Of a stretch of 64,000 bases of DNA, positions 1 through 64,000 are shown piece after piece. Made by a program: the position numbers and the translations under genes. The notes beneath the pieces were generated by a model, which made no database searches, was not told the origin of the DNA, and saw only the letters and a program-made list of their open reading frames with translations. Source of the stretch: Clostridiales bacterium (GTDB taxonomy: Bacteria; Bacillota; Clostridia; Christensenellales; Aristaeellaceae). The DNA is taken from positions 1 to 64,000 of the forward strand of contig SVGY01000013.1 of assembly GCA_015056145.1 (NCBI GenBank), read 5' to 3'. Position 1 is the first letter of the stretch; each line of letters opens with the position of its first letter.

Positions 1-128
1 GGTATGAGTTGTTTACCAGTACCAAAAGTATTAGCAACATAAGATTATATGAAAGATTGGGATATAAAATTTTTAAAGAGGAAGCAGTATCTGAGGAACT
101 GCAATTTGTATATTTGGAAAAATGTTAG
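1..128 (+). CDS. GNAT acetyltransferase, C-terminal fragment (runs off left edge)
   Basis: The frame whose codons begin at base 3 is open from the window edge to TAG at 126-128 and encodes a typical C-terminal end of a GNAT N-acetyltransferase: a run like TKSISNIRLYERLGYKIF, where the N-x-x-x-x-x-Y-E-x-L-G-Y pattern is the family's last helix-strand that closes over acetyl-CoA, followed by a strand ending in VYLEKC. Only about 41 residues are present, so the substrate cannot be guessed. The local base composition is AT-rich, unlike the rest of the window. Confidence 0.7.
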   Translation, partial: YELFTSTKSISNIRLYERLGYKIFKEEAVSEELQFVYLEKC

Positions 129-528
129 CAATTGTTAATCTTTTTCTATTACCCATAACAACGACCTTGGTGAGACCATCTTTTGTACATTTGGGAGCAA
201 TTGCTGCATGAATGACTTCTGTATGCCCACGTGCAGCTGTTTCATCAGCAGTATATGTATCACCGCAAGCGGAACACTTGTAAACAGTAAAGCCACCAGC
301 AGTACAAGTGGGATCAGTAACGGTAGCATCATAATGATGACCAGTAACGGGTATCGCTTGCTGAGGTACAAGCACTTCTCTGCAAATGGAACAATGCGAA
401 CCTTCAGTCAAACCCTCTGCCGTACAGGTAGGAGCAACCGCAGGATCAACAATAATTGTGTGTTCGTGCTGCACAACTAAATCATCTTGCTTCTTTCCGC
501 CGATGCGCTTTTTTAGGAAGTTATGCAT
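73..528 (-). pseudogene. Zinc-ribbon repeat protein, probably truncated remnant
   Basis: An open frame of 151 residues starts at ATG 528 behind a strong AAAGGAGGAG site. Residues ~25-120 hold cysteine-rich repeats of the kind found in clostridial surface proteins: a C-x(n)-H-C-S-I-C unit, a C-x(n)-K-C-S-A-C-G unit, and the beginning of a third (APKCTKDGLT). The third repeat breaks off after GLT, and the remaining ~33 residues are unrelated sequence that reads antisense through the end of the acetyltransferase fragment. There is no signal peptide. I read this as the 5' part of a longer gene cut by a deletion or element boundary; it could still be a short expressed protein. No function is claimed beyond likely metal-binding repeats. 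Confidence 0.5.
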
Positions 529-558
529 CGATTGCTCCTCCTTTCTTTCACCTCACAA

Positions 559-598
559 TTCCGAGTAAAATATAGTCTGACTTTGTTTTTACTCGGAA
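559..598. repeat. Perfect 12-bp inverted repeat (TTCCGAGTAAAA)
   Basis: TTCCGAGTAAAA at 559-570 and its exact reverse complement at 587-598 are separated by 16 bases. The pair lies just upstream of the ribosome binding site of the zinc-ribbon frame and contains a TATATT on the minus strand. It could be an operator, a leader stem-loop, or the ends of a small excised element; there is no U-tract directly after it on the minus strand. Confidence 0.6.
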
Positions 599-813
599 CA
601 CGATTCGGTTGCAATAGAAAAGTTCTCGTTCTGAGTTTATCCTGACACACTTCCATCCATTCAACAAGTCAAAGCAACTCACAGTCAACCAAGATGATTT
701 TATAAACCATATGTTTCTTTTCTAGTAGCAACAAAAAAACGACTGCATTTGAGCAATCGTGTCTCAATGTGACTTATGCCTATTTTGATGTATTTTTGTG
801 TTGCTATATGCGA

Positions 814-866
814 CCTATCCGTTGACATCGTGGAGGTCATAGGTTCGAGCCCTACTAATCCCATCA
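814..866 (+). other. tRNA 3'-half-like fragment
   Basis: The segment AGGTTCGAGCCCTACTAATC (841-860) resembles a T-arm: the loop TTCGAGC (844-850) is closed by a stem with four pairs (840-843 with 851-854), followed by seven acceptor-like bases and a discriminator-like A at 863 before TCA rather than CCA. No matching 5' half or anticodon arm could be drawn upstream. A strong terminator follows at 871. It may be a tRNA remnant left by an integration event, but chance similarity is possible. Confidence 0.3.
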
Positions 867-870
867 GAAG

Positions 871-907
871 AATCCCTTGAAACGCAGTCGTTTCAAGGGA
901 TTTTTTT
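871..907 (+). terminator. Rho-independent terminator
   Basis: A 13-bp perfect stem, AATCCCTTGAAAC (871-883) with GTTTCAAGGGATT (890-902), has a 6-base loop and runs into a T tract. It directly follows the tRNA-like fragment, which is the usual arrangement for a tRNA transcript end. Confidence 0.85.
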
Positions 908-1073
908 ATTCAGTGTCGCAAAAACCGTTATCATACTCCAAAAATTGGAAGAAGCAAGACATGTGATTCGTTTATTTTCCAGAAGGGATTACAGAATTGC
1001 GCATTCCCTGCAAGCAACCAAAGTACTTGTGCTGATTGTTGACTAACCATCAAAATGATTGGAGGGACTTTGT

Positions 1074-2231
1074 ATGAGAAAGTTTTTTATCTTGCTTTTT
1101 TTGCTTTTGGTGCTTCTTATTCCTGCTCTTGCAGAGGAAAGAATTGATTTGAGCACCCCCGATGCCGACGCGCTAACCCCTTATGCACTCCCGGATGGAC
1201 ATATTATTTTTGCGGGCAGCGCTGGCGAAAACGGAAATGATTCAAATCGAAAAGCAAGACTGGTATGTATGAATCCCGATGGAACGATTGCCTGGGATTA
1301 TCTTCACCAGGCAAAAGGCCGCTGCAAATTCAGCAATATACAGCTGCTTCCGGATGGACAGCTTGGTGTGGTTTTTACAAACTCGCCGGATCAAACAACG
1401 ATAGAGGCCTCCATTTTCAAATTCTCTTTGGAGGGCGAACTGCTTGCAGGACCGATCAGCATTTTCACCGAGCGTATGCTTTTGCTTGATTCTACGGATG
1501 CTTGCATTTCTTTTCTAGTGTCAACGCCGGAGGGACAAATCTCAAGTTACCGTTTTGTTGACTGGGAGGGAAAGCCTCTCTTCCAAATGCCGCCAGGGAG
1601 CATCATGGGCGGTGGATTTCAAGCTTTGCCTGCCGATAACGGTGTCCTACTGATGGGAAATGAAACCGGTTTTCCTGCGCTTGGAAAGCTGACCAAGCTG
1701 GATTTGGCCGGCAGCATTGTCTGGTCGCAACCCCTTGAACCCACATTGCCAAATGCTAATCACATGCTTTTCTCACCGGTCTCGCTTTTGTCAGACGGAG
1801 GGTTCGCCGTTGTGGTTTATGAAGAGGTTTGGGGAAATGATCCTTTCACTCCCTCTGCATCAGAGGGGTATCTGCTCCGGTTTGACAAAGAGGGTACCCT
1901 GCTCTGGAAAACTTCTTTTCAGCAGAGCGGTCTCCCTGAAATCGCACTGCAGGACAGTACAATTTATGGTAACTATCTGGTTGCCGCAGAAGAACCCATT
2001 CCGGGAGAAAAACGGATTTGGAAGTATCATTGGTTTGATCTGAATACTGGCTCCCTGATTGACTGCACCGAGGAAGCAATGCCTGATGGTGTTAACAATC
2101 AAAGGGGTGATTTCGTTATCCTGGACAGCGGCCTGTGGATCAACCGGAATCTTCGTCAAAACAAAAAGGATGATTCCTTGACGGTGCTGGACAGCAGGGA
2201 TGAACTCCTGATGAAGGTACCGGAAAAATAG
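1074..2231 (+). CDS. Secreted beta-propeller-like protein of unknown function
   Basis: The 385-residue product begins MRKFFILLFLLLVLLIPALA, a signal peptide with a predicted AxA-type cleavage near residue 20. The start at 1074 is chosen because GGAGGG sits 7 bases upstream. The mature part has recurring short blade-like segments with Asp-Gly turns (for example LVCMNPDGTIAW, IQLLPDGQLGVVF, LLRFDKEGTLLWK), as in PQQ-like or WD-type propellers, and lacks transmembrane anchors or Cys lipobox. It is monocistronic: a terminator follows at 2254. It probably acts outside the membrane; no enzymatic motif is visible. Confidence 0.75.
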   Translation: MRKFFILLFLLLVLLIPALAEERIDLSTPDADALTPYALPDGHIIFAGSAGENGNDSNRKARLVCMNPDGTIAWDYLHQAKGRCKFSNIQLLPDGQLGVVFTNSPDQTTIEASIFKFSLEGELLAGPISIFTERMLLLDSTDACISFLVSTPEGQISSYRFVDWEGKPLFQMPPGSIMGGGFQALPADNGVLLMGNETGFPALGKLTKLDLAGSIVWSQPLEPTLPNANHMLFSPVSLLSDGGFAVVVYEEVWGNDPFTPSASEGYLLRFDKEGTLLWKTSFQQSGLPEIALQDSTIYGNYLVAAEEPIPGEKRIWKYHWFDLNTGSLIDCTEEAMPDGVNNQRGDFVILDSGLWINRNLRQNKKDDSLTVLDSRDELLMKVPEK

Positions 2232-2253
2232 CAAATCGTTTTCCCCATTAAAG

Positions 2254-2289
2254 AGCAACTCTTGCATCGACGCAGGGGTTGCTTTTTTG
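2254..2289 (+). terminator. Terminator of the secreted propeller gene
   Basis: AGCAACTC (2254-2261) pairs with GGGTTGCT (2276-2283) and is followed by TTTTTT. It lies 23 bases after the stop codon. Confidence 0.75.
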
Positions 2290-2363
2290 CTGTTCAATAA
2301 ACGGTGATATGCGCAGCTGCTCAATGCTGGAGATCAAGCCACCACGGCATTTTATGACACATG

Positions 2364-2392
2364 TTGTTTTTTCAGTCCAGAAATGGTACAAT
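2364..2392 (+). promoter_or_regulatory. Sigma-A promoter of the beta-helix gene
   Basis: TTGTTT (2364-2369), 17-bp spacer, TACAAT (2387-2392); the gene starts at 2461 behind AGGAGG. Confidence 0.6.
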
Positions 2393-2460
2393 AACACAAA
2401 TTACAGAACCATTGATCCCAAAACAATCAAACAACATATCACGTTCAGGAGGATATACTT

Positions 2461-4401
2461 ATGAGCAAAAATCTCAACGCCATTTTGCCCGACGGCACTT
2501 CCTTTGCCTTTTGGGAGAAGGTATGCCATTGGCAGAAAACCCTGTATGTAGCCTGCAACGACCCTGCCGCCACCGACGAGGGCGAAGGCAGCGAAGCCGT
2601 CCCCTACAAGACCATCTCTGCTGCTGCCAAAGCAGCCACCCCCGGCACACGCATCCGCATCAAGGCCGGCCTGTACCGGGAATGCGTACAGCCTGCCATG
2701 GGCGGTACCGATCCGGAAAACATGATTTCCTACGAAGCCTTCGGCGACGGGGAGGTCATCATCCGTGCATCGGAACAGGTTTCGGACTTTTCCCCCAGCA
2801 CCGGCTGGCTGCTCACCCGTGACCAGCCGCTGGATCTTGATCTGTCCGGCGTCAGCCTGTGGGAACACGAACTGGACCCGGACATGTTCCGGGGTTACAA
2901 TCCCTTCTGCGCCAACAACCTCATCCACGACAGGCTGTTCATCGAATACGAAAAAACCGATATGCTGCCCTATCTCAACCGCCGTGGCTGCATCTTTGTG
3001 GACGGAAAGCCGCTGAAGCAGGTTGCCCTGTACAACCATATGTCCAGAGAGGAAAACACTTACTGGGTGGAGGCCAACGGGCAGAAGATCCACTTCCGGC
3101 TGAAGGACGGCGACCGACCCGAAAACCATCTGATCGAGATCACCGTGCGTGAGCAGTGCTTTGCCCCCAAAAAGCCATTTCTGAGCTATATCCGGGTCAA
3201 GGGGCTCATCTGCGAGCATGCGGCCACCGGTGCACCGGTACCCCAGCGGGGCGCCATATCCTGCAACCGTGGCCATCACTGGGTCATTGAGGATTGCCAG
3301 GTCAACTGGAGCAATACCCTTGCCATGGACGTGGGCAATGAATGCTGGCACCGGGAGGTATTGCCCGATCAGCAGATCGGCTATGCAGTCATCCGCCGCT
3401 GCACCATCCGGGATGCTGGTGTATGCGGCATCGCAGGGCTTTACGCCCGGGATGTGCTGGTGGAGGACTGCGAAATCGTGGGCACCGGCTGGCAGCACAT
3501 GGAACTGAGCTGGGAAGCTGCCGGCATCAAGCTGCACGATACCGTAAACAGCCTTTTCCGGGGCAACTACATCCACCACACCTACTGGGCCGATCACCTG
3601 TGGCTGGACTGCAACAACGTGAACACCCGCATCACCGGCAATGTATTCGCCGACGGCGTGAACCAGCGGGAAGCCATCTTTATCGAATGCACCCGGGACG
3701 GCGTGAACCTTATTGACAACAACATCATCTGGGGCGTGGACGGACGCTTTGACCCCGCAAAAATCCCTGTGGAACCCGGCTCCACCGGCTGGTACAAGAT
3801 GGTGGAAAACGATGCCGTCAACGGGTACGGAATCTACTGCGAAGGCACTGACAGGCTGCAGATTATGCATAACCTGATCGGCCAGTGCCGCTACGGCGGC
3901 TACTATGCCAAACCCGTAGGCTTCCGCATGGGCGCTCACGGCACCGACCGTGGCGGCACATCCCGCAAGGCCAATATCCGCAACAATATTTTCTATGCCT
4001 GCGGCGAATCTGCCGTTACCTTCCCCACCATGGACAACGAAGCGGAAGGCAATCTGTACGTTGGCGTTACCGGCGGTTATCTCAGGGTGATGTACCCTGC
4101 GCCGGAGGTCTGCCTGCACCTGGCAGCCTGGCAGGAATTCTGCGGCTTTGACCTGACTGGCCAGGCCGGCTGGTTCGATATCGTCATGGATGATGACAAA
4201 ATCTCCTTCGGCCCTGCCAGCCGCAAGCAGCCCAAGCTGCCCGACGGCATGAAAACCCTGCCCTACCTTACCGATCCCGCCCAGATTGCTCAGGTAGAGC
4301 CCGTCGCTATGGCCAACACGGATTTCTACGGCAACGACCGCAGCGGCAAGCCCGTTTTGCCCGGTCCCTTTGTTTTGCTGGAGGATTGCCCCTGGAGATA
4401 A
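2461..4401 (+). CDS. GH120-like right-handed beta-helix glycosidase (divergent)
   Basis: This 646-residue cytoplasmic protein (no signal peptide) starts behind AGGAGGATATACTTATG. Residues ~28-110 match the N-terminal part of GH120 beta-xylosidases (YKTISAAAKAATPG, then IRIKAGLYREC), and residues ~230-520 form beta-helix coils with many N-x-I/V turns. Two segments align with the GH120 catalytic site: HLWLDCNNVNTRI gives Asp383 (nucleophile position) and AIFIECTRDGVNLIDNN gives Glu409 (acid/base position). The clear GH120 enzyme at 11667-13640 has D370 and E407 in the same motifs. Overall similarity between the two is low, so this one probably has a different substrate, perhaps another pentoside. 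A small CCCTCA/TGAGGG hairpin lies ~35 bases after the stop. Confidence 0.75.
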   Translation: MSKNLNAILPDGTSFAFWEKVCHWQKTLYVACNDPAATDEGEGSEAVPYKTISAAAKAATPGTRIRIKAGLYRECVQPAMGGTDPENMISYEAFGDGEVIIRASEQVSDFSPSTGWLLTRDQPLDLDLSGVSLWEHELDPDMFRGYNPFCANNLIHDRLFIEYEKTDMLPYLNRRGCIFVDGKPLKQVALYNHMSREENTYWVEANGQKIHFRLKDGDRPENHLIEITVREQCFAPKKPFLSYIRVKGLICEHAATGAPVPQRGAISCNRGHHWVIEDCQVNWSNTLAMDVGNECWHREVLPDQQIGYAVIRRCTIRDAGVCGIAGLYARDVLVEDCEIVGTGWQHMELSWEAAGIKLHDTVNSLFRGNYIHHTYWADHLWLDCNNVNTRITGNVFADGVNQREAIFIECTRDGVNLIDNNIIWGVDGRFDPAKIPVEPGSTGWYKMVENDAVNGYGIYCEGTDRLQIMHNLIGQCRYGGYYAKPVGFRMGAHGTDRGGTSRKANIRNNIFYACGESAVTFPTMDNEAEGNLYVGVTGGYLRVMYPAPEVCLHLAAWQEFCGFDLTGQAGWFDIVMDDDKISFGPASRKQPKLPDGMKTLPYLTDPAQIAQVEPVAMANTDFYGNDRSGKPVLPGPFVLLEDCPWR

Positions 4402-4614
4402 TGGATTGCTTATACAGGCGATCCTCACAAAAGCCCCTCAGCAGTGAGGGTGCTGGAAAGGGTGGATTTATCCTTCAGGATGGCAGCAAGTGATACTGAT
4501 TGTGTTGCTTGCTGTTTTCTTCTTTCTATGATAGTATGAGCATGAAAAGTTTGAATTTGTTGAACTCAGAAAACCCCAGCAGAACTTATGCTGACAGACA
4601 GGAGTATGTAAAAA

Positions 4615-5121
4615 ATGAACGATGTTCAAGAGCCATTGATTATCAGAAAAGCCACGAGCGCAGATGCTGGGCAAATTGCAGAAATAGTAGTTGAAGATTG
4701 GAAAAATGCGTATAGGGGCATCATAGACGATGAATATCTGGATTCCATGAGCGTGGAACAACGATATCAGATAGAACTGCAAAGATATCAAAAATACATG
4801 GTTGCTGTGGATGAGAAGGAGGTACTGGGTTTTAGCTGGAATGAGATTGCCGACAACGAAGATTCAGATTGTGAAATCGTTGCTTTATACGTCAGATACG
4901 GAAAAAGAAAAAGCGGAATAGGAAGAGCACTGTTTCAAAATGCAATTGATTTCTTTGGGGCATTGGGTAAGAAGAAAATGATAATATGGTGCCTTAAAGA
5001 AAATGATGCCGCCAGAAAATTTTATGAGAAAATGGGCGGACAAGCGTACAAAACCAGTACTCATAAATGGGGAAACCGAGAGTACGATATGATATCTTAT
5101 CTCTACCGTCTGGATATATAG
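4615..5121 (+). CDS. GNAT family N-acetyltransferase
   Basis: The 168-residue protein is a single GNAT domain: the N-terminal LIIRKATSADAGQIAEI strand-helix, a central acetyl-CoA-binding loop (VALYVRYGKRKSGIGRALF, matching R/Q-x-x-G-x-G/A), and the terminal NDAARKFYEKMGG motif. The start has an AGGAG site 10 bases upstream. The acceptor substrate is not evident; such proteins acetylate small amines, antibiotics or protein N-termini. The gene stands alone and is clearly AT-richer than its neighbours, which suggests transfer, like the acetyltransferase fragment at the left edge. Confidence 0.85.
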   Translation: MNDVQEPLIIRKATSADAGQIAEIVVEDWKNAYRGIIDDEYLDSMSVEQRYQIELQRYQKYMVAVDEKEVLGFSWNEIADNEDSDCEIVALYVRYGKRKSGIGRALFQNAIDFFGALGKKKMIIWCLKENDAARKFYEKMGGQAYKTSTHKWGNREYDMISYLYRLDI

Positions 5122-5188
5122 TCGTTTGCAATTTTCAGTTTAACGGAGAGATAAATCCCAGTTTGTCGAGGAGAAGAAAAATTCATTT

Positions 5189-5226
5189 CCCAATTATATA
5201 GGGAGGGCCCAATTATATAGGGAGGG
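5189..5226. repeat. Tandem 19-bp direct repeat with a third partial copy
   Basis: CCCAATTATATAGGGAGGG occurs at 5189-5207 and again, identical, at 5208-5226; CGCAATTATA follows as a degenerate third copy. A small hairpin GCACCG/CGGTGC (5238-5252) and a GAGCATCC/GGATGCTC hairpin (5310-5331) follow. The 295-bp gap between the acetyltransferase and the membrane protein holds no gene. Confidence 0.85.
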
Positions 5227-5416
5227 CGCAATTATACGCACCGTTCCGGTGCATTGCGTTTCCACGGTTCGCAAACCGAACAGATAAGCATGCCGATCCA
5301 TAAGCAAGCGAGCATCCAAACACGGATGCTCCTTTGTTCGTTGCAGAATAAATTGTTCCTTAACAGTTCTCCCACCAGAAAACACCTTTCTGCTGAGGGG
5401 CTTTTCATTTTGTTTT

Positions 5417-6307
5417 TCAATCGTTCTTTACGAATTTCATGGGACTTATCTGCCTTTTCAGCGGAATGTCCGTAGGATCGTCATCAAATTCGTTCAGTTT
5501 CAGCCTCAAGAAGGAATTTCCGTCTTCGTCAATGCGAAGGTCGGAAGGAGCAACACTAAATGCACGGTGACGATTTTCATAATAGTATCTGACGCTCTCC
5601 CGTGAATAATCTACATATTTGTAGACCTTTCCGCCGCTGGGAAGAACGATCATTTCGGGGAGTTCGTTCATCAATACTTTAGAGTTGTATCTGTCGTAAT
5701 CTTCCCGCTTCTGTTCCAGGCTGAGATCATCCTTGGGTGCGGAAAACATATACAAAACAGAATACAGCATGCCAACCGGCGTTGCAAAGAACATAAGGAT
5801 ATCTGCAAAGAAATTGACAAATCCGCCAATCAGGAAAATGTTCTCCACGAACATCAACAGACGGAACGCCACTGCCCAGGCAAGTTCTATACCAACAAAC
5901 AGCATCAGCTGCCTCGGGGACGGTGCCAGGGAAAGAATCAGGCCGAAAAGGGTGCATACAACCAGCAGGATCAAAAATGCAGAAAAAGTAAAATGCCAGG
6001 TGCCAGGATCGCCAGGCGCAAATTCCATTCCTTTTTTGGCAAGGGTCACGAAAGCGTACACGTTCCCGCCGGTATGGATAGCTTCTTTATGCAGCATAAA
6101 CAGAAAAGCCAGCGGCATGGACGAAGCCAGCGAATGGAATGATCTGCCAGAGGAAAGCTCATAGGACGAATCTGCCGTAATGGCCCAGAAAATGAGGCCC
6201 GCAGCCGCAGCCGCCACAATGACCCATACAATCACAGGCATGGAATAAAATAACCAATCCAGCCCCTTCAGCAGGTTTTCCACAAGAGAACCGATTACTT
6301 CCTTCAT
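5417..6307 (-). CDS. Integral membrane protein of unknown function
   Basis: The 296-residue product has about six hydrophobic segments in residues ~22-205 (for example MPVIVWVIVAAAAAGLIF, FSAFLILLVVCTLFGLIL and VGMLYSVLYMFSAP) and a soluble acidic C-terminal domain of ~90 residues (from ~KDDLSLEQKREDYD). The ATG at 6307 is preferred over a GTG two codons earlier because GGAGG then lies 8 bases upstream. I recognise no family. It is flanked by terminator-like hairpins and is probably monocistronic. The C-terminal tail with several Asp/Glu clusters is likely cytoplasmic. Confidence 0.7.
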   Translation of the reverse strand: MKEVIGSLVENLLKGLDWLFYSMPVIVWVIVAAAAAGLIFWAITADSSYELSSGRSFHSLASSMPLAFLFMLHKEAIHTGGNVYAFVTLAKKGMEFAPGDPGTWHFTFSAFLILLVVCTLFGLILSLAPSPRQLMLFVGIELAWAVAFRLLMFVENIFLIGGFVNFFADILMFFATPVGMLYSVLYMFSAPKDDLSLEQKREDYDRYNSKVLMNELPEMIVLPSGGKVYKYVDYSRESVRYYYENRHRAFSVAPSDLRIDEDGNSFLRLKLNEFDDDPTDIPLKRQISPMKFVKND

Positions 6308-6396
6308 ACGCACAACCTCCAGGAAATAACGTTTTTTGGCAACGGAACCTATGCTACCACAGATAAAGCAGAAAAGGCAAGTACATCAAATTCTGT

Positions 6397-7023
6397 TTAT
6401 TCTTCAGTCAGTCTGTTGAGAATCGAATCATATACATCCCCGTAGGGCATATTCGCTTCTACGCAGCGTTCCAGAAAACGTTCCTCATACAGTTTTCGCC
6501 CCAGCGCCACTTCCCGGGGATACTCCTCCGCTATCTTTTTGAAAACCACGCTGTCCTCTCCGGCGTAGCGGCGATGCTCATGGTACGCTTGCTGCACAAT
6601 CTGCACGCTGCCCATTTCGCCGTCTTCCAGCCAGACCTGCACCTGTTTGCTTTGCATGTAGGGATCGTAGTTCAGATAGTGCAGCGCACCGCAGTACTTG
6701 TCCTTTGCCGCAACGTGGATTTTGCGTATGCCACCCATGATAATCACGCCCATGCACATAGGGCAGGGTTCCATGGTGGTGTAAAGGTGATATTCCCTGA
6801 AATTAGGGTATTTGTGAATATCCAGATTCCGCACACACCAGGTTTCTGCGTGTGCAGTGCGATAATTGGGTATTTTGTTTTCGCTCATCTGGTTACGCCC
6901 TGTGATCAGTACATTTCCCGCTTCATCGGTAATCATTGCGCCGATGGGAATACTTCCGCTTTTGAACGCTTCCCAGGTCAGTTCAAAGGCCGTTTGCCAT
7001 TCCCGGCTCAGATCCTTCCACAT
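6397..7023 (-). CDS. Zinc-dependent nucleoside/cytidine deaminase-family protein
   Basis: The 208-residue protein has the CDA-fold zinc signatures: TAHAETW (His ligand plus proton-shuttle Glu) and EPCPMCMG (PCxxC ligands), spaced as in guanine deaminase/TadA-like enzymes. The likely start is ATG 7023 (or the TTG just before it), with GGAGG 10-13 bases upstream. It is larger than typical guanine deaminases (~155 residues): about 65 extra C-terminal residues, rich in Arg/Glu, have no motif I know. Expected reaction is hydrolytic deamination of a base or nucleoside in purine or pyrimidine salvage; exact substrate unknown. Confidence 0.85.
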   Translation of the reverse strand: MWKDLSREWQTAFELTWEAFKSGSIPIGAMITDEAGNVLITGRNQMSENKIPNYRTAHAETWCVRNLDIHKYPNFREYHLYTTMEPCPMCMGVIIMGGIRKIHVAAKDKYCGALHYLNYDPYMQSKQVQVWLEDGEMGSVQIVQQAYHEHRRYAGEDSVVFKKIAEEYPREVALGRKLYEERFLERCVEANMPYGDVYDSILNRLTEE

Positions 7024-7093
7024 CAAATATCGCCTGCCTCCTTTTTTGTCTTCTGCCCTGATTATATCATCAAAACCCATTTTCATCCAGCAA

Positions 7094-7122
7094 TTGACAT
7101 AATTGTATCTAAATGTTATTAT
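7094..7122 (+). promoter_or_regulatory. Strong sigma-A promoter of glnA
   Basis: Perfect TTGACA (7094-7099), 17-bp spacer and TATTAT (7117-7122), about 30 bases before the glnA start. I see no clear GlnR-type inverted repeat. Confidence 0.85.
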
Positions 7123-7154
7123 GTGGGTAATTTCCTCAAAAGGAGTGAAGAATA

Positions 7155-8579
7155 ATGGCTAAGACTGCGCAGGATATCATTAAGCTCATCAAAGAGAATG
7201 ATATCAAAATGGTTGACTTCAAAATGGTTGATATCAACGGCCAGTACCGTCATGTGACGATTCTTGCCGAGAACTTCTCCGAAGATACGATGAAAAACGG
7301 CATCGGCTTTGACGCCTCCAACTATGGCTACGCCGTGGTGGAAAAGAGCGACATGGTCTTTATCCCCGACCCCGATACCGCCGTGATCGATCCCTTCTGC
7401 GAGATCCCCACCCTGTCCATGACCGGCAATGCCATGATCATCGACAGTCCCGAAAACCGTCCCCTGGCCCAGTACCCCCGCAATATCGTGCTGGCTGCCG
7501 AGCAGTACATGAAGGATTGCGGTGTGGCCGACACCATGTACATCCTGCCCGAATTTGAGTTTTACCTCTTCGACGAGGTGGCCTGGGATGTGCAGGGCAA
7601 CAGCATCGGCGTTTCTCTGGACACCAAGCAGTCCTACTGGAACAGCGGCGTGGAAGGCCGGGGCGTGGTTGTGCCCAAGCAGAAGAACTACCACATCGCC
7701 AAGCCCTTCGACGATACCTACGAGTGCCGCAGTGAAATGTGCATGCTCATGAAGGATGCCGGCATCGAGATCAACTACCATCACCCCGAAGTGGCTGCTT
7801 CCGGCCAGTTTGAGATCGAGCCCCAGCTGGGCGTGATGTCCAAGATGGCTGACGCCACCATGTGGATCAAGTACATCATCCACAACACCGCCCTGAAGCA
7901 CGGCAAGAGCGCCACCTTCATGCCCAAGCCCGTGTACGGCGAAGCCGGCAACGGCATGCACGTCCACATGCTGCTGATGAAGGACGGCCAGCCCGTATTC
8001 TCCGATGACGAGGGCTACGCTCACCTGAGCAAGACCGCTCACTACTTCATGGGCGGCCTGCTGAAGCACATCAACTCCCTGTGCGCCCTCACCAACCCCT
8101 CCACCAACTCCTTCAAGCGTCTGGTGCCCGGCTTTGAGGCTCCCGTAACCGTTGGCTACGCTACCTCCAACCGCAGCGCCGTTATCCGCATTCCCGCCTA
8201 CGCCAAGACCCCCAACAAGCGCCGGTTCGAGCTGCGCAACCCCGACGCCACCTGCAACCCCTACTTCTGCTATGCCGCCATCCTGATGGCTGGCCTGGAC
8301 GGCGTAAAGAACCAGATCGATCCTCATGCCAACGGCTGGGGCCCCTACGATGTGAACCTGTACCACCTCAGCGACGAGGAAAAGGCCAAGCTGACCCACC
8401 TGCCCACCTCTCTGGACGAGGCCCTGGACGCTCTGGAAGCCGATCACGACTACCTCACTGCAGGCGGCGTGTTCCCCGAAGAGCTCATTAAGAACTTCAT
8501 CAAAGGCAAGCGTGAGGAATGCCGCCAGTTGGCAGCCATCCCCCATCCCGCTGAGTTTGATAAGTACTACAACCTGTAA
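7155..8579 (+). CDS. glnA: Type I glutamine synthetase
   Basis: The 474-residue enzyme condenses glutamate and ammonia with ATP to glutamine, the central ammonia-assimilation step. Visible family motifs are DGSS-region equivalents at the N-terminus (FKMVDINGQYRHVTI), the PEFEFYLFD metal-binding strand, the ATP-site block (GNGMHVHML), and the KRLVPGFEAPV and RSAVIRIP segments with NKRRFELRNPDATCNPY. The C-terminal region resembles the GSI-beta subgroup: NLYHLSDEE carries Tyr403 at the position that is adenylylated in enterobacteria. Whether a GlnE exists here is unknown. The strong promoter, AAAGGAGTG site and codon choice rich in C-ending codons suggest high expression. Monocistronic, with a terminator 8 bases downstream. 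Confidence 0.97.
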   Translation: MAKTAQDIIKLIKENDIKMVDFKMVDINGQYRHVTILAENFSEDTMKNGIGFDASNYGYAVVEKSDMVFIPDPDTAVIDPFCEIPTLSMTGNAMIIDSPENRPLAQYPRNIVLAAEQYMKDCGVADTMYILPEFEFYLFDEVAWDVQGNSIGVSLDTKQSYWNSGVEGRGVVVPKQKNYHIAKPFDDTYECRSEMCMLMKDAGIEINYHHPEVAASGQFEIEPQLGVMSKMADATMWIKYIIHNTALKHGKSATFMPKPVYGEAGNGMHVHMLLMKDGQPVFSDDEGYAHLSKTAHYFMGGLLKHINSLCALTNPSTNSFKRLVPGFEAPVTVGYATSNRSAVIRIPAYAKTPNKRRFELRNPDATCNPYFCYAAILMAGLDGVKNQIDPHANGWGPYDVNLYHLSDEEKAKLTHLPTSLDEALDALEADHDYLTAGGVFPEELIKNFIKGKREECRQLAAIPHPAEFDKYYNL

Positions 8580-8587
8580 TATATCTG

Positions 8588-8619
8588 AAAGGGTGACGTT
8601 ATGTCACCCTTTCTTTTTT
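8588..8619 (+). terminator. glnA terminator
   Basis: AAAGGGTGAC (8588-8597) and GTCACCCTTT (8603-8612) form a 10-bp perfect stem with a 5-base loop and CTTTTTTG tail. Confidence 0.95.
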
Positions 8620-8661
8620 GTTGATTACATCAGGCGCAACAAATTCCGTCCTGTCCGTGTA

Positions 8662-8690
8662 TTTACTTTTTCCACAATAAAGAGTATTAT
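8662..8690 (+). promoter_or_regulatory. Promoter of the secreted NADase-like-domain protein
   Basis: TTTACT (8662-8667), 17-bp spacer, TATTAT (8685-8690), about 65 bases before the start codon. Confidence 0.65.
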
Positions 8691-8756
8691 ATGTTTATAA
8701 ACAAATTGCGCAATCTTCTATTTTCTTTACTTTCAAACACGGAGGCTTGGATCAAA

Positions 8757-9587
8757 ATGAAAAAATCAAAAAAATATCTTGCACTGATTCTGTGTGTTTC
8801 CATCATGCTCGGAGCGGCAGAATGCCTGGCGGCGGGCTCCTCGGGACAGGACTATATGCCCATTGATGGCGTGGAAGGCGCAAAACAGCTCATCCCAAGA
8901 AAAACCGAAGCCAATTCCTACATAGGCCCAGGTTCCAGCTATCAGCCTTCTTCTGCAACCGACGGCGAGGATGATACTTGCTGGCAATTCTCTATGCGCA
9001 GCGTAGGGAATAGAACTGCAACGCTGGTTCTTTTCTTCCAATCGGGAAGCACCCTGGATGAACTGTGGATCAAAAACGGTTACTGGAAGAACACCGGCGA
9101 ATTAGATCAGTATATCCGCAACAGCCGCCCGAAAGAGATTGCCATCAGCTTCCTTTATGATGGACAGAGTACTTATCAGAACGAAGTCCTGGTAGAGCTG
9201 GCAGATGATACGGAACGGAAGGATTGGCAGATCGTTCCCCTTGGCCGCCAGGAAAACGTAAAAGCTGTAAGAATCCGCATCATCAGCATCTACGAAGGAA
9301 CAATTTTTTCTGACAGTGTTGCCATTTCGGAAGTCATGTTTGTGGAGCGTGCAACCAGCAGACAGCTGCGCCTGGGAGATTCCGGGGTGGATGTACTGGA
9401 AATGAAACTGCGGCTGCAGGTATTGGGTTACTACCCAGCCGCCGCTGGATTAAGCAATAAATTCAACGAAACCTGCAAAGAGCGTGTAAAACAGTTTCAG
9501 AAAAACAACGGCCTTGCTGCAACCGGTGTGGCGGATCCTTATACGCTGACCGTCCTGTTTTCCCCTGAGGCAATCGGCGCTAACTAA
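8757..9587 (+). CDS. Secreted protein with discoidin-like glycan-binding and peptidoglycan-binding domains
   Basis: The 276-residue protein has a signal peptide (MKKSKKYLALILCVSIMLGA..). Residues ~45-205 look like the discoidin/NADase-type glycan-binding beta-sandwich of Gram-positive surface proteins: a DGEDDTCWQF segment (calcium/ligand loop), LDELWIKNGYWKN, the NSRPKEIAISF strand and VRIRIISIYEG. Residues ~215-275 are a peptidoglycan-binding type 1 domain (LRLGDSGVDVLEMKLRLQVLGYY, then FQKNNGLAATG). The start at 8757 is preferred to one 22 codons upstream because CGGAGG precedes it and it exposes the signal peptide. Role: cell-wall-attached lectin-like protein, ligand unknown. Confidence 0.8.
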   Translation: MKKSKKYLALILCVSIMLGAAECLAAGSSGQDYMPIDGVEGAKQLIPRKTEANSYIGPGSSYQPSSATDGEDDTCWQFSMRSVGNRTATLVLFFQSGSTLDELWIKNGYWKNTGELDQYIRNSRPKEIAISFLYDGQSTYQNEVLVELADDTERKDWQIVPLGRQENVKAVRIRIISIYEGTIFSDSVAISEVMFVERATSRQLRLGDSGVDVLEMKLRLQVLGYYPAAAGLSNKFNETCKERVKQFQKNNGLAATGVADPYTLTVLFSPEAIGAN

Positions 9588-9637
9588 ACCGTTTCATTTC
9601 AGAACGCCCTGAAACAGTTCTTGCTTTCCTTTGCCCC

Positions 9638-9668
9638 AACCGGCTTCACTCCAAAGCCGGTTTTTTTC
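9638..9668 (+). terminator. Terminator
   Basis: AACCGGCTT (9638-9646) pairs with AAGCCGGTT (9654-9662), followed by TTTTTT. It ends the transcript of the secreted protein above. Confidence 0.9.
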
Positions 9669-9766
9669 TATGGCTATTTTTTCCCGGCCCTGTACTTTTC
9701 CAGAAAAATCCAGTATAATCAGGGTAACGAAATGTGTGTTCATATTCCCGAAGGAGGGTTCTTGCT

Positions 9767-10516
9767 GTGAAGCTGGATCAGATCATCGCCAAACCTGTGG
9801 GTAAGACCGTATATCGGGATGGCGATGTGGTCATTAAGGTTTTTGATGAAAGCTATGACAAGGCGGATGTACTCAACGAAGCGCTCAATCAGGCCAGGGT
9901 GGAACGGTCTCAGCTGAATATCCCCCGTGTTCGGGGCGTGGAGCTGGTGGAGGGCAAATGGGCCGTCGTCAGCGACTTTATCGAAGGGGATACCCTGTAC
10001 AAACTCATCTCTACCCTGCCGGAAAAACGGGGCGAGTTCATGAACCAGTTTGTTGAGCTGCAACGCCTTGTGCACAGCCAGACCTGCCCCATGCTGAATC
10101 GTTTCAAGGACAAGCTCAACACCAAAATCAGCCAGAGCGACCTGGATGTGCAGCTGCGCTACGCCCTGCATACAAGGCTGGAAAGCATGCCTACCCATTC
10201 CAAGCTGTGCCATGGTGACTTCAACCCCAAAAACATCATCATTTCCCGGGACGGCACGCCCTTCATCCTGGACTGGAGCCATGCCTCCGTGGGCAATGCC
10301 AGCGCCGACGTAGCCCAGACCTATCTGCAGTTTTCCATGGGAGAATACCGTGACGATGCCGAACGCTACCTGAACCTGTTCTGCAAAATGAACGATGTTA
10401 CCAAACGCTACGTCACCAAATGGATCCCCATTGTGGCTGCAAGCCAGCTGATACGCTGCAAGCCAGCGGAAAAGCCCTTCCTGATGAAATGGGTGGAAAG
10501 CATCCGGGAAGACTGA
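9767..10516 (+). CDS. Small-molecule kinase of the APH/choline-kinase superfamily
   Basis: The 249-residue protein has the eukaryotic-like kinase fold of aminoglycoside phosphotransferase-related enzymes: Lys in VVIKVFDE near residue 25, the catalytic loop HGDFNPKNIII (Brenner motif HxDxxxxN) and the metal-binding LDWSHAS segment. The GTG start at 9767 follows GAAGGAGGG at 8 bases. A TATAAT at 9714-9719 could be its -10, with a poor -35. The phosphate acceptor is unknown; neighbours give no clue, so antibiotic resistance should not be assumed. Confidence 0.8.
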   Translation: MKLDQIIAKPVGKTVYRDGDVVIKVFDESYDKADVLNEALNQARVERSQLNIPRVRGVELVEGKWAVVSDFIEGDTLYKLISTLPEKRGEFMNQFVELQRLVHSQTCPMLNRFKDKLNTKISQSDLDVQLRYALHTRLESMPTHSKLCHGDFNPKNIIISRDGTPFILDWSHASVGNASADVAQTYLQFSMGEYRDDAERYLNLFCKMNDVTKRYVTKWIPIVAASQLIRCKPAEKPFLMKWVESIRED

Positions 10517-10571
10517 ATCGCTCCGACTCACCTTTAGCACGAACCAACTGCGGAAAGGAGATTGGTCGTCC

Positions 10572-10790
10572 ATGAAAAAAACTCTGCACATTCTGTTGAC
10601 TTCACTGACGATACTGTTTTTCCTGCTGGCTGCCTTCTGCCTTCTGCGGCTTGCCTCCGGCTCGCTGAAGATGTTCCCTTCCCCGGAGCAACAGCAAAAA
10701 GCACGCATCATCAGCGGAATCGGCATGGCGGTCGGTTTGATCGCCGGTACCGGATGTCTGATCGGCGCCAAAAGATGCGCCGGAAAATAA
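10572..10790 (+). CDS. Small membrane protein
   Basis: The 72-residue product has two predicted membrane helices (residues ~6-28 and ~46-66, the latter glycine-rich) joined by a polar PSPEQQQKA loop. AAGGAG lies 11 bases before the ATG and the gene follows the kinase by 55 bases, so they may be co-transcribed. No family recognised. Confidence 0.6.
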   Translation: MKKTLHILLTSLTILFFLLAAFCLLRLASGSLKMFPSPEQQQKARIISGIGMAVGLIAGTGCLIGAKRCAGK

Positions 10791-10808
10791 ACTGCTTTGA
10801 ATATACAA

Positions 10809-10845
10809 AAGATGCACCATGGAAGCGTTTATCCTGGTGCATCTT
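10809..10845. terminator. Hairpin between convergent genes
   Basis: AAGATGCACCA (10809-10819) pairs with TGGTGCATCTT (10835-10845). It lies between the stops of two convergent genes and could terminate both, although neither side has a long U tract. Confidence 0.6.
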
Positions 10846-10851
10846 CTGTAT

Positions 10852-11517
10852 TTATGGAACCGGCTCGTAATCCAGCAAAGCAATATAGTATCCCTGTGCC
10901 TCCGGGTAATACGTTACCGTCAGCAAATTGGAGTAGCCGTACTGTGTCGGGCGAAAGCCCCGCACCCACAGTTCCAGCTGCACATTATTCCAGACGGACC
11001 ATGCCCGGAAGGTGCGTTCTTCCTGGCCAAATACCTGCATCAGTCGCTCCGTGCTCCATTGTCCGTCCTGAAACATAAAACGGCTATTTGGGGGAAGCCT
11101 TCCATCGCCCCCACAAACGAAAAAGCGATAATCCGGTTCTCCGTACTGCTGTGTCATCTGCCTGTCCAGCTCAACAAACATTTCCGCATCCCGAAGAGAG
11201 TATTCGTAAAAGTCTTTCTCATTGGCAAAGATTTCTTCAGCGTCCACCAGCAGGATCCTATCGATTGCATTCCTGCCTGGTGCAAAGTTCACAAAAAGCT
11301 CCATGGGATAACCATAATAATCCGTCACCATGCTTTCTTCCAAAAGGATGCCCTGTTGTTTCAACAGAAGCTCTGCCGTCTGGTCTTCTGATATATTTTC
11401 AAAAGGGATATCCAGATAAAGAAAGGGCTCGTTGTGGTTTTGAGCAAGAGCAACAGATACGGGCAGCAAAATGAGCAACAGCACGAAAAACGTCCGCCGA
11501 AGCAAACGCATATTCAT
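10852..11517 (-). CDS. Secreted protein of unknown function
   Basis: The 221-residue product starts MNMRLLRRTFFVLLLILLPV.. with cleavage expected after VALA (residue ~26). The start is set by a GAGGGGGG site 5 bases upstream. The mature 195 residues are acidic and rich in aromatic residues, with one Cys, no lipobox and no recognisable enzymatic motif. Some alternation of strands suggests a compact beta-rich fold. It forms its own transcript, opposed to the small membrane protein gene. Confidence 0.7.
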   Translation of the reverse strand: MNMRLLRRTFFVLLLILLPVSVALAQNHNEPFLYLDIPFENISEDQTAELLLKQQGILLEESMVTDYYGYPMELFVNFAPGRNAIDRILLVDAEEIFANEKDFYEYSLRDAEMFVELDRQMTQQYGEPDYRFFVCGGDGRLPPNSRFMFQDGQWSTERLMQVFGQEERTFRAWSVWNNVQLELWVRGFRPTQYGYSNLLTVTYYPEAQGYYIALLDYEPVP

Positions 11518-11620
11518 TATATCCCCCCTCTGAATGTTGGTAATCGCACAGAATATCAAGCATTGACGCATTTCTTCGGAAAAGCATATACCGATCTTAT
11601 CATATATTATCTTTCATTGC

Positions 11621-11651
11621 AAAAACCCCTGCGCCAGACAATCTGACGCAG
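11621..11651 (-). terminator. Terminator of the GH120 gene
   Basis: On the minus strand CTGCGTCAGA and TCTGGCGCAG form a stem with one wobble/mismatch and are followed by GGGTTTTTG. It lies 16 bases beyond the stop codon. Confidence 0.7.
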
Positions 11652-11666
11652 AGGCAATCTTTTCCC

Positions 11667-13640
11667 TTACCACACCTGCTTCCCTGCATCCTCTGCAGAA
11701 GCAAAGGGGCCGGGGATGGTGCTGAGGCCACGCTTGCCTCCGAAATAATCCCGGTCGAAGGTGATGGCGCTGCCGTCGGGGCTTTCAAAACGCTGTTCAG
11801 GCTCAAAGGCGCAGCCCAGAATATCGCTGTTGATGATGCCGTTCTTCTTATCGCCAAGGAAATCGTAGAGGTTGGTTTTCAGAGTGTACTTGCCGTCCTG
11901 CTCCACCACTTCCAGCGCAACATTGGCTTCTTCATTTACAAGCGGATTCTTTTCGTGCTTCCAGGGCTTTGCACCGGCCAGATACACGTTGCCGTCTGCC
12001 CACACAGGCAGGTGGCTCATGTGGAACTTGCCCAGCTTGCCCATATCGGGGCGCTTCACGTCCAGGTCAAACCACTTAATCCACTCATCGTAGGTGGGAT
12101 ATTCGTCAAAGGCCCAGGTGCCTGCCACACGCTCGTTTTCTTCGCATCCACCGCTGCGGGGCGGCAGATGGGCGGGTCGGCCCTGCACGAAGATGTTGTT
12201 GTAGAAGCGGTCGTCACCATGGAGGATGGTCATGAAGCCGGCCACCTCGGTGCGGTGACGGATGTGGTAAGGCGTATAGCGGTCGCCAGTGCCGCCGCCC
12301 ACAAAGGTCAGGGGGCCGTTCATCAGGTTGTGAACCAGCGCTACGCCCTCGGTAGCAATGCGCACAGAGCAATCCGAAAGCATGATGTTGTTATCGATAA
12401 GGGTAGGGCCGTGGCCTACCTCCACAAAGATATCCTGGCTGCCCATACCGCCCTCGGCCCAGGTGCAGCAATCGGGCCGCTCGTTGTGGTGCAGAAGGTT
12501 TTGGGTGATGCGGGTACCCTGGGGTTCCCAATCGCACCAGATGCCCATGGTGCAGTGGTGGATGTGGTTGCGGCGCATGGTCACGTCAATGGCGGCGTGC
12601 AGCTTGATGCCGGCGATTTCGGCGCCGCCCAGTTCCTGCATGTTGTTGATGTGGTGGATATGGTTGTCCTCAATGATGGAGAACACCGAGCCCATACGGC
12701 CCACAATGCCGGTCTGCTCGCAATGGTGGATATGGTTGCGCCGCACGATGTGGGAGCCCACCTTTTCCTTCAGCCAGCCGTGATACTGGCCCCGGCATAC
12801 CGCATCCCGCTCCATCTGGGTGGGGCTCTTCAGATGCTTGGTGGTAAAGTAATGATCGTTTTCCGGATCGTAATACTTGCCGAGAGATATGCCGCAGCAC
12901 TTGCTGTTGCTGATGTCGCAGTCCTCAATGATCCAGCCCTTGCTCCAGTGGGGGCCCACCATGCCATCCTGGAATGCAGCGGGAGGCGCCCAAGTGGTGG
13001 CGGCCTTCTCTACCTTAAAACCGCTGAAGGTGATATATCCCTTGCCGGTCTCTTCCGGGAAGAAGCAGCGGCGGCGCACGTTGATTTCAATCTTCTGCTC
13101 GTTGGGATCCACATCCTGGAAATTGGCATAAAATACGGTCTCGTCGCCTTCCTGCAGGGCGATCCACTTGTACACGCTGTACTCAGGCTCCCAAGAGGGA
13201 GTGTACACTTCTCCGGCGATGCATTCTTCCATGGTCTGGGCTTCATAGAGCATGCGATCGTTCATATACACTGCGCCGGTGTGCCGCACGGAGGGGGCAA
13301 AGTACCAGTCGCCATATGCCTCAACGATGTAGGGATTGTAACTTCCGAAAATGCCGTTATTGACACGGTTCGTCCACAGGCCATTATCCGTGCGCACCCA
13401 GCCGGTCAGTTCCTCAGCGCCGGTGATCACTGCGCCGAGAGGCTCCACGGAACGGTATACAATGCGGTTTTCCTCCGTGCCGCCGTTTTTGGGGCTGACG
13501 TTTTCCCGGTAAACGCCGGGATATACCAGCACTTCATCGCCGGGCACAGCAAGCTTTGCAGCATCGCTGATGAAGCGGAAGGGTCTGTCCTTGGAACCAT
13601 TGCCCTCTCTTGGAGCGGACTTATTAACATAGTAAATCAT
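11667..13640 (-). CDS. GH120 beta-xylosidase
   Basis: The 657-residue cytoplasmic protein matches the GH120 family, whose type member is the Thermoanaerobacterium saccharolyticum beta-xylosidase, along its length: MIYYVNKSAPREGNGSKDRP, FYANFQDVDPNEQKIEINVR, TTWAPPAAF, HWSKGWIIED, EIAGIKLHAAIDV and HRTEVAGF. The catalytic pair is visible: Asp370 in GIWCDWEPQGTR (nucleophile) and Glu407 in IFVEVGHGP (acid/base). An insertion of ~14 residues with two Cys (RPDCCTWAEGGMG) separates them relative to the type enzyme as I remember it. The start at 13640 has GGAGG 8 bases upstream. It should release xylose from imported xylo-oligosaccharides, working with the GH51 enzyme at 32890. Confidence 0.93.
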   Translation of the reverse strand: MIYYVNKSAPREGNGSKDRPFRFISDAAKLAVPGDEVLVYPGVYRENVSPKNGGTEENRIVYRSVEPLGAVITGAEELTGWVRTDNGLWTNRVNNGIFGSYNPYIVEAYGDWYFAPSVRHTGAVYMNDRMLYEAQTMEECIAGEVYTPSWEPEYSVYKWIALQEGDETVFYANFQDVDPNEQKIEINVRRRCFFPEETGKGYITFSGFKVEKAATTWAPPAAFQDGMVGPHWSKGWIIEDCDISNSKCCGISLGKYYDPENDHYFTTKHLKSPTQMERDAVCRGQYHGWLKEKVGSHIVRRNHIHHCEQTGIVGRMGSVFSIIEDNHIHHINNMQELGGAEIAGIKLHAAIDVTMRRNHIHHCTMGIWCDWEPQGTRITQNLLHHNERPDCCTWAEGGMGSQDIFVEVGHGPTLIDNNIMLSDCSVRIATEGVALVHNLMNGPLTFVGGGTGDRYTPYHIRHRTEVAGFMTILHGDDRFYNNIFVQGRPAHLPPRSGGCEENERVAGTWAFDEYPTYDEWIKWFDLDVKRPDMGKLGKFHMSHLPVWADGNVYLAGAKPWKHEKNPLVNEEANVALEVVEQDGKYTLKTNLYDFLGDKKNGIINSDILGCAFEPEQRFESPDGSAITFDRDYFGGKRGLSTIPGPFASAEDAGKQVW

Positions 13641-13712
13641 CTTGAAAACCTCCAGAAAAAATAGTTCTTTTGTTGACCGGCAGGCAATGCGTGCCCTGCC
13701 CATGTTGGGAAC

Positions 13713-13741
13713 ATTATACAGGGAAAAGGCTGCCTTGTCCA
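13713..13741 (-). promoter_or_regulatory. Promoter of the GH120 gene
   Basis: On the minus strand TGGACA (13741-13736), 17-bp spacer, TATAAT (13718-13713). The 5' leader is ~65 bases. Confidence 0.75.
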
Positions 13742-13777
13742 TGAATATGCCATAAATAACAAGCCGAAAATTTGCAA

Positions 13778-13825
13778 GCAAAAAGCGCACCCTTCCTTTC
13801 GGGAGGCGAATGCGCCTTTGCTTTT
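13778..13825 (-). terminator. Terminator of the alarmone synthetase gene
   Basis: On the minus strand GCAAAGGCGCA and TGCGCTTTTTGC flank a CTCCCGAAAGGAAGGG inner hairpin; the T-rich 3' arm acts as the U tract. Confidence 0.65.
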
Positions 13826-13839
13826 TCGGGAGGCTTCCT

Positions 13840-14538
13840 TTATTCTCCGCAGCCTTCCTCCCGGCAGACCACAGCGGAGTATATTTCTTCCATTTTCCGG
13901 TCCAGCCTTGCACTTTCCTCTGCGCACTCAAACAGGCCGGCGGCCACCTGATGTGTTATCTCCACATTCTTTTTGTAGCGGATTTTGTGTTCCAGGCTCG
14001 CCCACCAGTCCATGGAAATGGTGCGGAACTGTACCTCCACCTTCATAAGCCTCTTTTGCCGGTGCAGAAAAATAGGCACTTCCACGATCAAGTGCAGGCT
14101 ACGGTAACCATTTTCCTTGGGATTGCTGATGTAGTCCTTGCGTCGTATAAGCCGGACATCATCCTGGTTCAGCAAGGCTTCTTCCAGCATATATATGTCC
14201 GAAGGGAACGAGCAGATCACCCGCACGCCGGCCACATCAAACAAATTGTTCTCTATGTTTTCCAGGGTGATGGCAAGCCCTTTCCGGTTAAGCTTATCGA
14301 TGATGCTTTCCATGGTTTTGATGCGGGTTTTGATGGTTTCGATGGGGTTGCGGTCATATTGCAGGGAAAGCTCCTCGTTGAGCACGTTAAACTTGGTTTC
14401 CACTTCCATAGCGGCGCAGCGGTAACAGGACATCAGTTCCTTAAAGGGCTGGGCATAATGATGCAGCCACGCCTTGGTTTCCTGCCGGGACAAACCTGCC
14501 ATCAGGCTTTGCTCCAGTTGCTGGCGTTCGTGTTCCAT
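13840..14538 (-). CDS. Small alarmone synthetase (RelA/SpoT-domain (p)ppGpp synthase)
   Basis: The 232-residue protein is a single synthetase domain without the HD hydrolase, TGS or ACT domains of long Rel. Family landmarks are NPIETIKTRIKTMESI, the metal/ATP segment LFDVAGVRVICSF, KDYISNPKENGYRSLHL (G-loop Tyr stacks on GTP), VEVQFRTISMDWWASLEHKI, and the C-terminal SARLDRKMEEI helix. It transfers pyrophosphate from ATP to GDP or GTP, slowing growth under envelope or other stress. It is RelQ/RelP type; which one I cannot say. The start at 14538 is set by AAAGGAGAGG. It is monocistronic. Confidence 0.95.
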   Translation of the reverse strand: MEHERQQLEQSLMAGLSRQETKAWLHHYAQPFKELMSCYRCAAMEVETKFNVLNEELSLQYDRNPIETIKTRIKTMESIIDKLNRKGLAITLENIENNLFDVAGVRVICSFPSDIYMLEEALLNQDDVRLIRRKDYISNPKENGYRSLHLIVEVPIFLHRQKRLMKVEVQFRTISMDWWASLEHKIRYKKNVEITHQVAAGLFECAEESARLDRKMEEIYSAVVCREEGCGE

Positions 14539-14589
14539 TGAGGGATCCTCTCCTTTCTTGCACCTGTATTGTAACATAAAAAACGAAAC

Positions 14590-14630
14590 CGGAACAAAAC
14601 AAAATGAGCCGGAGCAAAAACTCCGGCCCG
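14590..14630 (-). terminator. Terminator of the peptidoglycan-binding protein gene
   Basis: GCCGGAG (14608-14614) and CTCCGGC (14621-14627) form the stem; on the minus strand it is followed by TCATTTTGTTTTG. Confidence 0.75.
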
Positions 14631-14647
14631 GCAAAATCCTGTGCTGC

Positions 14648-15424
14648 TCAGGGCAGATCGCTTATATCAAATCCCCTTCGGACGCATTCCTCCAGCATGC
14701 ACCTGGCCACACCCATAGAAACATAGGGCCGCTGCTGAAAGTGATGATCCCGCTGAAAAGCCTTCACTGCCTCGATGGTTATGTCGCCAAACTCACCGTC
14801 GATAACGCTGTGATAGTACCCCAGCTTGGAAAGGCATCGCTGCACCCATTCCGTGCCCCGGGTGTAGGTGCCGGTATCGTTGCGCACATAGCGCATGCTG
14901 CCGAAGGTGGTGCCTGAAGTGAGGGTATGCATTTTGTCATAATACCCGCCCGCATACACCGGCTGCAGGTTTCTGCCAAGGATGTGGGTAAGTACGCTCA
15001 CCACCTGCTGATCCACATAGCCATCATGGCCGATATATCCCCTATCTGCCATCATTCGGGCAATTTCCTGCCGGGTATGGTCGCCAAGAACGCCGGTTTC
15101 GTCCCATTCTTCCCCCTGATAATACAGACCCGTGGCCTTCATCTGCAACTGAACCCAGAGCACATAAAGGTTGTGGCTGTTGGGGCCAAAACGGGTAGAA
15201 CCCAGCTGAGGGACGCCGATATCGTATACACCTGCATCCACAGCGGGAGGGATGATGCTGGTTCTGGCGCAGCCGCAATTATAGCAGTAATTTCCAAAAA
15301 CATACATGGCGCACTCCGGACAGAACCAGCGCCAGGCCGCAGCCGAAGACGCAAGGCCAAGCGAGGGTGCAAGGCAGATCAGGCAGATCGCCAGAGCAAG
15401 AAAGCTTTTCAGATGTTTTTTCAT
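14648..15424 (-). CDS. Secreted protein: zinc-ribbon plus two peptidoglycan-binding-like modules
   Basis: The 258-residue protein has a signal peptide (~25 residues), then a four-Cys zinc-ribbon-like segment (CPECAMY...CYNCGCA). Residues ~70-258 are a conserved module: YDIGVPQLGS, WVQLQMKATGLYYQGEEWDE, TGVLGDHTRQEIARMM, TLTSGTTFGSMRYV, then a peptidoglycan-binding type 1 repeat (EWVQRCLSKLGYYHSVIDGE, VKAFQRDH) and the tail RRGFDISDLP. The same module, near-identical in order, ends the protein at 24211-25572. It probably binds cell wall; no catalytic residues are visible. Start 15424 follows GGGAGGG. Confidence 0.85.
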   Translation of the reverse strand: MKKHLKSFLALAICLICLAPSLGLASSAAAWRWFCPECAMYVFGNYCYNCGCARTSIIPPAVDAGVYDIGVPQLGSTRFGPNSHNLYVLWVQLQMKATGLYYQGEEWDETGVLGDHTRQEIARMMADRGYIGHDGYVDQQVVSVLTHILGRNLQPVYAGGYYDKMHTLTSGTTFGSMRYVRNDTGTYTRGTEWVQRCLSKLGYYHSVIDGEFGDITIEAVKAFQRDHHFQQRPYVSMGVARCMLEECVRRGFDISDLP

Positions 15425-15599
15425 AACATTCCCTCCCATTTTTTAGCGGCACTTTTTTTGTTTTCCAACCATATAACGGGGCGAAAAACCCTTTCCTTGC
15501 CAAAAATGAAAAAAATGTAAAATGTTTCTTTTCGGTTTATGGATATGGGGTATTATTTGAAAAGCAGAAAGAAATATCATTTTCAGGGAGGCGGCAGAA

Positions 15600-15890
15600 G
15601 TGACCGAGCACAATGAATGCAGAAAAGGAATCTGGTTTACCCTGTTGATATCCAGCCTGTTGCTTTTATCCCTTTGCATTCTGATAATCACATGCGGGTC
15701 TCACCCCCCAAAAAAGGATGCGCTCTGCCCTTCCGGCGAAGACGCATTTCTGCAAACGCTTGTCCTGCGTACAGACACAACAGGCGAGGCTAGTTTGCCT
15801 TCGGTTTCCTCAGGCGGCGCCGAAGCCACATTTCCATCAAAGTTTGGCAGGATTCTTTTGCATATGGGAATCATTTTGCTTTTCAGGTAA
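15600..15890 (+). CDS. Short membrane-anchored protein, hypothetical
   Basis: A 96-residue frame with GTG start at 15600 and GGGAGG 8 bases upstream has a strong helix at residues ~12-32 followed by a Cys, a low-complexity polar middle (Ser/Thr/Pro), and a second hydrophobic tail. No homologous family is recognised. The codons look average, and the frame ends 6 bases before a hairpin, so it is plausible but not certain. Confidence 0.4.
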   Translation: MTEHNECRKGIWFTLLISSLLLLSLCILIITCGSHPPKKDALCPSGEDAFLQTLVLRTDTTGEASLPSVSSGGAEATFPSKFGRILLHMGIILLFR

Positions 15891-15896
15891 CGAAAA

Positions 15897-15917
15897 AGCA
15901 CGGAGGTCGTCCGTGCT
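15897..15917. repeat. Hairpin, first copy of a near-identical pair
   Basis: AGCACGGA-GGTCG-TCCGTGCT forms an 8-bp perfect stem just after the stop of the short membrane protein. The same 20 bases recur with two changes at 16014. Confidence 0.7.
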
Positions 15918-16013
15918 CTCAGGCTGTCAAAAAATGCGCAGGGTGCAGGGGAATCATCCCCCTGCCGGGTGTGGGCAGAGTTCACATTCCTTGTGCCGCA
16001 GCACTTTCAAGAA

Positions 16014-16041
16014 AGCACGGAGGTCGTCTGTGCACTTTTTT
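16014..16041. terminator. Bidirectional terminator, second copy of the hairpin
   Basis: AGCACGGA-GGTCG-TCTGTGC followed by ACTTTTTT; on the minus strand it sits at the 3' end of the histidine kinase gene. It repeats the hairpin at 15897-15917, 117 bases away. Confidence 0.7.
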
Positions 16042-17101
16042 ATTCCGTACCCACCGGCAGGGCAACAGTAAACACTGTTTCCTCTGGCGTGCTGTCCACC
16101 CGGATGTTGCCCCGATGCAGCTCCACCACTTTTTTCACAATGGACAGCCCCACGCCTGTACCCTGTGCTGCATGGGAAGTATCCCCCTGCCAGAACTTGT
16201 CAAAAAGACGTTTTTTCTGTTCCTCGTTAATCTGCGGGCCCTGATTGTGGATGGATACCCGTATCGTTTCTGCCTCCTGCCGGATCCGAACGGCAAGCCT
16301 CCCCTTCTTGGGTGAAAACTTTACTGCATTATCCAGCAGATTCAGCCATACCTGTTTGAGCAGTTCTTCATCGCCGGCGATCATGTATTCAGCAAAATCC
16401 GCCTCAATATCCAGTTCCTTGGAATCCCACTTCTTCTCCAGCAAAAGAAGGCATCTTCTCAGCTGTTCGGACAGGTTGAACCGCTCCCGTCTGGCAAGGA
16501 TGCTCTGATTTTCTACCTTGGTCAGGTTGAGTACATTGGTGGCCATATTGGCAAGGCGGGTGGATTCGTCCACGATCACGTTCACATACTCCTGACGCTC
16601 TTTTTCCGTAAGGTCATCCCGCTGCAAAAGTTTGGCGAAGCCCCGTATGGAAACGATGGGCGTCTTGAATTCATGAGAAAAATTATTGACAAAATCCGAG
16701 CGGAGCAACTCCGTATTTTCCAGCTCGCCCGCCAGCATATTGAAGGTATCGGCCATTTCCTTCATGGTGGCCTCATCGCCCAGATCCAGCCGTTCGTCAA
16801 AGTGACCGTTTCTCAGCCGGGTCATGGCTGCCAGCAGTTTTTTCACCGGACGCATGGGCAGAGGCAGGGCCACATGGGTAATAAACAGGCCGATGATCAG
16901 CGATGTCACAGCACACACCACCACCGTGAGCCAGCGGCTGGAGCCCAAAAAACGCCGCACGCCGGTATATTCCACCAGCTGCACAAGCCCCTCAAACAGG
17001 CTGATATTCACCAGCAGAATGACAAACACACATATGGTAAGGCTGGTTCGCAGGGACTTTGCACTGGGCTCCCAGCGCCACTTTTTCTCCCGGTGCTTCA
17101 T
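16040..17101 (-). CDS. Sensor histidine kinase
   Basis: The 353-residue membrane kinase has two helices (residues ~20-40 and ~57-80) with only a short extracellular loop between them, a HAMP domain (~82-135), the H box NFSHEFKTPIVSIRGF (phosphoacceptor His), N box NLLDNAVKFSP and G box GTGVGLSIVKK. Its start overlaps the response regulator stop by 4 bases (ATGA), indicating translational coupling. The short external loop suggests it senses membrane events or a partner transporter rather than a soluble ligand. The stimulus is unknown. Confidence 0.95.
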   Translation of the reverse strand: MKHREKKWRWEPSAKSLRTSLTICVFVILLVNISLFEGLVQLVEYTGVRRFLGSSRWLTVVVCAVTSLIIGLFITHVALPLPMRPVKKLLAAMTRLRNGHFDERLDLGDEATMKEMADTFNMLAGELENTELLRSDFVNNFSHEFKTPIVSIRGFAKLLQRDDLTEKERQEYVNVIVDESTRLANMATNVLNLTKVENQSILARRERFNLSEQLRRCLLLLEKKWDSKELDIEADFAEYMIAGDEELLKQVWLNLLDNAVKFSPKKGRLAVRIRQEAETIRVSIHNQGPQINEEQKKRLFDKFWQGDTSHAAQGTGVGLSIVKKVVELHRGNIRVDSTPEETVFTVALPVGTE

Positions 17102-17772
17102 CCGTTTTTCACCGCCTTATAGCCAAGCCCCCGCACGGATACGATATCGAACTCCGGCCATCCCTCAAAGCGTTTGCGAAGCCTTCCGATATGCACCGTT
17201 ACCGTTTCCCAACCCGTCTCGGACTCTGTACCCCAAATTTCATCCATCAGCTCGATGCGGGTAAAAATTTTCCCAGGATTACTCAACAGCTTGAAAAGCA
17301 GCTGAAACTCCTTCTGGGGCAGCGAATGGTTTTCCCCGCTGCGCTGCACGGTAAGGGAATCGTAATCCAGCACCACATCCCCGATGTGTATCTTTCTCTC
17401 GCTGGCAATCCGGGACATTCTCAGAAGGTTTTTCACCCTCAGCAGCAGCTCTTCCTCATCCACGGGCTTGGTCATAAAATCATTGGTGCCAAGACGGTAG
17501 CCCAGCTTGCGATCCTCCGGGAGCTGCTTGGCGGACACCATCAGAATGGGCAATTCGGAGTTGACGCTGCGCAACTCTTTGGTAAACTCGTAACCATCCA
17601 TTTTGGGCATCATAATATCCAGCACCACAAGGTCGATGTGCTGTTTTTCCAGCATATCCAGCGCCGCTTCCCCATCCTCTGCCAGGAACACCGTGTAGTG
17701 GGCGGCTTCCAGAAAGGCCCGCATGAACAACCGAGTGTTTTTATCATCATCCACCACAAGAATACGAAACAT
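17098..17772 (-). CDS. OmpR/PhoB-family response regulator
   Basis: The 224-residue regulator has a receiver domain (acidic pocket VVDDDK, phospho-Asp in VLDIMMPKMDG, Thr/Ser switch at LMVSAKQ, Lys in MTKPVDEEE) and a winged-helix DNA-binding domain ending DIVSVRGLGYKAV. The ATG at 17772 removes a 12-residue spurious extension. It is the first gene of the pair with the kinase downstream. Upstream are tandem 11-bp repeats (17807-17888) of the spacing bound by this family, so the pair is probably autoregulated. Confidence 0.95.
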   Translation of the reverse strand: MFRILVVDDDKNTRLFMRAFLEAAHYTVFLAEDGEAALDMLEKQHIDLVVLDIMMPKMDGYEFTKELRSVNSELPILMVSAKQLPEDRKLGYRLGTNDFMTKPVDEEELLLRVKNLLRMSRIASERKIHIGDVVLDYDSLTVQRSGENHSLPQKEFQLLFKLLSNPGKIFTRIELMDEIWGTESETGWETVTVHIGRLRKRFEGWPEFDIVSVRGLGYKAVKNG

Positions 17773-17806
17773 AATTATCACCCCAAAAATATCATAGCTG
17801 CCCAGC

Positions 17807-17828
17807 ATAAACTGAGGATAAACTGACG
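17807..17828. promoter_or_regulatory. Tandem 11-bp direct repeats, candidate response-regulator site A
   Basis: ATAAACTGAGG (17807-17817) and ATAAACTGACG (17818-17828) abut each other directly. Eleven-base periodicity is the hallmark of OmpR/PhoB-type binding boxes. It lies 35 bp upstream of the response-regulator start. Confidence 0.65.
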
Positions 17829-17866
17829 CCCCGGCGCATTTGCAGGCAGCCAGAAAAACTGCATGA

Positions 17867-17888
17867 GTTTCAGTTTAGTTTCAGTTTC
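17867..17888. promoter_or_regulatory. Tandem 11-bp direct repeats, candidate response-regulator site B
   Basis: GTTTCAGTTTA (17867-17877) and GTTTCAGTTTC (17878-17888). The shared core TCAGTTTA is the reverse complement of TAAACTGA in site A, so two tandem pairs face each other across ~38 bp between divergent genes. Confidence 0.65.
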
Positions 17889-17943
17889 GCCTGCTCCGCT
17901 ATGCTTGTTTTGTAAAACCATCTATTGCAGCGAGGCGATGAAC

Positions 17944-18423
17944 ATGGCACCGAAACTTTTCTTCCTTGGCGAAGGGCCAAATATGAACAGCCTGCGTGCG
18001 CAACTGCCCCAGTCTTCAGAGGAAGGCGGCAGGGACTGTGCCGTACTGTTCGAGGTGCAGCGGGCGGCCTGCCCCTATGAGCTCATTTCCCTTCTGGGAG
18101 GCCTGGAAAACAAACGTCTGCTTCTGATCGCCGTCACGCCTCTGGCAGACAGCAGCGATTTTCACCGCCAGCTGGAAAGCCAGATTTTGCCATTTCTGCC
18201 GGACAGCTGTCAATATCTGGGATTGCAGCTGTGCCCGGGAGAGATGGAACCGGAAAGCCTGTTTTTCTTTACATCGTTTTTGCAAAAAACCGGTCATTCT
18301 GAAAGGCTGTATCGCTTCCGCAGGGCATATGCCGCCTCCCGCCGTCATCCTGACGGGCAGGATGCAGCAGCGCTCCAAAGCCTGCTGCAGCAAACCTTTC
18401 CCGCAGAAGTATGCCAGAAGTGA
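17944..18423 (+). CDS. Hypothetical protein divergent from the two-component system
   Basis: The 159-residue soluble protein begins MAPKLFFLGEGPNMNSLRAQ; the start is placed at 17944 because GCGAGG lies 8 bases upstream, and a longer frame would overlap the repeats of site B. It shows a small alpha/beta pattern with RLLLIAVTPLADSS as a central strand and an Arg-rich segment near the C-terminus. I recognise no family. Its position opposite candidate regulator boxes suggests it may be a target of the neighbouring response regulator. Confidence 0.6.
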   Translation: MAPKLFFLGEGPNMNSLRAQLPQSSEEGGRDCAVLFEVQRAACPYELISLLGGLENKRLLLIAVTPLADSSDFHRQLESQILPFLPDSCQYLGLQLCPGEMEPESLFFFTSFLQKTGHSERLYRFRRAYAASRRHPDGQDAAALQSLLQQTFPAEVCQK

Positions 18424-18457
18424 ACCCATGTAAATCCGTCACCAGGCCAACAGACAA

Positions 18458-18488
18458 GCCGCCGGCATTCCACCGGCGGCCTTTTTTT
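18458..18488 (+). terminator. Terminator
   Basis: GCCGCCGG (18458-18465) and CCGGCGGC (18473-18480) form a stem followed by CTTTTTTT. It lies between two convergent genes. Confidence 0.9.
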
Positions 18489-20658
18489 ATACAGAAATTG
18501 ATTTGCCTTTCCTGGTAAAGCAATACAGCCAGCTTTCGTGATCCTCATGGGCCTGCGGCACAGGAATGCCTATATTCATCAGCGCTGCGCCGGTAGCCTC
18601 AATGCCATGCTCAGGGTCGGTATACACCGTTTCTTCCTCGAGCCCTGCAAGTTTTACCCGCCAGGTGGTGGGATTGGGCACTGTCCAGTCCTGATATACG
18701 CACAGGATCACCTGTTCCGCATCCCGGAACTGCCATGCAGAGCGGCCTTCTGCCTCAAAAGGATTCACAAGGCGGCTGTATTCACCCTGCTGCATGGTGC
18801 GGCGCAGCCTTTTCACCGTGCTGACTGCCTCCTTGGCGCAGGCAATATCCTCCGGGCTGAGGCTGGTCAGATCCAGCTCAAAACCGAAATTGCCGCCCAT
18901 GGCCACGTTGCAGCGGGTGTGGAAAGGCGTACTGCGCCCGGTTTGGTGATTGGGCACTGCACTGACGTGAGCGCCCATGCTGCTGCAGGGATAAATCAAC
19001 GATGTGCCGTACTGGATGCGGATCCGTTCTGCAGCATCCGTATCATCGCTGGTCCAGGTCTGGGGCATGTAGTGCAGAATGCCGCAGTCAAAGCGACCAC
19101 CGCCGCCAGAGCAGCTTTCAAACAGCACATCCGGGAAGGCCGAAGTAATCTCCTCCAGCACGCGATACAGACCCAGCATATACCGGTGCTGGCTTTCCAT
19201 GCGGCATTCGGCAGGCAGCACTGCGCTGAAGCCCTCTATCATGTTGCGGTTCATATCCCATTTCACATAGGAGATGGGCGCTGCACTCAGTACGCCGCCA
19301 ACGCTTGCAATGATGTAATCCTGCACCTCTCTGCGGCCAAGGTCAAGGATCAGCTGGCTGCGTGCTTCGGTACGGGGGCGTCCCTCCACATGCAGGCACC
19401 AGTCAGGATGGGCCCGGTAAAGGTCACTGTCCGGGGATACCATTTCCGGCTCAAACCAAAGACCCATCTTCATGCCAAGGCCGTTGATCCTCTCTGCCAG
19501 TTCCTTCATGGTTCCGCCCAGTTTTTCCTCGTTCACCACCCAGTCACCAAGGGAACAGTTGTCAATATTGCGCTTGCCAAACCAGCCATCATCCAGCACA
19601 AACAGCTCACAGCCGATCTCGGCTCCCCGCTGGGCAATAGAAAAAAGCTTGTCTGCGGTAAAGTCGAAATAGGTGGCTTCCCAGTTGTTGATAAGAATGG
19701 GCCGGGGCTCATCCCGCCATTTTCCCCGGCAGATACGCTTGCGGATAAAGGGATGCATCCTGTGGGAAAGGCCGTTGAGACCATCAGGAGCATAGCAGAG
19801 AAGCGCCTCCGGGCACTGGAAGCTGCTGCCGGGCTCCATCTGCCAGCGGAACACATCCGGACAAAGGCCCATCATCATTTTGGGCGCAGGATCGATTCCC
19901 ACATCCACCGCAGCATTGAAACTGCCGGAATATACATGGGTCATGGCGTATACATCGCCGCTGTGTTCCGTGGTTTTCGGGCTGACCAGAGCAAGGAAGG
20001 GGTTGTTTTCATGGCCGGATGCGCCTCTGCGGCTTGTAATGGAAAAAGTGCCCCGTGGCATGGGAATGCGCTGTGCCTGGCGTTCCCGTGCCCATGCGCC
20101 CTTGAGATGAATGATCTCGTATTCGTCGGCAGGAAGTGCCAGCGAGGTCTGAGCGCCCGTAAGGATCAGCGTATCGCCGCTTTCATTGAACACCTGCATG
20201 CTGCGGCTCAGCACGTCGCTATCCGCAAACACAGTGTAGCTCAGCGTTACAGATACGCCCAGGAATTCATCCTTCAGGTCGATCTCAAGGGTTTCTGCTT
20301 CCGACGCATCCTCCACATAGGAAGAAGGCAGGCCGACAAGCTGCTTCTTGCCTCCGATAATGCGATGGGCTGCATAGCGCAGAGCCAGCACATCGTCCCC
20401 CTTGGCATTGACGATGCTGAGCGCTTTCTGGCCATAATAACCCTTCTCCTGCGTGGGCACTTCCAGGGGATAGCGGCTGTAAGCGCTGTCAAAGGATGCA
20501 CCCTCCCGTGGCAGCACAAACAGGCCCGTTTCCTCTGCCACAGGCAGTTTCTTGCCGTAATAGCGATTAAGCAGCACGCCGTCCTCCACTTTCATCAGGT
20601 AGCTGTAGGTTGGTCCCTGCAGGTGGAACAGTCGGGAGCCATCGTCATAATGAATCAT
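18487..20658 (-). CDS. GH36 alpha-galactosidase
   Basis: The 723-residue cytoplasmic enzyme has the three-domain GH36 architecture: N-terminal beta-sandwich (~1-300), TIM barrel (~315-640) and a C-terminal beta domain. Diagnostic motifs are INNWEATYFDF, FVLDDGWFGKR, GLWFEPEMVSP, the nucleophile Asp468 in YVKWDMNRNM, ESCSGGGGRFD, and the acid/base Asp538 in QTWTSDDTDA. It removes alpha-1,6-galactose from galactomannan oligosaccharides or raffinose sugars. The start at 20658 has GGAGG 9 bases upstream. It follows the GH26 mannanase by 24 bases, last gene of a three-gene operon. Confidence 0.96.
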   Translation of the reverse strand: MIHYDDGSRLFHLQGPTYSYLMKVEDGVLLNRYYGKKLPVAEETGLFVLPREGASFDSAYSRYPLEVPTQEKGYYGQKALSIVNAKGDDVLALRYAAHRIIGGKKQLVGLPSSYVEDASEAETLEIDLKDEFLGVSVTLSYTVFADSDVLSRSMQVFNESGDTLILTGAQTSLALPADEYEIIHLKGAWARERQAQRIPMPRGTFSITSRRGASGHENNPFLALVSPKTTEHSGDVYAMTHVYSGSFNAAVDVGIDPAPKMMMGLCPDVFRWQMEPGSSFQCPEALLCYAPDGLNGLSHRMHPFIRKRICRGKWRDEPRPILINNWEATYFDFTADKLFSIAQRGAEIGCELFVLDDGWFGKRNIDNCSLGDWVVNEEKLGGTMKELAERINGLGMKMGLWFEPEMVSPDSDLYRAHPDWCLHVEGRPRTEARSQLILDLGRREVQDYIIASVGGVLSAAPISYVKWDMNRNMIEGFSAVLPAECRMESQHRYMLGLYRVLEEITSAFPDVLFESCSGGGGRFDCGILHYMPQTWTSDDTDAAERIRIQYGTSLIYPCSSMGAHVSAVPNHQTGRSTPFHTRCNVAMGGNFGFELDLTSLSPEDIACAKEAVSTVKRLRRTMQQGEYSRLVNPFEAEGRSAWQFRDAEQVILCVYQDWTVPNPTTWRVKLAGLEEETVYTDPEHGIEATGAALMNIGIPVPQAHEDHESWLYCFTRKGKSISV

Positions 20659-20682
20659 TGCCATATACCTCCGGAAGGTTTT

Positions 20683-22164
20683 TTATTCTGTAAAGGACGG
20701 GAGCTCGTCCAAGGTGATGAAATATTCGCTGTTGTAAATCTGCCCCAGCGAATCCAGGGTGTTATTGTTGCTGTCGGTGAGGTAATCGGTATGCCACACC
20801 ATGAACATGACCCAGGGTGCCTCTTCAGCCTGCATCTGCTCCTGAGTGGGGATGGTGCCGCATTCGTGGAACACAATGGGCATTCCCTCCGGCGCAACGG
20901 AAACCACTTCCTCATACAGATGGCCGTTAGCCCCGGGAGTATAGCTGTCTGCGCCGATTACGTCCACATAATCATCCCCGGGATACCAGGCGGCCATGTT
21001 GCCGCCGTTTCCGGAGTAGCCCAGCACCCAGATCAGGTTGTCCAGCCCCCAGTAATCGGTATAGCGGCTGTACATCATCTGCCAGAGCCTGACAAAATTC
21101 TCGCTGCCGCCCTTGGACCACCAGAACCAGCCGCCGTCCAGCTCGTGGAAAGGCCGCCAGAGAACGGGCACCCCTTCGTCCTCCAGCCTTTGCAGATAGG
21201 GCACCGCCCTGTCCATAGCGGCGATAAGCTTGAGATTGGAATCGGTGCCGGGGATAAACGCCTCGTCCCAGTTGAGGTTATGGTTCTTGCTTTCGTTGTA
21301 GCCGGAGGCAAAATCGCTGCCGGTATGCCAGCAGATATGAGGAATGCCGCCCATCTGCCACCACTGGATGGAGCGGTTCACAACGCCGCCAAAATCATTG
21401 TGCATAAAATCAAGGCCCCGGATAGCGGGCAGCTTTCCGGTATTGTTCTGGATGAACAGCATTTCGTAGTCCGGGGAACCCATCCAGGTGGATTCCATCT
21501 GGCCCGTGAGGCAGGCGCTGCCCCAGGTTTCCTGAAGGTATGCATACACCCTGCGGGCAGGCTCGATGGCATTCTCGTTGGAAAGATCGCCGTCATAGGT
21601 GTGGATGATCCTTTCCGTTTCCTCCACGGAGGCAAGATGGGCAGTCAGTTCCGCAGCAGCATCGCCGGTAAGAAAGTACAGGCCCGCAATGCGCCCGCCA
21701 TTCCAAGCCCCGATGGAGAGTGTGGTCAGCTTGGCCGGGCTGTCCACGCCCGCTTGCTCCATCAGCTGCTGAACGGTAAACACCATCAGCCGCTCCTTTT
21801 CAGGCTGATCCGACACAGCGGCGATATCCAGCTGATTTCCGCCAACGGAAAGGCCCAGCACGCCCCAGCCGCCATGAGTGGGGTCATCGCAGGCATAGCG
21901 CAAGGCAAGAATATCCCCGGGCTGAGCTTCACTGAGCCAGGGAGTCGGACCGGGACGGTAGGTCACGTTGGTCATGCCGGAAAAAAGGAAGGTGCCTTTT
22001 TCAAGAATAAGGTCCTCCGCCTGCCGTTTTTCTTCATCGGTGAGGGTCTGTCGCACGGCGGGAGCCTCAGCCGGGGTCCAGTATTCCGCATCCTCTGCCA
22101 GGGCAGCGGATAAATTCATCACAAAAAGCATCAGGGCAAGCAACCATGCAATTCGTCTTCTCAT
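20683..22164 (-). CDS. Secreted GH26 beta-mannanase
   Basis: The 493-residue enzyme has a signal peptide (residues 1-23, ending ALA). Residues ~45-170 form a beta-sandwich module (FSGMTNVTYRPGP, GWGVLGLSVGGN) that may bind carbohydrate. The GH26 TIM barrel follows (~190-493) with the acid/base Glu341 in VLWRPFHELDGGWFWW and the nucleophile Glu434 in IVFHECG. It cleaves beta-1,4-mannans outside the cell; products imported can be debranched by the downstream GH36 enzyme. Operon with the histidine phosphatase upstream (18-base gap). Confidence 0.94.
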   Translation of the reverse strand: MRRRIAWLLALMLFVMNLSAALAEDAEYWTPAEAPAVRQTLTDEEKRQAEDLILEKGTFLFSGMTNVTYRPGPTPWLSEAQPGDILALRYACDDPTHGGWGVLGLSVGGNQLDIAAVSDQPEKERLMVFTVQQLMEQAGVDSPAKLTTLSIGAWNGGRIAGLYFLTGDAAAELTAHLASVEETERIIHTYDGDLSNENAIEPARRVYAYLQETWGSACLTGQMESTWMGSPDYEMLFIQNNTGKLPAIRGLDFMHNDFGGVVNRSIQWWQMGGIPHICWHTGSDFASGYNESKNHNLNWDEAFIPGTDSNLKLIAAMDRAVPYLQRLEDEGVPVLWRPFHELDGGWFWWSKGGSENFVRLWQMMYSRYTDYWGLDNLIWVLGYSGNGGNMAAWYPGDDYVDVIGADSYTPGANGHLYEEVVSVAPEGMPIVFHECGTIPTQEQMQAEEAPWVMFMVWHTDYLTDSNNNTLDSLGQIYNSEYFITLDELPSFTE

Positions 22165-22182
22165 ACCATTTCCTCCTGTACA

Positions 22183-22869
22183 TCAACGGTTATATACATT
22201 TTCTATCTTTAGGTGGCGGATATGCTTTGCGTCATTGAGCATTTCAATTCGGGGCGAAACCAATGCCCCTTCCTCGCCAGCCAGGCTCAGGATGGTAATG
22301 CCGGTGTAATCCGGCCCCATATGGGAGCACACAAAAGGAAAAGGCAAATTGAGCAGGTGGCTGAGGATGGCCGTGGATGCGCCGCCATGTCCAAAGGCTG
22401 CAACGGTATCCAAAGCAGGCTGCATTACCCGGTAGTAATGCCCCTCCCTGACATAGCCAAGGGTTTTGAGCCATTCGTCGGTGGCGCCGGCAATGTATTC
22501 CACACAGTCCACCACCGAATTGTGAAGGAAGGGCTCCTTTTCATGCCAATGTAAATCCACAAGGCTCTCATTCCGGGCAATCATCCGGTCAGCGGTGTCC
22601 CAGGGGTGGCCGTTATGAAACAGCTCCTGCCCGTCCTTGCTGCACCAGGATATCTCCCGCATAAAATCGCACCTGACAATCTCAAGCCCAGTCCTCTCAG
22701 AAAGATGGCCGGCGGTTTCCATGGCTCTGCCGCAGGTGGAGGAATAAATGCGCTGGATGTTTTCCTCCAAAAGCCGTTCTGCGGCCGCCTGCGCATGCTG
22801 ATGCCCCAGCGGCGTAAGGCAGTCGTCAGCGTAATTGGGATGACCGTGCCGTACAAAAACAATTCTCAT
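22183..22869 (-). CDS. Histidine phosphatase (phosphoglycerate-mutase-like) family protein
   Basis: The 228-residue protein has the catalytic RHG motif in MRIVFVRHGHPNY (His8 phospho-acceptor), SSTCGRAMETAG (second Arg), and the C-terminal AFGHGGASTAIL His. Compared with standard cofactor-dependent mutases it carries a WCSKDGQELFHNGH insertion. Likely a phosphatase on a sugar phosphate or nucleotide; context in a mannan operon hints at a sugar phosphate. Start at 22869 with AAGGAG 9 bases upstream; earlier in-frame starts lie before or within the promoter. Confidence 0.88.
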   Translation of the reverse strand: MRIVFVRHGHPNYADDCLTPLGHQHAQAAAERLLEENIQRIYSSTCGRAMETAGHLSERTGLEIVRCDFMREISWCSKDGQELFHNGHPWDTADRMIARNESLVDLHWHEKEPFLHNSVVDCVEYIAGATDEWLKTLGYVREGHYYRVMQPALDTVAAFGHGGASTAILSHLLNLPFPFVCSHMGPDYTGITILSLAGEEGALVSPRIEMLNDAKHIRHLKIENVYNR

Positions 22870-22915
22870 GAAGCGGCGCTCCTTTTGTGCTGATATGGTT
22901 CTTTTCCCTGCGAAT

Positions 22916-22943
22916 ATTGTATCATGCGCAAAGGGCTTGTCAA
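22916..22943 (-). promoter_or_regulatory. Promoter of the galactomannan operon
   Basis: On the minus strand TTGACA (22943-22938), 16-bp spacer, TACAAT (22921-22916). It drives the phosphatase, GH26 and GH36 genes, which are separated by 18 and 24 bases. Confidence 0.85.
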
Positions 22944-23058
22944 TCATGGCAGAAAAAATAAAAGAAACTAATTTATCTCTCCGGCGAAAAAACGGTAAGA
23001 GCCGGAATTGAAAAACAAAAAATATATCCTTCCAGTTGTAAAATACTCAAAAAGTTGC

Positions 23059-23087
23059 TCGACATCCAACGGGTGTTGTGCTACACT
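23059..23087 (+). promoter_or_regulatory. Promoter of the secreted SH3-like protein
   Basis: TCGACA (23059-23064), 17-bp spacer, TACACT (23082-23087). Confidence 0.7.
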
Positions 23088-23152
23088 TCTGTATAGTGAT
23101 ATACAGTTTTTCCCAGATTGGTTTTCAGCATAATCGGAAAGGACATGATCCC

Positions 23153-24178
23153 ATGAAAAAACTTTTGGTTTTTTTGCTGATTGCATTGGTGCTGTGCCCT
23201 GCGGCGCTTCCTGCGCAGGCCCAGAGCCTCCCCGGTTCCGTAGAGCAACCTCTGACAACCTCTGATTTCTGGCAAAGATATCCATATTATCAGCCGATCA
23301 CAGGAGACCTGTACACCAATTCCTCCTATACTCAGGGTTGGAGCATGGGCACCTATCTGAGCACAGCGGGCTGCGTGCCGGATTTCACTCCCGCCATAGC
23401 TCCGGTTTACTCCGAAGCTTCCACTGCTTCCCAGCTGCTTTTCTACCTGCCCGAGAACACCACCCTCAATGTACTGGGCGAATACGACGGCCGCCTGTAC
23501 GATGGCAACAACGATATGTGGCTTCTGGCCTATATTCCCGATCATGACCGCTACGGCTGGATTCCCTTTGCGGCATTGGCGGCAAGCGGCCCCTGCATTG
23601 ATTCGCCTCAGGAAGATGTTATCCTTTGGGGCTACACCATCCAGCGTCTTTCCACCCGTAGCGGCCCCGGCACCACCTACAGCGAAACCGGCAGCTACAA
23701 CAGCACCAAGAACACCTGGGTGCAGGTACGTTCCCGGGCATGGGATGCCGTAAACGAAATCTGGTGGGTGGAAGTGCTCATTGGCGATCAGTGGCTCTGG
23801 ACGGGCTACAAACGCTTTGACCCTGACAGCCTGCCTCTGGAATCCATCCCCCTTTCCACCACTTATTCCAACAGCGGAAGCAGCAGTTCTTCCGGCGGGT
23901 CCTACACTCCCCCGGCTTCCGTCAGTTCGGCCCTGTACGGCTACGCCATCCAGCGCCTTTCCACCCGCAGCGGCCCCGGCACCACCTACAGTGAAACCGG
24001 CAGCTACAACAGCACCAAGAACACCTGGGTGCAGGTACGCTCCCGGGCATGGGATGCCGTAAACGAAATCTGGTGGGTGGAAGTGCTCATTGGCGATCAG
24101 TGGCTCTGGACAGGCTACAAACGCTTTGACCCCGACAGCCTGCCTCTGGAATCCATCCCCATCTCCCGCAACTACTAA
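23153..24178 (+). CDS. Secreted protein with tandem near-identical SH3-like repeats
   Basis: The 341-residue product has a signal peptide (MKKLLVFLLIALVLCPAALP..). An SH3-like region with YGWIPFAAL ends near residue ~145; two copies of a ~74-residue module follow (RLSTRSGPGTTYSETGSY, STKNTWVQVRSRAWDA, WWVEVLIGDQWLWTGYKRFD), joined by a Ser/Gly linker. RSGPGTxYxExGxY is the bacterial SH3_3-type motif, suggesting cell-wall binding. The copies are almost identical in DNA as well as protein. Start 23153 gives a clean signal peptide. The next gene, 32 bases downstream, encodes another wall-binding protein, so the two probably form an operon. Confidence 0.88.
   Translation: MKKLLVFLLIALVLCPAALPAQAQSLPGSVEQPLTTSDFWQRYPYYQPITGDLYTNSSYTQGWSMGTYLSTAGCVPDFTPAIAPVYSEASTASQLLFYLPENTTLNVLGEYDGRLYDGNNDMWLLAYIPDHDRYGWIPFAALAASGPCIDSPQEDVILWGYTIQRLSTRSGPGTTYSETGSYNSTKNTWVQVRSRAWDAVNEIWWVEVLIGDQWLWTGYKRFDPDSLPLESIPLSTTYSNSGSSSSSGGSYTPPASVSSALYGYAIQRLSTRSGPGTTYSETGSYNSTKNTWVQVRSRAWDAVNEIWWVEVLIGDQWLWTGYKRFDPDSLPLESIPISRNY
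23630..23851 (+). repeat. Intragenic repeat, copy 1
   Basis: About 222 bp coding for one SH3-like module; nearly identical to copy 2 exactly 309 bp (103 codons) downstream, with only scattered synonymous or single-residue changes. Confidence 0.9.
23939..24160 (+). repeat. Intragenic repeat, copy 2
   Basis: Second copy of the SH3-like module; see copy 1 at 23630-23851. Identity at silent positions points to recent duplication or gene conversion. Confidence 0.9.
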
Positions 24179-24210
24179 TCCTTTCCATTCATTGAAAAGA
24201 GGCGTTATCT

Positions 24211-25572
24211 GTGAAAAAGCCCATTTCTGCTCTGCTGATTCTCACACTGGCCCTCAGCATGTTCATCACCCCCGCCTACGCAAGCGATCTGTTGGAAGGC
24301 CCTCTCAACAATTCCGTATCGCTGTTTCCCCAGGACGGGGACAGCTTCTCCGCACCTTCCTTCATCTTTTGGGAGTGCTATGGCACCGTAGCCAACAGCC
24401 CCGCCCAAAACATAGCCTCCCTGGGCACCAAAAGCAATTCCATCACAGGTGTTCGCCTTGAACTGTACACCGTTCCCAAGCCCGGTACGCTGGGCGGAAG
24501 CATCACCCATTACTGCACGCTTTTTTCTGCAACCTGCGCCAGCAAAACACGTTCCGTTACCCTCAGCGAAAGCGATACCATCTCTCTGCCTGCGGGGTAC
24601 TACCGGCTTTCCCTCTACGCAGATTACAGGGGCTATACCTACGAAGACGATTATCTGATCGCCTCATCAGACTTTTCCGTATACGAGAATTCCTCTTCCT
24701 CCAGCCAGAACCAGCCCCCTGTCGCTCCGCCTCCTGCAGACACCACGCCTCAGACATCCACCATCACCATTTATTACGAGCTGATGGACGGAACCATTCT
24801 GGAGACGGAAGAACGTGTGTGCGAGGTAGGCTATCAGGACATCTACCCCGGCTGGAGCTACGCTTCCTACGAGCTCATCAGTGACAGCTACGTCACCATC
24901 AATATCAGCCCGTACGGGAATAACATCGCCCGCTTCATCTACCTGCCCTCCTGCGAATACAACACACCTCCCGAGGAAAGCTATTCCGGCATGTACGATA
25001 TGGGCATTCCCCAGATCTATCCCTCCAGCTACGGAAACAGCAGCCAAAACATGTACGTCTACTGGGTGCAAATGCAGATGAAAGCCACCGGCCAGTATTA
25101 CCAGGGCGGCGAATGGGATGAAACCGGCTATCTGGGTGACCACACCCAGTCCGAAATCAAGCGGATGATGCGCAACAACGGCTATTCCAATCACAGCGGA
25201 TGTGTGGATCAGGATGTGGTCAACGTGCTGGCATCCATCCTGGGCGCACGCATCCAGCCCATATATGTAGGCGATTTCTACGACAGGATGCACATCCTCA
25301 CCTCCGGCAGTACCTTCGGAAGCATGAAGCGGGTGCAGGATGTGAATGGCCAGTATACCGTCCAGGCAGAATGGGTACAGCGCTGCCTGAAGAAGCTGGG
25401 CTACTACACAGGCCCTATCGACGGCGAATTCGGCAATATGACCATCAGCGCCGTTAAGGCCTTCCAGCGGGATCACGGCTTCCAGCAGCGGCCCTATGTC
25501 ACCCTTGGCGTTGCCCGTACCATGCTTGAAGAATGCTATTACCGGGGCTTTGATCTAAGTGACCTGCCATAA
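24211..25572 (+). CDS. Secreted protein ending in two peptidoglycan-binding-like modules
   Basis: The 453-residue protein uses a GTG start with GAGG 8 bases upstream and has a signal peptide (ending AYA, residue ~25). Residues ~30-155 form a beta-sandwich-like region with a Ser/Gln/Pro linker after it; ~185-250 is a MucBP-like segment (TITIYYELMDGTILETEE); ~262-453 is the module shared with the protein at 14648-15424 (WVQMQMKATGQYYQGGEWDE, LTSGSTFGSMKRV, EWVQRCLKKLGYYTGPIDGE, RGFDLSDLP). All parts suggest adhesion to wall or host/plant glycans. A strong terminator follows. Confidence 0.88.
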   Translation: MKKPISALLILTLALSMFITPAYASDLLEGPLNNSVSLFPQDGDSFSAPSFIFWECYGTVANSPAQNIASLGTKSNSITGVRLELYTVPKPGTLGGSITHYCTLFSATCASKTRSVTLSESDTISLPAGYYRLSLYADYRGYTYEDDYLIASSDFSVYENSSSSSQNQPPVAPPPADTTPQTSTITIYYELMDGTILETEERVCEVGYQDIYPGWSYASYELISDSYVTINISPYGNNIARFIYLPSCEYNTPPEESYSGMYDMGIPQIYPSSYGNSSQNMYVYWVQMQMKATGQYYQGGEWDETGYLGDHTQSEIKRMMRNNGYSNHSGCVDQDVVNVLASILGARIQPIYVGDFYDRMHILTSGSTFGSMKRVQDVNGQYTVQAEWVQRCLKKLGYYTGPIDGEFGNMTISAVKAFQRDHGFQQRPYVTLGVARTMLEECYYRGFDLSDLP

Positions 25573-25576
25573 GCAG

Positions 25577-25615
25577 AAACCCGTGCGTCACATAGCGGCG
25601 CACGGGTTTTTATTT
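25577..25615 (+). terminator. Terminator
   Basis: AAACCCGTGCG (25577-25587) pairs with CGCACGGGTTT (25599-25609), followed by TTATTT. Confidence 0.95.
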
Positions 25616-25764
25616 GCCTTATCCAGGTAAAAAACTCCTTGCATTCCTCCGGTGAAAATTTACGCACATTTTACAGCCGGATGATATTCCTTTGATTTGC
25701 GAATGCTATATTAGGCACGGAAAACAAAAGATACAGCATATCGAAGAATGCGAGGGGATACTCA

Positions 25765-27513
25765 ATGGATTACACCAACATACTGTCGCTTGTGGGCGGC
25801 CTGTCCATTTTCCTTTACGGCATGAGCATGATGGGCAGCTCGCTGGAGCGCTTTGCAGGCAACCGTCTCAAAACCGTCCTCAGCAAGCTCACTTCCAGCC
25901 CCATAAGGGGTTTCCTGCTGGGGCTTGTGGTAACTGCCGTTATCCAGTCGTCCTCCGCCACCACGGTCATGGTGGTGGGCTTTGTAAACTCGGGCCTAAT
26001 GACGCTGCTTAAGTCCGTGTACATCATCATGGGCGCAAACGTAGGCACTTCCGTTACTTCCTGGCTTTTGAGCCTTGCGGGCCTCGACGGCAAAGCATGG
26101 TACATAACCATGTTCAAACCCAGTACCTTTACCCCTGTGCTGGCTCTTATAGGCATTATCATTTTCATGGCCAGCAAAAAGCAGCGCAAAAAGGAATTGG
26201 CTTCCATCCTGCTGGGTTTCTCCATCCTCATGTTCGGCATGGAAATGATGTCCGATGCAGTGAAACCCCTGAAGGACATTCCCCAGTTCACAAGCCTGAT
26301 GACCATGTTCACCAATCCTCTCATGGGCGTTATCGTGGGTGCGGTGTTGACTGCCATTATCCAGTCTTCCTCTGCATCTGTAGGTATCCTGCAGGCATTG
26401 TCCCTCACCGGTTCCGTAACATATTTGGCGGCCATTCCCATCATCATGGGGCAGAACATCGGCACCTGCATCACTGCGCTTCTGTCTTCCGTGGGCGCTA
26501 CCAAGGATGCACGCCGGGCTTCTATGGTGCACCTTTGCTTCAACATCGTGGGGGTTGTGGTGTGGCTTGGCATTTTCACTCTGGCAAATGCCCTTTTCCC
26601 CATTCCCTTCCTGTCCCAGCCCATATCGCCTCTTGGCATTGCCATTGTTCACAGCGGCTTCAACGTTCTGGCCACATTGACCCTGATGCCCTTTGGCAGG
26701 CAACTGGCCTTGCTGGCCACCCGCCTCGTGCCCGAAGGAACCAGTTCCGAGGAGCTGCCCATGCTGGACGAGCGCCTTTTCGTAACGCCCTCCATTGCAC
26801 TGGAACGGGCCCACACCGTGCTTCTGGACATGGCCAGGCTGAGCGTTACCTCTCTGACGGATTCGCTGGATCTGCTTGACTGCTATGACAGCGTCAAAGC
26901 TGAAAAAATCGCTGCGGATGAAAATCAGGTGGACTTTTACGAAGACAAACTGGGCACCTATCTGGTAAAGCTGACAGGCCAGCCCATGAGCGAAGAAGAC
27001 AGCCGGGAAATGACCAAATACCTGCACATGATCGGCGATCTGGAGCGCATCAGCGATCATGCGGTGAACCTTGTGGAATCCGCCCAGGAGCTCAACGAAA
27101 AGAAGCTTCGCTTCTCACCGGAGGCCCAAAAAGAGATGTCTACCCTGACCCGGGCCATCCGGGAGATCCTGGCTGATTCACTCTGCGCTCTCGAAAAAGA
27201 GGAGCTGTCTGTGGCGGGGCGTGTGGAACCGCTGGAGCAGGTTATCGACAGCCTGACCAAATCCATCCGCAGCCACCATATCGAACGGCTTACCCGTGGC
27301 CTGTGCACACAGGAAATGGGCTTCATTCTGGGGGATATTCTCACCAATCTGGAACGTGTTTCCGACCACTGCTCCAATCTGGCGGTTGCCATCATCGAAA
27401 TCGCTGCTGGCAGCTTTGACGTCCACGAATATCTCAACGCCGTCAAAAGCAGTCAGGGAGAATACAGGGAGCATTTTGAAAGCTACCTCCGTCGGTTTGC
27501 GCTGGAAAGGTAA
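25765..27513 (+). CDS. Na+/phosphate cotransporter (NptA family) with PhoU domain
   Basis: The 582-residue protein has two inverted Na/Pi-cotransporter repeats (residues ~10-150 and ~165-310), each with the signature QSSSAT/QSSSAS (VIQSSSATTVMVV and IIQSSSASVGILQ) that forms the Na+/Pi site. Residues ~345-580 are PhoU-like helical bundles (EYLHMIGDLERISDHAVN-type segments, here TKYLHMIGDLERISDHA). It should import phosphate using the sodium gradient, with PhoU sensing or gating. GAGGGG precedes the ATG. Monocistronic by spacing. Confidence 0.95.
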   Translation: MDYTNILSLVGGLSIFLYGMSMMGSSLERFAGNRLKTVLSKLTSSPIRGFLLGLVVTAVIQSSSATTVMVVGFVNSGLMTLLKSVYIIMGANVGTSVTSWLLSLAGLDGKAWYITMFKPSTFTPVLALIGIIIFMASKKQRKKELASILLGFSILMFGMEMMSDAVKPLKDIPQFTSLMTMFTNPLMGVIVGAVLTAIIQSSSASVGILQALSLTGSVTYLAAIPIIMGQNIGTCITALLSSVGATKDARRASMVHLCFNIVGVVVWLGIFTLANALFPIPFLSQPISPLGIAIVHSGFNVLATLTLMPFGRQLALLATRLVPEGTSSEELPMLDERLFVTPSIALERAHTVLLDMARLSVTSLTDSLDLLDCYDSVKAEKIAADENQVDFYEDKLGTYLVKLTGQPMSEEDSREMTKYLHMIGDLERISDHAVNLVESAQELNEKKLRFSPEAQKEMSTLTRAIREILADSLCALEKEELSVAGRVEPLEQVIDSLTKSIRSHHIERLTRGLCTQEMGFILGDILTNLERVSDHCSNLAVAIIEIAAGSFDVHEYLNAVKSSQGEYREHFESYLRRFALER

Positions 27514-27600
27514 GACCGCCGGCAGAGGCAAGATGTTTTCTCCTTTCCCTTTGATGCGGTTTATGGTATCATGAAGAAAAAGCCGGAAAGGATGCTGTAC

Positions 27601-28527
27601 ATGCGCAAGCTGATATCCCTGCTGCTGATACTGTTGCTGTTTCCCGCCACGGCCGGTGCAGGAAAATATACCATTACCGAAGAAGGACAGCCCAGGCCCT
27701 TTTATGAATACGCTTTTTCCGGCGAGGTGGTCGCCGGCTTTTCTTCCGACAGTCTCACCTGGCAGATTGAGCATTTCCAGCTGGAGGAGACGGAATGCTA
27801 CCTGACCAAAATCTGGATGGCAGATCCGGGCAGGCAAATCGGCAAAGCCACCTCTGACTGGCAGCAGAACGTTATGGGCACAGCAGACATCGCCAGCCGG
27901 GCCCCGGAGGCATCCCTGCTCATCAACGCCAGCGGATATGTATCGCCCATATACAGCTGGATACCGGAAAACTACCCCGGCGACAACAGCGAGTATTACT
28001 TTACGCCACTGGGTTCTGTAACCGTCACAAACGGCGAAACCTTCCGCTGCCTGCAAGGCGTGCCCTACTACGGCCTCACCCTCAACACAGACGGCCTGCG
28101 GCTGCATGTTGGCGATGATCCTCTGGACGTGCTTTCCCAAAGCCCTTCCCAGACCTGGTCCTTTTATGTGGAATGTCCTGTCATCAGGAACTATCAGTCC
28201 ATTCTCGACCCGGACTGGAACTTTACCACCCGGCCTGCCATGCGTACCATTATCGCCAAAATGGATGCAAACAATTACATTACCCTCACCGTGACCAGAA
28301 AAGGACAGCGTGGGCTTACCATGCAGCAGTGCGTGGATTTCCTTCTCAGGGAGCTGGGGCCGGAATGGGCCTACAATCTGGACGGGGGTCCTTCCAGCGC
28401 ATTGATGTACCGCAATCCCAAGGGCCGCCTCATAGCGGTTTGGGAAAACGGGCAGGAAAATGTGGATATCATGACCTTTTCCCAGTTGCCGGAGGATAAC
28501 TCCCTGCCGGAATACCATGAAAAATAA
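27601..28527 (+). CDS. Secreted phosphodiester glycosidase-family protein
   Basis: The 308-residue product has a signal peptide (MRKLISLLLILLLFPATAG) and an NAGPA-type domain (phosphodiester glycosidase, as in mannose-6-phosphate uncovering enzyme and bacterial exopolysaccharide proteins). The hallmark NLDGGPSSALMY lies near residue 258; other landmarks are LLINASGYV and RTIIAKMDANNYITLTV. Start at 27601 is chosen over an ATG 10 codons earlier because GGAAAGG lies 8 bases upstream. It may act on wall teichoic acid or N-acetylglucosamine-1-phosphodiester; the substrate is unproven. Confidence 0.87.
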   Translation: MRKLISLLLILLLFPATAGAGKYTITEEGQPRPFYEYAFSGEVVAGFSSDSLTWQIEHFQLEETECYLTKIWMADPGRQIGKATSDWQQNVMGTADIASRAPEASLLINASGYVSPIYSWIPENYPGDNSEYYFTPLGSVTVTNGETFRCLQGVPYYGLTLNTDGLRLHVGDDPLDVLSQSPSQTWSFYVECPVIRNYQSILDPDWNFTTRPAMRTIIAKMDANNYITLTVTRKGQRGLTMQQCVDFLLRELGPEWAYNLDGGPSSALMYRNPKGRLIAVWENGQENVDIMTFSQLPEDNSLPEYHEK

Positions 28528-28545
28528 AGTTTCCCAAACCAACAA

Positions 28546-28582
28546 CGCCGGAGAGTTCTCACTCTCCGGCGTACTTTTTTTC
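28546..28582 (+). terminator. Terminator of the phosphodiester glycosidase gene
   Basis: CGCCGGAGAG (28546-28555) and CTCTCCGGCG (28562-28571) form a perfect stem followed by TACTTTTTTT. It overlaps the last codons of the convergent minus-strand gene. Confidence 0.9.
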
Positions 28583-29380
28583 CACACATCTGTATACTTT
28601 TTCCGACCACTCCCAGATATCGGCGCAGTCGTTTTCAATGTACATCACCCGGCTGAGAAGGTTTGCCGGAATGCAGGGTTCCATCTCCCTGCGAAGCGAT
28701 TTTGGGATGATGATGGCGCAGGCATAATCCGCAACCTTCACACCGTCCCGCACTTTCATGGGCAACACGCCGTCGAAGGTTGCGCCAGGATGCTTTGCCA
28801 GCGTCTCGTAGCGGAAATAGAAACGCACGCCCGGCTCAAAGCTGCCGGACAGTTCCTCCTCCGTAGGGAATCGTCCCAGCCGCCGCTCTGTCACCAGCCG
28901 GTCGCCGCCCTGACAATTACCCCATGTGAACATCACATAGTCAAAATAATCCGGTGGATCACAGGCTGCATTGCGGCTCTCCCGGGCCAGTTCCTGCCCG
29001 GAAAGGCCACGGGCCTTCACCGCAGAAAGCAGCTCGCCGCACTGAAGTATAGCCTTTGCGCTTTCCGGCGAAGTCGTGTGGCACACAAAGGCCGTCTCGC
29101 ATCCTTTACGCACGGGGCAGGCGGTACATTCCGCAAGCAGAGCAGGCTTTGAGACATGCAGCCAGGGTTCCGGTTCTTCCATCGCACTGAGTATCCTTGC
29201 TTTCAGGATTTCATCATCGCAGTGAAGCGTACACTTTCGCCCGTTGCGGCGCTCGTATGCTGCAAATTCCGCCAGAGTGCGAAGTTCCCAGCTTGTGATA
29301 TTGGGATAGTCCGACAGTTTTTTGTACAGAACGCCGTCCCAGACTTCGGTACAGTCCTCACTTCTGATGATGATATCCAT
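28559..29380 (-). CDS. Uncharacterised protein with Cys cluster and possible ADP-ribosyltransferase-like fold
   Basis: The 273-residue protein has a C-x-x-C-x(5)-C cluster (ECTACPVRKGCE) followed by FVCHTTSPESAKAILQCGEL, a His-x-Thr-Ser with an adjacent helix reminiscent of the NAD-binding start of PARP/DarT-like folds, then PDYFDYVMFTWG and RFYFRYETLAKHPGATFDG and a C-terminal DYACAIIIPKSL strand. I do not recognise a named family and the fold suggestion is my inference from motif shape only. The gene stands alone. Confidence 0.6.
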   Translation of the reverse strand: MDIIIRSEDCTEVWDGVLYKKLSDYPNITSWELRTLAEFAAYERRNGRKCTLHCDDEILKARILSAMEEPEPWLHVSKPALLAECTACPVRKGCETAFVCHTTSPESAKAILQCGELLSAVKARGLSGQELARESRNAACDPPDYFDYVMFTWGNCQGGDRLVTERRLGRFPTEEELSGSFEPGVRFYFRYETLAKHPGATFDGVLPMKVRDGVKVADYACAIIIPKSLRREMEPCIPANLLSRVMYIENDCADIWEWSEKVYRCVEKKYAGE

Positions 29381-29403
29381 TCAGGCTTCCATCCTTCCCC
29401 TTT

Positions 29404-30177
29404 TCAGTGGCAGTGATGCTCCCCGCCACAGCCATGATCGCCGCAGCTGTGTCCAGCGCCATGATGATGATCGTGATGGTCGCACTTTGCAGCAGGGTCG
29501 TAGTTCAACCGGCCCGCTGCAAGGGCCTGGGCAGCCTCGTCTGCACTGCCCTGCACACCGCCGTAAAGCTTGATACCCGCTTGCGCAAGAGCTGCCTGGG
29601 CGCCGCCGCCAATGCCGCCGCAGATCAAGGCGTCAACCTTCAGTGCGCTGAGCATCCCTGCCAGTGCGCCATGTCCGCTGCCGTTGGTGTCCACCACCAC
29701 CGCAGAAAGAATCCGACCTTCCTCCACATCGTAAATTTTGAACTGCTCCGTATGGCCAAAATGCTGAAAAACCTGTCCGTTATCATAAGTAGCTGCAATC
29801 CGCATGATCTTATCTCCTTTCGGGATTTGGTATTGCTGACGAAGGCGGCGAATGGGGCACTCTCCGTTGGCGCAGGCGGCATTGCCGTTGCAGATATGGT
29901 AATCCCCGCCACGGATATGCAGCGGTCTGCCTTCCACCAGTGCAGCGGCCAGTTTTTTCCTGGCGTTCTCGTAGACCTTTTGCACCGTGGTACGGGCCAC
30001 CTGCATAAAGCCGGCGCATTCCTCCTGAGAAAAACCCTGGTGATCCACCAGCCGGATGGTTTCGTATTCATCCACCGTCATCACAACAGGCCCTGCAGGG
30101 ATTCCCTCCCCCACAGGCACAAATTCCAACGTTTCAGGAAAACCGCAAACCCTCCTGCATTTCGTGGGTCTTGCCAA
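29404..30177 (-). CDS. DUF134 HTH protein fused to a dinitrogenase FeMo-cofactor-type domain, His-rich tail
   Basis: The 257-residue protein joins a DUF134 helix-turn-helix (residues 1-~100, with ARPTKCRRVCGFPETLEF, DEYETIRLVDHQGFSQEECA and RTTVQKVYENARKKLA) to a NifX/NifB-type iron-molybdenum-cofactor-binding domain (~128-235, MRIAATYDNGQVFQHFGHTE, ALICGGIGGGAQAAL). The tail is a metal-binding run of His, Asp and Gly-His-Cys. A TTG at 30177 is the likely start: it gives the family's usual MARP-K opening and a GGGAGGG site 6 bases upstream, whereas the ATG at 30183 abuts that site. Such proteins bind Fe-S or metal clusters; here probably a metal-responsive regulator or carrier. Confidence 0.88.
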   Translation of the reverse strand: MARPTKCRRVCGFPETLEFVPVGEGIPAGPVVMTVDEYETIRLVDHQGFSQEECAGFMQVARTTVQKVYENARKKLAAALVEGRPLHIRGGDYHICNGNAACANGECPIRRLRQQYQIPKGDKIMRIAATYDNGQVFQHFGHTEQFKIYDVEEGRILSAVVVDTNGSGHGALAGMLSALKVDALICGGIGGGAQAALAQAGIKLYGGVQGSADEAAQALAAGRLNYDPAAKCDHHDHHHGAGHSCGDHGCGGEHHCH

Positions 30178-30275
30178 GCGCATCCCTCCCTGAACAGCTT
30201 GATACAATTGTAGCAGTGTTTGTGACATATGTCAACAACCCCGCAACGAGGTTAGTAAACAACAATAAATAACGC

Positions 30276-30303
30276 TTGCATTTAACCCGTTAATGAGTAT
30301 AAT
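30276..30303 (+). promoter_or_regulatory. Promoter of the first MATE gene
   Basis: TTGCAT (30276-30281), 16-bp spacer, TATAAT (30298-30303). Confidence 0.8.
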
Positions 30304-30307
30304 TACC

Positions 30308-30343
30308 TTTTGGACTTTGCCTATTACTACGCTCAGTCCAAAA
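30308..30343 (+). promoter_or_regulatory. 5'-leader stem-loop ahead of the MATE gene
   Basis: TTTTGGACT (30308-30316) and AGTCCAAAA (30335-30343) form a 9-bp perfect stem at the predicted very 5' end of the transcript, followed by a TTTTTTT run 8 bases before GAGGG. It could be a 5'-stabilising hairpin or a weak attenuator. Confidence 0.6.
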
Positions 30344-30368
30344 AACGTATTTTTTTGAGGGCAACGTC

Positions 30369-31709
30369 ATGAAGCAGACCAAAAACCTCAACATGACTCA
30401 GGGCAATCCTGCCATACTCCTTGCAGTGTTTGCACTGCCTATGCTGATCGGCAATATTTTTCAGCAGGCATACAATCTTGTGGACTCCATTGTGGTTGGC
30501 AAGTTCATCGGTTCAGATGCCCTTGCAGCCGTAGGTTCCACCGGCTCCATATCCTTTCTGTTTTTCTCCATCTGCAACGGTATCGGCTCCGGCAGCGGTA
30601 TCGTCACTTCCCAATATTTTGGAGCAGGCGACCCCGTCCGTACCAAGCGTGCCATTGCAAACTCTGCCTATATCATGTTTGTGGCTGCACTGGTCATGGG
30701 TCTGGCAGCCTTTTTCGCCGCACCCAGCCTTCTTAAGCTGATGAAGACCCCTGACGTGCTTCTTCCCGATGCCACCACCTACATGCGCCTCAGCTGCCTT
30801 GGTGTGCCGCTGGTGGCTGTATACAACTATTCGTCCTCCATGCTCCGTGCGCTGGGCGATTCCAGAACGCCCCTGTACTTCCTTATTTTTTCCTGTTTTT
30901 TAAATATTGTACTGGATATTCTGTTTGTTTATGTTTTCGGCATGGGCGTATTCGGAGCTGCGCTGGCAACCATCATTGCCCAGCTGATTTCCGGCCTGGG
31001 CTGCCTTTTCTACGCCGTGAAAACCAATCCCTACTTTATGCTCAGCCGTCGGGATTTCCAGCCTGACAAGGAGGTTATGCGCCAGTCCGTCCGGCTGGGT
31101 CTCCCCCTGGCCATGCAGTGGTCCATGATCGCTGTTTCCTCCACTGCGCTGCAAAGCTTTGTTAACGGCTTCGGCCCCTCGGCCATGGCTGCTTTCACCG
31201 CCACCACCCGCATCGAACAGCTGGTGCACCAGCCCTACGGTTCCCTTGGCACTGCGATGGCCACCTATGCCGGCCAGAACTATGGCGCAAAACGGATGGA
31301 CCGTGTCAAAATGGGCCTGAAACAGGGCATGCTGATGTCCGCTGCCTTTTCGCTGGTAATGCTGCTCATCCTCCAGTTTTTCAGCAAGGAAATCATTTCC
31401 ATTTTTGTGGATAATGAAGACGTAATTACCATCGGCGCAAAGGCGCTGAAGCTGACCAGCTGGTTTTATATCTTCCTTGCCACCATCTACATGACCCGGG
31501 GCATCCTCAACGGTGTAGGCGACGCTCTGTTTGCCTTCATCAATGGCGTGGTGGAAATGGTGGGCCGCATCTTTATCCCCATGCTGATCGTGCTGATTCC
31601 TACTGTGGGCCTCTGGGGCATCTGGTGGACCACGGGCATCACATGGTTTATCAGTGCGGTTTTCTGCCTGCTGCGCTACATTTCCTGGCGCAGAAAAGCC
31701 AATGCCTGA
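30369..31709 (+). CDS. MATE-family multidrug/cation efflux pump
   Basis: The 446-residue protein has twelve predicted helices in two homologous bundles with MATE landmarks: FALPMLIGNIFQQAYNLVDS, VVGKFIGSDALAAVGSTGS, SSMLRALGDSRTPLYF, and TRIEQLVHQPYGSLGTAMAT. It exports organic cations or toxic metabolites in exchange for Na+ or H+. Substrate unknown. Own promoter and terminator. Confidence 0.95.
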   Translation: MKQTKNLNMTQGNPAILLAVFALPMLIGNIFQQAYNLVDSIVVGKFIGSDALAAVGSTGSISFLFFSICNGIGSGSGIVTSQYFGAGDPVRTKRAIANSAYIMFVAALVMGLAAFFAAPSLLKLMKTPDVLLPDATTYMRLSCLGVPLVAVYNYSSSMLRALGDSRTPLYFLIFSCFLNIVLDILFVYVFGMGVFGAALATIIAQLISGLGCLFYAVKTNPYFMLSRRDFQPDKEVMRQSVRLGLPLAMQWSMIAVSSTALQSFVNGFGPSAMAAFTATTRIEQLVHQPYGSLGTAMATYAGQNYGAKRMDRVKMGLKQGMLMSAAFSLVMLLILQFFSKEIISIFVDNEDVITIGAKALKLTSWFYIFLATIYMTRGILNGVGDALFAFINGVVEMVGRIFIPMLIVLIPTVGLWGIWWTTGITWFISAVFCLLRYISWRRKANA

Positions 31710-31731
31710 TTTTTTCGCTGCATCCAATTCC

Positions 31732-31766
31732 GCCCGAAAGGACATGCTGTCCTTCCGGGCTTTTTT
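31732..31766 (+). terminator. Terminator of the first MATE gene
   Basis: GCCCGAAAGGAC (31732-31743) and GTCCTTCCGGGC (31749-31760) form a stem followed by TTTTTT. Confidence 0.9.
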
Positions 31767-31849
31767 GTGGTATATTGCATATATCCCGGATCAATTCGCA
31801 AAAAACCCGTCTTCCGGGAGCTTCAACCGTATACAAAGGGGAGCGCAAT

Positions 31850-32827
31850 ATGAAAATCGAAGCATACATCGCTGACTGGGCATTTGACCGTGACCTGACC
31901 CCTAAAGAGGCTTCCTGTCTCAGTCATGTCAACTATTCTTTCGGGCTCATCAAAGAGGGACGCATAAGCATTGCCCATCTCGGGCAGCTCGATCGTCTGC
32001 GCAGGCTACAGGCAGCTTACCCCTGGCTGAAGGTGAACCTGTCCATAGGCGGCTGGGGCGCCGGAGGCTTTTCCGAAGCTGTAGCCACGGAAGCCGCCCG
32101 GGAAAAACTTGCCCTTTCTGCTCTGGACGTCATCCGGGAGCTTCACCTGACGGGCATTGACTGGGACTGGGAATATCCCGGCGCAAACGACGCAGGCATT
32201 TCCGCCTCCCCGGACGATCCCCGGAATATGTCGGATTTTCTTGTGTTGATGAAGGGGAAGCTGAAGGAGCTCAGCAAGGAAACAGGCCATTATTACGAGC
32301 AATCCATTGCGGCAGGCGCAAGCCGGGTGCAGGATTACCACTGGCAAAAGGTGCTGCCCGTGCTGGATTCCGTCAATCTGATGACCTATGATATGGGCAT
32401 GGACGGCTGTACAGGTCACATGACCAATCTGCGCAAGGCAGCCGGCGGCGCATACAGTGCAGAGCAATCCGCAGAAGCCTTCCTGCAGGCGGGCGTCCCC
32501 AAGGAGAAGCTGCTGATCGGTGCGGCCTTCTACTTTCACGTCTTTGAGGGGGTACGCTCCTCCGCCCCGCTGGCAGCTTCCTACACCAAAAAAGGCCGCA
32601 GCCTCCCCCACGACGCCCTGGAGGCCAGCTGGGAATACCACTGGGATCAGCAGGCTCAGGCCGCCTTTTATCTCAGGGATGGAGTATTGCTTTCCGGCGA
32701 CGATGAGCATTCGCTGCGAAAAAAACGTGATTTTGTCCAGGCAGAAGGCCTGGGTGGCGTGATCATCTGGGAATTGAATCAGGACAGAAAGCATATCCTT
32801 CTCCCCTGCCTGGCAGGGAAAGAATAA
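31850..32827 (+). CDS. Cytoplasmic GH18 glycoside hydrolase
   Basis: The 325-residue protein is one GH18 TIM barrel: VNLSIGGWGAGG (SxGG), the catalytic DxxDxDxE in TGIDWDWEYPG with Glu108 as acid, NLMTYDMGMD, and a C-terminal GGVIIWELNQD. No signal peptide or chitin-binding module, so it probably degrades imported chito-oligosaccharides or acts as an intracellular endo-beta-N-acetylglucosaminidase. GGGGAG precedes the ATG at 31850. The residue after Asp106 is Trp and the pattern is intact, so activity is expected. Confidence 0.92.
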   Translation: MKIEAYIADWAFDRDLTPKEASCLSHVNYSFGLIKEGRISIAHLGQLDRLRRLQAAYPWLKVNLSIGGWGAGGFSEAVATEAAREKLALSALDVIRELHLTGIDWDWEYPGANDAGISASPDDPRNMSDFLVLMKGKLKELSKETGHYYEQSIAAGASRVQDYHWQKVLPVLDSVNLMTYDMGMDGCTGHMTNLRKAAGGAYSAEQSAEAFLQAGVPKEKLLIGAAFYFHVFEGVRSSAPLAASYTKKGRSLPHDALEASWEYHWDQQAQAAFYLRDGVLLSGDDEHSLRKKRDFVQAEGLGGVIIWELNQDRKHILLPCLAGKE

Positions 32828-32832
32828 TGCAG

Positions 32833-32872
32833 AAAAGCCGGGAACACCCGCAATGAAGTGTTCCCGGCTTTT
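32833..32872. terminator. Bidirectional terminator
   Basis: AAAAGCCGGGAACAC (32833-32847) and GTGTTCCCGGCTTTT (32858-32872) form a 15-bp stem between convergent genes, with A-rich and T-rich flanks. Confidence 0.92.
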
Positions 32873-32889
32873 CATATAGTTCAGGCGAA

Positions 32890-34434
<1,545 letters not shown>

Positions 34435-34463
34435 CTAAAACATCTGTCTTCATACCGGCAGCC

Positions 34464-35015
34464 TTACAGAAGCCGGCTGATACCCTCCGCCACCTGCGCC
34501 GCAACTATTTCGTTGCCTTCATCATTCAGGTGGAGATGATCCCCGCTGTCATACAAAGCCATTTTGTCGTGCATGGTGGCAAAAAGATCGTCCACCGGGA
34601 TGCTGTTTCGCTGCGCCACTTTGCGGATGATGTCGTTGTAGGCCTGAATGCCTGCGGTATCCGGGCTGGTGGTGGGCATGGTAGTGGCAAAGATGACCTT
34701 CACCCCGGGGAAAAGCTTGCGCAATACCAGCGCAGTGCGCTCCACGGCGCTTTCGTATTCCTCCGGCAGGGAGAAGGGGCGGCCGATGTTGTAATCGTCC
34801 CCCAGATCCCAAAGGCCGCAATTCCAGTGAACAACATCCGGCACAGGAAAATCGTCAAGCCAGAACCGGAGAGAATTGAGGGTGTATCCAGCCCAGCGGC
34901 CATTTTCCTTGGGGCCATAAACCTCAGCATGCCCTTCCAGAGCCTTGCGCACAAAGGGCTCGTAGCCCATGCGCCGGGAATCGCCCAGAAGAAGCACCTT
35001 TTTGCAGTCGGGCAT
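34464..35015 (-). CDS. SGNH/GDSL hydrolase (probable carbohydrate esterase)
   Basis: The 183-residue protein shows the SGNH blocks: VLLLGDSRRMGY (Ser nucleophile), WNCGLWDLG (Gly/Asn oxyanion residues), TMPTTSP and the C-terminal SGDHLHLNDEG (Asp-x-x-His). The usual GDSI/L is GDSR here, as in some acetylxylan esterases. Lacking a signal peptide, it probably deacetylates imported xylo-oligosaccharides, consistent with the arabinofuranosidase next door. AAGGAG precedes ATG 35015. Confidence 0.9.
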   Translation of the reverse strand: MPDCKKVLLLGDSRRMGYEPFVRKALEGHAEVYGPKENGRWAGYTLNSLRFWLDDFPVPDVVHWNCGLWDLGDDYNIGRPFSLPEEYESAVERTALVLRKLFPGVKVIFATTMPTTSPDTAGIQAYNDIIRKVAQRNSIPVDDLFATMHDKMALYDSGDHLHLNDEGNEIVAAQVAEGISRLL

Positions 35016-35038
35016 ATCAATAACTCCTTATAGAATAA

Positions 35039-36448
35039 TCAGCTCAGTTTAATATCCAGCCATTTTCCCTGTTTGAGCCTGTTTGCCATCAGCCGGTCCC
35101 TTATGATGGAATCGATCAGGAAGGCAATCCAGGGAGACAGTACCGCTATATCCAGATAGGGCATCCAGGATGCTACGGGATAACAGAAAAACCAGGTCAG
35201 CGCAGGCCGCAGCACGGCTACACTGATGAGTGCGCACATAGCCACAAACTTGACATCGCCTGCACCACGCAGCGAGCCGGAAAGAATCACCCGGCCGTTC
35301 TGGGGCATCATGGCCAGGATCACCACATACAGCGATGCCGTTACGCCCCGGATGATCTCCTCATCCGCAGTGAACAGCAGGGCGATCTGACGGCTTGTGA
35401 GGAAGATTACCAGCATGAGGCCAAGGGAAACAAAGGTGCCGATACGATAGGCAACCCCGGCATGGGCCATGGCCAGATCCTTTCGTTTTGCGCCAAGGCT
35501 CTGCCCCACCAGCGATGTACCCGCCGTGCTGACGCCGTCGCCCAGCGTAAAGGACAGCGACGTAACCTGGGATACGATCTGGTATGCGGCAAAGGCGTTG
35601 GTACCAATACCCGCAATGAGCCGTGCCAGCACCAGAAAACCAATGCGCAGGCAAACTGCCTCCACCATGGAACTGGCGCCTACCTTCACAAGGCCGCTGA
35701 CGGTGGTACGGTCGAACCTGGGCCTGGCAAGGTGGTATATGCCTCCGCCCCGGAGCACCACCACGATGCATATCGTGCTGGCAGCAACGGTGCCGGCGGC
35801 GGTGGCGATGGCAGCGCCCCTTACGCCCAGTGCCGGAAAACCGAATTTACCGTTGATAAGCACATAGTTGAGGCAAACGTTGATCAGATTGGCGGTAATA
35901 TTTGTTACCATAGTGACACGGGTTTTTCCGATGGCACGCATGGCGGCGCATATGCAAAGCTGCCAGCAGGAAGGCAAAAAGGCAAGGCTGATGATACGGA
36001 AATAATCCACGCTGAGGGCAAGCGTATCCTCATTGGCTCCGCCAAGCTTCATCAGGGGTTCTGCTCCAAAATAGCCCAGCAGTGTCATCAGCAGGCCTAT
36101 AACAGTAATAATAGAAAGGGACTGGTTTAGGCAGGCATTGGCCCCTGCATAGTCGTGAGCGCCCTTGCGGCGGGCACAAAGAGCTGTTGTGCCTACACAC
36201 AGCGCCTGTGCCAAAAGCAGCAGAATCATTCGGGGCTGACCCGTAAGGCCCACAGCCGCAATGGCCGCCGCCCCCAGCGTGCCCACCATCATGGTATCCA
36301 CGGAGCCGATAATGCTCATCAATGCACCTTCCACCGTGGAGGGCCATGCAATGGCAAGGGTCTTTTTATACAGCTCCTTCAACTGGGGCGTTTCAATACG
36401 GTTTCCCTCGTGATCCTTTACCCCAAAAATCCTTTGAAATATGTCCAT
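35039..36448 (-). CDS. MATE-family efflux pump, PadR-controlled candidate
   Basis: The 469-residue protein has twelve predicted helices and MATE landmarks (IAWPSTVEGALMSIIGSVDT, MVGTLGAAAIAAVGLTGQ, DGVSTAGTSLVGQSLGAKR). It differs from the pump at 30369 in its N-terminal extension of ~30 polar residues. The esterase gene starts 23 bases downstream, so MATE, esterase and abfA may share a transcript. Its promoter carries a half of the palindrome seen at the divergent PadR gene. Confidence 0.95.
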   Translation of the reverse strand: MDIFQRIFGVKDHEGNRIETPQLKELYKKTLAIAWPSTVEGALMSIIGSVDTMMVGTLGAAAIAAVGLTGQPRMILLLLAQALCVGTTALCARRKGAHDYAGANACLNQSLSIITVIGLLMTLLGYFGAEPLMKLGGANEDTLALSVDYFRIISLAFLPSCWQLCICAAMRAIGKTRVTMVTNITANLINVCLNYVLINGKFGFPALGVRGAAIATAAGTVAASTICIVVVLRGGGIYHLARPRFDRTTVSGLVKVGASSMVEAVCLRIGFLVLARLIAGIGTNAFAAYQIVSQVTSLSFTLGDGVSTAGTSLVGQSLGAKRKDLAMAHAGVAYRIGTFVSLGLMLVIFLTSRQIALLFTADEEIIRGVTASLYVVILAMMPQNGRVILSGSLRGAGDVKFVAMCALISVAVLRPALTWFFCYPVASWMPYLDIAVLSPWIAFLIDSIIRDRLMANRLKQGKWLDIKLS

Positions 36449-36509
36449 AGCTTTCCCTCGGATATTCCTTCGTCATCCCGTGGCGAAATCGTTTTTTGTG
36501 TATAGAATA

Positions 36510-36537
36510 ATTATACCATCCAAAGGGGCTTTGTCAA
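36510..36537 (-). promoter_or_regulatory. Promoter of the second MATE gene with an operator-like half site
   Basis: On the minus strand TTGACA (36537-36532), 16-bp spacer, TATAAT (36515-36510). Immediately downstream TTATTCTATA resembles one arm of the PadR-gene palindromes. Confidence 0.8.
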
Positions 36538-36593
36538 TCGAGAGAAGGGTGAGGAGCTGCACAAAACCCTGCTTGTCTCCCTGGAACGCATGT

Positions 36594-36613
36594 ATATTCC
36601 ACATGTGGAATAT
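36594..36613. promoter_or_regulatory. 20-bp perfect palindrome, candidate PadR operator 1
   Basis: ATATTCCACATGTGGAATAT is a perfect palindrome upstream of the -35 box of the PadR gene. Confidence 0.75.
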
Positions 36614-36620
36614 TTTCTGC

Positions 36621-36649
36621 TTGACGTTCCCTGCCATGCATGGTACAAT
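36621..36649 (+). promoter_or_regulatory. Promoter of the PadR-family gene
   Basis: TTGACG (36621-36626), 17-bp spacer, TACAAT (36644-36649). Confidence 0.85.
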
Positions 36650-36662
36650 TCGCACAAAAGAT

Positions 36663-36680
36663 TATTCTACTTGTAGAATA
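36663..36680. promoter_or_regulatory. 18-bp palindrome, candidate PadR operator 2
   Basis: TATTCTAC-TT-GTAGAATA shares the arm consensus TATTCYAC with operator 1 and lies at the start of the transcript, where binding would block transcription. Confidence 0.75.
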
Positions 36681-36695
36681 TGAACGGAGGTCGTT

Positions 36696-37256
36696 ATGCT
36701 CAAGCATGGCATTCTGGGGCTACTTTCCTACTACGACAGAACCGGTTACGAAATCATGGAAGTGTTCAATGATTCGCTCAGCTTTATGTGGAACGCCAAC
36801 ACCAGCCAGATTTATCGGGAGCTGCAAAGCCTAAAAGAAAAAGGGTTTGCCCATATGACTGAAGTTGCGCAAAACGGCAGGCCGGACAAAAAAGTGTACT
36901 CCATCACCCAAAGCGGCAGAGAAGAACTGATGCGCTGGCTGACGGACTTTGACACCGTCAAATTTCCCAATTTCCCGATTTTAATGAAGTTGTTTTTCGG
37001 TGGTATGCTGCCGCAGGAGCAGGCCATGGAGGCATTGAAAAAAGTCAGAGCCGCCAGTGCAAAACGCCTCAACGAGATGGAGGAAATGCTGCCCCGGCTA
37101 AACACCTACAAGCAGGATACCGCCAATGATGATTATGCTCTGTTCTGGGATATGTCCTTTGATTTTGGCAAAGGGTATTGCGCCTATATGGTGCGTTGGT
37201 GCGATGAATGCATCCGCAAGATCCGTCAGCGGATGCAGGAAAAGGAAAGCGAATAA
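36696..37256 (+). CDS. PadR-family transcriptional regulator
   Basis: The 186-residue protein has the PadR winged helix (residues 1-~80: MLKHGILGLLSYYDRTGYEI, SQIYRELQSLKEKGF, KVYSITQSGREEL) and a VirR-like C-terminal dimerisation helix bundle, i.e. the PadR-s1/AphA-type length. PadR proteins repress transporters or detoxification genes and are relieved by ligand. Two palindromes flank its promoter and a half site lies at the divergent MATE promoter, so it likely represses itself and the pump. Confidence 0.93.
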   Translation: MLKHGILGLLSYYDRTGYEIMEVFNDSLSFMWNANTSQIYRELQSLKEKGFAHMTEVAQNGRPDKKVYSITQSGREELMRWLTDFDTVKFPNFPILMKLFFGGMLPQEQAMEALKKVRAASAKRLNEMEEMLPRLNTYKQDTANDDYALFWDMSFDFGKGYCAYMVRWCDECIRKIRQRMQEKESE

Positions 37257-37276
37257 GTTCAGCAGGAGGCAGAAAT

Positions 37277-38065
37277 ATGTGCACGGCATTTGTCAGAAAC
37301 GGACATGACTATATCTGTGGTTTCAACATGGATATCAATCCGGAGGCCTTTGACTGGCAACTGATTATGGATGACAGCGTATTTGCGGTGGCTATGCCCA
37401 TGGAGAAAAACCTGTCTTCCCTTTTGCCCGCTGGCTGCCCCGTTCCTCACGAATACACGGATTTTGAAAACGGAATGCTTTGTGTGCAGGGGGTGGGCAA
37501 AAACGGCCATTTCGGCAATCAGCTCAACAACCTCCGTTTTTCTAAGGCACGGTTTGAAATCAGCCTTGACTGCGTGCCTTTGTACTATCTGGTGGACAGC
37601 TTCATTCGTGGCAAAAGCAGCCTTCGTGATATAGAAACCCATGCCCGCAACAAAAGAGTGGTCAATCTGCCCACTGGCTCCATCGATATTCCCGACATGG
37701 GAATGCATTCCCTGCTGAGCGATGCGGAAGGCAATATTCTGATTGTGGAACCTGGAAACGGCATTGGCATCCCCTGTGAAAAATACGCCGTTATGAGCAA
37801 TTTCCCGGTAATGGAACTGCCTGCGGATTTCACCCCAGAAAACTTCGGCTATTTCGGCAAAGACCGCTACGATATCGCCCTTGCCATGCTCCGAAACAGC
37901 GATGACGACTTTTCAGCAGCGGACGGCCTTGCCATTCTTGACGCAGTAAAGCAGACCGGCAGATGGGGCACACAGGTTTCCTTTGTGTATTCCCGGAACG
38001 AAAACGCAGTGTACTATACCACAGGCCACGATTTTGCGCACATACAGAAGCATTGCTTTGGCTGA
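37277..38065 (+). CDS. Ntn hydrolase of the choloylglycine-hydrolase/acylase type
   Basis: The 262-residue protein begins Met-Cys-Thr-Ala-Phe, exposing Cys2 as an N-terminal nucleophile after Met removal, as in linear amide C-N hydrolases (bile-salt hydrolase, penicillin V acylase, N-acylhomoserine acylases). GFNMDINPE corresponds to the G-R-x-M-D segment, but the Arg that binds substrate carboxylate is replaced by Phe; Asp is kept. SLLSDAEGNILIVEP is a typical family strand pair. Start 37277 with GGAGG 7 bases upstream; 20 bases after PadR, hence co-transcribed. The amide substrate is unknown. Confidence 0.82.
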   Translation: MCTAFVRNGHDYICGFNMDINPEAFDWQLIMDDSVFAVAMPMEKNLSSLLPAGCPVPHEYTDFENGMLCVQGVGKNGHFGNQLNNLRFSKARFEISLDCVPLYYLVDSFIRGKSSLRDIETHARNKRVVNLPTGSIDIPDMGMHSLLSDAEGNILIVEPGNGIGIPCEKYAVMSNFPVMELPADFTPENFGYFGKDRYDIALAMLRNSDDDFSAADGLAILDAVKQTGRWGTQVSFVYSRNENAVYYTTGHDFAHIQKHCFG

Positions 38066-38097
38066 CCCTTTGGCCCTGCCAATGCACAAAACCACAT

Positions 38098-38150
38098 AAA
38101 AAGGGATGCCCCCAAGCGACAAACATGCGCTGCAGGAGCATCCTTTTTTT
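38098..38150. terminator. Hairpin terminator between convergent genes
   Basis: AAAAAGGGATGC (38098-38109) pairs with GCATCCTTTTTTT (38138-38150), loop ~28 bases. Confidence 0.7.
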
Positions 38151-38165
38151 CAGTTTATTAACCGA

Positions 38166-40430
38166 TTACAGCTTGTTGCGCTGAATCTTGCCGGAGATGG
38201 TCTTGGGCAGCTCCGTACGGAATTCCACGATGCGGGGGTACTTGTAGGGAGCAGTGTGTTTTTTGACGTAGCTCTGGATCTCCTTCTTGAGCTCGTCGGT
38301 GCCTTCGGTATCCTTGGTCAGCACGATGCAGGCCTTGACCACCTGGCCACGCACATCATCCGGTGCGCCGGTGACGCCGCATTCCAGCACATAGGGCAGC
38401 TCCATGATGACGGACTCGATCTCGAAGGGTCCGATGCGGTAGCCGGAGGACTTGATCACATCATCCACACGGCTGACGTACCAGAAGAAGCCCTGTTCGT
38501 CCTTCCATGCCACGTCGCCGGTATGATACCAGCCGTCATGCAGCACGGCATCGGTCTTTTCCTGATCCCGATAGTAGCCAAGGAACAGGCCACAGGGAAC
38601 CTTTTTGCTGGTACGGATGCAGATTTCGCCGTTCTGTCCGGTGGGCACAGGATTGCCGTCGGGATCAAGGAGGGCGATATCATACAGCGGGCTGGCCTTA
38701 CCCATGGAGCCCACCTTGTGGGCATGGCCCACCAGATTGGCGATGGACAGGGTGGTTTCGGTCTGGCCGAAGCCTTCGATGAGCTGCAGGCCGGTGAGCT
38801 TTTCAAACTGGTAGTATACTTCGGGGTTCAGTGCCTCGCCGGCAGTGGTGGCACGCACCACGGAAGAGAAATCGTACTTGGTCAGATCCTGCTTGATCAT
38901 CATGCGGTACATGGTGGGCGGTGCGCAGAAAGTGGTGATCTTGTACTGGCCGAACAGGGGCAGGATATCCGCAGCATCAAAGCGGTCAAAGTCGTAGGTG
39001 AAAACGCCGCCCTCGCAGAGCCACTGGCCGTAGAACTTGCCCCAGAGCGCCTTGCCCCAGCCCGTATCGGAAATGGTGAAATGCAGGCCGTTGCGGTGCA
39101 CACAGTGCCAGTACTTGGCAGTGATGTAATGACCCAGGGGGTACTTGAAGCTATGGGTAGCGATCTTGGGATATCCGGTGGTGCCGGAGGTAAAGAACAT
39201 CAGCATGGGATCGTTGCCGCAGGGGGTTTCCTCCGTGCGCAGATAGCGACGGCTGAACAGGCCGAATTCGCTGTCAAAGTCATGCCAGCCTTCCCTGCTT
39301 CCGCCCACAAGGATCTTGTTTTTCAGCGTGGGGCAGGTTTCCGCTGCCAACTCCACCTGATGGGCCACGTCGCCATCGGCGGTACACAGGATGGCGCTCA
39401 CGCCGGCGGCCTGGAAGCGGTATTCAAAATCGTGGGCCAAAAGCTGGTTGGTGGCAGGAATGGCGATGGCGCCCAGCTTGCAAAGGGCCACCATGGCGGG
39501 CCAGAACTGCCAGTGGCGCTTCAAAACCAGCATGACACGGTCGCCTTTCTTTACCCCCAGAGAGGTGAAGTAGTTGGCGGCCTGGTTGGACAGGTCTTTG
39601 ATATCCTTAAAGGTGAAGCGGCGTTCTTCCTTGGTGCGGCTCAGGTGCATCATGGCCAGCTTTTCGGGCTCCTTGCGGGCCACGGAATCCACGATATCAA
39701 AGCCGAAGTTGAACTGGTCTTCATTTTCAAAATCGATGGACACAAGCGTGCCGTTTTCGTCTTCCTCTGCCTTGATGAACTTGTTGCAGCACAGGCCCTC
39801 GTCATCCTCCACCACGGGCGCATGCCTTTCCTGAATTTCGCCCGTATCGGCGGATTTGCCGTGAAGAACCATGGCAAGGAACAGGCACTCCTCGTTTTCC
39901 ACAGCGATCATGCCGTGGGGAGTGGCAGAGTCGTAGTAGATGCTGTCGCCCTCGTGGAGGATCTCGGTATGTTCACCGATCTGCACCTTCAGGGAGCCCT
40001 TGAGGATCAAGTCAAACTCCTGGCCGGAGTGAGTGGCCAGCTGGATAGGCTTATCCTGCTGCTCGGGCAGATAATCGTAGCGAACCCAGTACGGCTCGGC
40101 GATCTTCTGGCGGAACATGGGCGCAAGGTTCTGGATACGGATGCCCCGCTCCTTGGCGGTGGTCACGCCACGATCCTTCCGGGTAACGGTGTAGCTGGTC
40201 AAATGGGCGCTGTGGCCCTCCAGCAGATCCGTCAATTCAATGCCGAAAGCCAGTGCGCATTTATGGATAAAGGAAAAAGGAAGATCCACATTGCCGTTTT
40301 CGTATTCGATGTAGGTTTCCTCGCTCAGCTGAGTGCGAATAGCCATTTCCTCCGTAGAGAAGCTCATAATCTGCCGCATCTCACGAATACGAAGAGCGAT
40401 TTCCTGAATCTGTTGTTTGGACTGGTTCAC
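38166..40430 (-). CDS. XRE-HTH + cupin + acyl-CoA synthetase fusion, T-box controlled
   Basis: The 754-residue protein fuses three parts. Residues ~1-65 are an XRE helix-turn-helix (MRQIMSFSTEEMAIRTQLSE, YIEYENGNVDLPFSF). Residues ~130-195 are a cupin (HSGQEFDLILKGSLKVQIGE, EGDSIYYDSATPHGM). Residues ~225-750 are an AMP-forming acyl-CoA synthetase: A3 motif FFTSGTTGYPK, A5 EGFGQTETT, A7 YHTGDVAWKDEQGF, A8 RVDDVIKSSGYRIGPFEIE and A10 PKTISGKIQRNKL, whose Lys is intact. XRE-cupin proteins are normally stand-alone repressors of ~180 residues. GTG start with AAGGAGG. The leader is a T-box (40453-40731), so expression should rise when one tRNA is uncharged. Confidence 0.93.
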   Translation of the reverse strand: MNQSKQQIQEIALRIREMRQIMSFSTEEMAIRTQLSEETYIEYENGNVDLPFSFIHKCALAFGIELTDLLEGHSAHLTSYTVTRKDRGVTTAKERGIRIQNLAPMFRQKIAEPYWVRYDYLPEQQDKPIQLATHSGQEFDLILKGSLKVQIGEHTEILHEGDSIYYDSATPHGMIAVENEECLFLAMVLHGKSADTGEIQERHAPVVEDDEGLCCNKFIKAEEDENGTLVSIDFENEDQFNFGFDIVDSVARKEPEKLAMMHLSRTKEERRFTFKDIKDLSNQAANYFTSLGVKKGDRVMLVLKRHWQFWPAMVALCKLGAIAIPATNQLLAHDFEYRFQAAGVSAILCTADGDVAHQVELAAETCPTLKNKILVGGSREGWHDFDSEFGLFSRRYLRTEETPCGNDPMLMFFTSGTTGYPKIATHSFKYPLGHYITAKYWHCVHRNGLHFTISDTGWGKALWGKFYGQWLCEGGVFTYDFDRFDAADILPLFGQYKITTFCAPPTMYRMMIKQDLTKYDFSSVVRATTAGEALNPEVYYQFEKLTGLQLIEGFGQTETTLSIANLVGHAHKVGSMGKASPLYDIALLDPDGNPVPTGQNGEICIRTSKKVPCGLFLGYYRDQEKTDAVLHDGWYHTGDVAWKDEQGFFWYVSRVDDVIKSSGYRIGPFEIESVIMELPYVLECGVTGAPDDVRGQVVKACIVLTKDTEGTDELKKEIQSYVKKHTAPYKYPRIVEFRTELPKTISGKIQRNKL

Positions 40431-40452
40431 CGGGCATACCTCCTTTAGCAAA

Positions 40453-40731
40453 TAAAAAACCGTCTCAAAGAATTTTTCTTTGAGACGGGTGTAAACACAT
40501 CCGCGGTACCACTCAAATTGCAGCTTTCACTGCCCCTCAGCGGGTTCCATCAAACCCTGTGCATTTACGCAGCCTCACGGAAAACCTTACTACAGCTTCA
40601 TCAGTTCAGGTTTTCAACTCAGAAGGGATAAGCGCTTGAAACTTCTGCTGCCGGTTTGCACCAACCACCGGCTCTCTGAAAGCGTCCGTTTCGGCCGTCT
40701 TCGTCATCGTCTTTACGGGTATTCAATTACA
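40453..40731 (-). promoter_or_regulatory. T-box riboswitch upstream of the XRE-cupin-ligase gene
   Basis: On the minus strand the leader has a stem I distal loop (AGAGAGCCGG...GGTGCAAACCGG), the T-box sequence GAGTGGTACCGCGG (40514-40501), and the terminator CCGTCTCAAAG/CTTTGAGACGG (arms 40488-40478 and 40470-40460) followed by TTTTTTATTT just before the gene. TGGT in the T-box can pair with an ACCA tRNA end, i.e. discriminator A. The specifier is ambiguous: ATC (Ile) or CTT (Leu) are the best fits in the loop opposite the K-turn-like GA motif. Confidence 0.93.
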
Positions 40732-40737
40732 AGGAGA

Positions 40738-40766
40738 ACAATACCACGCTTTTTGGGTGCTGTCAA
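40738..40766 (-). promoter_or_regulatory. Promoter of the T-box/XRE-cupin-ligase transcript
   Basis: On the minus strand TTGACA (40766-40761), 17-bp spacer, TATTGT (40743-40738). Confidence 0.85.
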
Positions 40767-40797
40767 TCACTTTTTTCCAAAAAACAATGTTGATACA

Positions 40798-43329
40798 TCA
40801 GGCAGTCACAATGGCATTGGCTTCCTGCAATTTCAGCAGTTCCACAGCCTCTTCCCGCATTTTGTACTTGAGGATCTTTCCGGCGGCGTTCATGGGGAAA
40901 CTGTCCACAAACACCACATAGCGGGGTGTTTTGTGCTTGGCCATATGGCTCATGACGTATTCCTTCATTTCGGCCTCGGTGGAGGTCTCCCCTTCCCTGA
41001 GAATAACGCAGGCCATAATCTCCTCGCCGTACTGCTTGTCGGGCACACCGATGACCTGCACATCCTTCACCTTGGGATGGGTGTAGATGAAATCCTCGAT
41101 TTCCTTGGGGTAGATATTTTCGCCGCCACGGATGATCATATCCTTAATGCGACCGGTAATCTTGTAGTTGCCGTTTTCGTCCCGGCGTGCCAGGTCGCCG
41201 GTATGGAGCCAACCCTGGCTGTCGATGGCGGCGGCGGTAGCCTCGGGCATCTTGTAGTAGCCTTTCATGATGTTGTAGCCACGGGCCACAAACTCGCCGT
41301 CCACGCCGTCGGGCACAGGTTCGTTGGTTTCCGGATCCACAATGCGGCATTCCACGCCGAAGATGGCGCTGCCCACGGTGTTCACACGCACATCGATGCT
41401 GTCGGTGGTCTTGGACATGGTGGTGGCGGGGCTGGCCTCGGTCTGTCCGTAGGTAATGCAGATCTCATCCATATGCATCTTCTTGATTACCTCTTCCATC
41501 ACCTTGATGGGGCAGGGGCTGCCAGCCATAATGCCGGTACGCATATGGCTGAAATCCGTCTTGTCAAAGTCTTCGTGGCCCAGCATGGCGATAAACATGG
41601 TGGGCACGCCGTGGAAGCAGGTGATCTTTTCCTGATTGATGCACTTTAGGCCCTTTCTGGGCGAGAAAGCAGGAATGGGGCTCATGGTAACGCCGTGCGT
41701 CATGGAGGCAGTCATGGCCAGCACCATGCCGAAACAATGGAACATGGGTACCTGGATCATCATGCGGTCGGCGGTGGAAAGATCCATGCAGTCACCAATG
41801 GCCTTGCCGTTGTTGACCACGTTGTAGTGGGTCAGCATAACGCCCTTGGGGAAACCGGTAGTACCGGAGGTGTACTGCATGTTGCACACATCGTGCTTGT
41901 TGATGGCGTTGGCCCTGCGGATCACTTCGGAGGGATCCACACAGTCCGCCATGGACAGGGCATCCTCCCAGGTGAGGCAACCCTCCTGACGGCTTTCCAC
42001 GGTGATGATATTGCGCAGGAAGGGGAACCTGCGGGTATGCAGGGGCTGGAAGGGATCGTGGCCCTGCAGTTCGGGGCACAGTTCACGGACGATGGCCACA
42101 TAGTCGCTGTCCTTGTAGCCATCCACCATGATGAGGGTATGTGTGTCGCTCTGGCGCAGCAGATACTCTGCTTCGTGGATCTTGTAGGCGGTATTGACCG
42201 ATACCAGCACTGCGCCGATCTTTGTGGTGGCCCAGAAGGCAATGTACCATGCGGGCACATTGGTAGCCCAGACAGCCACATGATCGCCGGGCTTCACGCC
42301 CATGGCAATCAGGCTGCGGGCAAACTGATCCACATCATCCCGGAACTGGCTGTAGGTACGGGTGTAATCCAGCTCGGTATAGCGGAATGCGTATTGCTCG
42401 GGGAATTCCTCCACCATACGGTCCAGCACCTGCGGGAAGGTCAGGTCGATCAGCTGATTCTTGGGCCAGATATACTTGCCGGTTTTGCGGGCGTTGTCCT
42501 GCAGGCGGTGGCTGGTAAGGTCGGCGCCCAGGAACTGCTCCATATAATTTGCGAAATGCGGGAACACAATACCTGCAGCCTGCAGCTCGGGGGCGGTATT
42601 CTTGACCCATTCCAGGCTGATGTAGCCTTCGTAGTTCACGGAACGCAAAGCACGGATCATGCTTTCGATGGGCATATCGCCTTCGCCCATGATCTTGTAC
42701 TTCACCTTGCCATCGATCATGACAGAATCCTTGATGTGGATGTGCTTGATGTACACGCCCAGGTTCTGGATGGTGGTTTCGGGACTTTCTCCGGCAAAAC
42801 GATAGGGATGATGCATGTCCCACAGAGCAGCCACATTATCGCTCTCCACCCGTACCAGCAGCTCCCGGAGGCGCTCGGTATCAGAGTAAACGCCGTTGGT
42901 TTCCACCAACAGGATCACGCCGTGCTTCTCGGCATAGGGCGTGATGTCCCTGAGGGCACGGAGCACCACTTCATCATCCACTTCGCCTTCGCTGGCGGCG
43001 TTACGGTCGCCCAAAAGGCGGATATACTTTGCGCCCAGCTTTTCTGCCAGACGGATGTATTCCTTGATTTCTTCCTTTGTTTCAGCCCAGCAGTGCTCGT
43101 CCTTGAGCACGCAGCCAGTGCTCAGGCAGGGGATCTCAAGATGCAGTCTTCTGAGGTTGGCGATGGTCTTGTCGATCTGGTCAGCACGGAAAGGCTGTGC
43201 ACGCACGGAAAAAATATCGTTGCCAAGGCCCCGCATTTCAATGCCGTCAAACCCAAAGTCCTTGGCCATGGAATAAATATCGGACCAGGAAAAATCAGGA
43301 CAACCCAGGGTGGAAAATGCCAGTTTCAT
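40798..43329 (-). CDS. Sugar-isomerase-like TIM barrel + acyl-CoA synthetase fusion, T-box controlled
   Basis: The 843-residue protein starts MKLAFSTLGCPDFSWSDIYS; residues ~1-285 form a xylose-isomerase-like TIM barrel (AP endonuclease 2/sugar phosphate isomerase fold) with putative metal ligands Glu in LLVETNG, Asp/His in ALWDMHHPYRF, His in IKHIHIKDS and Glu in GYISLEWVKN. Residues ~300-835 are an acyl-CoA synthetase: A3 QYTSGTTGFPKG, A5 ITYGQTEASP, A7 WLHTGDLARRDENG, A8 RIKDMIIRGGENIYPKEIE, A10 PMNAAGKILKYKMRE. The start at 43329 has GGAGG 8 bases upstream. The first domain should have no part in acid activation; its substrate is unknown. A T-box precedes the gene. A different promoter separates it from its downstream neighbour. 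Confidence 0.93.
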   Translation of the reverse strand: MKLAFSTLGCPDFSWSDIYSMAKDFGFDGIEMRGLGNDIFSVRAQPFRADQIDKTIANLRRLHLEIPCLSTGCVLKDEHCWAETKEEIKEYIRLAEKLGAKYIRLLGDRNAASEGEVDDEVVLRALRDITPYAEKHGVILLVETNGVYSDTERLRELLVRVESDNVAALWDMHHPYRFAGESPETTIQNLGVYIKHIHIKDSVMIDGKVKYKIMGEGDMPIESMIRALRSVNYEGYISLEWVKNTAPELQAAGIVFPHFANYMEQFLGADLTSHRLQDNARKTGKYIWPKNQLIDLTFPQVLDRMVEEFPEQYAFRYTELDYTRTYSQFRDDVDQFARSLIAMGVKPGDHVAVWATNVPAWYIAFWATTKIGAVLVSVNTAYKIHEAEYLLRQSDTHTLIMVDGYKDSDYVAIVRELCPELQGHDPFQPLHTRRFPFLRNIITVESRQEGCLTWEDALSMADCVDPSEVIRRANAINKHDVCNMQYTSGTTGFPKGVMLTHYNVVNNGKAIGDCMDLSTADRMMIQVPMFHCFGMVLAMTASMTHGVTMSPIPAFSPRKGLKCINQEKITCFHGVPTMFIAMLGHEDFDKTDFSHMRTGIMAGSPCPIKVMEEVIKKMHMDEICITYGQTEASPATTMSKTTDSIDVRVNTVGSAIFGVECRIVDPETNEPVPDGVDGEFVARGYNIMKGYYKMPEATAAAIDSQGWLHTGDLARRDENGNYKITGRIKDMIIRGGENIYPKEIEDFIYTHPKVKDVQVIGVPDKQYGEEIMACVILREGETSTEAEMKEYVMSHMAKHKTPRYVVFVDSFPMNAAGKILKYKMREEAVELLKLQEANAIVTA

Positions 43330-43361
43330 GTAAGAAACCTCCTTCTTTTTGCGCCGGATAA

Positions 43362-43643
43362 AGAAAAATGCTTTCATCCCCGGCAGTAAACTGCAAGAGA
43401 CGAAAGCATGAATAAACATATCTTCCGCGGTACCACTCTTGTTGACGGCCTTCGCCGCCCGCTCCGGCATCCTATGAATGCCTCTCCCTTTCACGGTGGA
43501 ATCCGTCTGACTTTACTGGGTGCAATGCACCGTTGAGCCAGCCGCTCAGGGGCCAGTATCAGTCGTTATCCCCGTCTGCTTGCACCAACCGCAGACTCTC
43601 TGAGGGCGGACAGGCGACCGTTTCTCCCCGTCTTGGCGTTTAT
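43362..43643 (-). promoter_or_regulatory. T-box riboswitch upstream of the TIM-barrel-ligase gene
   Basis: On the minus strand: K-turn-like GA element with GGGG/CCCC helix, specifier loop ATACTGG, stem I distal loop (AGAGAGTCTGC...GGTGCAAGCAGAC), T-box sequence AAGAGTGGTACCGCGG (43440-43425) and terminator ATGCTTTC/GAAAGCAT (arms 43409-43402 and 43375-43368) followed by TTTTTCTTT. By alignment with the B. subtilis glyQS arrangement the specifier codon is CTG (Leu) followed by G. TGGT in the T-box matches a tRNA with discriminator A, as Leu tRNAs have. Confidence 0.93.
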
Positions 43644-43649
43644 GTGGGG

Positions 43650-43678
43650 ATTATAGCCGGGAACCAGCCCGCTGTCAA
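43650..43678 (-). promoter_or_regulatory. Promoter of the T-box/TIM-barrel-ligase transcript
   Basis: On the minus strand TTGACA (43678-43673), 17-bp spacer, TATAAT (43655-43650): consensus at both boxes. Confidence 0.92.
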
Positions 43679-43809
43679 GGGAAAAGGTGTTTTTTTCATG
43701 TACTTGGAATTGTTGAAATTGATACAGAATCTCCGTTTTCTCTGTTCTTGGAGCCGTGATTTCCGTCTTTATCTCATCAAAAATATTTATTGTAAAAATG
43801 ACCAAAAAC

Positions 43810-43858
43810 CTCTTGACCATTCTCACCAACTCTGCTATACTTCAATTGTGGTCAAGAG
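43810..43858 (+). promoter_or_regulatory. Promoter of the NAD-salvage operon inside a 9-bp inverted repeat
   Basis: TTGACC (43813-43818), 17-bp spacer, TATACT (43836-43841). CTCTTGACC (43810-43818) covers the -35 box and its exact inverse GGTCAAGAG (43850-43858) lies at the start of the transcript; a shorter palindrome TGGT-CAAGAGT-ACCA (43849-43863) overlaps the second arm. These are candidate NrtR operators. Confidence 0.75.
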
Positions 43859-43883
43859 TACCATAAATAGGAGGTGGCTCCCA

Positions 43884-44600
43884 ATGCATTCCAGTCTTAA
43901 GCTGGATCAGCTGTATGTTACGGTAGATATTCTGATCCTGACAGAAAAAAACGGCGTACTGAATCTTCTCCTTTCAAAGCGCAGTCACCCTCCGGCGGAA
44001 AGCCGCTGGGCACTGCCCGGACGCTTCATCTCCCTCGGGGATTCTGCCGAAGATACCGTAAAGGACCTGCTGCGTGAAATGCTTCCCGTAAAACAGTACT
44101 ACTTTGAGCAGCTTTATACCTTTACCCGGCCGGAGCGTGATCCACGAGGACGAGTTCTTTCCATCGCCTATCTGGCCATCATCCCCTGGCAACACCTGCA
44201 GCCCGTACTGAATCATTCGGATATTACGCTGAAATGTTTCTCAGTCTCAACCTCGGAAGCGACGCTTTCCCTCGTCGCTCCGGAAGGGAACCCCTTCCCC
44301 GAAAGCGAACTGGCCTTTGACCACGCCCACATCATCCGTACGGGTATCACACGCCTGCAGGGAAAAATTGAGTACACCGATATCGGCTTTCATTTCCTGA
44401 ATACTCCGCAAGCCTTTTTCCTGAGCGAAATGCAGCGCATCTACGAAGCGGTGCTGGGCAGAGCGCAGGATGCCAGCAATTTCCGTCGCTTTCTGCGGAG
44501 CCGTTACGAAGACACCGGCAAGATCATCCCCTCGGAAATCACCGAAAAAAAAGGCAGAGGTCGTCCCGCCGTGCTCTACAGCTGGGATCCTCAATATTAG
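43884..44600 (+). CDS. nrtR: NrtR-like Nudix-domain transcriptional regulator
   Basis: The 238-residue protein has an N-terminal Nudix-like domain (residues ~10-140: LYVTVDILILTEKNGVLNLL, SRWALPGRFISLGDSAEDTV; the catalytic Nudix box GxxxxxExxxxxxxREUxEExGU is largely lost: RDxxxEE is LLREMLPV) and a C-terminal winged helix (~155-235, TDIGFHFLNTPQAFFLSEMQ, SNFRRFLRSRYEDTGK, GRGRPAVLYSW). This is the NrtR/NudR family that represses NAD-synthesis genes and is released by ADP-ribose. Start 43884 follows GGAGGTGG. pncA starts 13 bases later. Confidence 0.93.
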   Translation: MHSSLKLDQLYVTVDILILTEKNGVLNLLLSKRSHPPAESRWALPGRFISLGDSAEDTVKDLLREMLPVKQYYFEQLYTFTRPERDPRGRVLSIAYLAIIPWQHLQPVLNHSDITLKCFSVSTSEATLSLVAPEGNPFPESELAFDHAHIIRTGITRLQGKIEYTDIGFHFLNTPQAFFLSEMQRIYEAVLGRAQDASNFRRFLRSRYEDTGKIIPSEITEKKGRGRPAVLYSWDPQY

Positions 44601-44613
44601 GGAGGAAACTACC

Positions 44614-45150
44614 ATGACCGAAAAGAAAATCCTGATCGTAGTGGATATGCAGAACGATTTCATCAATGGTGCATTGGGAACCGCAGAAGCAAAAGGCATT
44701 CTTGAACCGGCACAGAAACGCATCGAAGCCTGCGCCAAGGAGGGTTACACGCTTTTTGCCACCCTTGATACACACTTTGACAACTACATGGACACCCCCG
44801 AGGGCAAAAAGCTGCCTGTCCCCCACTGCATCAAGGGCACAGACGGCTGGGCCATCCACCCGGAGATCAACGCCGTGCTTGGAAACTGCACGCTGGTGGA
44901 AAAAACCACCTTCGGCAGCACTGACCTGCCCCGCCTCATCGCCCGGGAGGCAGAAGGCGCTGACAAACTGACCATCGAACTTATCGGCCTGTGTACGGAC
45001 ATCTGCGTGGTGAGCAACGCCCTGATGCTCAAGGCTCACTTCCCCGATGCAGATATCGCCGTAAATGCTGCCTGCTGTGCCGGAGTAACCCCCGCAAAGC
45101 ATCTCGCCGCCCTGGAAACCATGCGCAGCTGCCAGATTGATGTGATCTGA
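44614..45150 (+). CDS. pncA: Nicotinamidase
   Basis: The 178-residue isochorismatase-fold enzyme hydrolyses nicotinamide to nicotinate. The catalytic triad is visible: Asp in VVDMQNDFINGALG, Lys in VEKTTFGS, Cys in IGLCTDICV (Cys nucleophile). The Asp-x-His metal site of PncA is in ATLDTHFDNYMDT. It follows the Nudix regulator by 13 bases and precedes pncB, giving a complete salvage step from nicotinamide to nicotinate mononucleotide. Confidence 0.95.
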   Translation: MTEKKILIVVDMQNDFINGALGTAEAKGILEPAQKRIEACAKEGYTLFATLDTHFDNYMDTPEGKKLPVPHCIKGTDGWAIHPEINAVLGNCTLVEKTTFGSTDLPRLIAREAEGADKLTIELIGLCTDICVVSNALMLKAHFPDADIAVNAACCAGVTPAKHLAALETMRSCQIDVI

Positions 45151-45271
45151 TCCCATGAAGAGCGGCTGCAAGAAGTGCGAGCCAGAGGAAGAACAAGTCT
45201 GCTTTGACCCGTTCGGCTACGCTCTTTTTGGAGCAAACGGCTGCCAGCATAATACAAGGAGGAAAACCATC

Positions 45272-46465
45272 GTGAAGCTTGAACCCATCGTTCTTTCCCT
45301 TTTGGATACCGACCTGTACAAATTCAACATGGATCAGGTGATCTTCCACAAACATACGGATCTGTGCGGAGAATACTACTTCCGCTGCCGCAACGAGGGC
45401 GTGGTTTTCACACAGGAGATGTTTGAGGAGATCAATGCCCAGATCGACCATCTCTGCACCCTCACCTTCAAAAAGGAAGAGCTGGACTATCTGCGTTCCA
45501 TCCGTTTCATCAAGGATGACTATGTGGAATTCCTCCGCCTGTGGCGGCCCATCCGGGATTATGTACAAACCGGTCTGACCGACGAAGGCAAACTGGAGAT
45601 CGTTGTTCGGGGGCCCCTGTTTTCGGCCATGCAGTTTGAAATATTCCTGCTGGAAATCGTCAACGAAGTATATTTCCGCATGAAATACGATTACGCAACC
45701 CTCCGGGCTTCTGCCGAAGAGAGGCTGAACCAGAAGATCCTCGGTTTCAAGGAAGGCAAATACACCTTCAAATTTGCGGAATTCGGCTGCCGCCGCAGGC
45801 TCTCCCGGGAATGGCAGGATGAAGTGGTACGCCGCCTTGCCACGGAAGTCAGCAATTGTGTTGGCACTTCCAATGTGTACCTTGCCATGAAATACAATCT
45901 GACTCCCATCGGCACCTATGCCCACGAATATGTGCAGATGTACCAGGGCATTGATTCCATCCCTCTGGCATACACCAATCACTATGCCATGGAGGATTGG
46001 TACAACGAGTACAAGGGCGATAACGGTACCGCCCTGACGGATACCATCACTACGGAGCTGTTCCTTTTGGACTTCAACCGGGCCATGGTGAACAACTTTA
46101 CCGGCGTGCGCCACGACAGCGGCGATCCCTTCGCATGGGGCGACAAGATGATCGAACACTACCAGAAATACGATGCCGATCCCAAAACCAAGCAGCTTCT
46201 CTTCAGCGACGGTCTGGACTTTGACAAAGCCCAGGCTCTGCAGGATTACTTTGAAGGCCGGGCAAAGGTATCCTTTGGCATCGGTACTTTCTGCTCCAAC
46301 GACACCTGTGAAAAGGCGCTGAATATCGTCATCAAGCTGCAAACGGTAAACGGTCGTGCCGTTGCCAAGCTTTCCGACACTCCCGGAAAGGCAATGTGCC
46401 GGGATGATGAATACCTCAAGTATCTGAAGCAATCGGTAGCCTTCCGGCTGAACCGGGAAAAATAA
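45272..46465 (+). CDS. pncB: Nicotinate phosphoribosyltransferase
   Basis: The 397-residue enzyme converts nicotinate plus PRPP to nicotinate mononucleotide. Landmarks: LLDTDLYKFNMDQVIFHK, FAEFGCRRRLSREWQDEVV, GTSNVYLAMKYNLTPIGTYA (His-containing loop after GTYAHE), TGVRHDSGDPFAWGDKMIEH, and LLFSDGLDFDKA. It is the shorter PncB type. The GTG start at 45272 follows AAGGAGG. In the 121 bases between pncA and pncB an in-frame upstream ATG (45155) would add a Cys-rich 39-residue extension (CKKCEPEEEQVC), but lacks a ribosome binding site. Confidence 0.94.
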   Translation: MKLEPIVLSLLDTDLYKFNMDQVIFHKHTDLCGEYYFRCRNEGVVFTQEMFEEINAQIDHLCTLTFKKEELDYLRSIRFIKDDYVEFLRLWRPIRDYVQTGLTDEGKLEIVVRGPLFSAMQFEIFLLEIVNEVYFRMKYDYATLRASAEERLNQKILGFKEGKYTFKFAEFGCRRRLSREWQDEVVRRLATEVSNCVGTSNVYLAMKYNLTPIGTYAHEYVQMYQGIDSIPLAYTNHYAMEDWYNEYKGDNGTALTDTITTELFLLDFNRAMVNNFTGVRHDSGDPFAWGDKMIEHYQKYDADPKTKQLLFSDGLDFDKAQALQDYFEGRAKVSFGIGTFCSNDTCEKALNIVIKLQTVNGRAVAKLSDTPGKAMCRDDEYLKYLKQSVAFRLNREK

Positions 46466-46660
46466 GCTGCGCCGTTCTCAAGGCCACATACGCCGCAACA
46501 TTTGTCCCTGATCTTTTTAAAAAAACAACAGTCAGTTTCCCTTTTGGTTTTGACAAAGTCCACTTTTCATAACCTGTGTTTGCCATACACAAAAACGATG
46601 TTTCCACGAACGATTCTTTCAATAACTTGTTCCACGACGAAGAAAAAAGGAGGCTTGACT

Positions 46661-47551
46661 ATGGGACACGGACATTGGACAAGGGAAGACTTTCTTTATT
46701 ACAGTGCAGCCAGAGGCAGAAACGTCAATGCAAGCGGCATGCTTGACAGCCGCCTGACAGACCGGGAACTGTTTATGCAGCGCAGGCTCCATCACAATTT
46801 GGATCCCCGGAACGTTATCAGGGAATGTTGCGATACCCAGGAACACCCTGAAAGCCTGCCTGTTATTCTGGCCCTTGACGTAACAGGGAGCATGGGCGCT
46901 GCAGCAGCAGAGGTGGCCAAAAAGCTCAACGGGGTTATGACCAGGCTCTACGATCAGGTAAGGGACGTGGAGTTCATGGTAATGGGTATCGGTGACCTGT
47001 TCTGTGATCAGGCACCTATACAGATTTCCCAGTTTGAATCGGATATCCGCATCGCCGAGCAGCTGGATCAGATTTTTCTGGAATATGGCGGTGGAGGCAA
47101 TGGCTCCGAGTCCTATACCGCTGCCTGGTACATGGGTCTGAACCACACCCGGCTGGATTGCTGGAAGCGGGGCAAAAAAGGCCTCATCATCACAATGGGC
47201 GATGAACCTCTGAACCCTTGTCTGCCCCGCAGGCAACTCGCCGCCGTAACCGGCGATGACGTGGAAGGTGATGTGTTAACCGATTCGCTCTACGACCAGG
47301 TCACCCAGAAATTCGAGGTGTTCCATCTGCATGTGACTCACAGAGAGCCGGATATCTATCTGGAACGTGTGCTCAATTCCTTTGGAAAGCAGCTTCCGAA
47401 GGAACGGCTGAAATTTGTGGAGCCTGCCAGCATTTCCGATACCATCATCGACATCGTGAAAAACCACGCTCAGAAACAAAGCGCACATCCCACCGAGGCA
47501 GGTGGCAACGAAAAAGCTGACAGTTTGCTGAAGAAACTGATTTTCTGGTAA
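46661..47551 (+). CDS. Von Willebrand factor A-domain protein
   Basis: The 296-residue cytoplasmic protein has a VWA fold with a near-canonical MIDAS motif, VILALDVTGSMG (DxTxS-type DVTGS), followed by VEFMVMGIGDLFCDQ (second MIDAS-like loop) and GLIITMGDEPLNP. The N-terminal 60 residues (MGHGHWTREDFLYYSAARGR) are unlike known VWA partners. AAAGGAGG precedes ATG 46661. It is followed after 19 bases by a PurA-like gene, so the two are probably translated from one mRNA. Function unknown; VWA proteins usually act in protein complexes with Mg2+. Confidence 0.88.
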   Translation: MGHGHWTREDFLYYSAARGRNVNASGMLDSRLTDRELFMQRRLHHNLDPRNVIRECCDTQEHPESLPVILALDVTGSMGAAAAEVAKKLNGVMTRLYDQVRDVEFMVMGIGDLFCDQAPIQISQFESDIRIAEQLDQIFLEYGGGGNGSESYTAAWYMGLNHTRLDCWKRGKKGLIITMGDEPLNPCLPRRQLAAVTGDDVEGDVLTDSLYDQVTQKFEVFHLHVTHREPDIYLERVLNSFGKQLPKERLKFVEPASISDTIIDIVKNHAQKQSAHPTEAGGNEKADSLLKKLIFW

Positions 47552-47570
47552 GAACAGGAGGTTTCACACT

Positions 47571-48770
47571 ATGCGAAAGGCCGCCATTGTGATCGGCTGT
47601 AACTACGGCGACGAGGGAAAGGGAATGGCAGCCGTCCACGCCGCCGGCGATGCAGGTGAAAATTGCCTGAATGTGCTCATCAACGGCGGCGCCCAGCGTG
47701 GGCACACCGTGGAAGAGCCCGGAGGACGCAGGCATGTATTCCATCACTTCGGTTCGGCGGCCTGGAAGGGCGCCACCTCTTGTGCTGACGAGGACTTCAT
47801 CGTGAATCCGCTTTTGTACTGCCACGAAAAAAACCTGCTTTCGGAGAACCTGGGCCTTCACCCCCGACTGTTGGTGGCGGCCGGATGCCGGGTGTCCACC
47901 CCCTGGGATATGATGCTCGGCCAGATCATTGAAGAAAACAGAGGCAACGGTCGCCATGGCTCCTGCGGCTGCGGCATACAGGAAACCCGACTGCGGTACC
48001 TGAACACGCCCTGGGCGCTCTCCTTTGAAGAAGTGAGCCACCTTTCTTTCAGCGGGTTTGAGGATTACTGCCGGCGCATCATCAGGGAATACATTCCTGC
48101 CCGGATGGATGAACTTCACATGGCCGTTCCCCCACAGTGGCGATCCATTCTTTCCGCCTCCGGGCTGATGGAAAACGCATGGCTGGATCTCATGGAAATG
48201 CGCCGCACCACGGAAACCTACAAAGATTGGGCCGCTATGGCTTCCGCCTGGCCCACCATCGTTTTTGAAGCAGGCCAGGGACTTGCGCTGGACGAGAACA
48301 ATCACCGGGACTTTCCCCACCTCACCCCAAGCAGCACCACTTCCCTCGCCTCTGCCCGGCGCATCGCCGCACTGTCCGGAGAAACGGACACAACGCTGCT
48401 CTATGTGACCCGTTCCTATTTGACACGCCATGGCGCAGGGCCCTTCCCCACCGAGTGTCCAAAGGAATCCATCAACCCTCACATGGAAGACAGGACCAAC
48501 GTGCCCAACCCTCACCAGCAATCTCTGCGTTACGGTCTTTTTGATGCGCAAGCCGTTCTGGAGAGAACCTCCGCCGACACAATGCGCAGCCGGCAGGTAA
48601 TTCCCGCACTTCACACCACCATCCTTATCACCCATCTGAACGAGACCGCCGGGCAGCTTACCGGCTCCATGCCCTTGGGAGACTTCGTCCGTCACTTTGA
48701 TCAGGCGTTGTATTCCTATGACCCCTACGGCGTAACGGGCAGATTGGATGGCACCGTACCGGACCTATAA
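47571..48770 (+). CDS. Divergent adenylosuccinate-synthetase-family protein
   Basis: The 399-residue protein aligns with PurA in the family order: CNYGDEGKGMAAV (P-loop, catalytic Asp), INGGAQRGHTVEE (catalytic His in GHT), GRHGSCGCGIQET (for GTTGRGIGPAY), VFEAGQGLALDENNH (for FEGAQGxLLD), TPSSTTSLASARR (for TSSNTT) and ILITHLNETAG (for LTKLD). It is shorter than PurA (~430) and its loops are altered (CGCGI, RYGLFD), so it may act on another substrate or as a regulator. Position next to a VWA protein, far from purine genes, supports a specialised role. A housekeeping purA elsewhere is expected but not visible here. Confidence 0.85.
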   Translation: MRKAAIVIGCNYGDEGKGMAAVHAAGDAGENCLNVLINGGAQRGHTVEEPGGRRHVFHHFGSAAWKGATSCADEDFIVNPLLYCHEKNLLSENLGLHPRLLVAAGCRVSTPWDMMLGQIIEENRGNGRHGSCGCGIQETRLRYLNTPWALSFEEVSHLSFSGFEDYCRRIIREYIPARMDELHMAVPPQWRSILSASGLMENAWLDLMEMRRTTETYKDWAAMASAWPTIVFEAGQGLALDENNHRDFPHLTPSSTTSLASARRIAALSGETDTTLLYVTRSYLTRHGAGPFPTECPKESINPHMEDRTNVPNPHQQSLRYGLFDAQAVLERTSADTMRSRQVIPALHTTILITHLNETAGQLTGSMPLGDFVRHFDQALYSYDPYGVTGRLDGTVPDL

Positions 48771-48795
48771 ACCTTCCGCTGATTATCAGCAGCAA

Positions 48796-48840
48796 AAAGT
48801 CCCGGAAGCTCTGTCATGCAGGGCTTTCGGGACTTTCTTT
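48796..48840 (+). terminator. Terminator of the VWA/PurA-like operon
   Basis: AAAGTCCCGGAAGC (48796-48809) pairs with GCTTTCGGGACTTT (48823-48836) with one bulge and is followed by CTTTTCTG. Confidence 0.85.
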
Positions 48841-48872
48841 TCTGATTGGATCAATACAGCGGAAACTTTGCC

Positions 48873-49556
48873 TCACTTCAGCAATTCAGCATATTCATTG
48901 CACAGCGGCACCCTCACCGGTTCATCCTCCTCCACCGGCACGAAGCGGGGCCTTGCTTCCTCGAAGTAATTATCCGTATTGTCATCATTGATGGAGGATA
49001 CTTCCCCCACGATCAGATCGCCGCAGCCGGGCTTGGGGGTAAAAAGATGATACAGCCCCGGGTAGATGGTCATGCTGTTGCCACGGGTGATCTCCACATC
49101 CGTCCCGGCGGGAACGGTGCTTTCGATGCCGTCCATGAGAATACGCACGTCGCCGGTTCTGTCCACGGTGCCGTCCGGCAGGGAGTTGTACACCTTAATC
49201 AGCAATACTCCACCGCCACGGTTGATGATATCCTCGGTCTTCTCGGCGTGGTAATGGTTGGGCAGAATCTGTCCTTCCTTCATCATGATCAGTTTTTCCG
49301 CATAGGGGCAGCCCGCAGAGCCATCCAGCAGGCCATTGCGGATGGTAAAAAGAACGGCGCCCATTTTTGTAAAATCATCATGGCCGAAAGTGGTCACATC
49401 CCAGCCCCGCATGGTTTTGATGATGGTATCCGCTTCCCGGCGGCGCAACTGCCATTCCTCCATGGTCCAGTGGGCAAACATGGGCAGCGCAAAACCCGTT
49501 TTTTCCAGCAGACTTTTGGCCCAGTCAATGGCAGACTGAATTTCAGAACGTTTCAT
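48873..49556 (-). CDS. D-lyxose isomerase (cupin family)
   Basis: The 227-residue cupin protein matches the D-lyxose ketol-isomerase family, whose characterised members from Escherichia coli and Cohnella are of similar size. The metal site is visible: NHYHAEKTEDIINRGGG (two His and Glu), and GLYHLFTP (His). It should interconvert D-lyxose and D-xylulose (also mannose/fructose in some members). GGAGG lies 11 bases upstream of ATG 49556. It is divergent from the glycosidase and ABC importer genes, which suggests all serve one sugar. Confidence 0.9.
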   Translation of the reverse strand: MKRSEIQSAIDWAKSLLEKTGFALPMFAHWTMEEWQLRRREADTIIKTMRGWDVTTFGHDDFTKMGAVLFTIRNGLLDGSAGCPYAEKLIMMKEGQILPNHYHAEKTEDIINRGGGVLLIKVYNSLPDGTVDRTGDVRILMDGIESTVPAGTDVEITRGNSMTIYPGLYHLFTPKPGCGDLIVGEVSSINDDNTDNYFEEARPRFVPVEEDEPVRVPLCNEYAELLK

Positions 49557-49594
49557 TGGCAAATAAACCTCCGTTGCAAAATATTGAATTGAAC

Positions 49595-49604
49595 AACAAT
49601 TGTT
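49595..49604. promoter_or_regulatory. Palindrome AACAATTGTT, candidate operator
   Basis: A 10-bp perfect palindrome just downstream of the -10 box of the D-lyxose isomerase promoter. Confidence 0.5.
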
Positions 49605-49613
49605 ACTGATATC

Positions 49614-49643
49614 ATCATATTCTTGAAAAGCCGTATCTGTCAA
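49614..49643 (-). promoter_or_regulatory. Promoter of the D-lyxose isomerase gene
   Basis: On the minus strand TTGACA (49643-49638), 18-bp spacer, TATGAT (49619-49614). Confidence 0.75.
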
Positions 49644-49668
49644 CCCAATTTTTTTCGATTTGGCCGTA

Positions 49669-49697
49669 TTGACAAACAAATTCCGGACGGCTACACT
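49669..49697 (+). promoter_or_regulatory. Promoter of the putative glycosidase gene
   Basis: TTGACA (49669-49674), 17-bp spacer, TACACT (49692-49697). The palindrome CTGTTG-G-CAACAG (49696-49708) overlaps its start region and is a candidate operator. Confidence 0.8.
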
Positions 49698-49743
49698 GTT
49701 GGCAACAGCAATGGCGCATAATTCCACAAAGGAGGCTCCCCCT

Positions 49744-51900
49744 ATGGAGAGAGGTATTTATTTTGATGGATGGATGAAACACAATCACTGTTACCATCCC
49801 AGCCTGCCCATCCGTTCCCTTACGATGCTGGAGGATCTGGAACGCTACCACGGCACGGTGCTTACCTGGGCCGGGCTTGGCGGCGGCAGCATTTCGCTCC
49901 CCTATCTGCACCACGAAGCCTTCGGCCCGGTGGATCCCCGGATGCAGATATATGGCTTCATGAACGACAGTGAATTCATCGCTGAGTGCAACAAGCGGGG
50001 CATCCGCCTGTTTGGTATCGTTTTTGAGGTACAGGGCTGGGAATATCCCGTTGTGATGAGCGAGGATGGCAAAATCATCCGTATGAACAAGCGTGCTGAG
50101 GAAGCGGAAAACCATGACTGGTACGGCCTTCGTGAATTCAGCCAGGACAAGTGGCCTCATGCCTTCCCCACCAGCCTCAAAGACTATTACCCCGACGGCA
50201 TCCGGGACGAGGCCGGCAATCCGGTGACCGACCTGTGGGAATACTGCGCCACCCGGGATATGCACGGCAATCCCATCCACGCACAGTGGGTAGAGGTGAA
50301 GGATCACCAGGAAGCCTGTTACCAGATGTGCCGTAACAACCCCGTCTGGCGGGAATACCTCAAAAAGATCATCATGCTGATGATCGACGCAGGCGTGCCG
50401 GGCGTACAGCTGGACGAATGCGAGCTGCCCATGACCGCCATCAGTTCCGGCGGCTGCTTCTGCGACAGCTGCATGAAGTTTTTCAACGAATATCTGAAAG
50501 AGCGCAAATCCGCCGGCCTCCTGGGCCCGGAATGGGACGGTATCGACCTGGACACCTTCCACTATGGCGAGTACCTGAAGGCCACCGGCAGCTCCTATCC
50601 GGAAGGAGCGCCCTTCTACCGGGATTACTGGGAATTCCAGGTGCGCCATGTGCGCAGGTATTTTGGCGAACTGGCAGATTTCATCCGTCAGTACGGCATG
50701 GAAAAATATGGCCGCAAAATCGAAGTGTCCGGCAATTTCTACAACATGCAGCCCGCCTATTACCCCATCGAAAACAAGGTGGATATTGTGGTAACGGAAA
50801 TGGATCACACCCTGTTCCGTCAGCCCTATTACTACCGTTTCTGCGCCGGTTTTGCCCCGGGCAAGCCTGTGATTATTGCCGAAAATCCTTATGGCGGCAT
50901 CATCCCCAGGCTGCTTACCATGCTGGATGAAGGCAAAGGTTACGATCTTTACCGCATCTTCCTGCTGGAAGCCTCCGTATACGGCTGCAACATGTCCATC
51001 CCCTACGGCGGCTGGATGGGAAACACTATCAAAGATTCCTTCTGGGTTCCCAGAAAGCTGACCGCCGACGTGCAGGACTTCCTCTATGAAAACGAGCAAC
51101 TCTATCCCCGCACCCGTTCCAAAGGCGCCGCAGTGCTGTACTCCTACGGCAGCTACTACTGGCGGGATTCCAACAAAGGCAGCGGTGCCAACGGCATGCA
51201 GGATTCCTATGACAACCTGATGGACGCAACCTCGGTGGCCTGGGTGGATCCGGACCTGAAACCCGTCCCCTTCTGGGATGTGATCCGCTCCATGAGCGAC
51301 TGCAACGCACAGTATGACACCCTGATGCTGCCCGACGGCGATTTCCGCCCCGACGACTTCACTGCCGAGCGCCTTGCGGGATATCCCCTGGTGATCGTTC
51401 CCGATGATTATGTGCTGACGGAAAATCAGCAGAAGATCCTGCTGGATTACGCAAAGGACGGCGGTAAGGTGCTGGCGCTGGGCCGCCTTGCGGACGGCAC
51501 GGGCCTGCTGAAGGACCTGCTGGCTACAGGCAACACGGTGCATGTGCCCATCGAGGATGCCGGCACCGGTTACATGGATGACTTCCTCAAGGCATTCCAC
51601 GCCATGTATGATCCCATTGCGCCCGTCCTGTGCAATGATGGACGGATAGGCGTACAGCGTTTCGATGATGAAAACGGCGCCTGTGTGCATATCCTCAACT
51701 ATCAGTACGATGCGGCTGCGGACTGCATCCAGCCCGTGGAGGAGCTGGAAATCCTCGTCAGAGATACCGCCGGCAAAAAACTCACCGTGGCAGTTCCCGG
51801 CTGGCAGACCGCACCCGAATATACTGAAGAACCGGTCGGTAACGATGTACGCATCACCCTGAAACAGGCCGGGCTGTATACAGTGCTTGTGTTTTCTTGA
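49744..51900 (+). CDS. Putative TIM-barrel glycosidase with GATase-like domain
   Basis: The 718-residue cytoplasmic protein opens MERGIYFDGWMKHNHCYHPS. Residues ~15-400 look like a TIM barrel: FGIVFEVQGWEYPV, GVPGVQLDECELPM (Glu/Asp at a strand end, candidate catalytic residues) and VVTEMDHTLFRQ. A second part (~440-640) resembles the trimerisation/GATase-like domain of GH42 beta-galactosidases (AAVLYSYGSYYWRD, PLVIVPDDYVLTENQQKILL), and a beta domain ends the protein. I do not recognise the exact CAZy family. GGAGG precedes ATG 49744. Context with D-lyxose isomerase and a sugar importer suggests release of a pentose or hexose. Confidence 0.8.
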   Translation: MERGIYFDGWMKHNHCYHPSLPIRSLTMLEDLERYHGTVLTWAGLGGGSISLPYLHHEAFGPVDPRMQIYGFMNDSEFIAECNKRGIRLFGIVFEVQGWEYPVVMSEDGKIIRMNKRAEEAENHDWYGLREFSQDKWPHAFPTSLKDYYPDGIRDEAGNPVTDLWEYCATRDMHGNPIHAQWVEVKDHQEACYQMCRNNPVWREYLKKIIMLMIDAGVPGVQLDECELPMTAISSGGCFCDSCMKFFNEYLKERKSAGLLGPEWDGIDLDTFHYGEYLKATGSSYPEGAPFYRDYWEFQVRHVRRYFGELADFIRQYGMEKYGRKIEVSGNFYNMQPAYYPIENKVDIVVTEMDHTLFRQPYYYRFCAGFAPGKPVIIAENPYGGIIPRLLTMLDEGKGYDLYRIFLLEASVYGCNMSIPYGGWMGNTIKDSFWVPRKLTADVQDFLYENEQLYPRTRSKGAAVLYSYGSYYWRDSNKGSGANGMQDSYDNLMDATSVAWVDPDLKPVPFWDVIRSMSDCNAQYDTLMLPDGDFRPDDFTAERLAGYPLVIVPDDYVLTENQQKILLDYAKDGGKVLALGRLADGTGLLKDLLATGNTVHVPIEDAGTGYMDDFLKAFHAMYDPIAPVLCNDGRIGVQRFDDENGACVHILNYQYDAAADCIQPVEELEILVRDTAGKKLTVAVPGWQTAPEYTEEPVGNDVRITLKQAGLYTVLVFS

Positions 51901-51948
51901 TTTGCGTTGTGATACGCAAGAAGGTTTTATAACAAATTTAAAAAATGC

Positions 51949-51977
51949 TTGCAATTTTCTTCCGGGTGTGCTAATAT
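51949..51977 (+). promoter_or_regulatory. Promoter of the ABC importer genes
   Basis: TTGCAA (51949-51954), 17-bp spacer, TAATAT (51972-51977). A TTGCGT/ACGCAA hairpin (51902-51919) before it may end the upstream transcript. Confidence 0.75.
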
Positions 51978-52034
51978 ACATATAAAGCTGGTTTTAATCC
52001 GGCAAAATAGAATACTTTCAAGGAGGAACCAAGA

Positions 52035-53282
52035 ATGAAGAAAATCGTTGCTTTGGTTTTGGCTCTGGCTATGATGCTGAGCCTGACTTCCGTTTTCGCA
52101 GAAGACGAAGTCGTTACCCTGAAGGTTAGCTCCATCTGGTCCGCAGAGACCGAAGCTAACCGCGCTCCCTTCCTGAAGACCCTGGAAGAGTTTGAAGCTG
52201 CCTACCCCAACATCAAGCTGGAAGTTGAATGGTACGAAGCCAACGCTTGGAAAGAGACCGGCGAAACCCTGGCTCTGAGCGACAGCCTTCCCGATGTGTT
52301 CTACTGGAACGCCGGCGGCGTGCTGTGGAACCTGGTTGGTTCTGGCGACATCCTGCCCCTGAACGATTACCTGACCGAGGACATCATGGCCCGTATGGAG
52401 CCTGGTCTGCTGGTTGACATGACCTTCGATGGCCAGATCTATCAGCTGCCCTACACCAAGGCTGCCTCCATGCTGTACTGCAACACCGAGCTGTTCACCC
52501 AGTATGGCGTGAAGATCCCCGAGACCTGGGACGAGCTGCTCACCGCTGTAAAGACCTTCCGTGAAGCTGGCGTGACCCCCATGGCTCTGGGCGGTGCCGA
52601 TCAGTGGCCCACCAACATGTACACCGACATCATCGCTCTGCGCTTTGCCGGTGACGAAGCCTGCCGTGCTGCTTACTACAAGGACGAAGGCGCTACCTTC
52701 ATGACCCAGGATTGGGTTGATGGCATGGCCGCTTTCAAGCAGCTGATCGACCTGGGCGCTTTCCCCGAGGACGCTGCTTCCCTGACCCGTGACGAGTCTG
52801 AAGTTCCCTTCTTCAACGGCGAAATCCCCATGTACTATCATGGCCAGTGGTTTGCCGGCTCCCTGTCTCCCGAAATGCAGCAGAAGGTTGTTGCCATCAA
52901 GTTCCCCGCTGTGGGCCGTGGCTACGACAACCAGTACATGGGCGGCGCTGCTGAGGGCTTCTGCGTATCTTCCTACACCGAGCATCCCGACGAAGCTTTC
53001 ATCGCTGCTCAGTTCTTCGCAGAGCACCAGTCCAAGAACGGCTACATCTCCGGCGCTGGCCTGCCCGCCTGGAAGTATGACTTCTCTGAGTACACCGAGC
53101 TGAACCCCGTTATGTCCCAGATCGTGGAAGCTACCTCCACTGCTGATTCCATGCTGCTGTGGGGCAACACCGCTCTGACTGGCGAAGACGCCACTCTGAT
53201 CGGCACTACCGTCTACAGCGTACTGATGGGCGAACTGACTCCCGAAGAGTGGTGCGCAGAGATGGAGACCATCTTCGAATAA
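52035..53282 (+). CDS. Sugar ABC transporter substrate-binding protein
   Basis: The 415-residue protein has a signal peptide MKKIVALVLALAMMLSLTSV with cleavage after VFA and no lipobox Cys, so it appears secreted rather than a lipoprotein, unusual for a Gram-positive binding protein. The mature part is a family-1 type sugar binder: LPDVFYWNAGG, DGQIYQLPYTKAASMLYCN, YGVKIPETWDELLTA, MYYHGQWFAGSL. Codon use is strongly biased, consistent with high expression. Own promoter; a hairpin between it and the permease gene can protect its mRNA. The ligand is unknown. Confidence 0.95.
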   Translation: MKKIVALVLALAMMLSLTSVFAEDEVVTLKVSSIWSAETEANRAPFLKTLEEFEAAYPNIKLEVEWYEANAWKETGETLALSDSLPDVFYWNAGGVLWNLVGSGDILPLNDYLTEDIMARMEPGLLVDMTFDGQIYQLPYTKAASMLYCNTELFTQYGVKIPETWDELLTAVKTFREAGVTPMALGGADQWPTNMYTDIIALRFAGDEACRAAYYKDEGATFMTQDWVDGMAAFKQLIDLGAFPEDAASLTRDESEVPFFNGEIPMYYHGQWFAGSLSPEMQQKVVAIKFPAVGRGYDNQYMGGAAEGFCVSSYTEHPDEAFIAAQFFAEHQSKNGYISGAGLPAWKYDFSEYTELNPVMSQIVEATSTADSMLLWGNTALTGEDATLIGTTVYSVLMGELTPEEWCAEMETIFE

Positions 53283-53302
53283 TTGATTGACCCATTCCAC
53301 CG

Positions 53303-53328
53303 GGGGTGGCGGTTATGCCGCCATCCCC
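53303..53328 (+). promoter_or_regulatory. Intercistronic hairpin after the binding-protein gene
   Basis: GGGGTGGCGG (53303-53312) pairs with CCGCCATCCCC (53318-53328) and is followed by TTTTCT. It is likely a partial terminator or mRNA stabiliser that gives excess binding protein over permeases. Confidence 0.7.
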
Positions 53329-53364
53329 TTTTCTGACTCATGATGCGTACAAGGAGGTCCGCTT

Positions 53365-54285
53365 ATGAAACGAGTTTTGTCGAATAAGTGGAGCATTGCG
53401 GTCTTCGTCCTTCCGACCGTCCTGTTTTTCACCTATATTGTTATTATCCCTATTTTCAAAACCTTCTACTTCAGTTTTCTCAACGAGATTCCTGCTGCCG
53501 TAAAGAAAGGCGAAGAATCTGCCTATATTGGTCTTGGTAACTTTATCAAAATGTTTACTCCGGGCAAACGCAACGCTTTTTTCCCTGGCGCAGTGGTCAA
53601 CTCGCTGGTCTATGCAGCGCTGTCTATTTTCGTGCAGCTCCCCTTCTCCCTGCTGATTGCCCTGATCCTGGCTCACGGCGTTAAGGGTGAAAGCTTGTAC
53701 CGCAACACTTTCTTTATCCCTGTGGTTATCTCTTCTGTAGTTATCAGCCTTCTGTGGCACCGTATCTACAAAGACCTTATTCCTGCAATCTACGATTCCC
53801 TGGATCTGGCGTTGCCGAAAGGCGGCTTCCTGGCCAACAAAAGCACAAAGCATATGGCCGTCTATATTCCCAACCTGTGGCAGTTTGTCGGTTACCATAT
53901 GCTGCTGATGTACGGTGCGCTGAAGTCCATTCCCTCGGATGTGATCGAAGCTGCCACCGTAGACGGCGCAAGCGCACCCCGCATGGCCCTGAGCATCCAG
54001 ATCCCCATGATCAAGCCCATGCTGAAAGTATGCTTGTCCTTCTCGCTGATTGGTTCTTTCAAGCTCTTCGATACGCCCTGGATCCTGTTGGAACGTTCCA
54101 ATATGGACCTTCCCGCACTGTCGATGTATGTGGAGATGTTCTCCAACCACAAATACAGTTACGCCAGTGCTCAGGCCATGTTCATTGTATTTGAGTGCCT
54201 GGCTTTCACCATGCTGCTCAACTACATATTCAAGGATCGTGACGATCGCAGCCTGAAACGTGGAAAGAGAGGTGCTGCAGCATGA
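53365..54285 (+). CDS. Sugar ABC transporter permease (MalF/UgpA-type)
   Basis: The 306-residue membrane protein has about six helices and the inner-membrane-component EAA loop at SDVIEAATVDGASAPRMALS (EAA---G). It starts MKRVLSNKWSIAVFVLPTVL behind AAGGAGG. It partners the downstream permease, whose start overlaps its stop. Confidence 0.95.
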   Translation: MKRVLSNKWSIAVFVLPTVLFFTYIVIIPIFKTFYFSFLNEIPAAVKKGEESAYIGLGNFIKMFTPGKRNAFFPGAVVNSLVYAALSIFVQLPFSLLIALILAHGVKGESLYRNTFFIPVVISSVVISLLWHRIYKDLIPAIYDSLDLALPKGGFLANKSTKHMAVYIPNLWQFVGYHMLLMYGALKSIPSDVIEAATVDGASAPRMALSIQIPMIKPMLKVCLSFSLIGSFKLFDTPWILLERSNMDLPALSMYVEMFSNHKYSYASAQAMFIVFECLAFTMLLNYIFKDRDDRSLKRGKRGAAA

Positions 54286-55109
54286 AGAAAAAAGTCACTG
54301 TAGGCTCTGTTCTTTCTCAGATCTTCCTGGTTTTCTGGCTTCTGCTGTGCCTGTTCCCGCTGTATTGGTTGCTTTGCTTCTCTCTGAAAGACACCAATGA
54401 AATCCTTGGCGGAAACCTGATCGGTCTCCCTACCCAGTGGCTGTTCTCCAACTATGCCAGCGCCTGGGGCACCGGCGATACCATCAGCCTGTTCCTGTTC
54501 AACAGTGTGATTGATACCGCAACCACCCTGTTCCTTACCAGCCTGTTTGGTTTCATGTGCGCCTACGGCCTGCTGCGCATGCGCTGGAAGGGACAGAAGG
54601 CTGTGATGACCTATATCATGCTGGGCATGATGATCCCCATGCATGCAGCGCTGTATCCCCTGACACAGACCCTGCTGCCCCTGACAAAAACGCATTGGGC
54701 TCTGATCATCCCCTATACCGCCTTCAACATCCCGATTACCATCCTGATCCTCAGCGGTTTCATCACCAATATTCCCTATGAAATGGAAGAAGCCGCCTGT
54801 ATAGATGGCAGCGGTATTTTCCGTACCGCATTCACTATCATCCTTCCCATGATGATCCCCGCCATCGCCACTGCAGCCATTTTCGTATTCCTGCAGGTAT
54901 GGAACGAACTGCTGCTGGCCACCGTTCTGTCCAGCGGCAAGGTACGCACGCTGACTGTTGGTATCCAGCAGATGAGCGGCCAGTACCAGACGGACTACGG
55001 CTCCATGGGCGCAGCTCTGGTTATCGCCACGCTGCCCACGCTGGTGCTGTACATGTGCATGAGCAGTCAGGTGCAGAAGAGCTTGATTGCCGGCGCCGTG
55101 AAGGGCTGA
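54282..55109 (+). CDS. Sugar ABC transporter permease (MalG/UgpE-type)
   Basis: The 275-residue membrane protein has six helices and the EAA loop MEEAACIDGSGIFRTAFTII. Its ATG overlaps the preceding stop by four bases (ATGA). No ATPase gene lies in the operon, as is common for importers of this group that share an MsmK-type ATPase encoded elsewhere. Confidence 0.95.
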   Translation: MKKKVTVGSVLSQIFLVFWLLLCLFPLYWLLCFSLKDTNEILGGNLIGLPTQWLFSNYASAWGTGDTISLFLFNSVIDTATTLFLTSLFGFMCAYGLLRMRWKGQKAVMTYIMLGMMIPMHAALYPLTQTLLPLTKTHWALIIPYTAFNIPITILILSGFITNIPYEMEEAACIDGSGIFRTAFTIILPMMIPAIATAAIFVFLQVWNELLLATVLSSGKVRTLTVGIQQMSGQYQTDYGSMGAALVIATLPTLVLYMCMSSQVQKSLIAGAVKG

Positions 55110-55123
55110 TCTTCAACACTTCT

Positions 55124-55155
55124 ACCGGAGCTCCCTGTGGAGTTCCGGTTTTTTT
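55124..55155 (+). terminator. Terminator of the ABC importer operon
   Basis: ACCGGAGCTCC (55124-55134) pairs with GGAGTTCCGGT (55139-55149), followed by TTTTTT. Confidence 0.92.
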
Positions 55156-55187
55156 AGTACAATTTTGGAATATGAAAAGAAGCTTGC

Positions 55188-55204
55188 TTGAATTGCAAAT
55201 TCAA
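55188..55204. promoter_or_regulatory. Palindrome TTGAATT-GCA-AATTCAA
   Basis: Seven-base perfect arms with a 3-base centre, between two terminators. No gene is visible around it; it could be an operator for a short transcript or for the ABC exporter downstream. Confidence 0.5.
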
Positions 55205-55227
55205 AGATGACAATACATAAAAAACGA

Positions 55228-55260
55228 ACTGTTGCAAAACATTGGCAACAGTCTTTTTTG
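55228..55260 (+). terminator. Orphan terminator-like hairpin
   Basis: ACTGTTGC (55228-55235) pairs with GCAACAGT (55245-55252), followed by CTTTTTTG. It lies 73 bases after the importer terminator with no coding frame between; it may end a short RNA or be a backup terminator. Confidence 0.7.
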
Positions 55261-55371
55261 TTGAAAACGGCATCCCTCGTTTTTTTAATATTCGGTTAAC
55301 ACAACCCATGCACTGATGTAATCTTCCTGGACGATAATCCAATCATCACCTCAAGGAAAGGAAATGCAGGC

Positions 55372-56283
55372 ATGAACGATACCATTCTCCGGGTAGAAAA
55401 CTTGACCAAAACGTACGGCGATAAAACCGCTTTAAAGAATGTGAATTTCACTGTAAAAAGAGGCCGGATCTACGGCTTCATCGGCGAAAACGGCGCAGGC
55501 AAAACCACCGCCATCAGAGCCATTACAGGCCTCACCCATGCCACCAGCGGCAAGGTGGAGCTATTTGGCCAGCAAAGTCAGAAAGGGCTGGAGGCTGCCC
55601 GCAAAAAAACTGGCTGCCTGGTGGAGCGGCCCATTTTGTCGCTGAACAAAACCGCCTTTGAAAACTTGCAAATGCAGCAGCTTCTTTTCGGGCAGAACGA
55701 TTCAGAACAAATACGGCAGCTTCTTTACCGGGTGGGCCTCGGCGATGTTATTAACAAAAAGGCAAGAGACTTTTCCCTGGGCATGAAGCAGCGCCTCGGT
55801 ATTGCGCTGGCGCTGATCAACCGCCCGGAACTTTTGATCCTCGACGAGCCGGTAAACGGCCTGGACCCCATGGGCATGGTGGATATCCGCAATCTGCTTC
55901 GATCCCTGTGTGAAGACGACGGCATTACCATCCTGATCTCCAGCCACATCCTCACAGAGCTTTATCAGCTGGTCACCGATTACATCATCATCTCCCACGG
56001 ACAGATCGTTGAATGCATTTCTAAAAAGGAGTTGCAGGATAAATGTTCCGCTTACGTTCTCCTGGAAACTCCCCAGGCAGACGAAGCCGCAAGGCTGCTG
56101 GAAGAAAAAGGCGTCACAGAAACGGAACGAGTCAACGGCCAAATAAAGGTGTTTGATGATATTCCGAAAGAGGATATCGCCAAATGGATGTATGAGGGCA
56201 AAATCCTTCTGACGCTGCTGTTGAAGCACGAGGAATCCCTTGAAAACTACTATATGCACCTGTTGGGGAGGGGAGAAAAATGA
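55372..56283 (+). CDS. ABC exporter ATP-binding protein (BcrA/lantibiotic-immunity type)
   Basis: The 303-residue ATPase has Walker A GFIGENGAGKTT, the ABC signature in FSLGMKQRLGI (LGMKQ variant common in antibiotic-resistance exporters), Walker B LLILDEPVNGLD and the switch His in ISSHI. It resembles BcrA and lantibiotic immunity ATPases. Its last codon overlaps the start of the permease by 4 bases. A two-component system follows, as usual for cell-envelope antibiotic resistance loci, but no peptide substrate is known. Confidence 0.94.
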   Translation: MNDTILRVENLTKTYGDKTALKNVNFTVKRGRIYGFIGENGAGKTTAIRAITGLTHATSGKVELFGQQSQKGLEAARKKTGCLVERPILSLNKTAFENLQMQQLLFGQNDSEQIRQLLYRVGLGDVINKKARDFSLGMKQRLGIALALINRPELLILDEPVNGLDPMGMVDIRNLLRSLCEDDGITILISSHILTELYQLVTDYIIISHGQIVECISKKELQDKCSAYVLLETPQADEAARLLEEKGVTETERVNGQIKVFDDIPKEDIAKWMYEGKILLTLLLKHEESLENYYMHLLGRGEK

Positions 56284-57014
56284 AAAATCTTTTGAAATGG
56301 GAACTGAAGCAAACCTTTTCCACCAAGCTTTTCTGGCTGACCGGAATGATACTTATGGCCGCCACATTATTGCTGATGCTTATCCCTCTTGCAGAAAGCG
56401 GCCGTACCGGCTTCGAGATTTTCCTTCATGGTTGCAACGATTTCAATTCCCTGCTGCTGCTTTTTATTGGCATCTTTGCAGGAAGTCATATAGCCGGCGC
56501 CTTTGAGCAGCGCAGGATTCAGGCTGCGGTGATGGCTGGCAACAGCCGTCTTAAGGTACTTTCCGCAAAGCTGATCTCCTTTTCCCTGTCCATTGCCCTG
56601 TTTTCTATTGCAACCCTGAGTGCAAGCGCCATACTGGCATTCTCCACAAAGGGTCTGAGCGGAATGGAAGGCAGTTTTTTCCGGGAAATAATTATTCGCA
56701 TTGCAGCCTATACGCTTGTAGAAGTCTCCTTCGTCAGTGTTTGCTTCCTGCTTTCGACGCAGTTCAAAAGCCTGGGCAGTGCAATTACAGCAAATTTTGT
56801 GGGGCTGCTTCTCCTCAATACTCTGGCTCAGATGCTTATGGATAAAGAATGGGCCAGCATTTTCATGACACTTACGCCCGTGGGCCAGACCTTCCTTGTG
56901 CTTATTGATGCCAGCACAAAAAACATTTTGTTCTCTCTGCTGGCATCCGCTATGGGCCTCGTGTTTGTCCTGACATTCTCCTATATGCGCTTCAGAAAAG
57001 AAGAGCTGAAGTGA
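56280..57014 (+). CDS. ABC exporter permease (BcrB-like)
   Basis: The 244-residue membrane protein has six predicted helices (for example LFWLTGMILMAATLLLMLIP and NFVGLLLLNTLAQM) and no soluble domain, typical of BcrB/ABC-2 permeases paired with BcrA ATPases. Start overlaps the ATPase stop. Confidence 0.93.
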   Translation: MKNLLKWELKQTFSTKLFWLTGMILMAATLLLMLIPLAESGRTGFEIFLHGCNDFNSLLLLFIGIFAGSHIAGAFEQRRIQAAVMAGNSRLKVLSAKLISFSLSIALFSIATLSASAILAFSTKGLSGMEGSFFREIIIRIAAYTLVEVSFVSVCFLLSTQFKSLGSAITANFVGLLLLNTLAQMLMDKEWASIFMTLTPVGQTFLVLIDASTKNILFSLLASAMGLVFVLTFSYMRFRKEELK

Positions 57015-57054
57015 CCTTCTGCACGAAGAATCGCTTTTCTTCTCCCGCCGGATG

Positions 57055-57078
57055 ATGTATACTTATTTCAATGTATAC
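57055..57078. promoter_or_regulatory. Direct repeat ATGTATAC, candidate response-regulator site
   Basis: ATGTATAC occurs at 57055-57062 and 57071-57078 (16-base period), each with the palindromic GTATAC core, just upstream of the response regulator gene. Confidence 0.5.
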
Positions 57079-57096
57079 ATAAGCCGGGGTGATTGA

Positions 57097-57768
57097 ATGC
57101 CAAATGTACTGATTGCCGATGACGAAAAAGAGATCGTCCGTCTTTTGAAAATATACCTCGAATCCGAACATTTCACCATTTTCGAGGCATACAACGGTGC
57201 TGATGCCTATGATATCCTTCAGAAAGAAAACATAGATCTTGCCATTGTGGATATTATGATGCCTCTGATAGACGGCTACGAGCTGATCCGGAAGATACGC
57301 AAGGGAAAGTACATCCCCATACTGGTCATCTCCGCAAAAACGCAGCTTTCAGACCGTATCCTGGGCATTGATCTGGGGGCGGATGATTACATCGTAAAGC
57401 CCTTTGAACCCCTTGAAGTAGCTGCAAAGGTAAAGGCCCACATGCGCCGTGTGACCGCACAGCGCCCGGCCTGTGACAACAGGCTGACCGCAGGCGGGCT
57501 TACGCTGGACCGCAACGCCTGCACCCTGATCAAGGACGGCAACCAGATTGACCTGACCAAAGCGGAGTTCAAGGTATTGGAGCTGCTCATGGAGCAGCCC
57601 GGCAGAGTCTTCACCAAGGAACAGATTTACGAGCACGCATGGTTTAACGAAGGCGCCGTGGATGACAACACCATCCGTGTGGTCATCAGCCGTCTGCGGG
57701 ACAAAGCCGGCGCAGGATGCATCAAAACCATCCGGGGCCTCGGTTACAGATTGGAGAATCATGGATAA
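57097..57768 (+). CDS. OmpR-family response regulator
   Basis: The 223-residue regulator has the receiver pocket IADDEKE, phospho-Asp in AIVDIMMPLIDG, Ser/Thr in LVISAKT, Lys in IVKPFEPLE, and a winged helix ending CIKTIRGLGYRLE. It resembles VanR/regulators next to BcrAB-type exporters. Kinase gene start overlaps its stop by 8 bases. Confidence 0.95.
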   Translation: MPNVLIADDEKEIVRLLKIYLESEHFTIFEAYNGADAYDILQKENIDLAIVDIMMPLIDGYELIRKIRKGKYIPILVISAKTQLSDRILGIDLGADDYIVKPFEPLEVAAKVKAHMRRVTAQRPACDNRLTAGGLTLDRNACTLIKDGNQIDLTKAEFKVLELLMEQPGRVFTKEQIYEHAWFNEGAVDDNTIRVVISRLRDKAGAGCIKTIRGLGYRLENHG

Positions 57769-58705
57769 GTTAAAGAAAAAGATCATCAGGTATTTTCTGA
57801 TATGCGCCCTGGCCATTCCCGTTTTGGACGCCCTGTCAAACGAATTTTTTGATTCCGTCATGGAGCGCACGCTTTCCTCCGGAGCGGCAGACGCCCCCCA
57901 TATACCCTCTGTTGTTTTGATATTTGTCGCTACCATCCTGGTTTCACTACTCATCCTGGCCGCAAGCGCCACGGTTTTCTATTGCCTTGTGCGAAAAGCG
58001 GTAGAAGCGGAAAGCAAACGGCAAGCTGCAGAGCAGAATATGCTGTACTCCTGCATCGCCCACGACCTGAAAACGCCCATGACCTCCATCCAGGGCTTTG
58101 CCGCCGCCCTTCGTGACGGCAGAATAAAGGATGAGGAATTGGGCGAGGTATGCGATATCATCTGCCTGAAAACCCGGTACATGAATGAGCTGGTGGACAC
58201 ACTCTCCGCCTATTCAAAGCTCGGCACGGAAAACTATACCCTGAACCTGCAAGAAACAGACCTTTGCGTGCTTGTGCGGGATACGGCAGCGATGTACTAT
58301 TCGGATTTTGAAAGCAAGGGGATTGAGATGATCGCAGACATTCCCGATGAACCGCTGCTCTGCCGCCTTGATAAAAAGGAATTCACCCGGGCCGTCGGCA
58401 ATGTGATCATCAACGCATTCCGACACAATCCCAGCGGCTGCCGGGTACTGATCAAAGTACATTCCGTCAACGGTCAGCCGTCTATCACCATTGCGGACAC
58501 GGGCGACAGAATTTCTCAGGAGCTTGTCCCCACCCTCTTTGAGCCTTTTGTCAGCGGCAATGCCTCCCGCACCAGCGGCACAGGAAGCGGTCTTGGCCTT
58601 GCGGTATCCAAAAGAATTGCTGAAAAACATGGCATGACCCTGTCCTATTCTACCGAGATTCCCGGTTACTCAAAGGGGTTTGTTTTTTTGACAGCCGCAA
58701 GGTAA
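57761..58705 (+). CDS. Sensor histidine kinase
   Basis: The 314-residue kinase has two N-terminal helices (residues ~10-25 and ~48-70) with a short extracellular loop, H box CIAHDLKTPMTSIQGF, N box NVIINAFRHNPSG and G boxes IADTGDRI and GTGSGLGLAVSKRI. The start at 57761 (GGAGAATC ahead) fixes the overlap with the response regulator. Together with the ABC exporter it likely forms a Bce-like detoxification module. Confidence 0.94.
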   Translation: MDKLKKKIIRYFLICALAIPVLDALSNEFFDSVMERTLSSGAADAPHIPSVVLIFVATILVSLLILAASATVFYCLVRKAVEAESKRQAAEQNMLYSCIAHDLKTPMTSIQGFAAALRDGRIKDEELGEVCDIICLKTRYMNELVDTLSAYSKLGTENYTLNLQETDLCVLVRDTAAMYYSDFESKGIEMIADIPDEPLLCRLDKKEFTRAVGNVIINAFRHNPSGCRVLIKVHSVNGQPSITIADTGDRISQELVPTLFEPFVSGNASRTSGTGSGLGLAVSKRIAEKHGMTLSYSTEIPGYSKGFVFLTAAR

Positions 58706-58748
58706 TCCCTGCTTCAGGCATTACCGCACCGAATATTTTTTCGGCCAG

Positions 58749-58778
58749 ACGAGTCCGTGCTGTACGGGCTCGTTTTTT
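58749..58778 (+). terminator. Terminator after the kinase gene
   Basis: ACGAGTCCGT (58749-58758) and ACGGGCTCGT (58764-58773) form the stem, with TTTTTG after it. Confidence 0.9.
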
Positions 58779-58826
58779 GCTTGTGCCCCTTTCACACATT
58801 CTTCATCCAAAACGGACAAATAGGCA

Positions 58827-58855
58827 TTGAATCCTCCGCCGTTTTCCGTTATAAT
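58827..58855 (+). promoter_or_regulatory. Promoter of the ThuA/SDR operon
   Basis: TTGAAT (58827-58832), 17-bp spacer, TATAAT (58850-58855). Confidence 0.85.
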
Positions 58856-58947
58856 CAATACAACTTTTACGCACAAAACCACACCCGGCATCCGGTACAA
58901 CCCACAAAAGGCGTATGTACCGGCCACACACAGAAAGGAACAGGAAC

Positions 58948-59637
58948 ATGGCAAAAATTCTGGTAATCTGCGGAGACATCTGGCATCCTGCGGAAGTGAT
59001 CAAAGCAGGTTTTTCCTCCCTGACGGGCCTCGCCCATCAATTGACCTTTGTGGAGGATGCCAAGGATATGCTCACCGCCTCCGATCTGGCAGAGTATGAT
59101 CTGGTGATCTGCTGCAAAGGCAACAACGTGACCAGTGGCAATCGCACGCCCTGGTTTGAAGAAGGCGTCAACGAATGCACACCCGGGGATTTTGAGGAAT
59201 ATGTGAAGAACGGCGGCGGCTTTCTGGCCCTCCACGCAGGCTGTTCCTTCTCGGAATCAAACCTGGCGGACAATTGTCTGAAGCCCTGCAAGGAGTACAT
59301 TGACTTCGTAGGATGCCGCTTCTTGAACCATCCGCCCCGCTGCCCGGTTACCTATCAGATCCGGAACGGAGATCATCCCGTCACCGCAGGCGTTGAAGAT
59401 TTCTGCGAGCGTGACGAACATTATCAAATCGAAATGACTGCGGATGATGCGCAGATCCTGATGGAATCCATCTCCGAGGATGCTTCCAGGATGCCCGCCG
59501 CCTATGTGCGGGAGATGGGCGAAGGCCGTCTCTGCGCCCTGATCCCCGGGCACATACTGGCAGTATGGCGCAACCCGGAATTCCAAAAGCTGCTTAAAAA
59601 CGCAATGAACTGGTGCATGAAAATACAGGAGGCATAA
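58948..59637 (+). CDS. ThuA-like domain protein
   Basis: The 229-residue protein has the class I glutamine-amidotransferase-like fold of the ThuA family: MAKILVICGDIWHPAEVIK, YDLVICCKGNNV, GGGFLALHAGCSF (the LHAG elbow, no catalytic Cys in the GAT sense), and LCALIPGHILAVWRNPEF. ThuA proteins in sugar-catabolic loci are linked to utilisation of trehalose or keto-sugars, mechanism unclear. AAGGAACAGGA precedes ATG 58948; the next gene starts immediately at the stop. Confidence 0.9.
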   Translation: MAKILVICGDIWHPAEVIKAGFSSLTGLAHQLTFVEDAKDMLTASDLAEYDLVICCKGNNVTSGNRTPWFEEGVNECTPGDFEEYVKNGGGFLALHAGCSFSESNLADNCLKPCKEYIDFVGCRFLNHPPRCPVTYQIRNGDHPVTAGVEDFCERDEHYQIEMTADDAQILMESISEDASRMPAAYVREMGEGRLCALIPGHILAVWRNPEFQKLLKNAMNWCMKIQEA

Positions 59638-60327
59638 ATGGAACATGTTGTCATTACGGGCGCAGACAGAGGCATTGGCCTTGCGCTTACAGAAAACTTT
59701 TTAAGCAACGGCTACACCGTCTACGCCGGTCAGTTCATGCCGGACTGGCCTCAGCTGGGCGAACTGAAAAACCGTTATCCGGAACAGATGCACATTATCC
59801 CCCTCAACGTGGGCAATGACCAATCCGTCAAGGAAGCCGCCCAGTTCGTTGGCTCTCTGACCAACCGTGTGGATTATCTCATCAATTGTGCCGGCATTTT
59901 CCCCAAAACCGAAGATGCAGCCGGATTCAGCAGCGCCTTCCAGGTCAACTCTCTGGGCCCGCTGCGGATGGTGGAAGCCTTCCTTCCCCTGATGCAGGAA
60001 GGCAAAAAGAAGCTCTGCACTTTCTCCTCGGAAACGGGCGTCATTTCCCTGATGCAGCGTGTGAAGGATTTCCCCTACTGCGTTTCCAAGGCTGCGCTGA
60101 ACATGGGTATGCACATGCTTTTCAAAAAGCTGCGTCCGGAGGGATACACCTTCCGGCTCTTCCATCCCGGCTGGGTGAAAACCTACATGTCCGGTAAAAA
60201 AAGCACCGTCGGCGACTTCGAGCCTGAAGAAGCCTCGCCGGTGGCCTATCGTTACTTTACCAGCGACGATGAAATCGACGATGTGCTGATCCTGCGGGAT
60301 ATTCAGGGTCAGTACTGGCCGTTCTAA
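59638..60327 (+). CDS. Short-chain dehydrogenase/reductase
   Basis: The 229-residue protein is a classical SDR: NAD(P) motif VVITGADRGIGLAL, NCAGIF, Ser in CTFSSETG, and the active-site Tyr/Lys in YCVSKAAL. The start directly abuts the ThuA stop. It probably oxidises or reduces a sugar-derived polyol or keto compound; the downstream protein looks like a degenerate partner. Confidence 0.93.
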   Translation: MEHVVITGADRGIGLALTENFLSNGYTVYAGQFMPDWPQLGELKNRYPEQMHIIPLNVGNDQSVKEAAQFVGSLTNRVDYLINCAGIFPKTEDAAGFSSAFQVNSLGPLRMVEAFLPLMQEGKKKLCTFSSETGVISLMQRVKDFPYCVSKAALNMGMHMLFKKLRPEGYTFRLFHPGWVKTYMSGKKSTVGDFEPEEASPVAYRYFTSDDEIDDVLILRDIQGQYWPF

Positions 60328-60337
60328 GGAGTATGCC

Positions 60338-60952
60338 ATGAAAGAGATCGTATTGATTGCAGGTACCCAATTTCAGCAGGCCGCCGAAACAGCGGACTGG
60401 TTCAGACAGCGTGGAGCCGTAGTATATGAGATGGCATCTGCCGCTTCCGAGGCAGAAAAAGCAAAGGCGCTTGAAGCAATCCAGGCCGAAGGAAAACTGG
60501 ACTATCTTATCGTTCAGGCCACGGTCTGCGGCGAAAACGCAGCCGATTTTGGAAAACTGGATTATGATGACATCAGCAAAGCCTTCGACCAGGGCGTGAA
60601 CGGTACCCACGATTTGGTGGAGTCCTTGCTCCCCTTCCTGCGGCAGGGCAAAAAGCGTCTTGGGCTGATCACCTCCTCCGCCACCAGCACCCGCGACCCC
60701 AAGGAAACCCAGGATTTTGCCTTTGCCATGACCCAGGCAGGGCTTCACATGCTGTGGAAGCTATACTTCAACAAGCTGCGGCCGGAGGGCTTTACCTTCC
60801 GGGTATTCTGCCCCACCGAGGACGGCAGCGGTCTGTGTGCGGGTAAGTATATGCAGATGGATTTCTGCTACGACGCCCGGGAAGAATACATTCACTCAGA
60901 AGAGAACCGCATTGTAATGCGGGATGGACTGATGAGAGAGATTGCGTGGTAA
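60338..60952 (+). CDS. Degenerate SDR-fold protein, probably non-catalytic
   Basis: The 204-residue protein follows the SDR fold (MKEIVLIAGTQFQQ, YLIVQATVCGEN, FAFAMTQAGLHMLW) and shares the KLRPEGFTFRVFCP segment with the SDR upstream, but lacks the Gly-rich NAD motif and the catalytic Tyr-x-x-x-Lys (region reads FAFAMTQAG). It may be a structural or regulatory subunit of a heteromeric enzyme with the protein at 59638. Confidence 0.85.
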   Translation: MKEIVLIAGTQFQQAAETADWFRQRGAVVYEMASAASEAEKAKALEAIQAEGKLDYLIVQATVCGENAADFGKLDYDDISKAFDQGVNGTHDLVESLLPFLRQGKKRLGLITSSATSTRDPKETQDFAFAMTQAGLHMLWKLYFNKLRPEGFTFRVFCPTEDGSGLCAGKYMQMDFCYDAREEYIHSEENRIVMRDGLMREIAW

Positions 60953-61037
60953 GGGGACTTTCGCAACGCCCCTTTCACGACGGTTCATTGGATATTCTGC
61001 GGAAATCAGGTACAAGAAAATACTGACAGAATATTGG

Positions 61038-61080
61038 GGCTCTGTATCGCCACAAGAAACCCGGCGATACAGAGCCTTTT
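61038..61080 (+). terminator. Terminator of the ThuA/SDR operon
   Basis: GGCTCTGTATCGC (61038-61050) and GCGATACAGAGCC (61064-61076) form a 13-bp perfect stem, followed by TTTTA. Confidence 0.88.
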
Positions 61081-61155
61081 ACAACATATGCAGGAATGCT
61101 TCTTTGGCTGCCAGAAGTGTTCCGAATACCGGTGAAAAAAATTTTTTATTTTGCT

Positions 61156-61181
61156 TGTAAGTTTTTCCTCCGTTTGTCGTC
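61156..61181 (+). promoter_or_regulatory. ECF-type promoter, likely autoregulatory
   Basis: TGTAAG-TTTTT (61156-61166) and CGTC (61178-61181), 16 bases between, match the -35 (TGnAAC-like with T tract) and -10 (CGTC) of clostridial/Bacillus ECF sigma factors rather than sigma-A boxes. It lies 45 bases before the sigma gene. Confidence 0.7.
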
Positions 61182-61225
61182 TTGTTGAGTGTAAGGATCC
61201 TTAATTACCTGAAAGGAGGCTAACC

Positions 61226-61789
61226 GTGAAAGATTCCGAAATTATAGATTTCTACTGGAACAAAGATTCCAAAGCAATCTCCGCTTCTGTGGAGCAGTAC
61301 GGAGCGTACTGTTTTTCCATAGCCAACGGCATACTGGATGACGCACGGGATTCCGAGGAGTGCGTAAACGATACATGGCTGAGGGCGTGGAATGCTATCC
61401 CTCCCACCAGGCCAACTGTACTGAAGGTGTTTTTTGCAAAGATCACCCGTCATCTGTCCTTTGACAGATACAAAGCCAGAAGGTCTTTGAAGCGTGGCGG
61501 GGGCGAAACTGTGCTTGTGCTTGAAGAACTGGCAGAATGCATCGCCGGCGAAACGGATGTGGAAGGTCAGGTCAATGCAAAAGAACTTGGCGAGGTTATC
61601 AATCAATTTGTTGCGTCCCTGTCGGAGCGTGAGAAGAACCTGTTTATCCGAAGATATTTCTTTTCTGAGCCGATAAAGGTGATCGCCGACCGCTACGACA
61701 CGAGCGAAAATTATGTAAACGTAACGCTCAGCCGGGTACGCAGACGCTTACGAGGCCACCTTTCAAAGGAGGGTTATTTCGATGAATAG
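61226..61789 (+). CDS. ECF-family RNA polymerase sigma factor
   Basis: The 187-residue protein has region 2 (YCFSIANGILDDARDSEECV, NDTWLRAWNAIPPTRP, typical sigma2 helix FFAKITRHLSFDRYKA) and region 4 (LSEREKNLFIRRYFFSEPIKVIA, YDTSENYVNVTLSRVRRRL) with no regions 1 or 3. GTG start with AAAGGAGG. Downstream membrane protein begins 8 bases before its stop: the sigma/anti-sigma arrangement. Confidence 0.95.
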   Translation: MKDSEIIDFYWNKDSKAISASVEQYGAYCFSIANGILDDARDSEECVNDTWLRAWNAIPPTRPTVLKVFFAKITRHLSFDRYKARRSLKRGGGETVLVLEELAECIAGETDVEGQVNAKELGEVINQFVASLSEREKNLFIRRYFFSEPIKVIADRYDTSENYVNVTLSRVRRRLRGHLSKEGYFDE

Positions 61790-63206
61790 AAACGATTTGT
61801 TCCGTGCCATGGAATATATTGATGAAAAAACAATCGAGAACAGCGAGGTTAATAGGACCGTGAAATACCAAAAGAAATCCACCAAAAGAACTTTTCTTCT
61901 TGTGGCGATGCTGAGCCTGTTTTTTGCTTTTGCAACCGTAGCAGTTGCTGCGAGATTGTTCGGCATAAAAGACACGCTTGTTGATTCCAACGATCCCGAG
62001 ATCAAAAGTGAGATGGTTCTTTCCGGCTTTACCGACAGCAATGAATATAAAGCAGCGGCCGAGTGGCTGGCCTTCGCAGAAAGCTATGATCCGGACGGCT
62101 CAATCCTTGCACAGGTCGATCCGGAAGGCCCCGACGACATCTCCCTTGACGAAAAGTATATGCATTACCCTGTATACACACAGGAAATGGCTGACAAAAT
62201 CGAAGAGATCGCTGCAAAATACGGATTAACACTTTACGGCAGCGTAGTACCCGGAGACCTGAACCTGCTCGTCGCAAAGCTGATCGTAAACGACAATACA
62301 GAGTTTTCCGATGAGGCCTACAATACGATGACGGATGGATACATGTTTGAAGACGGCACCTTCAGTTTTGACGGCATCTTCAATGCGTCGTTCGGTCGTC
62401 TGTCGGTGGATTATCAGTTCAGACGTTCGGTCAAGGGTGTATTCGATCCTGTTTTCCTCAACATCGGAGACATTGAGGACTATCAGGAACAGCCGCTGAC
62501 AACCGATTCCGGCGTACAGCTCGTGGCAGCCATATCAGAATACAAATCAGTGCTTATTACAGAATTCGACTCATGTTTTGTCAGCATCAATGTTATGGGC
62601 GGCACCGACATTGGAATCACATTTGACGATCTCAAAGATCTGGCGAACACCTTTGATTTTTCTGTGATTGAAAACAGGGTGGGCAAGTCTGCGCCGGATT
62701 CCCAGGAGCTTCCAAGCGCCAAGTCTGAACGGGAACAGAGCTATATTGAGTTCAGCCGTGAAGGCGTTGTAGATAAAATCCCCGTGGAGACCGTCAGCCT
62801 CGTCAACTCCTGCGCCACCATTGCCATGGCTCCCGAATACTTCTCCCACAATATCTGCGAAGGTATTGACACCTTCACCTACGATGCCTGGACGGGCGAA
62901 CGCAAAGTTTACTATTCGGTTTACCCTATTGCGCAGAGCAGCCCGAACCAAATCTGCGAAGAACTTATGAAAAGCCATGCCGACAACTATGCCAGCAGCA
63001 ATGTTTTTGCGGTCAAGGTCGGCAGCTACGACGCAACCACCGTGCAGTTTGACAGTGAAACCGACAGCCCCTCCAATCAGCTCCATTTCTTCATTATCCC
63101 AACCGATGGCGGCTGCATCGTAATTGAGGCACAGTTTGATTTTGAGATGTACGAAGGCCTTTACCGGATCATGCTTGCCCTTTTCGACACCTTGAAGATC
63201 GGCTGA
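61782..63206 (+). CDS. Probable membrane anti-sigma factor with extracellular domain
   Basis: The 474-residue protein has a ~35-residue cytoplasmic N-terminus (MNRNDLFRAMEYIDEKTIEN), one membrane helix (residues ~38-60) and a ~410-residue extracellular part of unknown family. The topology and the overlap with the sigma gene (ATGAATAG) are typical of anti-sigma factors. The N-terminal stretch would bind the sigma factor; the external domain may sense a wall or protein signal. No protease site is evident. Confidence 0.82.
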   Translation: MNRNDLFRAMEYIDEKTIENSEVNRTVKYQKKSTKRTFLLVAMLSLFFAFATVAVAARLFGIKDTLVDSNDPEIKSEMVLSGFTDSNEYKAAAEWLAFAESYDPDGSILAQVDPEGPDDISLDEKYMHYPVYTQEMADKIEEIAAKYGLTLYGSVVPGDLNLLVAKLIVNDNTEFSDEAYNTMTDGYMFEDGTFSFDGIFNASFGRLSVDYQFRRSVKGVFDPVFLNIGDIEDYQEQPLTTDSGVQLVAAISEYKSVLITEFDSCFVSINVMGGTDIGITFDDLKDLANTFDFSVIENRVGKSAPDSQELPSAKSEREQSYIEFSREGVVDKIPVETVSLVNSCATIAMAPEYFSHNICEGIDTFTYDAWTGERKVYYSVYPIAQSSPNQICEELMKSHADNYASSNVFAVKVGSYDATTVQFDSETDSPSNQLHFFIIPTDGGCIVIEAQFDFEMYEGLYRIMLALFDTLKIG

Positions 63207-63613
63207 AAACCAATGGCTTGATAGAGGTTTCAAATGCGCAAATATCTTTCGCTTACGGAATAACAGCAATATGTTATCTATTTGGGGAGAAGACCCTGCC
63301 GTTTCCGCAAGTCGCTCATCCCGCCGTCCCCCTCTGCTTCAGCGTTTTAGTTGATACAGAGAACAGAAATGACCATTTCATTATTCCTGAAACATCATTG
63401 CCAGGCACAAAAGTACCAACTACTGCGAAAGAGTCGCCGAGGGGGAAACCCGCAACTGCCAGGAACTGGCTGCTGCAGAAAACTATAAAGCCAAAATTGC
63501 CGGTTGTTTGATGATCGTGGGGATTTTGATGACAGCATCAAAACAGCATCAAATCCGCTTTAAAATGCCGCTTTTGCCCGTGTTTACTGGAAAAGTGAGG
63601 AGGATAGAATCTG
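63207..63613. other. Gene-free stretch between anti-sigma gene and CRISPR remnant
   Basis: No frame with a ribosome binding site is supported. A stretch (63424-63590) reads as an open frame with a short hydrophobic run (KIAGCLMIVGILMTASKQ) that I cannot assign; ACAGCATCAAA is tandemly repeated at ~63531-63552. Confidence 0.4.
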
Positions 63614-63702
63614 CGTTAATTCCACCCACCCCGTATGGGGTGGGACACAACGAACCGGGAAACTGTTCTACGCAAGGTGCTATTTCAATCCACCCACCCC
63701 GT
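63614..63702 (-). CRISPR. Trailer end of a type I-C-like CRISPR array, interrupted by an IS
   Basis: One spacer between two repeats. Repeat 2 starts ATTTCAATCCACCCACCCCG at 63682; repeat 1 is 63614-63646 with the stem CCCACCCC-GTAT-GGGGTGGG and ends GGGAC. The reverse complement, GGGGTGGGTGGATTGAAAT, is the ending of type I-C repeats. The 35-base spacer (63647-63681) fits type I-C. Repeat 1 is degenerate at its ATTTCAAT end, as expected for the repeat furthest from the leader, so the array is read on the minus strand with its leader to the right. Repeat 2 stops after CCCCGT at 63702 where an IS3 end begins. Confidence 0.75.
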
Positions 63703-63703
63703 G

Positions 63704-64000
63704 TGAACTGCACCCCATTTGTTAGACAGTATGGTATACTGAATAACAAGTGGGGTGTTTGCTATGCCAAAAGGAGTACCAAATAAAAGGTATACGCCAG
63801 AATTCAAGGAACATGTAATCAAAACCATGCAGGAAGAGAAATTGAGCTATCGAGAGACCAGCAGACGGTTTGAGATCAACGATCACCATCAGATTCAAGC
63901 ATGGGAGAGAATCTATCTGGAAGAAGGCCCAGAAGGTTTCCAGATCGAACGCCGTGGACGAAACAGCACCGGAAGACCACGCAAGCTGCCCAAAGAGGTG
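63704..64000 (+). mobile_element. IS3-family insertion sequence, left end (runs off window)
   Basis: TGAACTGCACCCCATTTGTT (63704-63723) followed by AGACA has the look of IS3-family terminal inverted repeats. It lies inside a CRISPR repeat. The element's first gene starts at 63764; the right end is outside the window. Confidence 0.75.
63764..64000 (+). CDS. IS3-family transposase OrfA-like, N-terminal part
   Basis: The 79 codons visible encode MPKGVPNKRYTPEFKEHVIK, then a helix-turn-helix (SYRETSRRFEINDHHQIQAW) and the basic RRGRNSTGRPRKLP linker, typical of IS3/IS150 OrfA-type proteins. The frame is open to the window edge. Downstream DDE catalytic domain not visible. Confidence 0.85.
   Translation, partial: MPKGVPNKRYTPEFKEHVIKTMQEEKLSYRETSRRFEINDHHQIQAWERIYLEEGPEGFQIERRGRNSTGRPRKLPKEV

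Follow-up and report, generated by a model that had tools for sequence, protein, structure and literature searches.

The window analysed here (the whole stretch of 64,000 nucleotides from contig SVGY01000013.1 of a Clostridiales bacterium, assembly GCA_015056145.1) carries on its minus strand two acyl-CoA synthetase genes, P0001 and P0002, each preceded by a promoter and a T-box leader. The unit of P0001 consists of the following features:

43650 to 43678, minus strand: promoter of the P0001 unit, sigma-70-type (TTGACA-17-TATAAT)
43393 to 43643, minus strand: T-box leader 1 (Leu), Rfam RF00230, above the gathering score
43554 to 43556, minus strand: specifier CUG (Leu) of leader 1, read by eye in the register that this genome's metG (AUG) and ileS (AUC) leaders also use
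43432 to 43435, minus strand: T-box bulge UGGU of leader 1, matching the ACCA end of tRNA-Leu(CAG) with its discriminator A
43360 to 43410, minus strand: intrinsic terminator of leader 1 (by folding energy), overlapping the 3' strand of the antiterminator
40798 to 43329, minus strand: P0001, 843 aa, a TIM barrel (AP_endonuc_2, PF01261) with the AMP-binding and AMP-binding_C domains of an acyl-CoA synthetase (Pfam domains)

Much of this arrangement had been claimed in an earlier note on the same DNA, and it was confirmed. Specifically, a search with the Rfam covariance model returned RF00230 on the minus strand at 43643-43393 (score 95.1 bits, gathering threshold 93, E 1.4e-19), spanning model positions 1-219, i.e., the full length; the promoter described as consensus matched at 12 of 12 positions (43678-43650); the terminator was found at 43410-43360; and the suggested fusion of a TIM barrel to an acyl-CoA synthetase was confirmed by the three Pfam domains of P0001. 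The T-box at 43643-43393 is a genuine member of the ordinary T-box family, which it resembles in its full-length match, specifier loop, UGGN bulge, antiterminator and terminator, and promoter. It differs in its target, an acyl-CoA synthetase, unlike the usual aminoacyl-tRNA synthetases, transporters and classical biosynthetic genes. In leader 1 the specifier is followed by G and then by CCCC (43552-43549), which pairs with GGGG (43629-43626). Folded in separate stretches, the terminator reached -25.8 kcal/mol and the antiterminator -11.7 kcal/mol; CGUCUCUU is the strand common to both, and the two folds are mutually exclusive, each stretch folding alone. A terminator pattern scan did not return this terminator. 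The whole leader folded somewhat better than its shuffles (z -2.4, with 3 of 200 shuffles equally good), and its minimum-energy fold was not the T-box fold. A Shine-Dalgarno-like AGAAGGAGG lies at 43346-43338, before P0001. On the plus strand, divergent from the P0001 promoter, Nudix-like, nicotinamidase-like and nicotinate phosphoribosyltransferase-like frames (named from their translations by eye only) occupy 43900-46465.

A second RF00230 match, missing from the earlier note, was found on the minus strand at 40716-40478 (leader 2; 95.6 bits against 93), upstream of P0002:

40738 to 40766, minus strand: promoter of the P0002 unit (TTGACA-17-TATTGT; 10 of 12 matches)
40478 to 40716, minus strand: T-box leader 2 (Ile), Rfam RF00230
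40627 to 40629, minus strand: specifier AUC (Ile) of leader 2, followed by C and by CUUC pairing with GAAG, in the same register as ileS
40454 to 40488, minus strand: intrinsic terminator of leader 2 (13 pairs followed by a T run; -18.8 kcal/mol)
38166 to 40430, minus strand: P0002, XRE helix-turn-helix, cupin and AMP-binding acyl-CoA synthetase (from its domains; closest NCBIfam model MbcS)

The antiterminator and terminator of leader 2 likewise have a strand in common. The start of P0002 is probably the GTG at 40430, behind AAAGGAGG at 40446-40439, within a longer frame that opens at 40451. Since each gene has its own promoter and its own leader, P0001 and P0002 are apparently separate transcription units. 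The XRE helix-turn-helix and the cupin sit at the N-terminus of P0002 and form separate frames in two relatives (L036 and L037); given its helix-turn-helix, P0002 may also bind DNA.

To read the specifiers we used a rule taken by eye from known leaders, in which a single base separates the codon from the 3' strand of a 4-bp helix, and a GAG motif comes next. This gave AUC-A-CCUC-GGAGC for ileS, CUG-G-CCCC-UGAGC for leader 1 and AUC-C-CUUC-UGAGU for leader 2. Both window readings agree with the rule given in the TBDB description (the passages of PMC7778990 on specifier calling), which counts from the 3' end of the specifier bulge and takes positions 2-4 as the codon. Leaders were also called with two scripts, which are tuned to the 4-bp helix and fail on other leader types: among the seven aminoacyl-tRNA synthetase leaders of the window's genome used as a test (met, val, ile, phe, ser, thr, pro), the first script was right for three (met, ile, phe) and the second, which produced the main counts below for 48, 61 and 17 leaders, for two (val, phe). 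By eye the met, val, ile and phe leaders were readable, as was the ser leader when a 5-bp helix was assumed, and the thr and pro leaders were not readable.

The 48 distinct leaders found before P0001-type genes read CUC or CUG in 42 cases by script and in the other six (L015, L065, L066, L070, L081, L192) by eye. Leaders of operons with a LeuA-like gene and a P0001-type gene read Leu in 15 of 17 by script, the two misses being CUC or CUG by eye. A reading that was anchored and independent of pairing gave Leu in 31 of 33 P0001-type and 13 of 15 LeuA-like-first leaders, and Ile in 25 and Val in 23 of 54 P0002-type leaders; this run left 15 of 48, 2 of 17 and 7 of 61 leaders, respectively, unanchored. 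The helix beside the specifier covaries: it paired in 27 of the 33 anchored P0001-type leaders (shuffles: mean 12.6, maximum 19), 48 of the 54 P0002-type leaders (mean 37.4, maximum 43) and 11 of the 15 LeuA-like-first leaders (mean 5.9, maximum 10), and none of 2000 shuffles reached the observed pairing in any of the three sets. An earlier script, whose 5' anchor was poor, gave weaker results for the three sets: 11 of 43 leaders paired (a level that 0 of 2000 shuffles reached), 22 of 59 (21 shuffles) and 9 of 16 (3 shuffles).

We considered whether leader 1 might be read in another frame, as ACU (Thr) or UGG (Trp). Frames -1 and +1 are also considered by the TBDB method (PMC7778990, same passages), and UGG does lie at +1 in leader 1. 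In the relatives, however, position -1 holds a mixture of residues (T, S, A, P) and so does +1 (S, W, stop), while register 0 holds either CUC or CUG and nothing else. That comparison is partly conditioned, being made on leaders already classed as Leu; the counts of 42/48 (script) and 31/33 (anchored) are unconditioned and point the same way. We thus rejected Trp and Thr specifiers for leader 1 on the mixed residues at the shifted registers, and find a frame other than Leu barely credible. The assignment of CTG to leucine in the earlier note held up in a further respect, since tRNA-Leu(CAG) is encoded at two places in the window's genome; the copy inspected has discriminator A, as had been expected from TGGT in the antiterminator. 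tRNA-Ile(GAU), the cognate of AUC in leader 2, was not among the 47 tRNA matches of this genome, which may reflect an assembly gap.

We then asked how far the two arrangements are conserved. For P0001 we took the best 80 of at least 594 places with a relative (70-93% identity in the best segment), which by title are mostly from animal-gut Clostridia and include Ruminococcus flavefaciens (L064). Within up to 700 upstream bases (fewer than 500 in three cases), a T-box core was present in 34 of the 80, and all 34 leaders read Leu by eye (CUC in 26, CUG in 8). The other 46 had no core in the same upstream range, the R. flavefaciens homologue having no T-box, and ten of these 46 searched with Rfam gave none at the gathering score; similarly, in 19 of 30 loci drawn from genomes of the family, the 1500 bases before the P0001 homologue contained no core. 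Several relatives have the leader one gene further upstream. Relatives that consist of the ligase without the TIM barrel (L188-L194) kept a Leu leader in 7 of 7 fetched, which indicates that the T-box link goes with the ligase domain; the barrel missing from them corresponds to window positions 42500-43329 in P0001. A conserved gene neighbourhood was not found around P0001: besides the homologue itself, the biggest common cluster covered 4 of the 80 loci. PaaK-like CoA ligases (named by reading) occur near two homologues (L046:8825-10569, where one is followed by an ACT-domain protein, and L062:10144-11448), perhaps an aromatic-acid version of the same route.

P0002 had a match in 89 of 150 genomes of the family, and a T-box core lay upstream at 29 of the 30 best loci. 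Among 61 distinct P0002-type leaders (a sample chosen for closeness to P0002 together with paralogues near it), the script read AUC in 34 and a Val codon in 24 (GUA 13, GUC 10, GUG 1), with other codons in three; of leaders that the script missed, L213 read GUG and L220 GUA (both Val) by eye, and L121 had no readable stem I. Beyond this sample, only one of 18 regions with more distant MbcS-like paralogues (L136-L153) had a T-box before the ligase (L149, AUC), so many MbcS-like paralogues are not under T-box control. On a tree of 56 proteins, 3 changes sufficed for the Ile label (mean of shuffles 18.5) and 4 for the Val label (17.1), and 0 of 500 shuffles went as low. One clade holds most of the Val members, and L216-L218 form another Val lineage nested within the Ile clade. 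This pattern indicates that specificity tracked paralogue identity and switched more than once.

The neighbours informative about pathway came from L036, L037 and further relatives beyond the 80 loci. In L225 (G050), an Ile T-box with its ligase, a Val T-box with its ligase and a Leu T-box with a LeuA-like gene and a P0001-type gene follow each other in series, and the start of a branched-chain aminotransferase comes next (198 bits on 155 aa, cut by the end of the stretch). L195 (G001) has a Val T-box with its ligase and the Leu unit, followed by an aminotransferase (486 bits against a cut-off of 307) and VorB (529 against 399), and L196 (G123) an Ile and a Val leader, each with a ligase, and behind them VorB with the two remaining VOR subunits. 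In L197 (G047), genes for an ATPase, VOR, an aminotransferase (480 against 307), a LeuA-like protein and a P0001-type protein form one run behind a T-box (G047:C112, core at 10156 on the minus strand, specifier not readable by eye), and in L036 the P0001 homologue adjoins VOR subunits and an XRE-cupin/MbcS-like pair. Across eight such operon loci, six T-boxes exceeded the Rfam gathering score (by position, Ile or Leu leaders). When five of the eight loci were searched by E-value, 8 of 8 leaders matched the T-box model with values no higher than 2.4e-13; the four Val leaders among them scored 70-76 bits, below the gathering score of 93.

A LeuA-like protein precedes the ligase in many of the relatives' Leu T-box operons. 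The HxH metal site was kept in none of 17 aligned LeuA-like proteins and the RD pair only in L237, and the one scanned with Pfam (L195, 6135-7523) retained the LeuA allosteric domain PF08502; judging from these residues, the LeuA-like protein is possibly a leucine-sensing pseudoenzyme. Its position before the ligase could alternatively mean that the Leu-specific ligase acts on some other acid of leucine metabolism, or that the two proteins work together in another leucine route involving the TIM barrel, and it would fit such a reading that the P0001 ligase domain has its best solved-structure matches among fatty-acyl, feruloyl and malonyl CoA ligases, not MbcS-like ones. The loss of the HxH site in all 17 proteins and the persistence of the Leu T-box in all seven barrel-less relatives both argue against it, and we consider this alternative distinctly unlikely.

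Next, we examined the branched-chain pathway in the window's genome itself. KARI (IlvC) and DHAD (IlvD) gave no matches, in a search that was positive in 14 of 14 control genomes, and LeuC was not matched either: the sole PF00330 protein is an aconitase (974 bits against 612; leuC 185 against 560). The genome is 94% complete, so that these absences are not proof. VOR is present (VorB, 566 bits against a cut-off of 399), as is a branched-chain aminotransferase (341 bits against 307 on the 245-aa stretch scanned). A LeuA above the cut-off with an intact HxH motif (L100:8130-9665, G000:C16) occurs there beside the missing IlvC, IlvD and LeuC matches. In 150 family genomes, by raw counts that are not corrected for relatedness, KARI was rarer where a P0002 homologue was present (14 of 89 with, 38 of 61 without) and where a P0001 homologue was present (21 of 91 with, 31 of 59 without); 19 of the 150 had neither KARI nor a homologue of P0001 or P0002. 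With no KARI and no DHAD match, another supply route for branched-chain amino acids is needed.

Searched with an E limit of 0.001, the same genome gave 12 T-box matches, seven of them above the gathering score. Nine precede metG, valS, ileS, serS, thrS, proS, a unit containing pheS, a trpB-like gene and an aminotransferase gene (translations read by eye), and the remaining three stand before P0001, P0002 and a MaoC-like gene (with Pfam support). A genome-wide Rfam search placed no T-box before VOR, the branched-chain aminotransferase or a second MbcS-like paralogue.

Which acids might the two ligases activate? The best NCBIfam model for P0002 was MbcS (NF047394) at 422.2 bits, below the equivalog cut-off of 850, and P0001 passed no NCBIfam cut-off among the matches listed (25 of 119 models). 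The closest solved structure to P0002 was 3etc (605 bits), an AMP-binding protein that we take to come from Methanosarcina acetivorans and, presumably, to have a taste for small branched acids. That match is limited to the ligase part (residues 245-759), and the T-box control and the helix-turn-helix/cupin part of P0002 fall outside it. We infer that MbcS-like enzymes serve Ile and Val and that a different ligase family, that of P0001, serves Leu; P0001 probably activates isovalerate. MbcS of Staphylococcus aureus is a methylbutyryl-CoA synthetase with a known role in branched fatty acids (PMC10026030). An activity of P0002-type ligases on 2-methylbutyrate and isobutyrate would agree with the Ile and Val T-boxes before them. 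Compared with MbcS of S. aureus, P0002 is alike in its ligase domain, for which MbcS is the best NCBIfam model, and differs in its XRE-cupin N-terminus, its T-box control and its proposed product, an amino acid rather than membrane lipid.

That likeness underlies the main rival to amino-acid synthesis, namely the feeding of membrane lipids: the ligases might supply branched-chain acyl-CoA primers to fatty-acid synthesis, with the T-boxes only coupling primers to amino-acid shortage, and the MbcS model that P0002 matches best does have its described role in branched fatty acids (PMC10026030). Three switches specific for three amino acids on three ligases, and operons that include VOR and a branched-chain aminotransferase, fit amino-acid synthesis better, and among the frames read by eye around relatives' loci none was noticed that looked like a fatty-acid synthesis gene. 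We regard the lipid explanation as unlikely.

In the passages of PMC11477304 on mechanism, terminator-type T-boxes switch genes on when their amino acid is scarce, so the ligases under T-box control should be supply enzymes; with VOR and aminotransferase alongside them, the simplest route runs from acid to acyl-CoA, 2-oxo acid and amino acid. Leader 1 would act as a transcriptional T-box riboswitch binding tRNA-Leu(CAG). When leucine runs short, uncharged tRNA-Leu would pair with the specifier (CUG) and with the bulge (UGGU), and P0001 would be made once the antiterminator had formed. P0001 would convert isovalerate to isovaleryl-CoA, VOR would carboxylate this reductively to 2-ketoisocaproate, and the branched-chain aminotransferase would yield leucine. 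Leader 2 would gate P0002 in the same manner, with 2-methylbutyrate activated for isoleucine, and the Val T-box of relatives would gate a paralogue that takes isobutyrate towards valine. The intact LeuA of the window's genome is not needed by this model.

In principle VOR and the aminotransferase can run in either direction, and this leaves room for a catabolic or energy-yielding role in which both would degrade amino acids to acyl-CoA and the ligase would run towards the free acid. A terminator-type T-box, which is on at scarcity (PMC11477304, same passages), behaves in the opposite way to what degradation needs, and the unmatched KARI and DHAD call for another supply route; degradation is on these grounds highly improbable. 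What the sequences show are the T-boxes, their conserved specifiers, a link with VOR and the aminotransferase in some relatives and the lack of KARI, DHAD and LeuC matches in the genome; how the leaders switch, which acids the ligases take and which way VOR runs are inferred. We hold with good confidence that Leu, Ile and Val are made under tRNA gating from isovalerate, 2-methylbutyrate and isobutyrate via CoA ligation and reductive carboxylation. This suggests that these bacteria use tRNA-sensing switches to time the rebuilding of branched-chain amino acids from short branched fatty acids. The earlier note had spoken of an acid-activating enzyme sensing a charged tRNA and had called this surprising: the ligase target was confirmed, but it is the leader RNA, not the enzyme, that would sense tRNA-Leu, and in its uncharged form. 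Being probably a leucine-biosynthesis enzyme, P0001 would bring leader 1 within the usual T-box theme of amino-acid supply, the likely explanation of its unusual target.

The chemistry has precedents. Since the 1960s, rumen bacteria have been credited with carboxylating isovalerate and related acids, and the formation of leucine by isovalerate carboxylation is cited for rumen cultures (Allison and colleagues 1962, 1966, both as cited in passages of PMC7356843). That route involves the same acid, carboxylation and amination, and P0001 homologues occur in Ruminococcus flavefaciens; the passages concerned name neither ligase genes nor tRNA control. For Prevotella bryantii, isovalerate has been proposed to be activated and to enter branched-chain amino acids, the activation being ascribed to a loosely specific acetyl-CoA synthetase in passages that mention no T-box (PMC7709123).

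We lean slightly towards a wider reading, in which many Clostridia, mostly from the gut, have replaced the classical branched-chain pathway by a regulon of acid salvage gated by tRNA through three channels. Each acyl-CoA synthetase (for isovalerate, 2-methylbutyrate or isobutyrate) would have its own T-box (Leu, Ile or Val, respectively), and the three would share a single VOR and a single aminotransferase. A LeuA relative that has lost catalysis but retained the LeuA allosteric domain is encoded in a run with the leucine ligase in many members, and may be the leucine-sensing regulatory subunit of that ligase. If this is true, the T-box specifier is a readable label of each ligase's substrate. 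Assigning a ligase to its acid otherwise needs enzyme-by-enzyme assay; here, a codon in RNA (Leu, Ile or Val) would state the end product and predict the substrate. The set of T-box targets would widen to carboxylic-acid activation, and the leaders would mark, at genome level, bacteria that may rely on other organisms for their branched-chain acids.

The T-box survey PMC2494555 is, we take it, that of Wels et al. 2008. Passages of this survey (PMC2494555) use the specifier to annotate T-box targets, and passages of a 2013 RNA-regulon survey (PMC3766115) sort T-box regulons according to amino acid; neither main text contains the words CoA or ferredoxin. In the literature searched, which comprised main texts and few subscription papers, we recognised no description of a T-box before an acyl-CoA ligase, and acyl-CoA ligase targets of T-boxes appear new there.

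Two further T-boxes of the window's genome deserve mention. One resembles leader 2 and has the specifier AUC (G000:C27; L006, and L013 from about 7300); it precedes the MaoC-like gene, behind which lies a gene for an ACT and metallo-beta-lactamase protein. MaoC was ruled out as a general part of the system, being present in 4 of 150 family genomes only; it directly follows the P0002 homologue in G057, and about 3 kb separate it from KARI in G115. The other (L002, G000:C5) was read as UAC (Tyr) and precedes a gene that by reading encodes a PLP-dependent aminotransferase.
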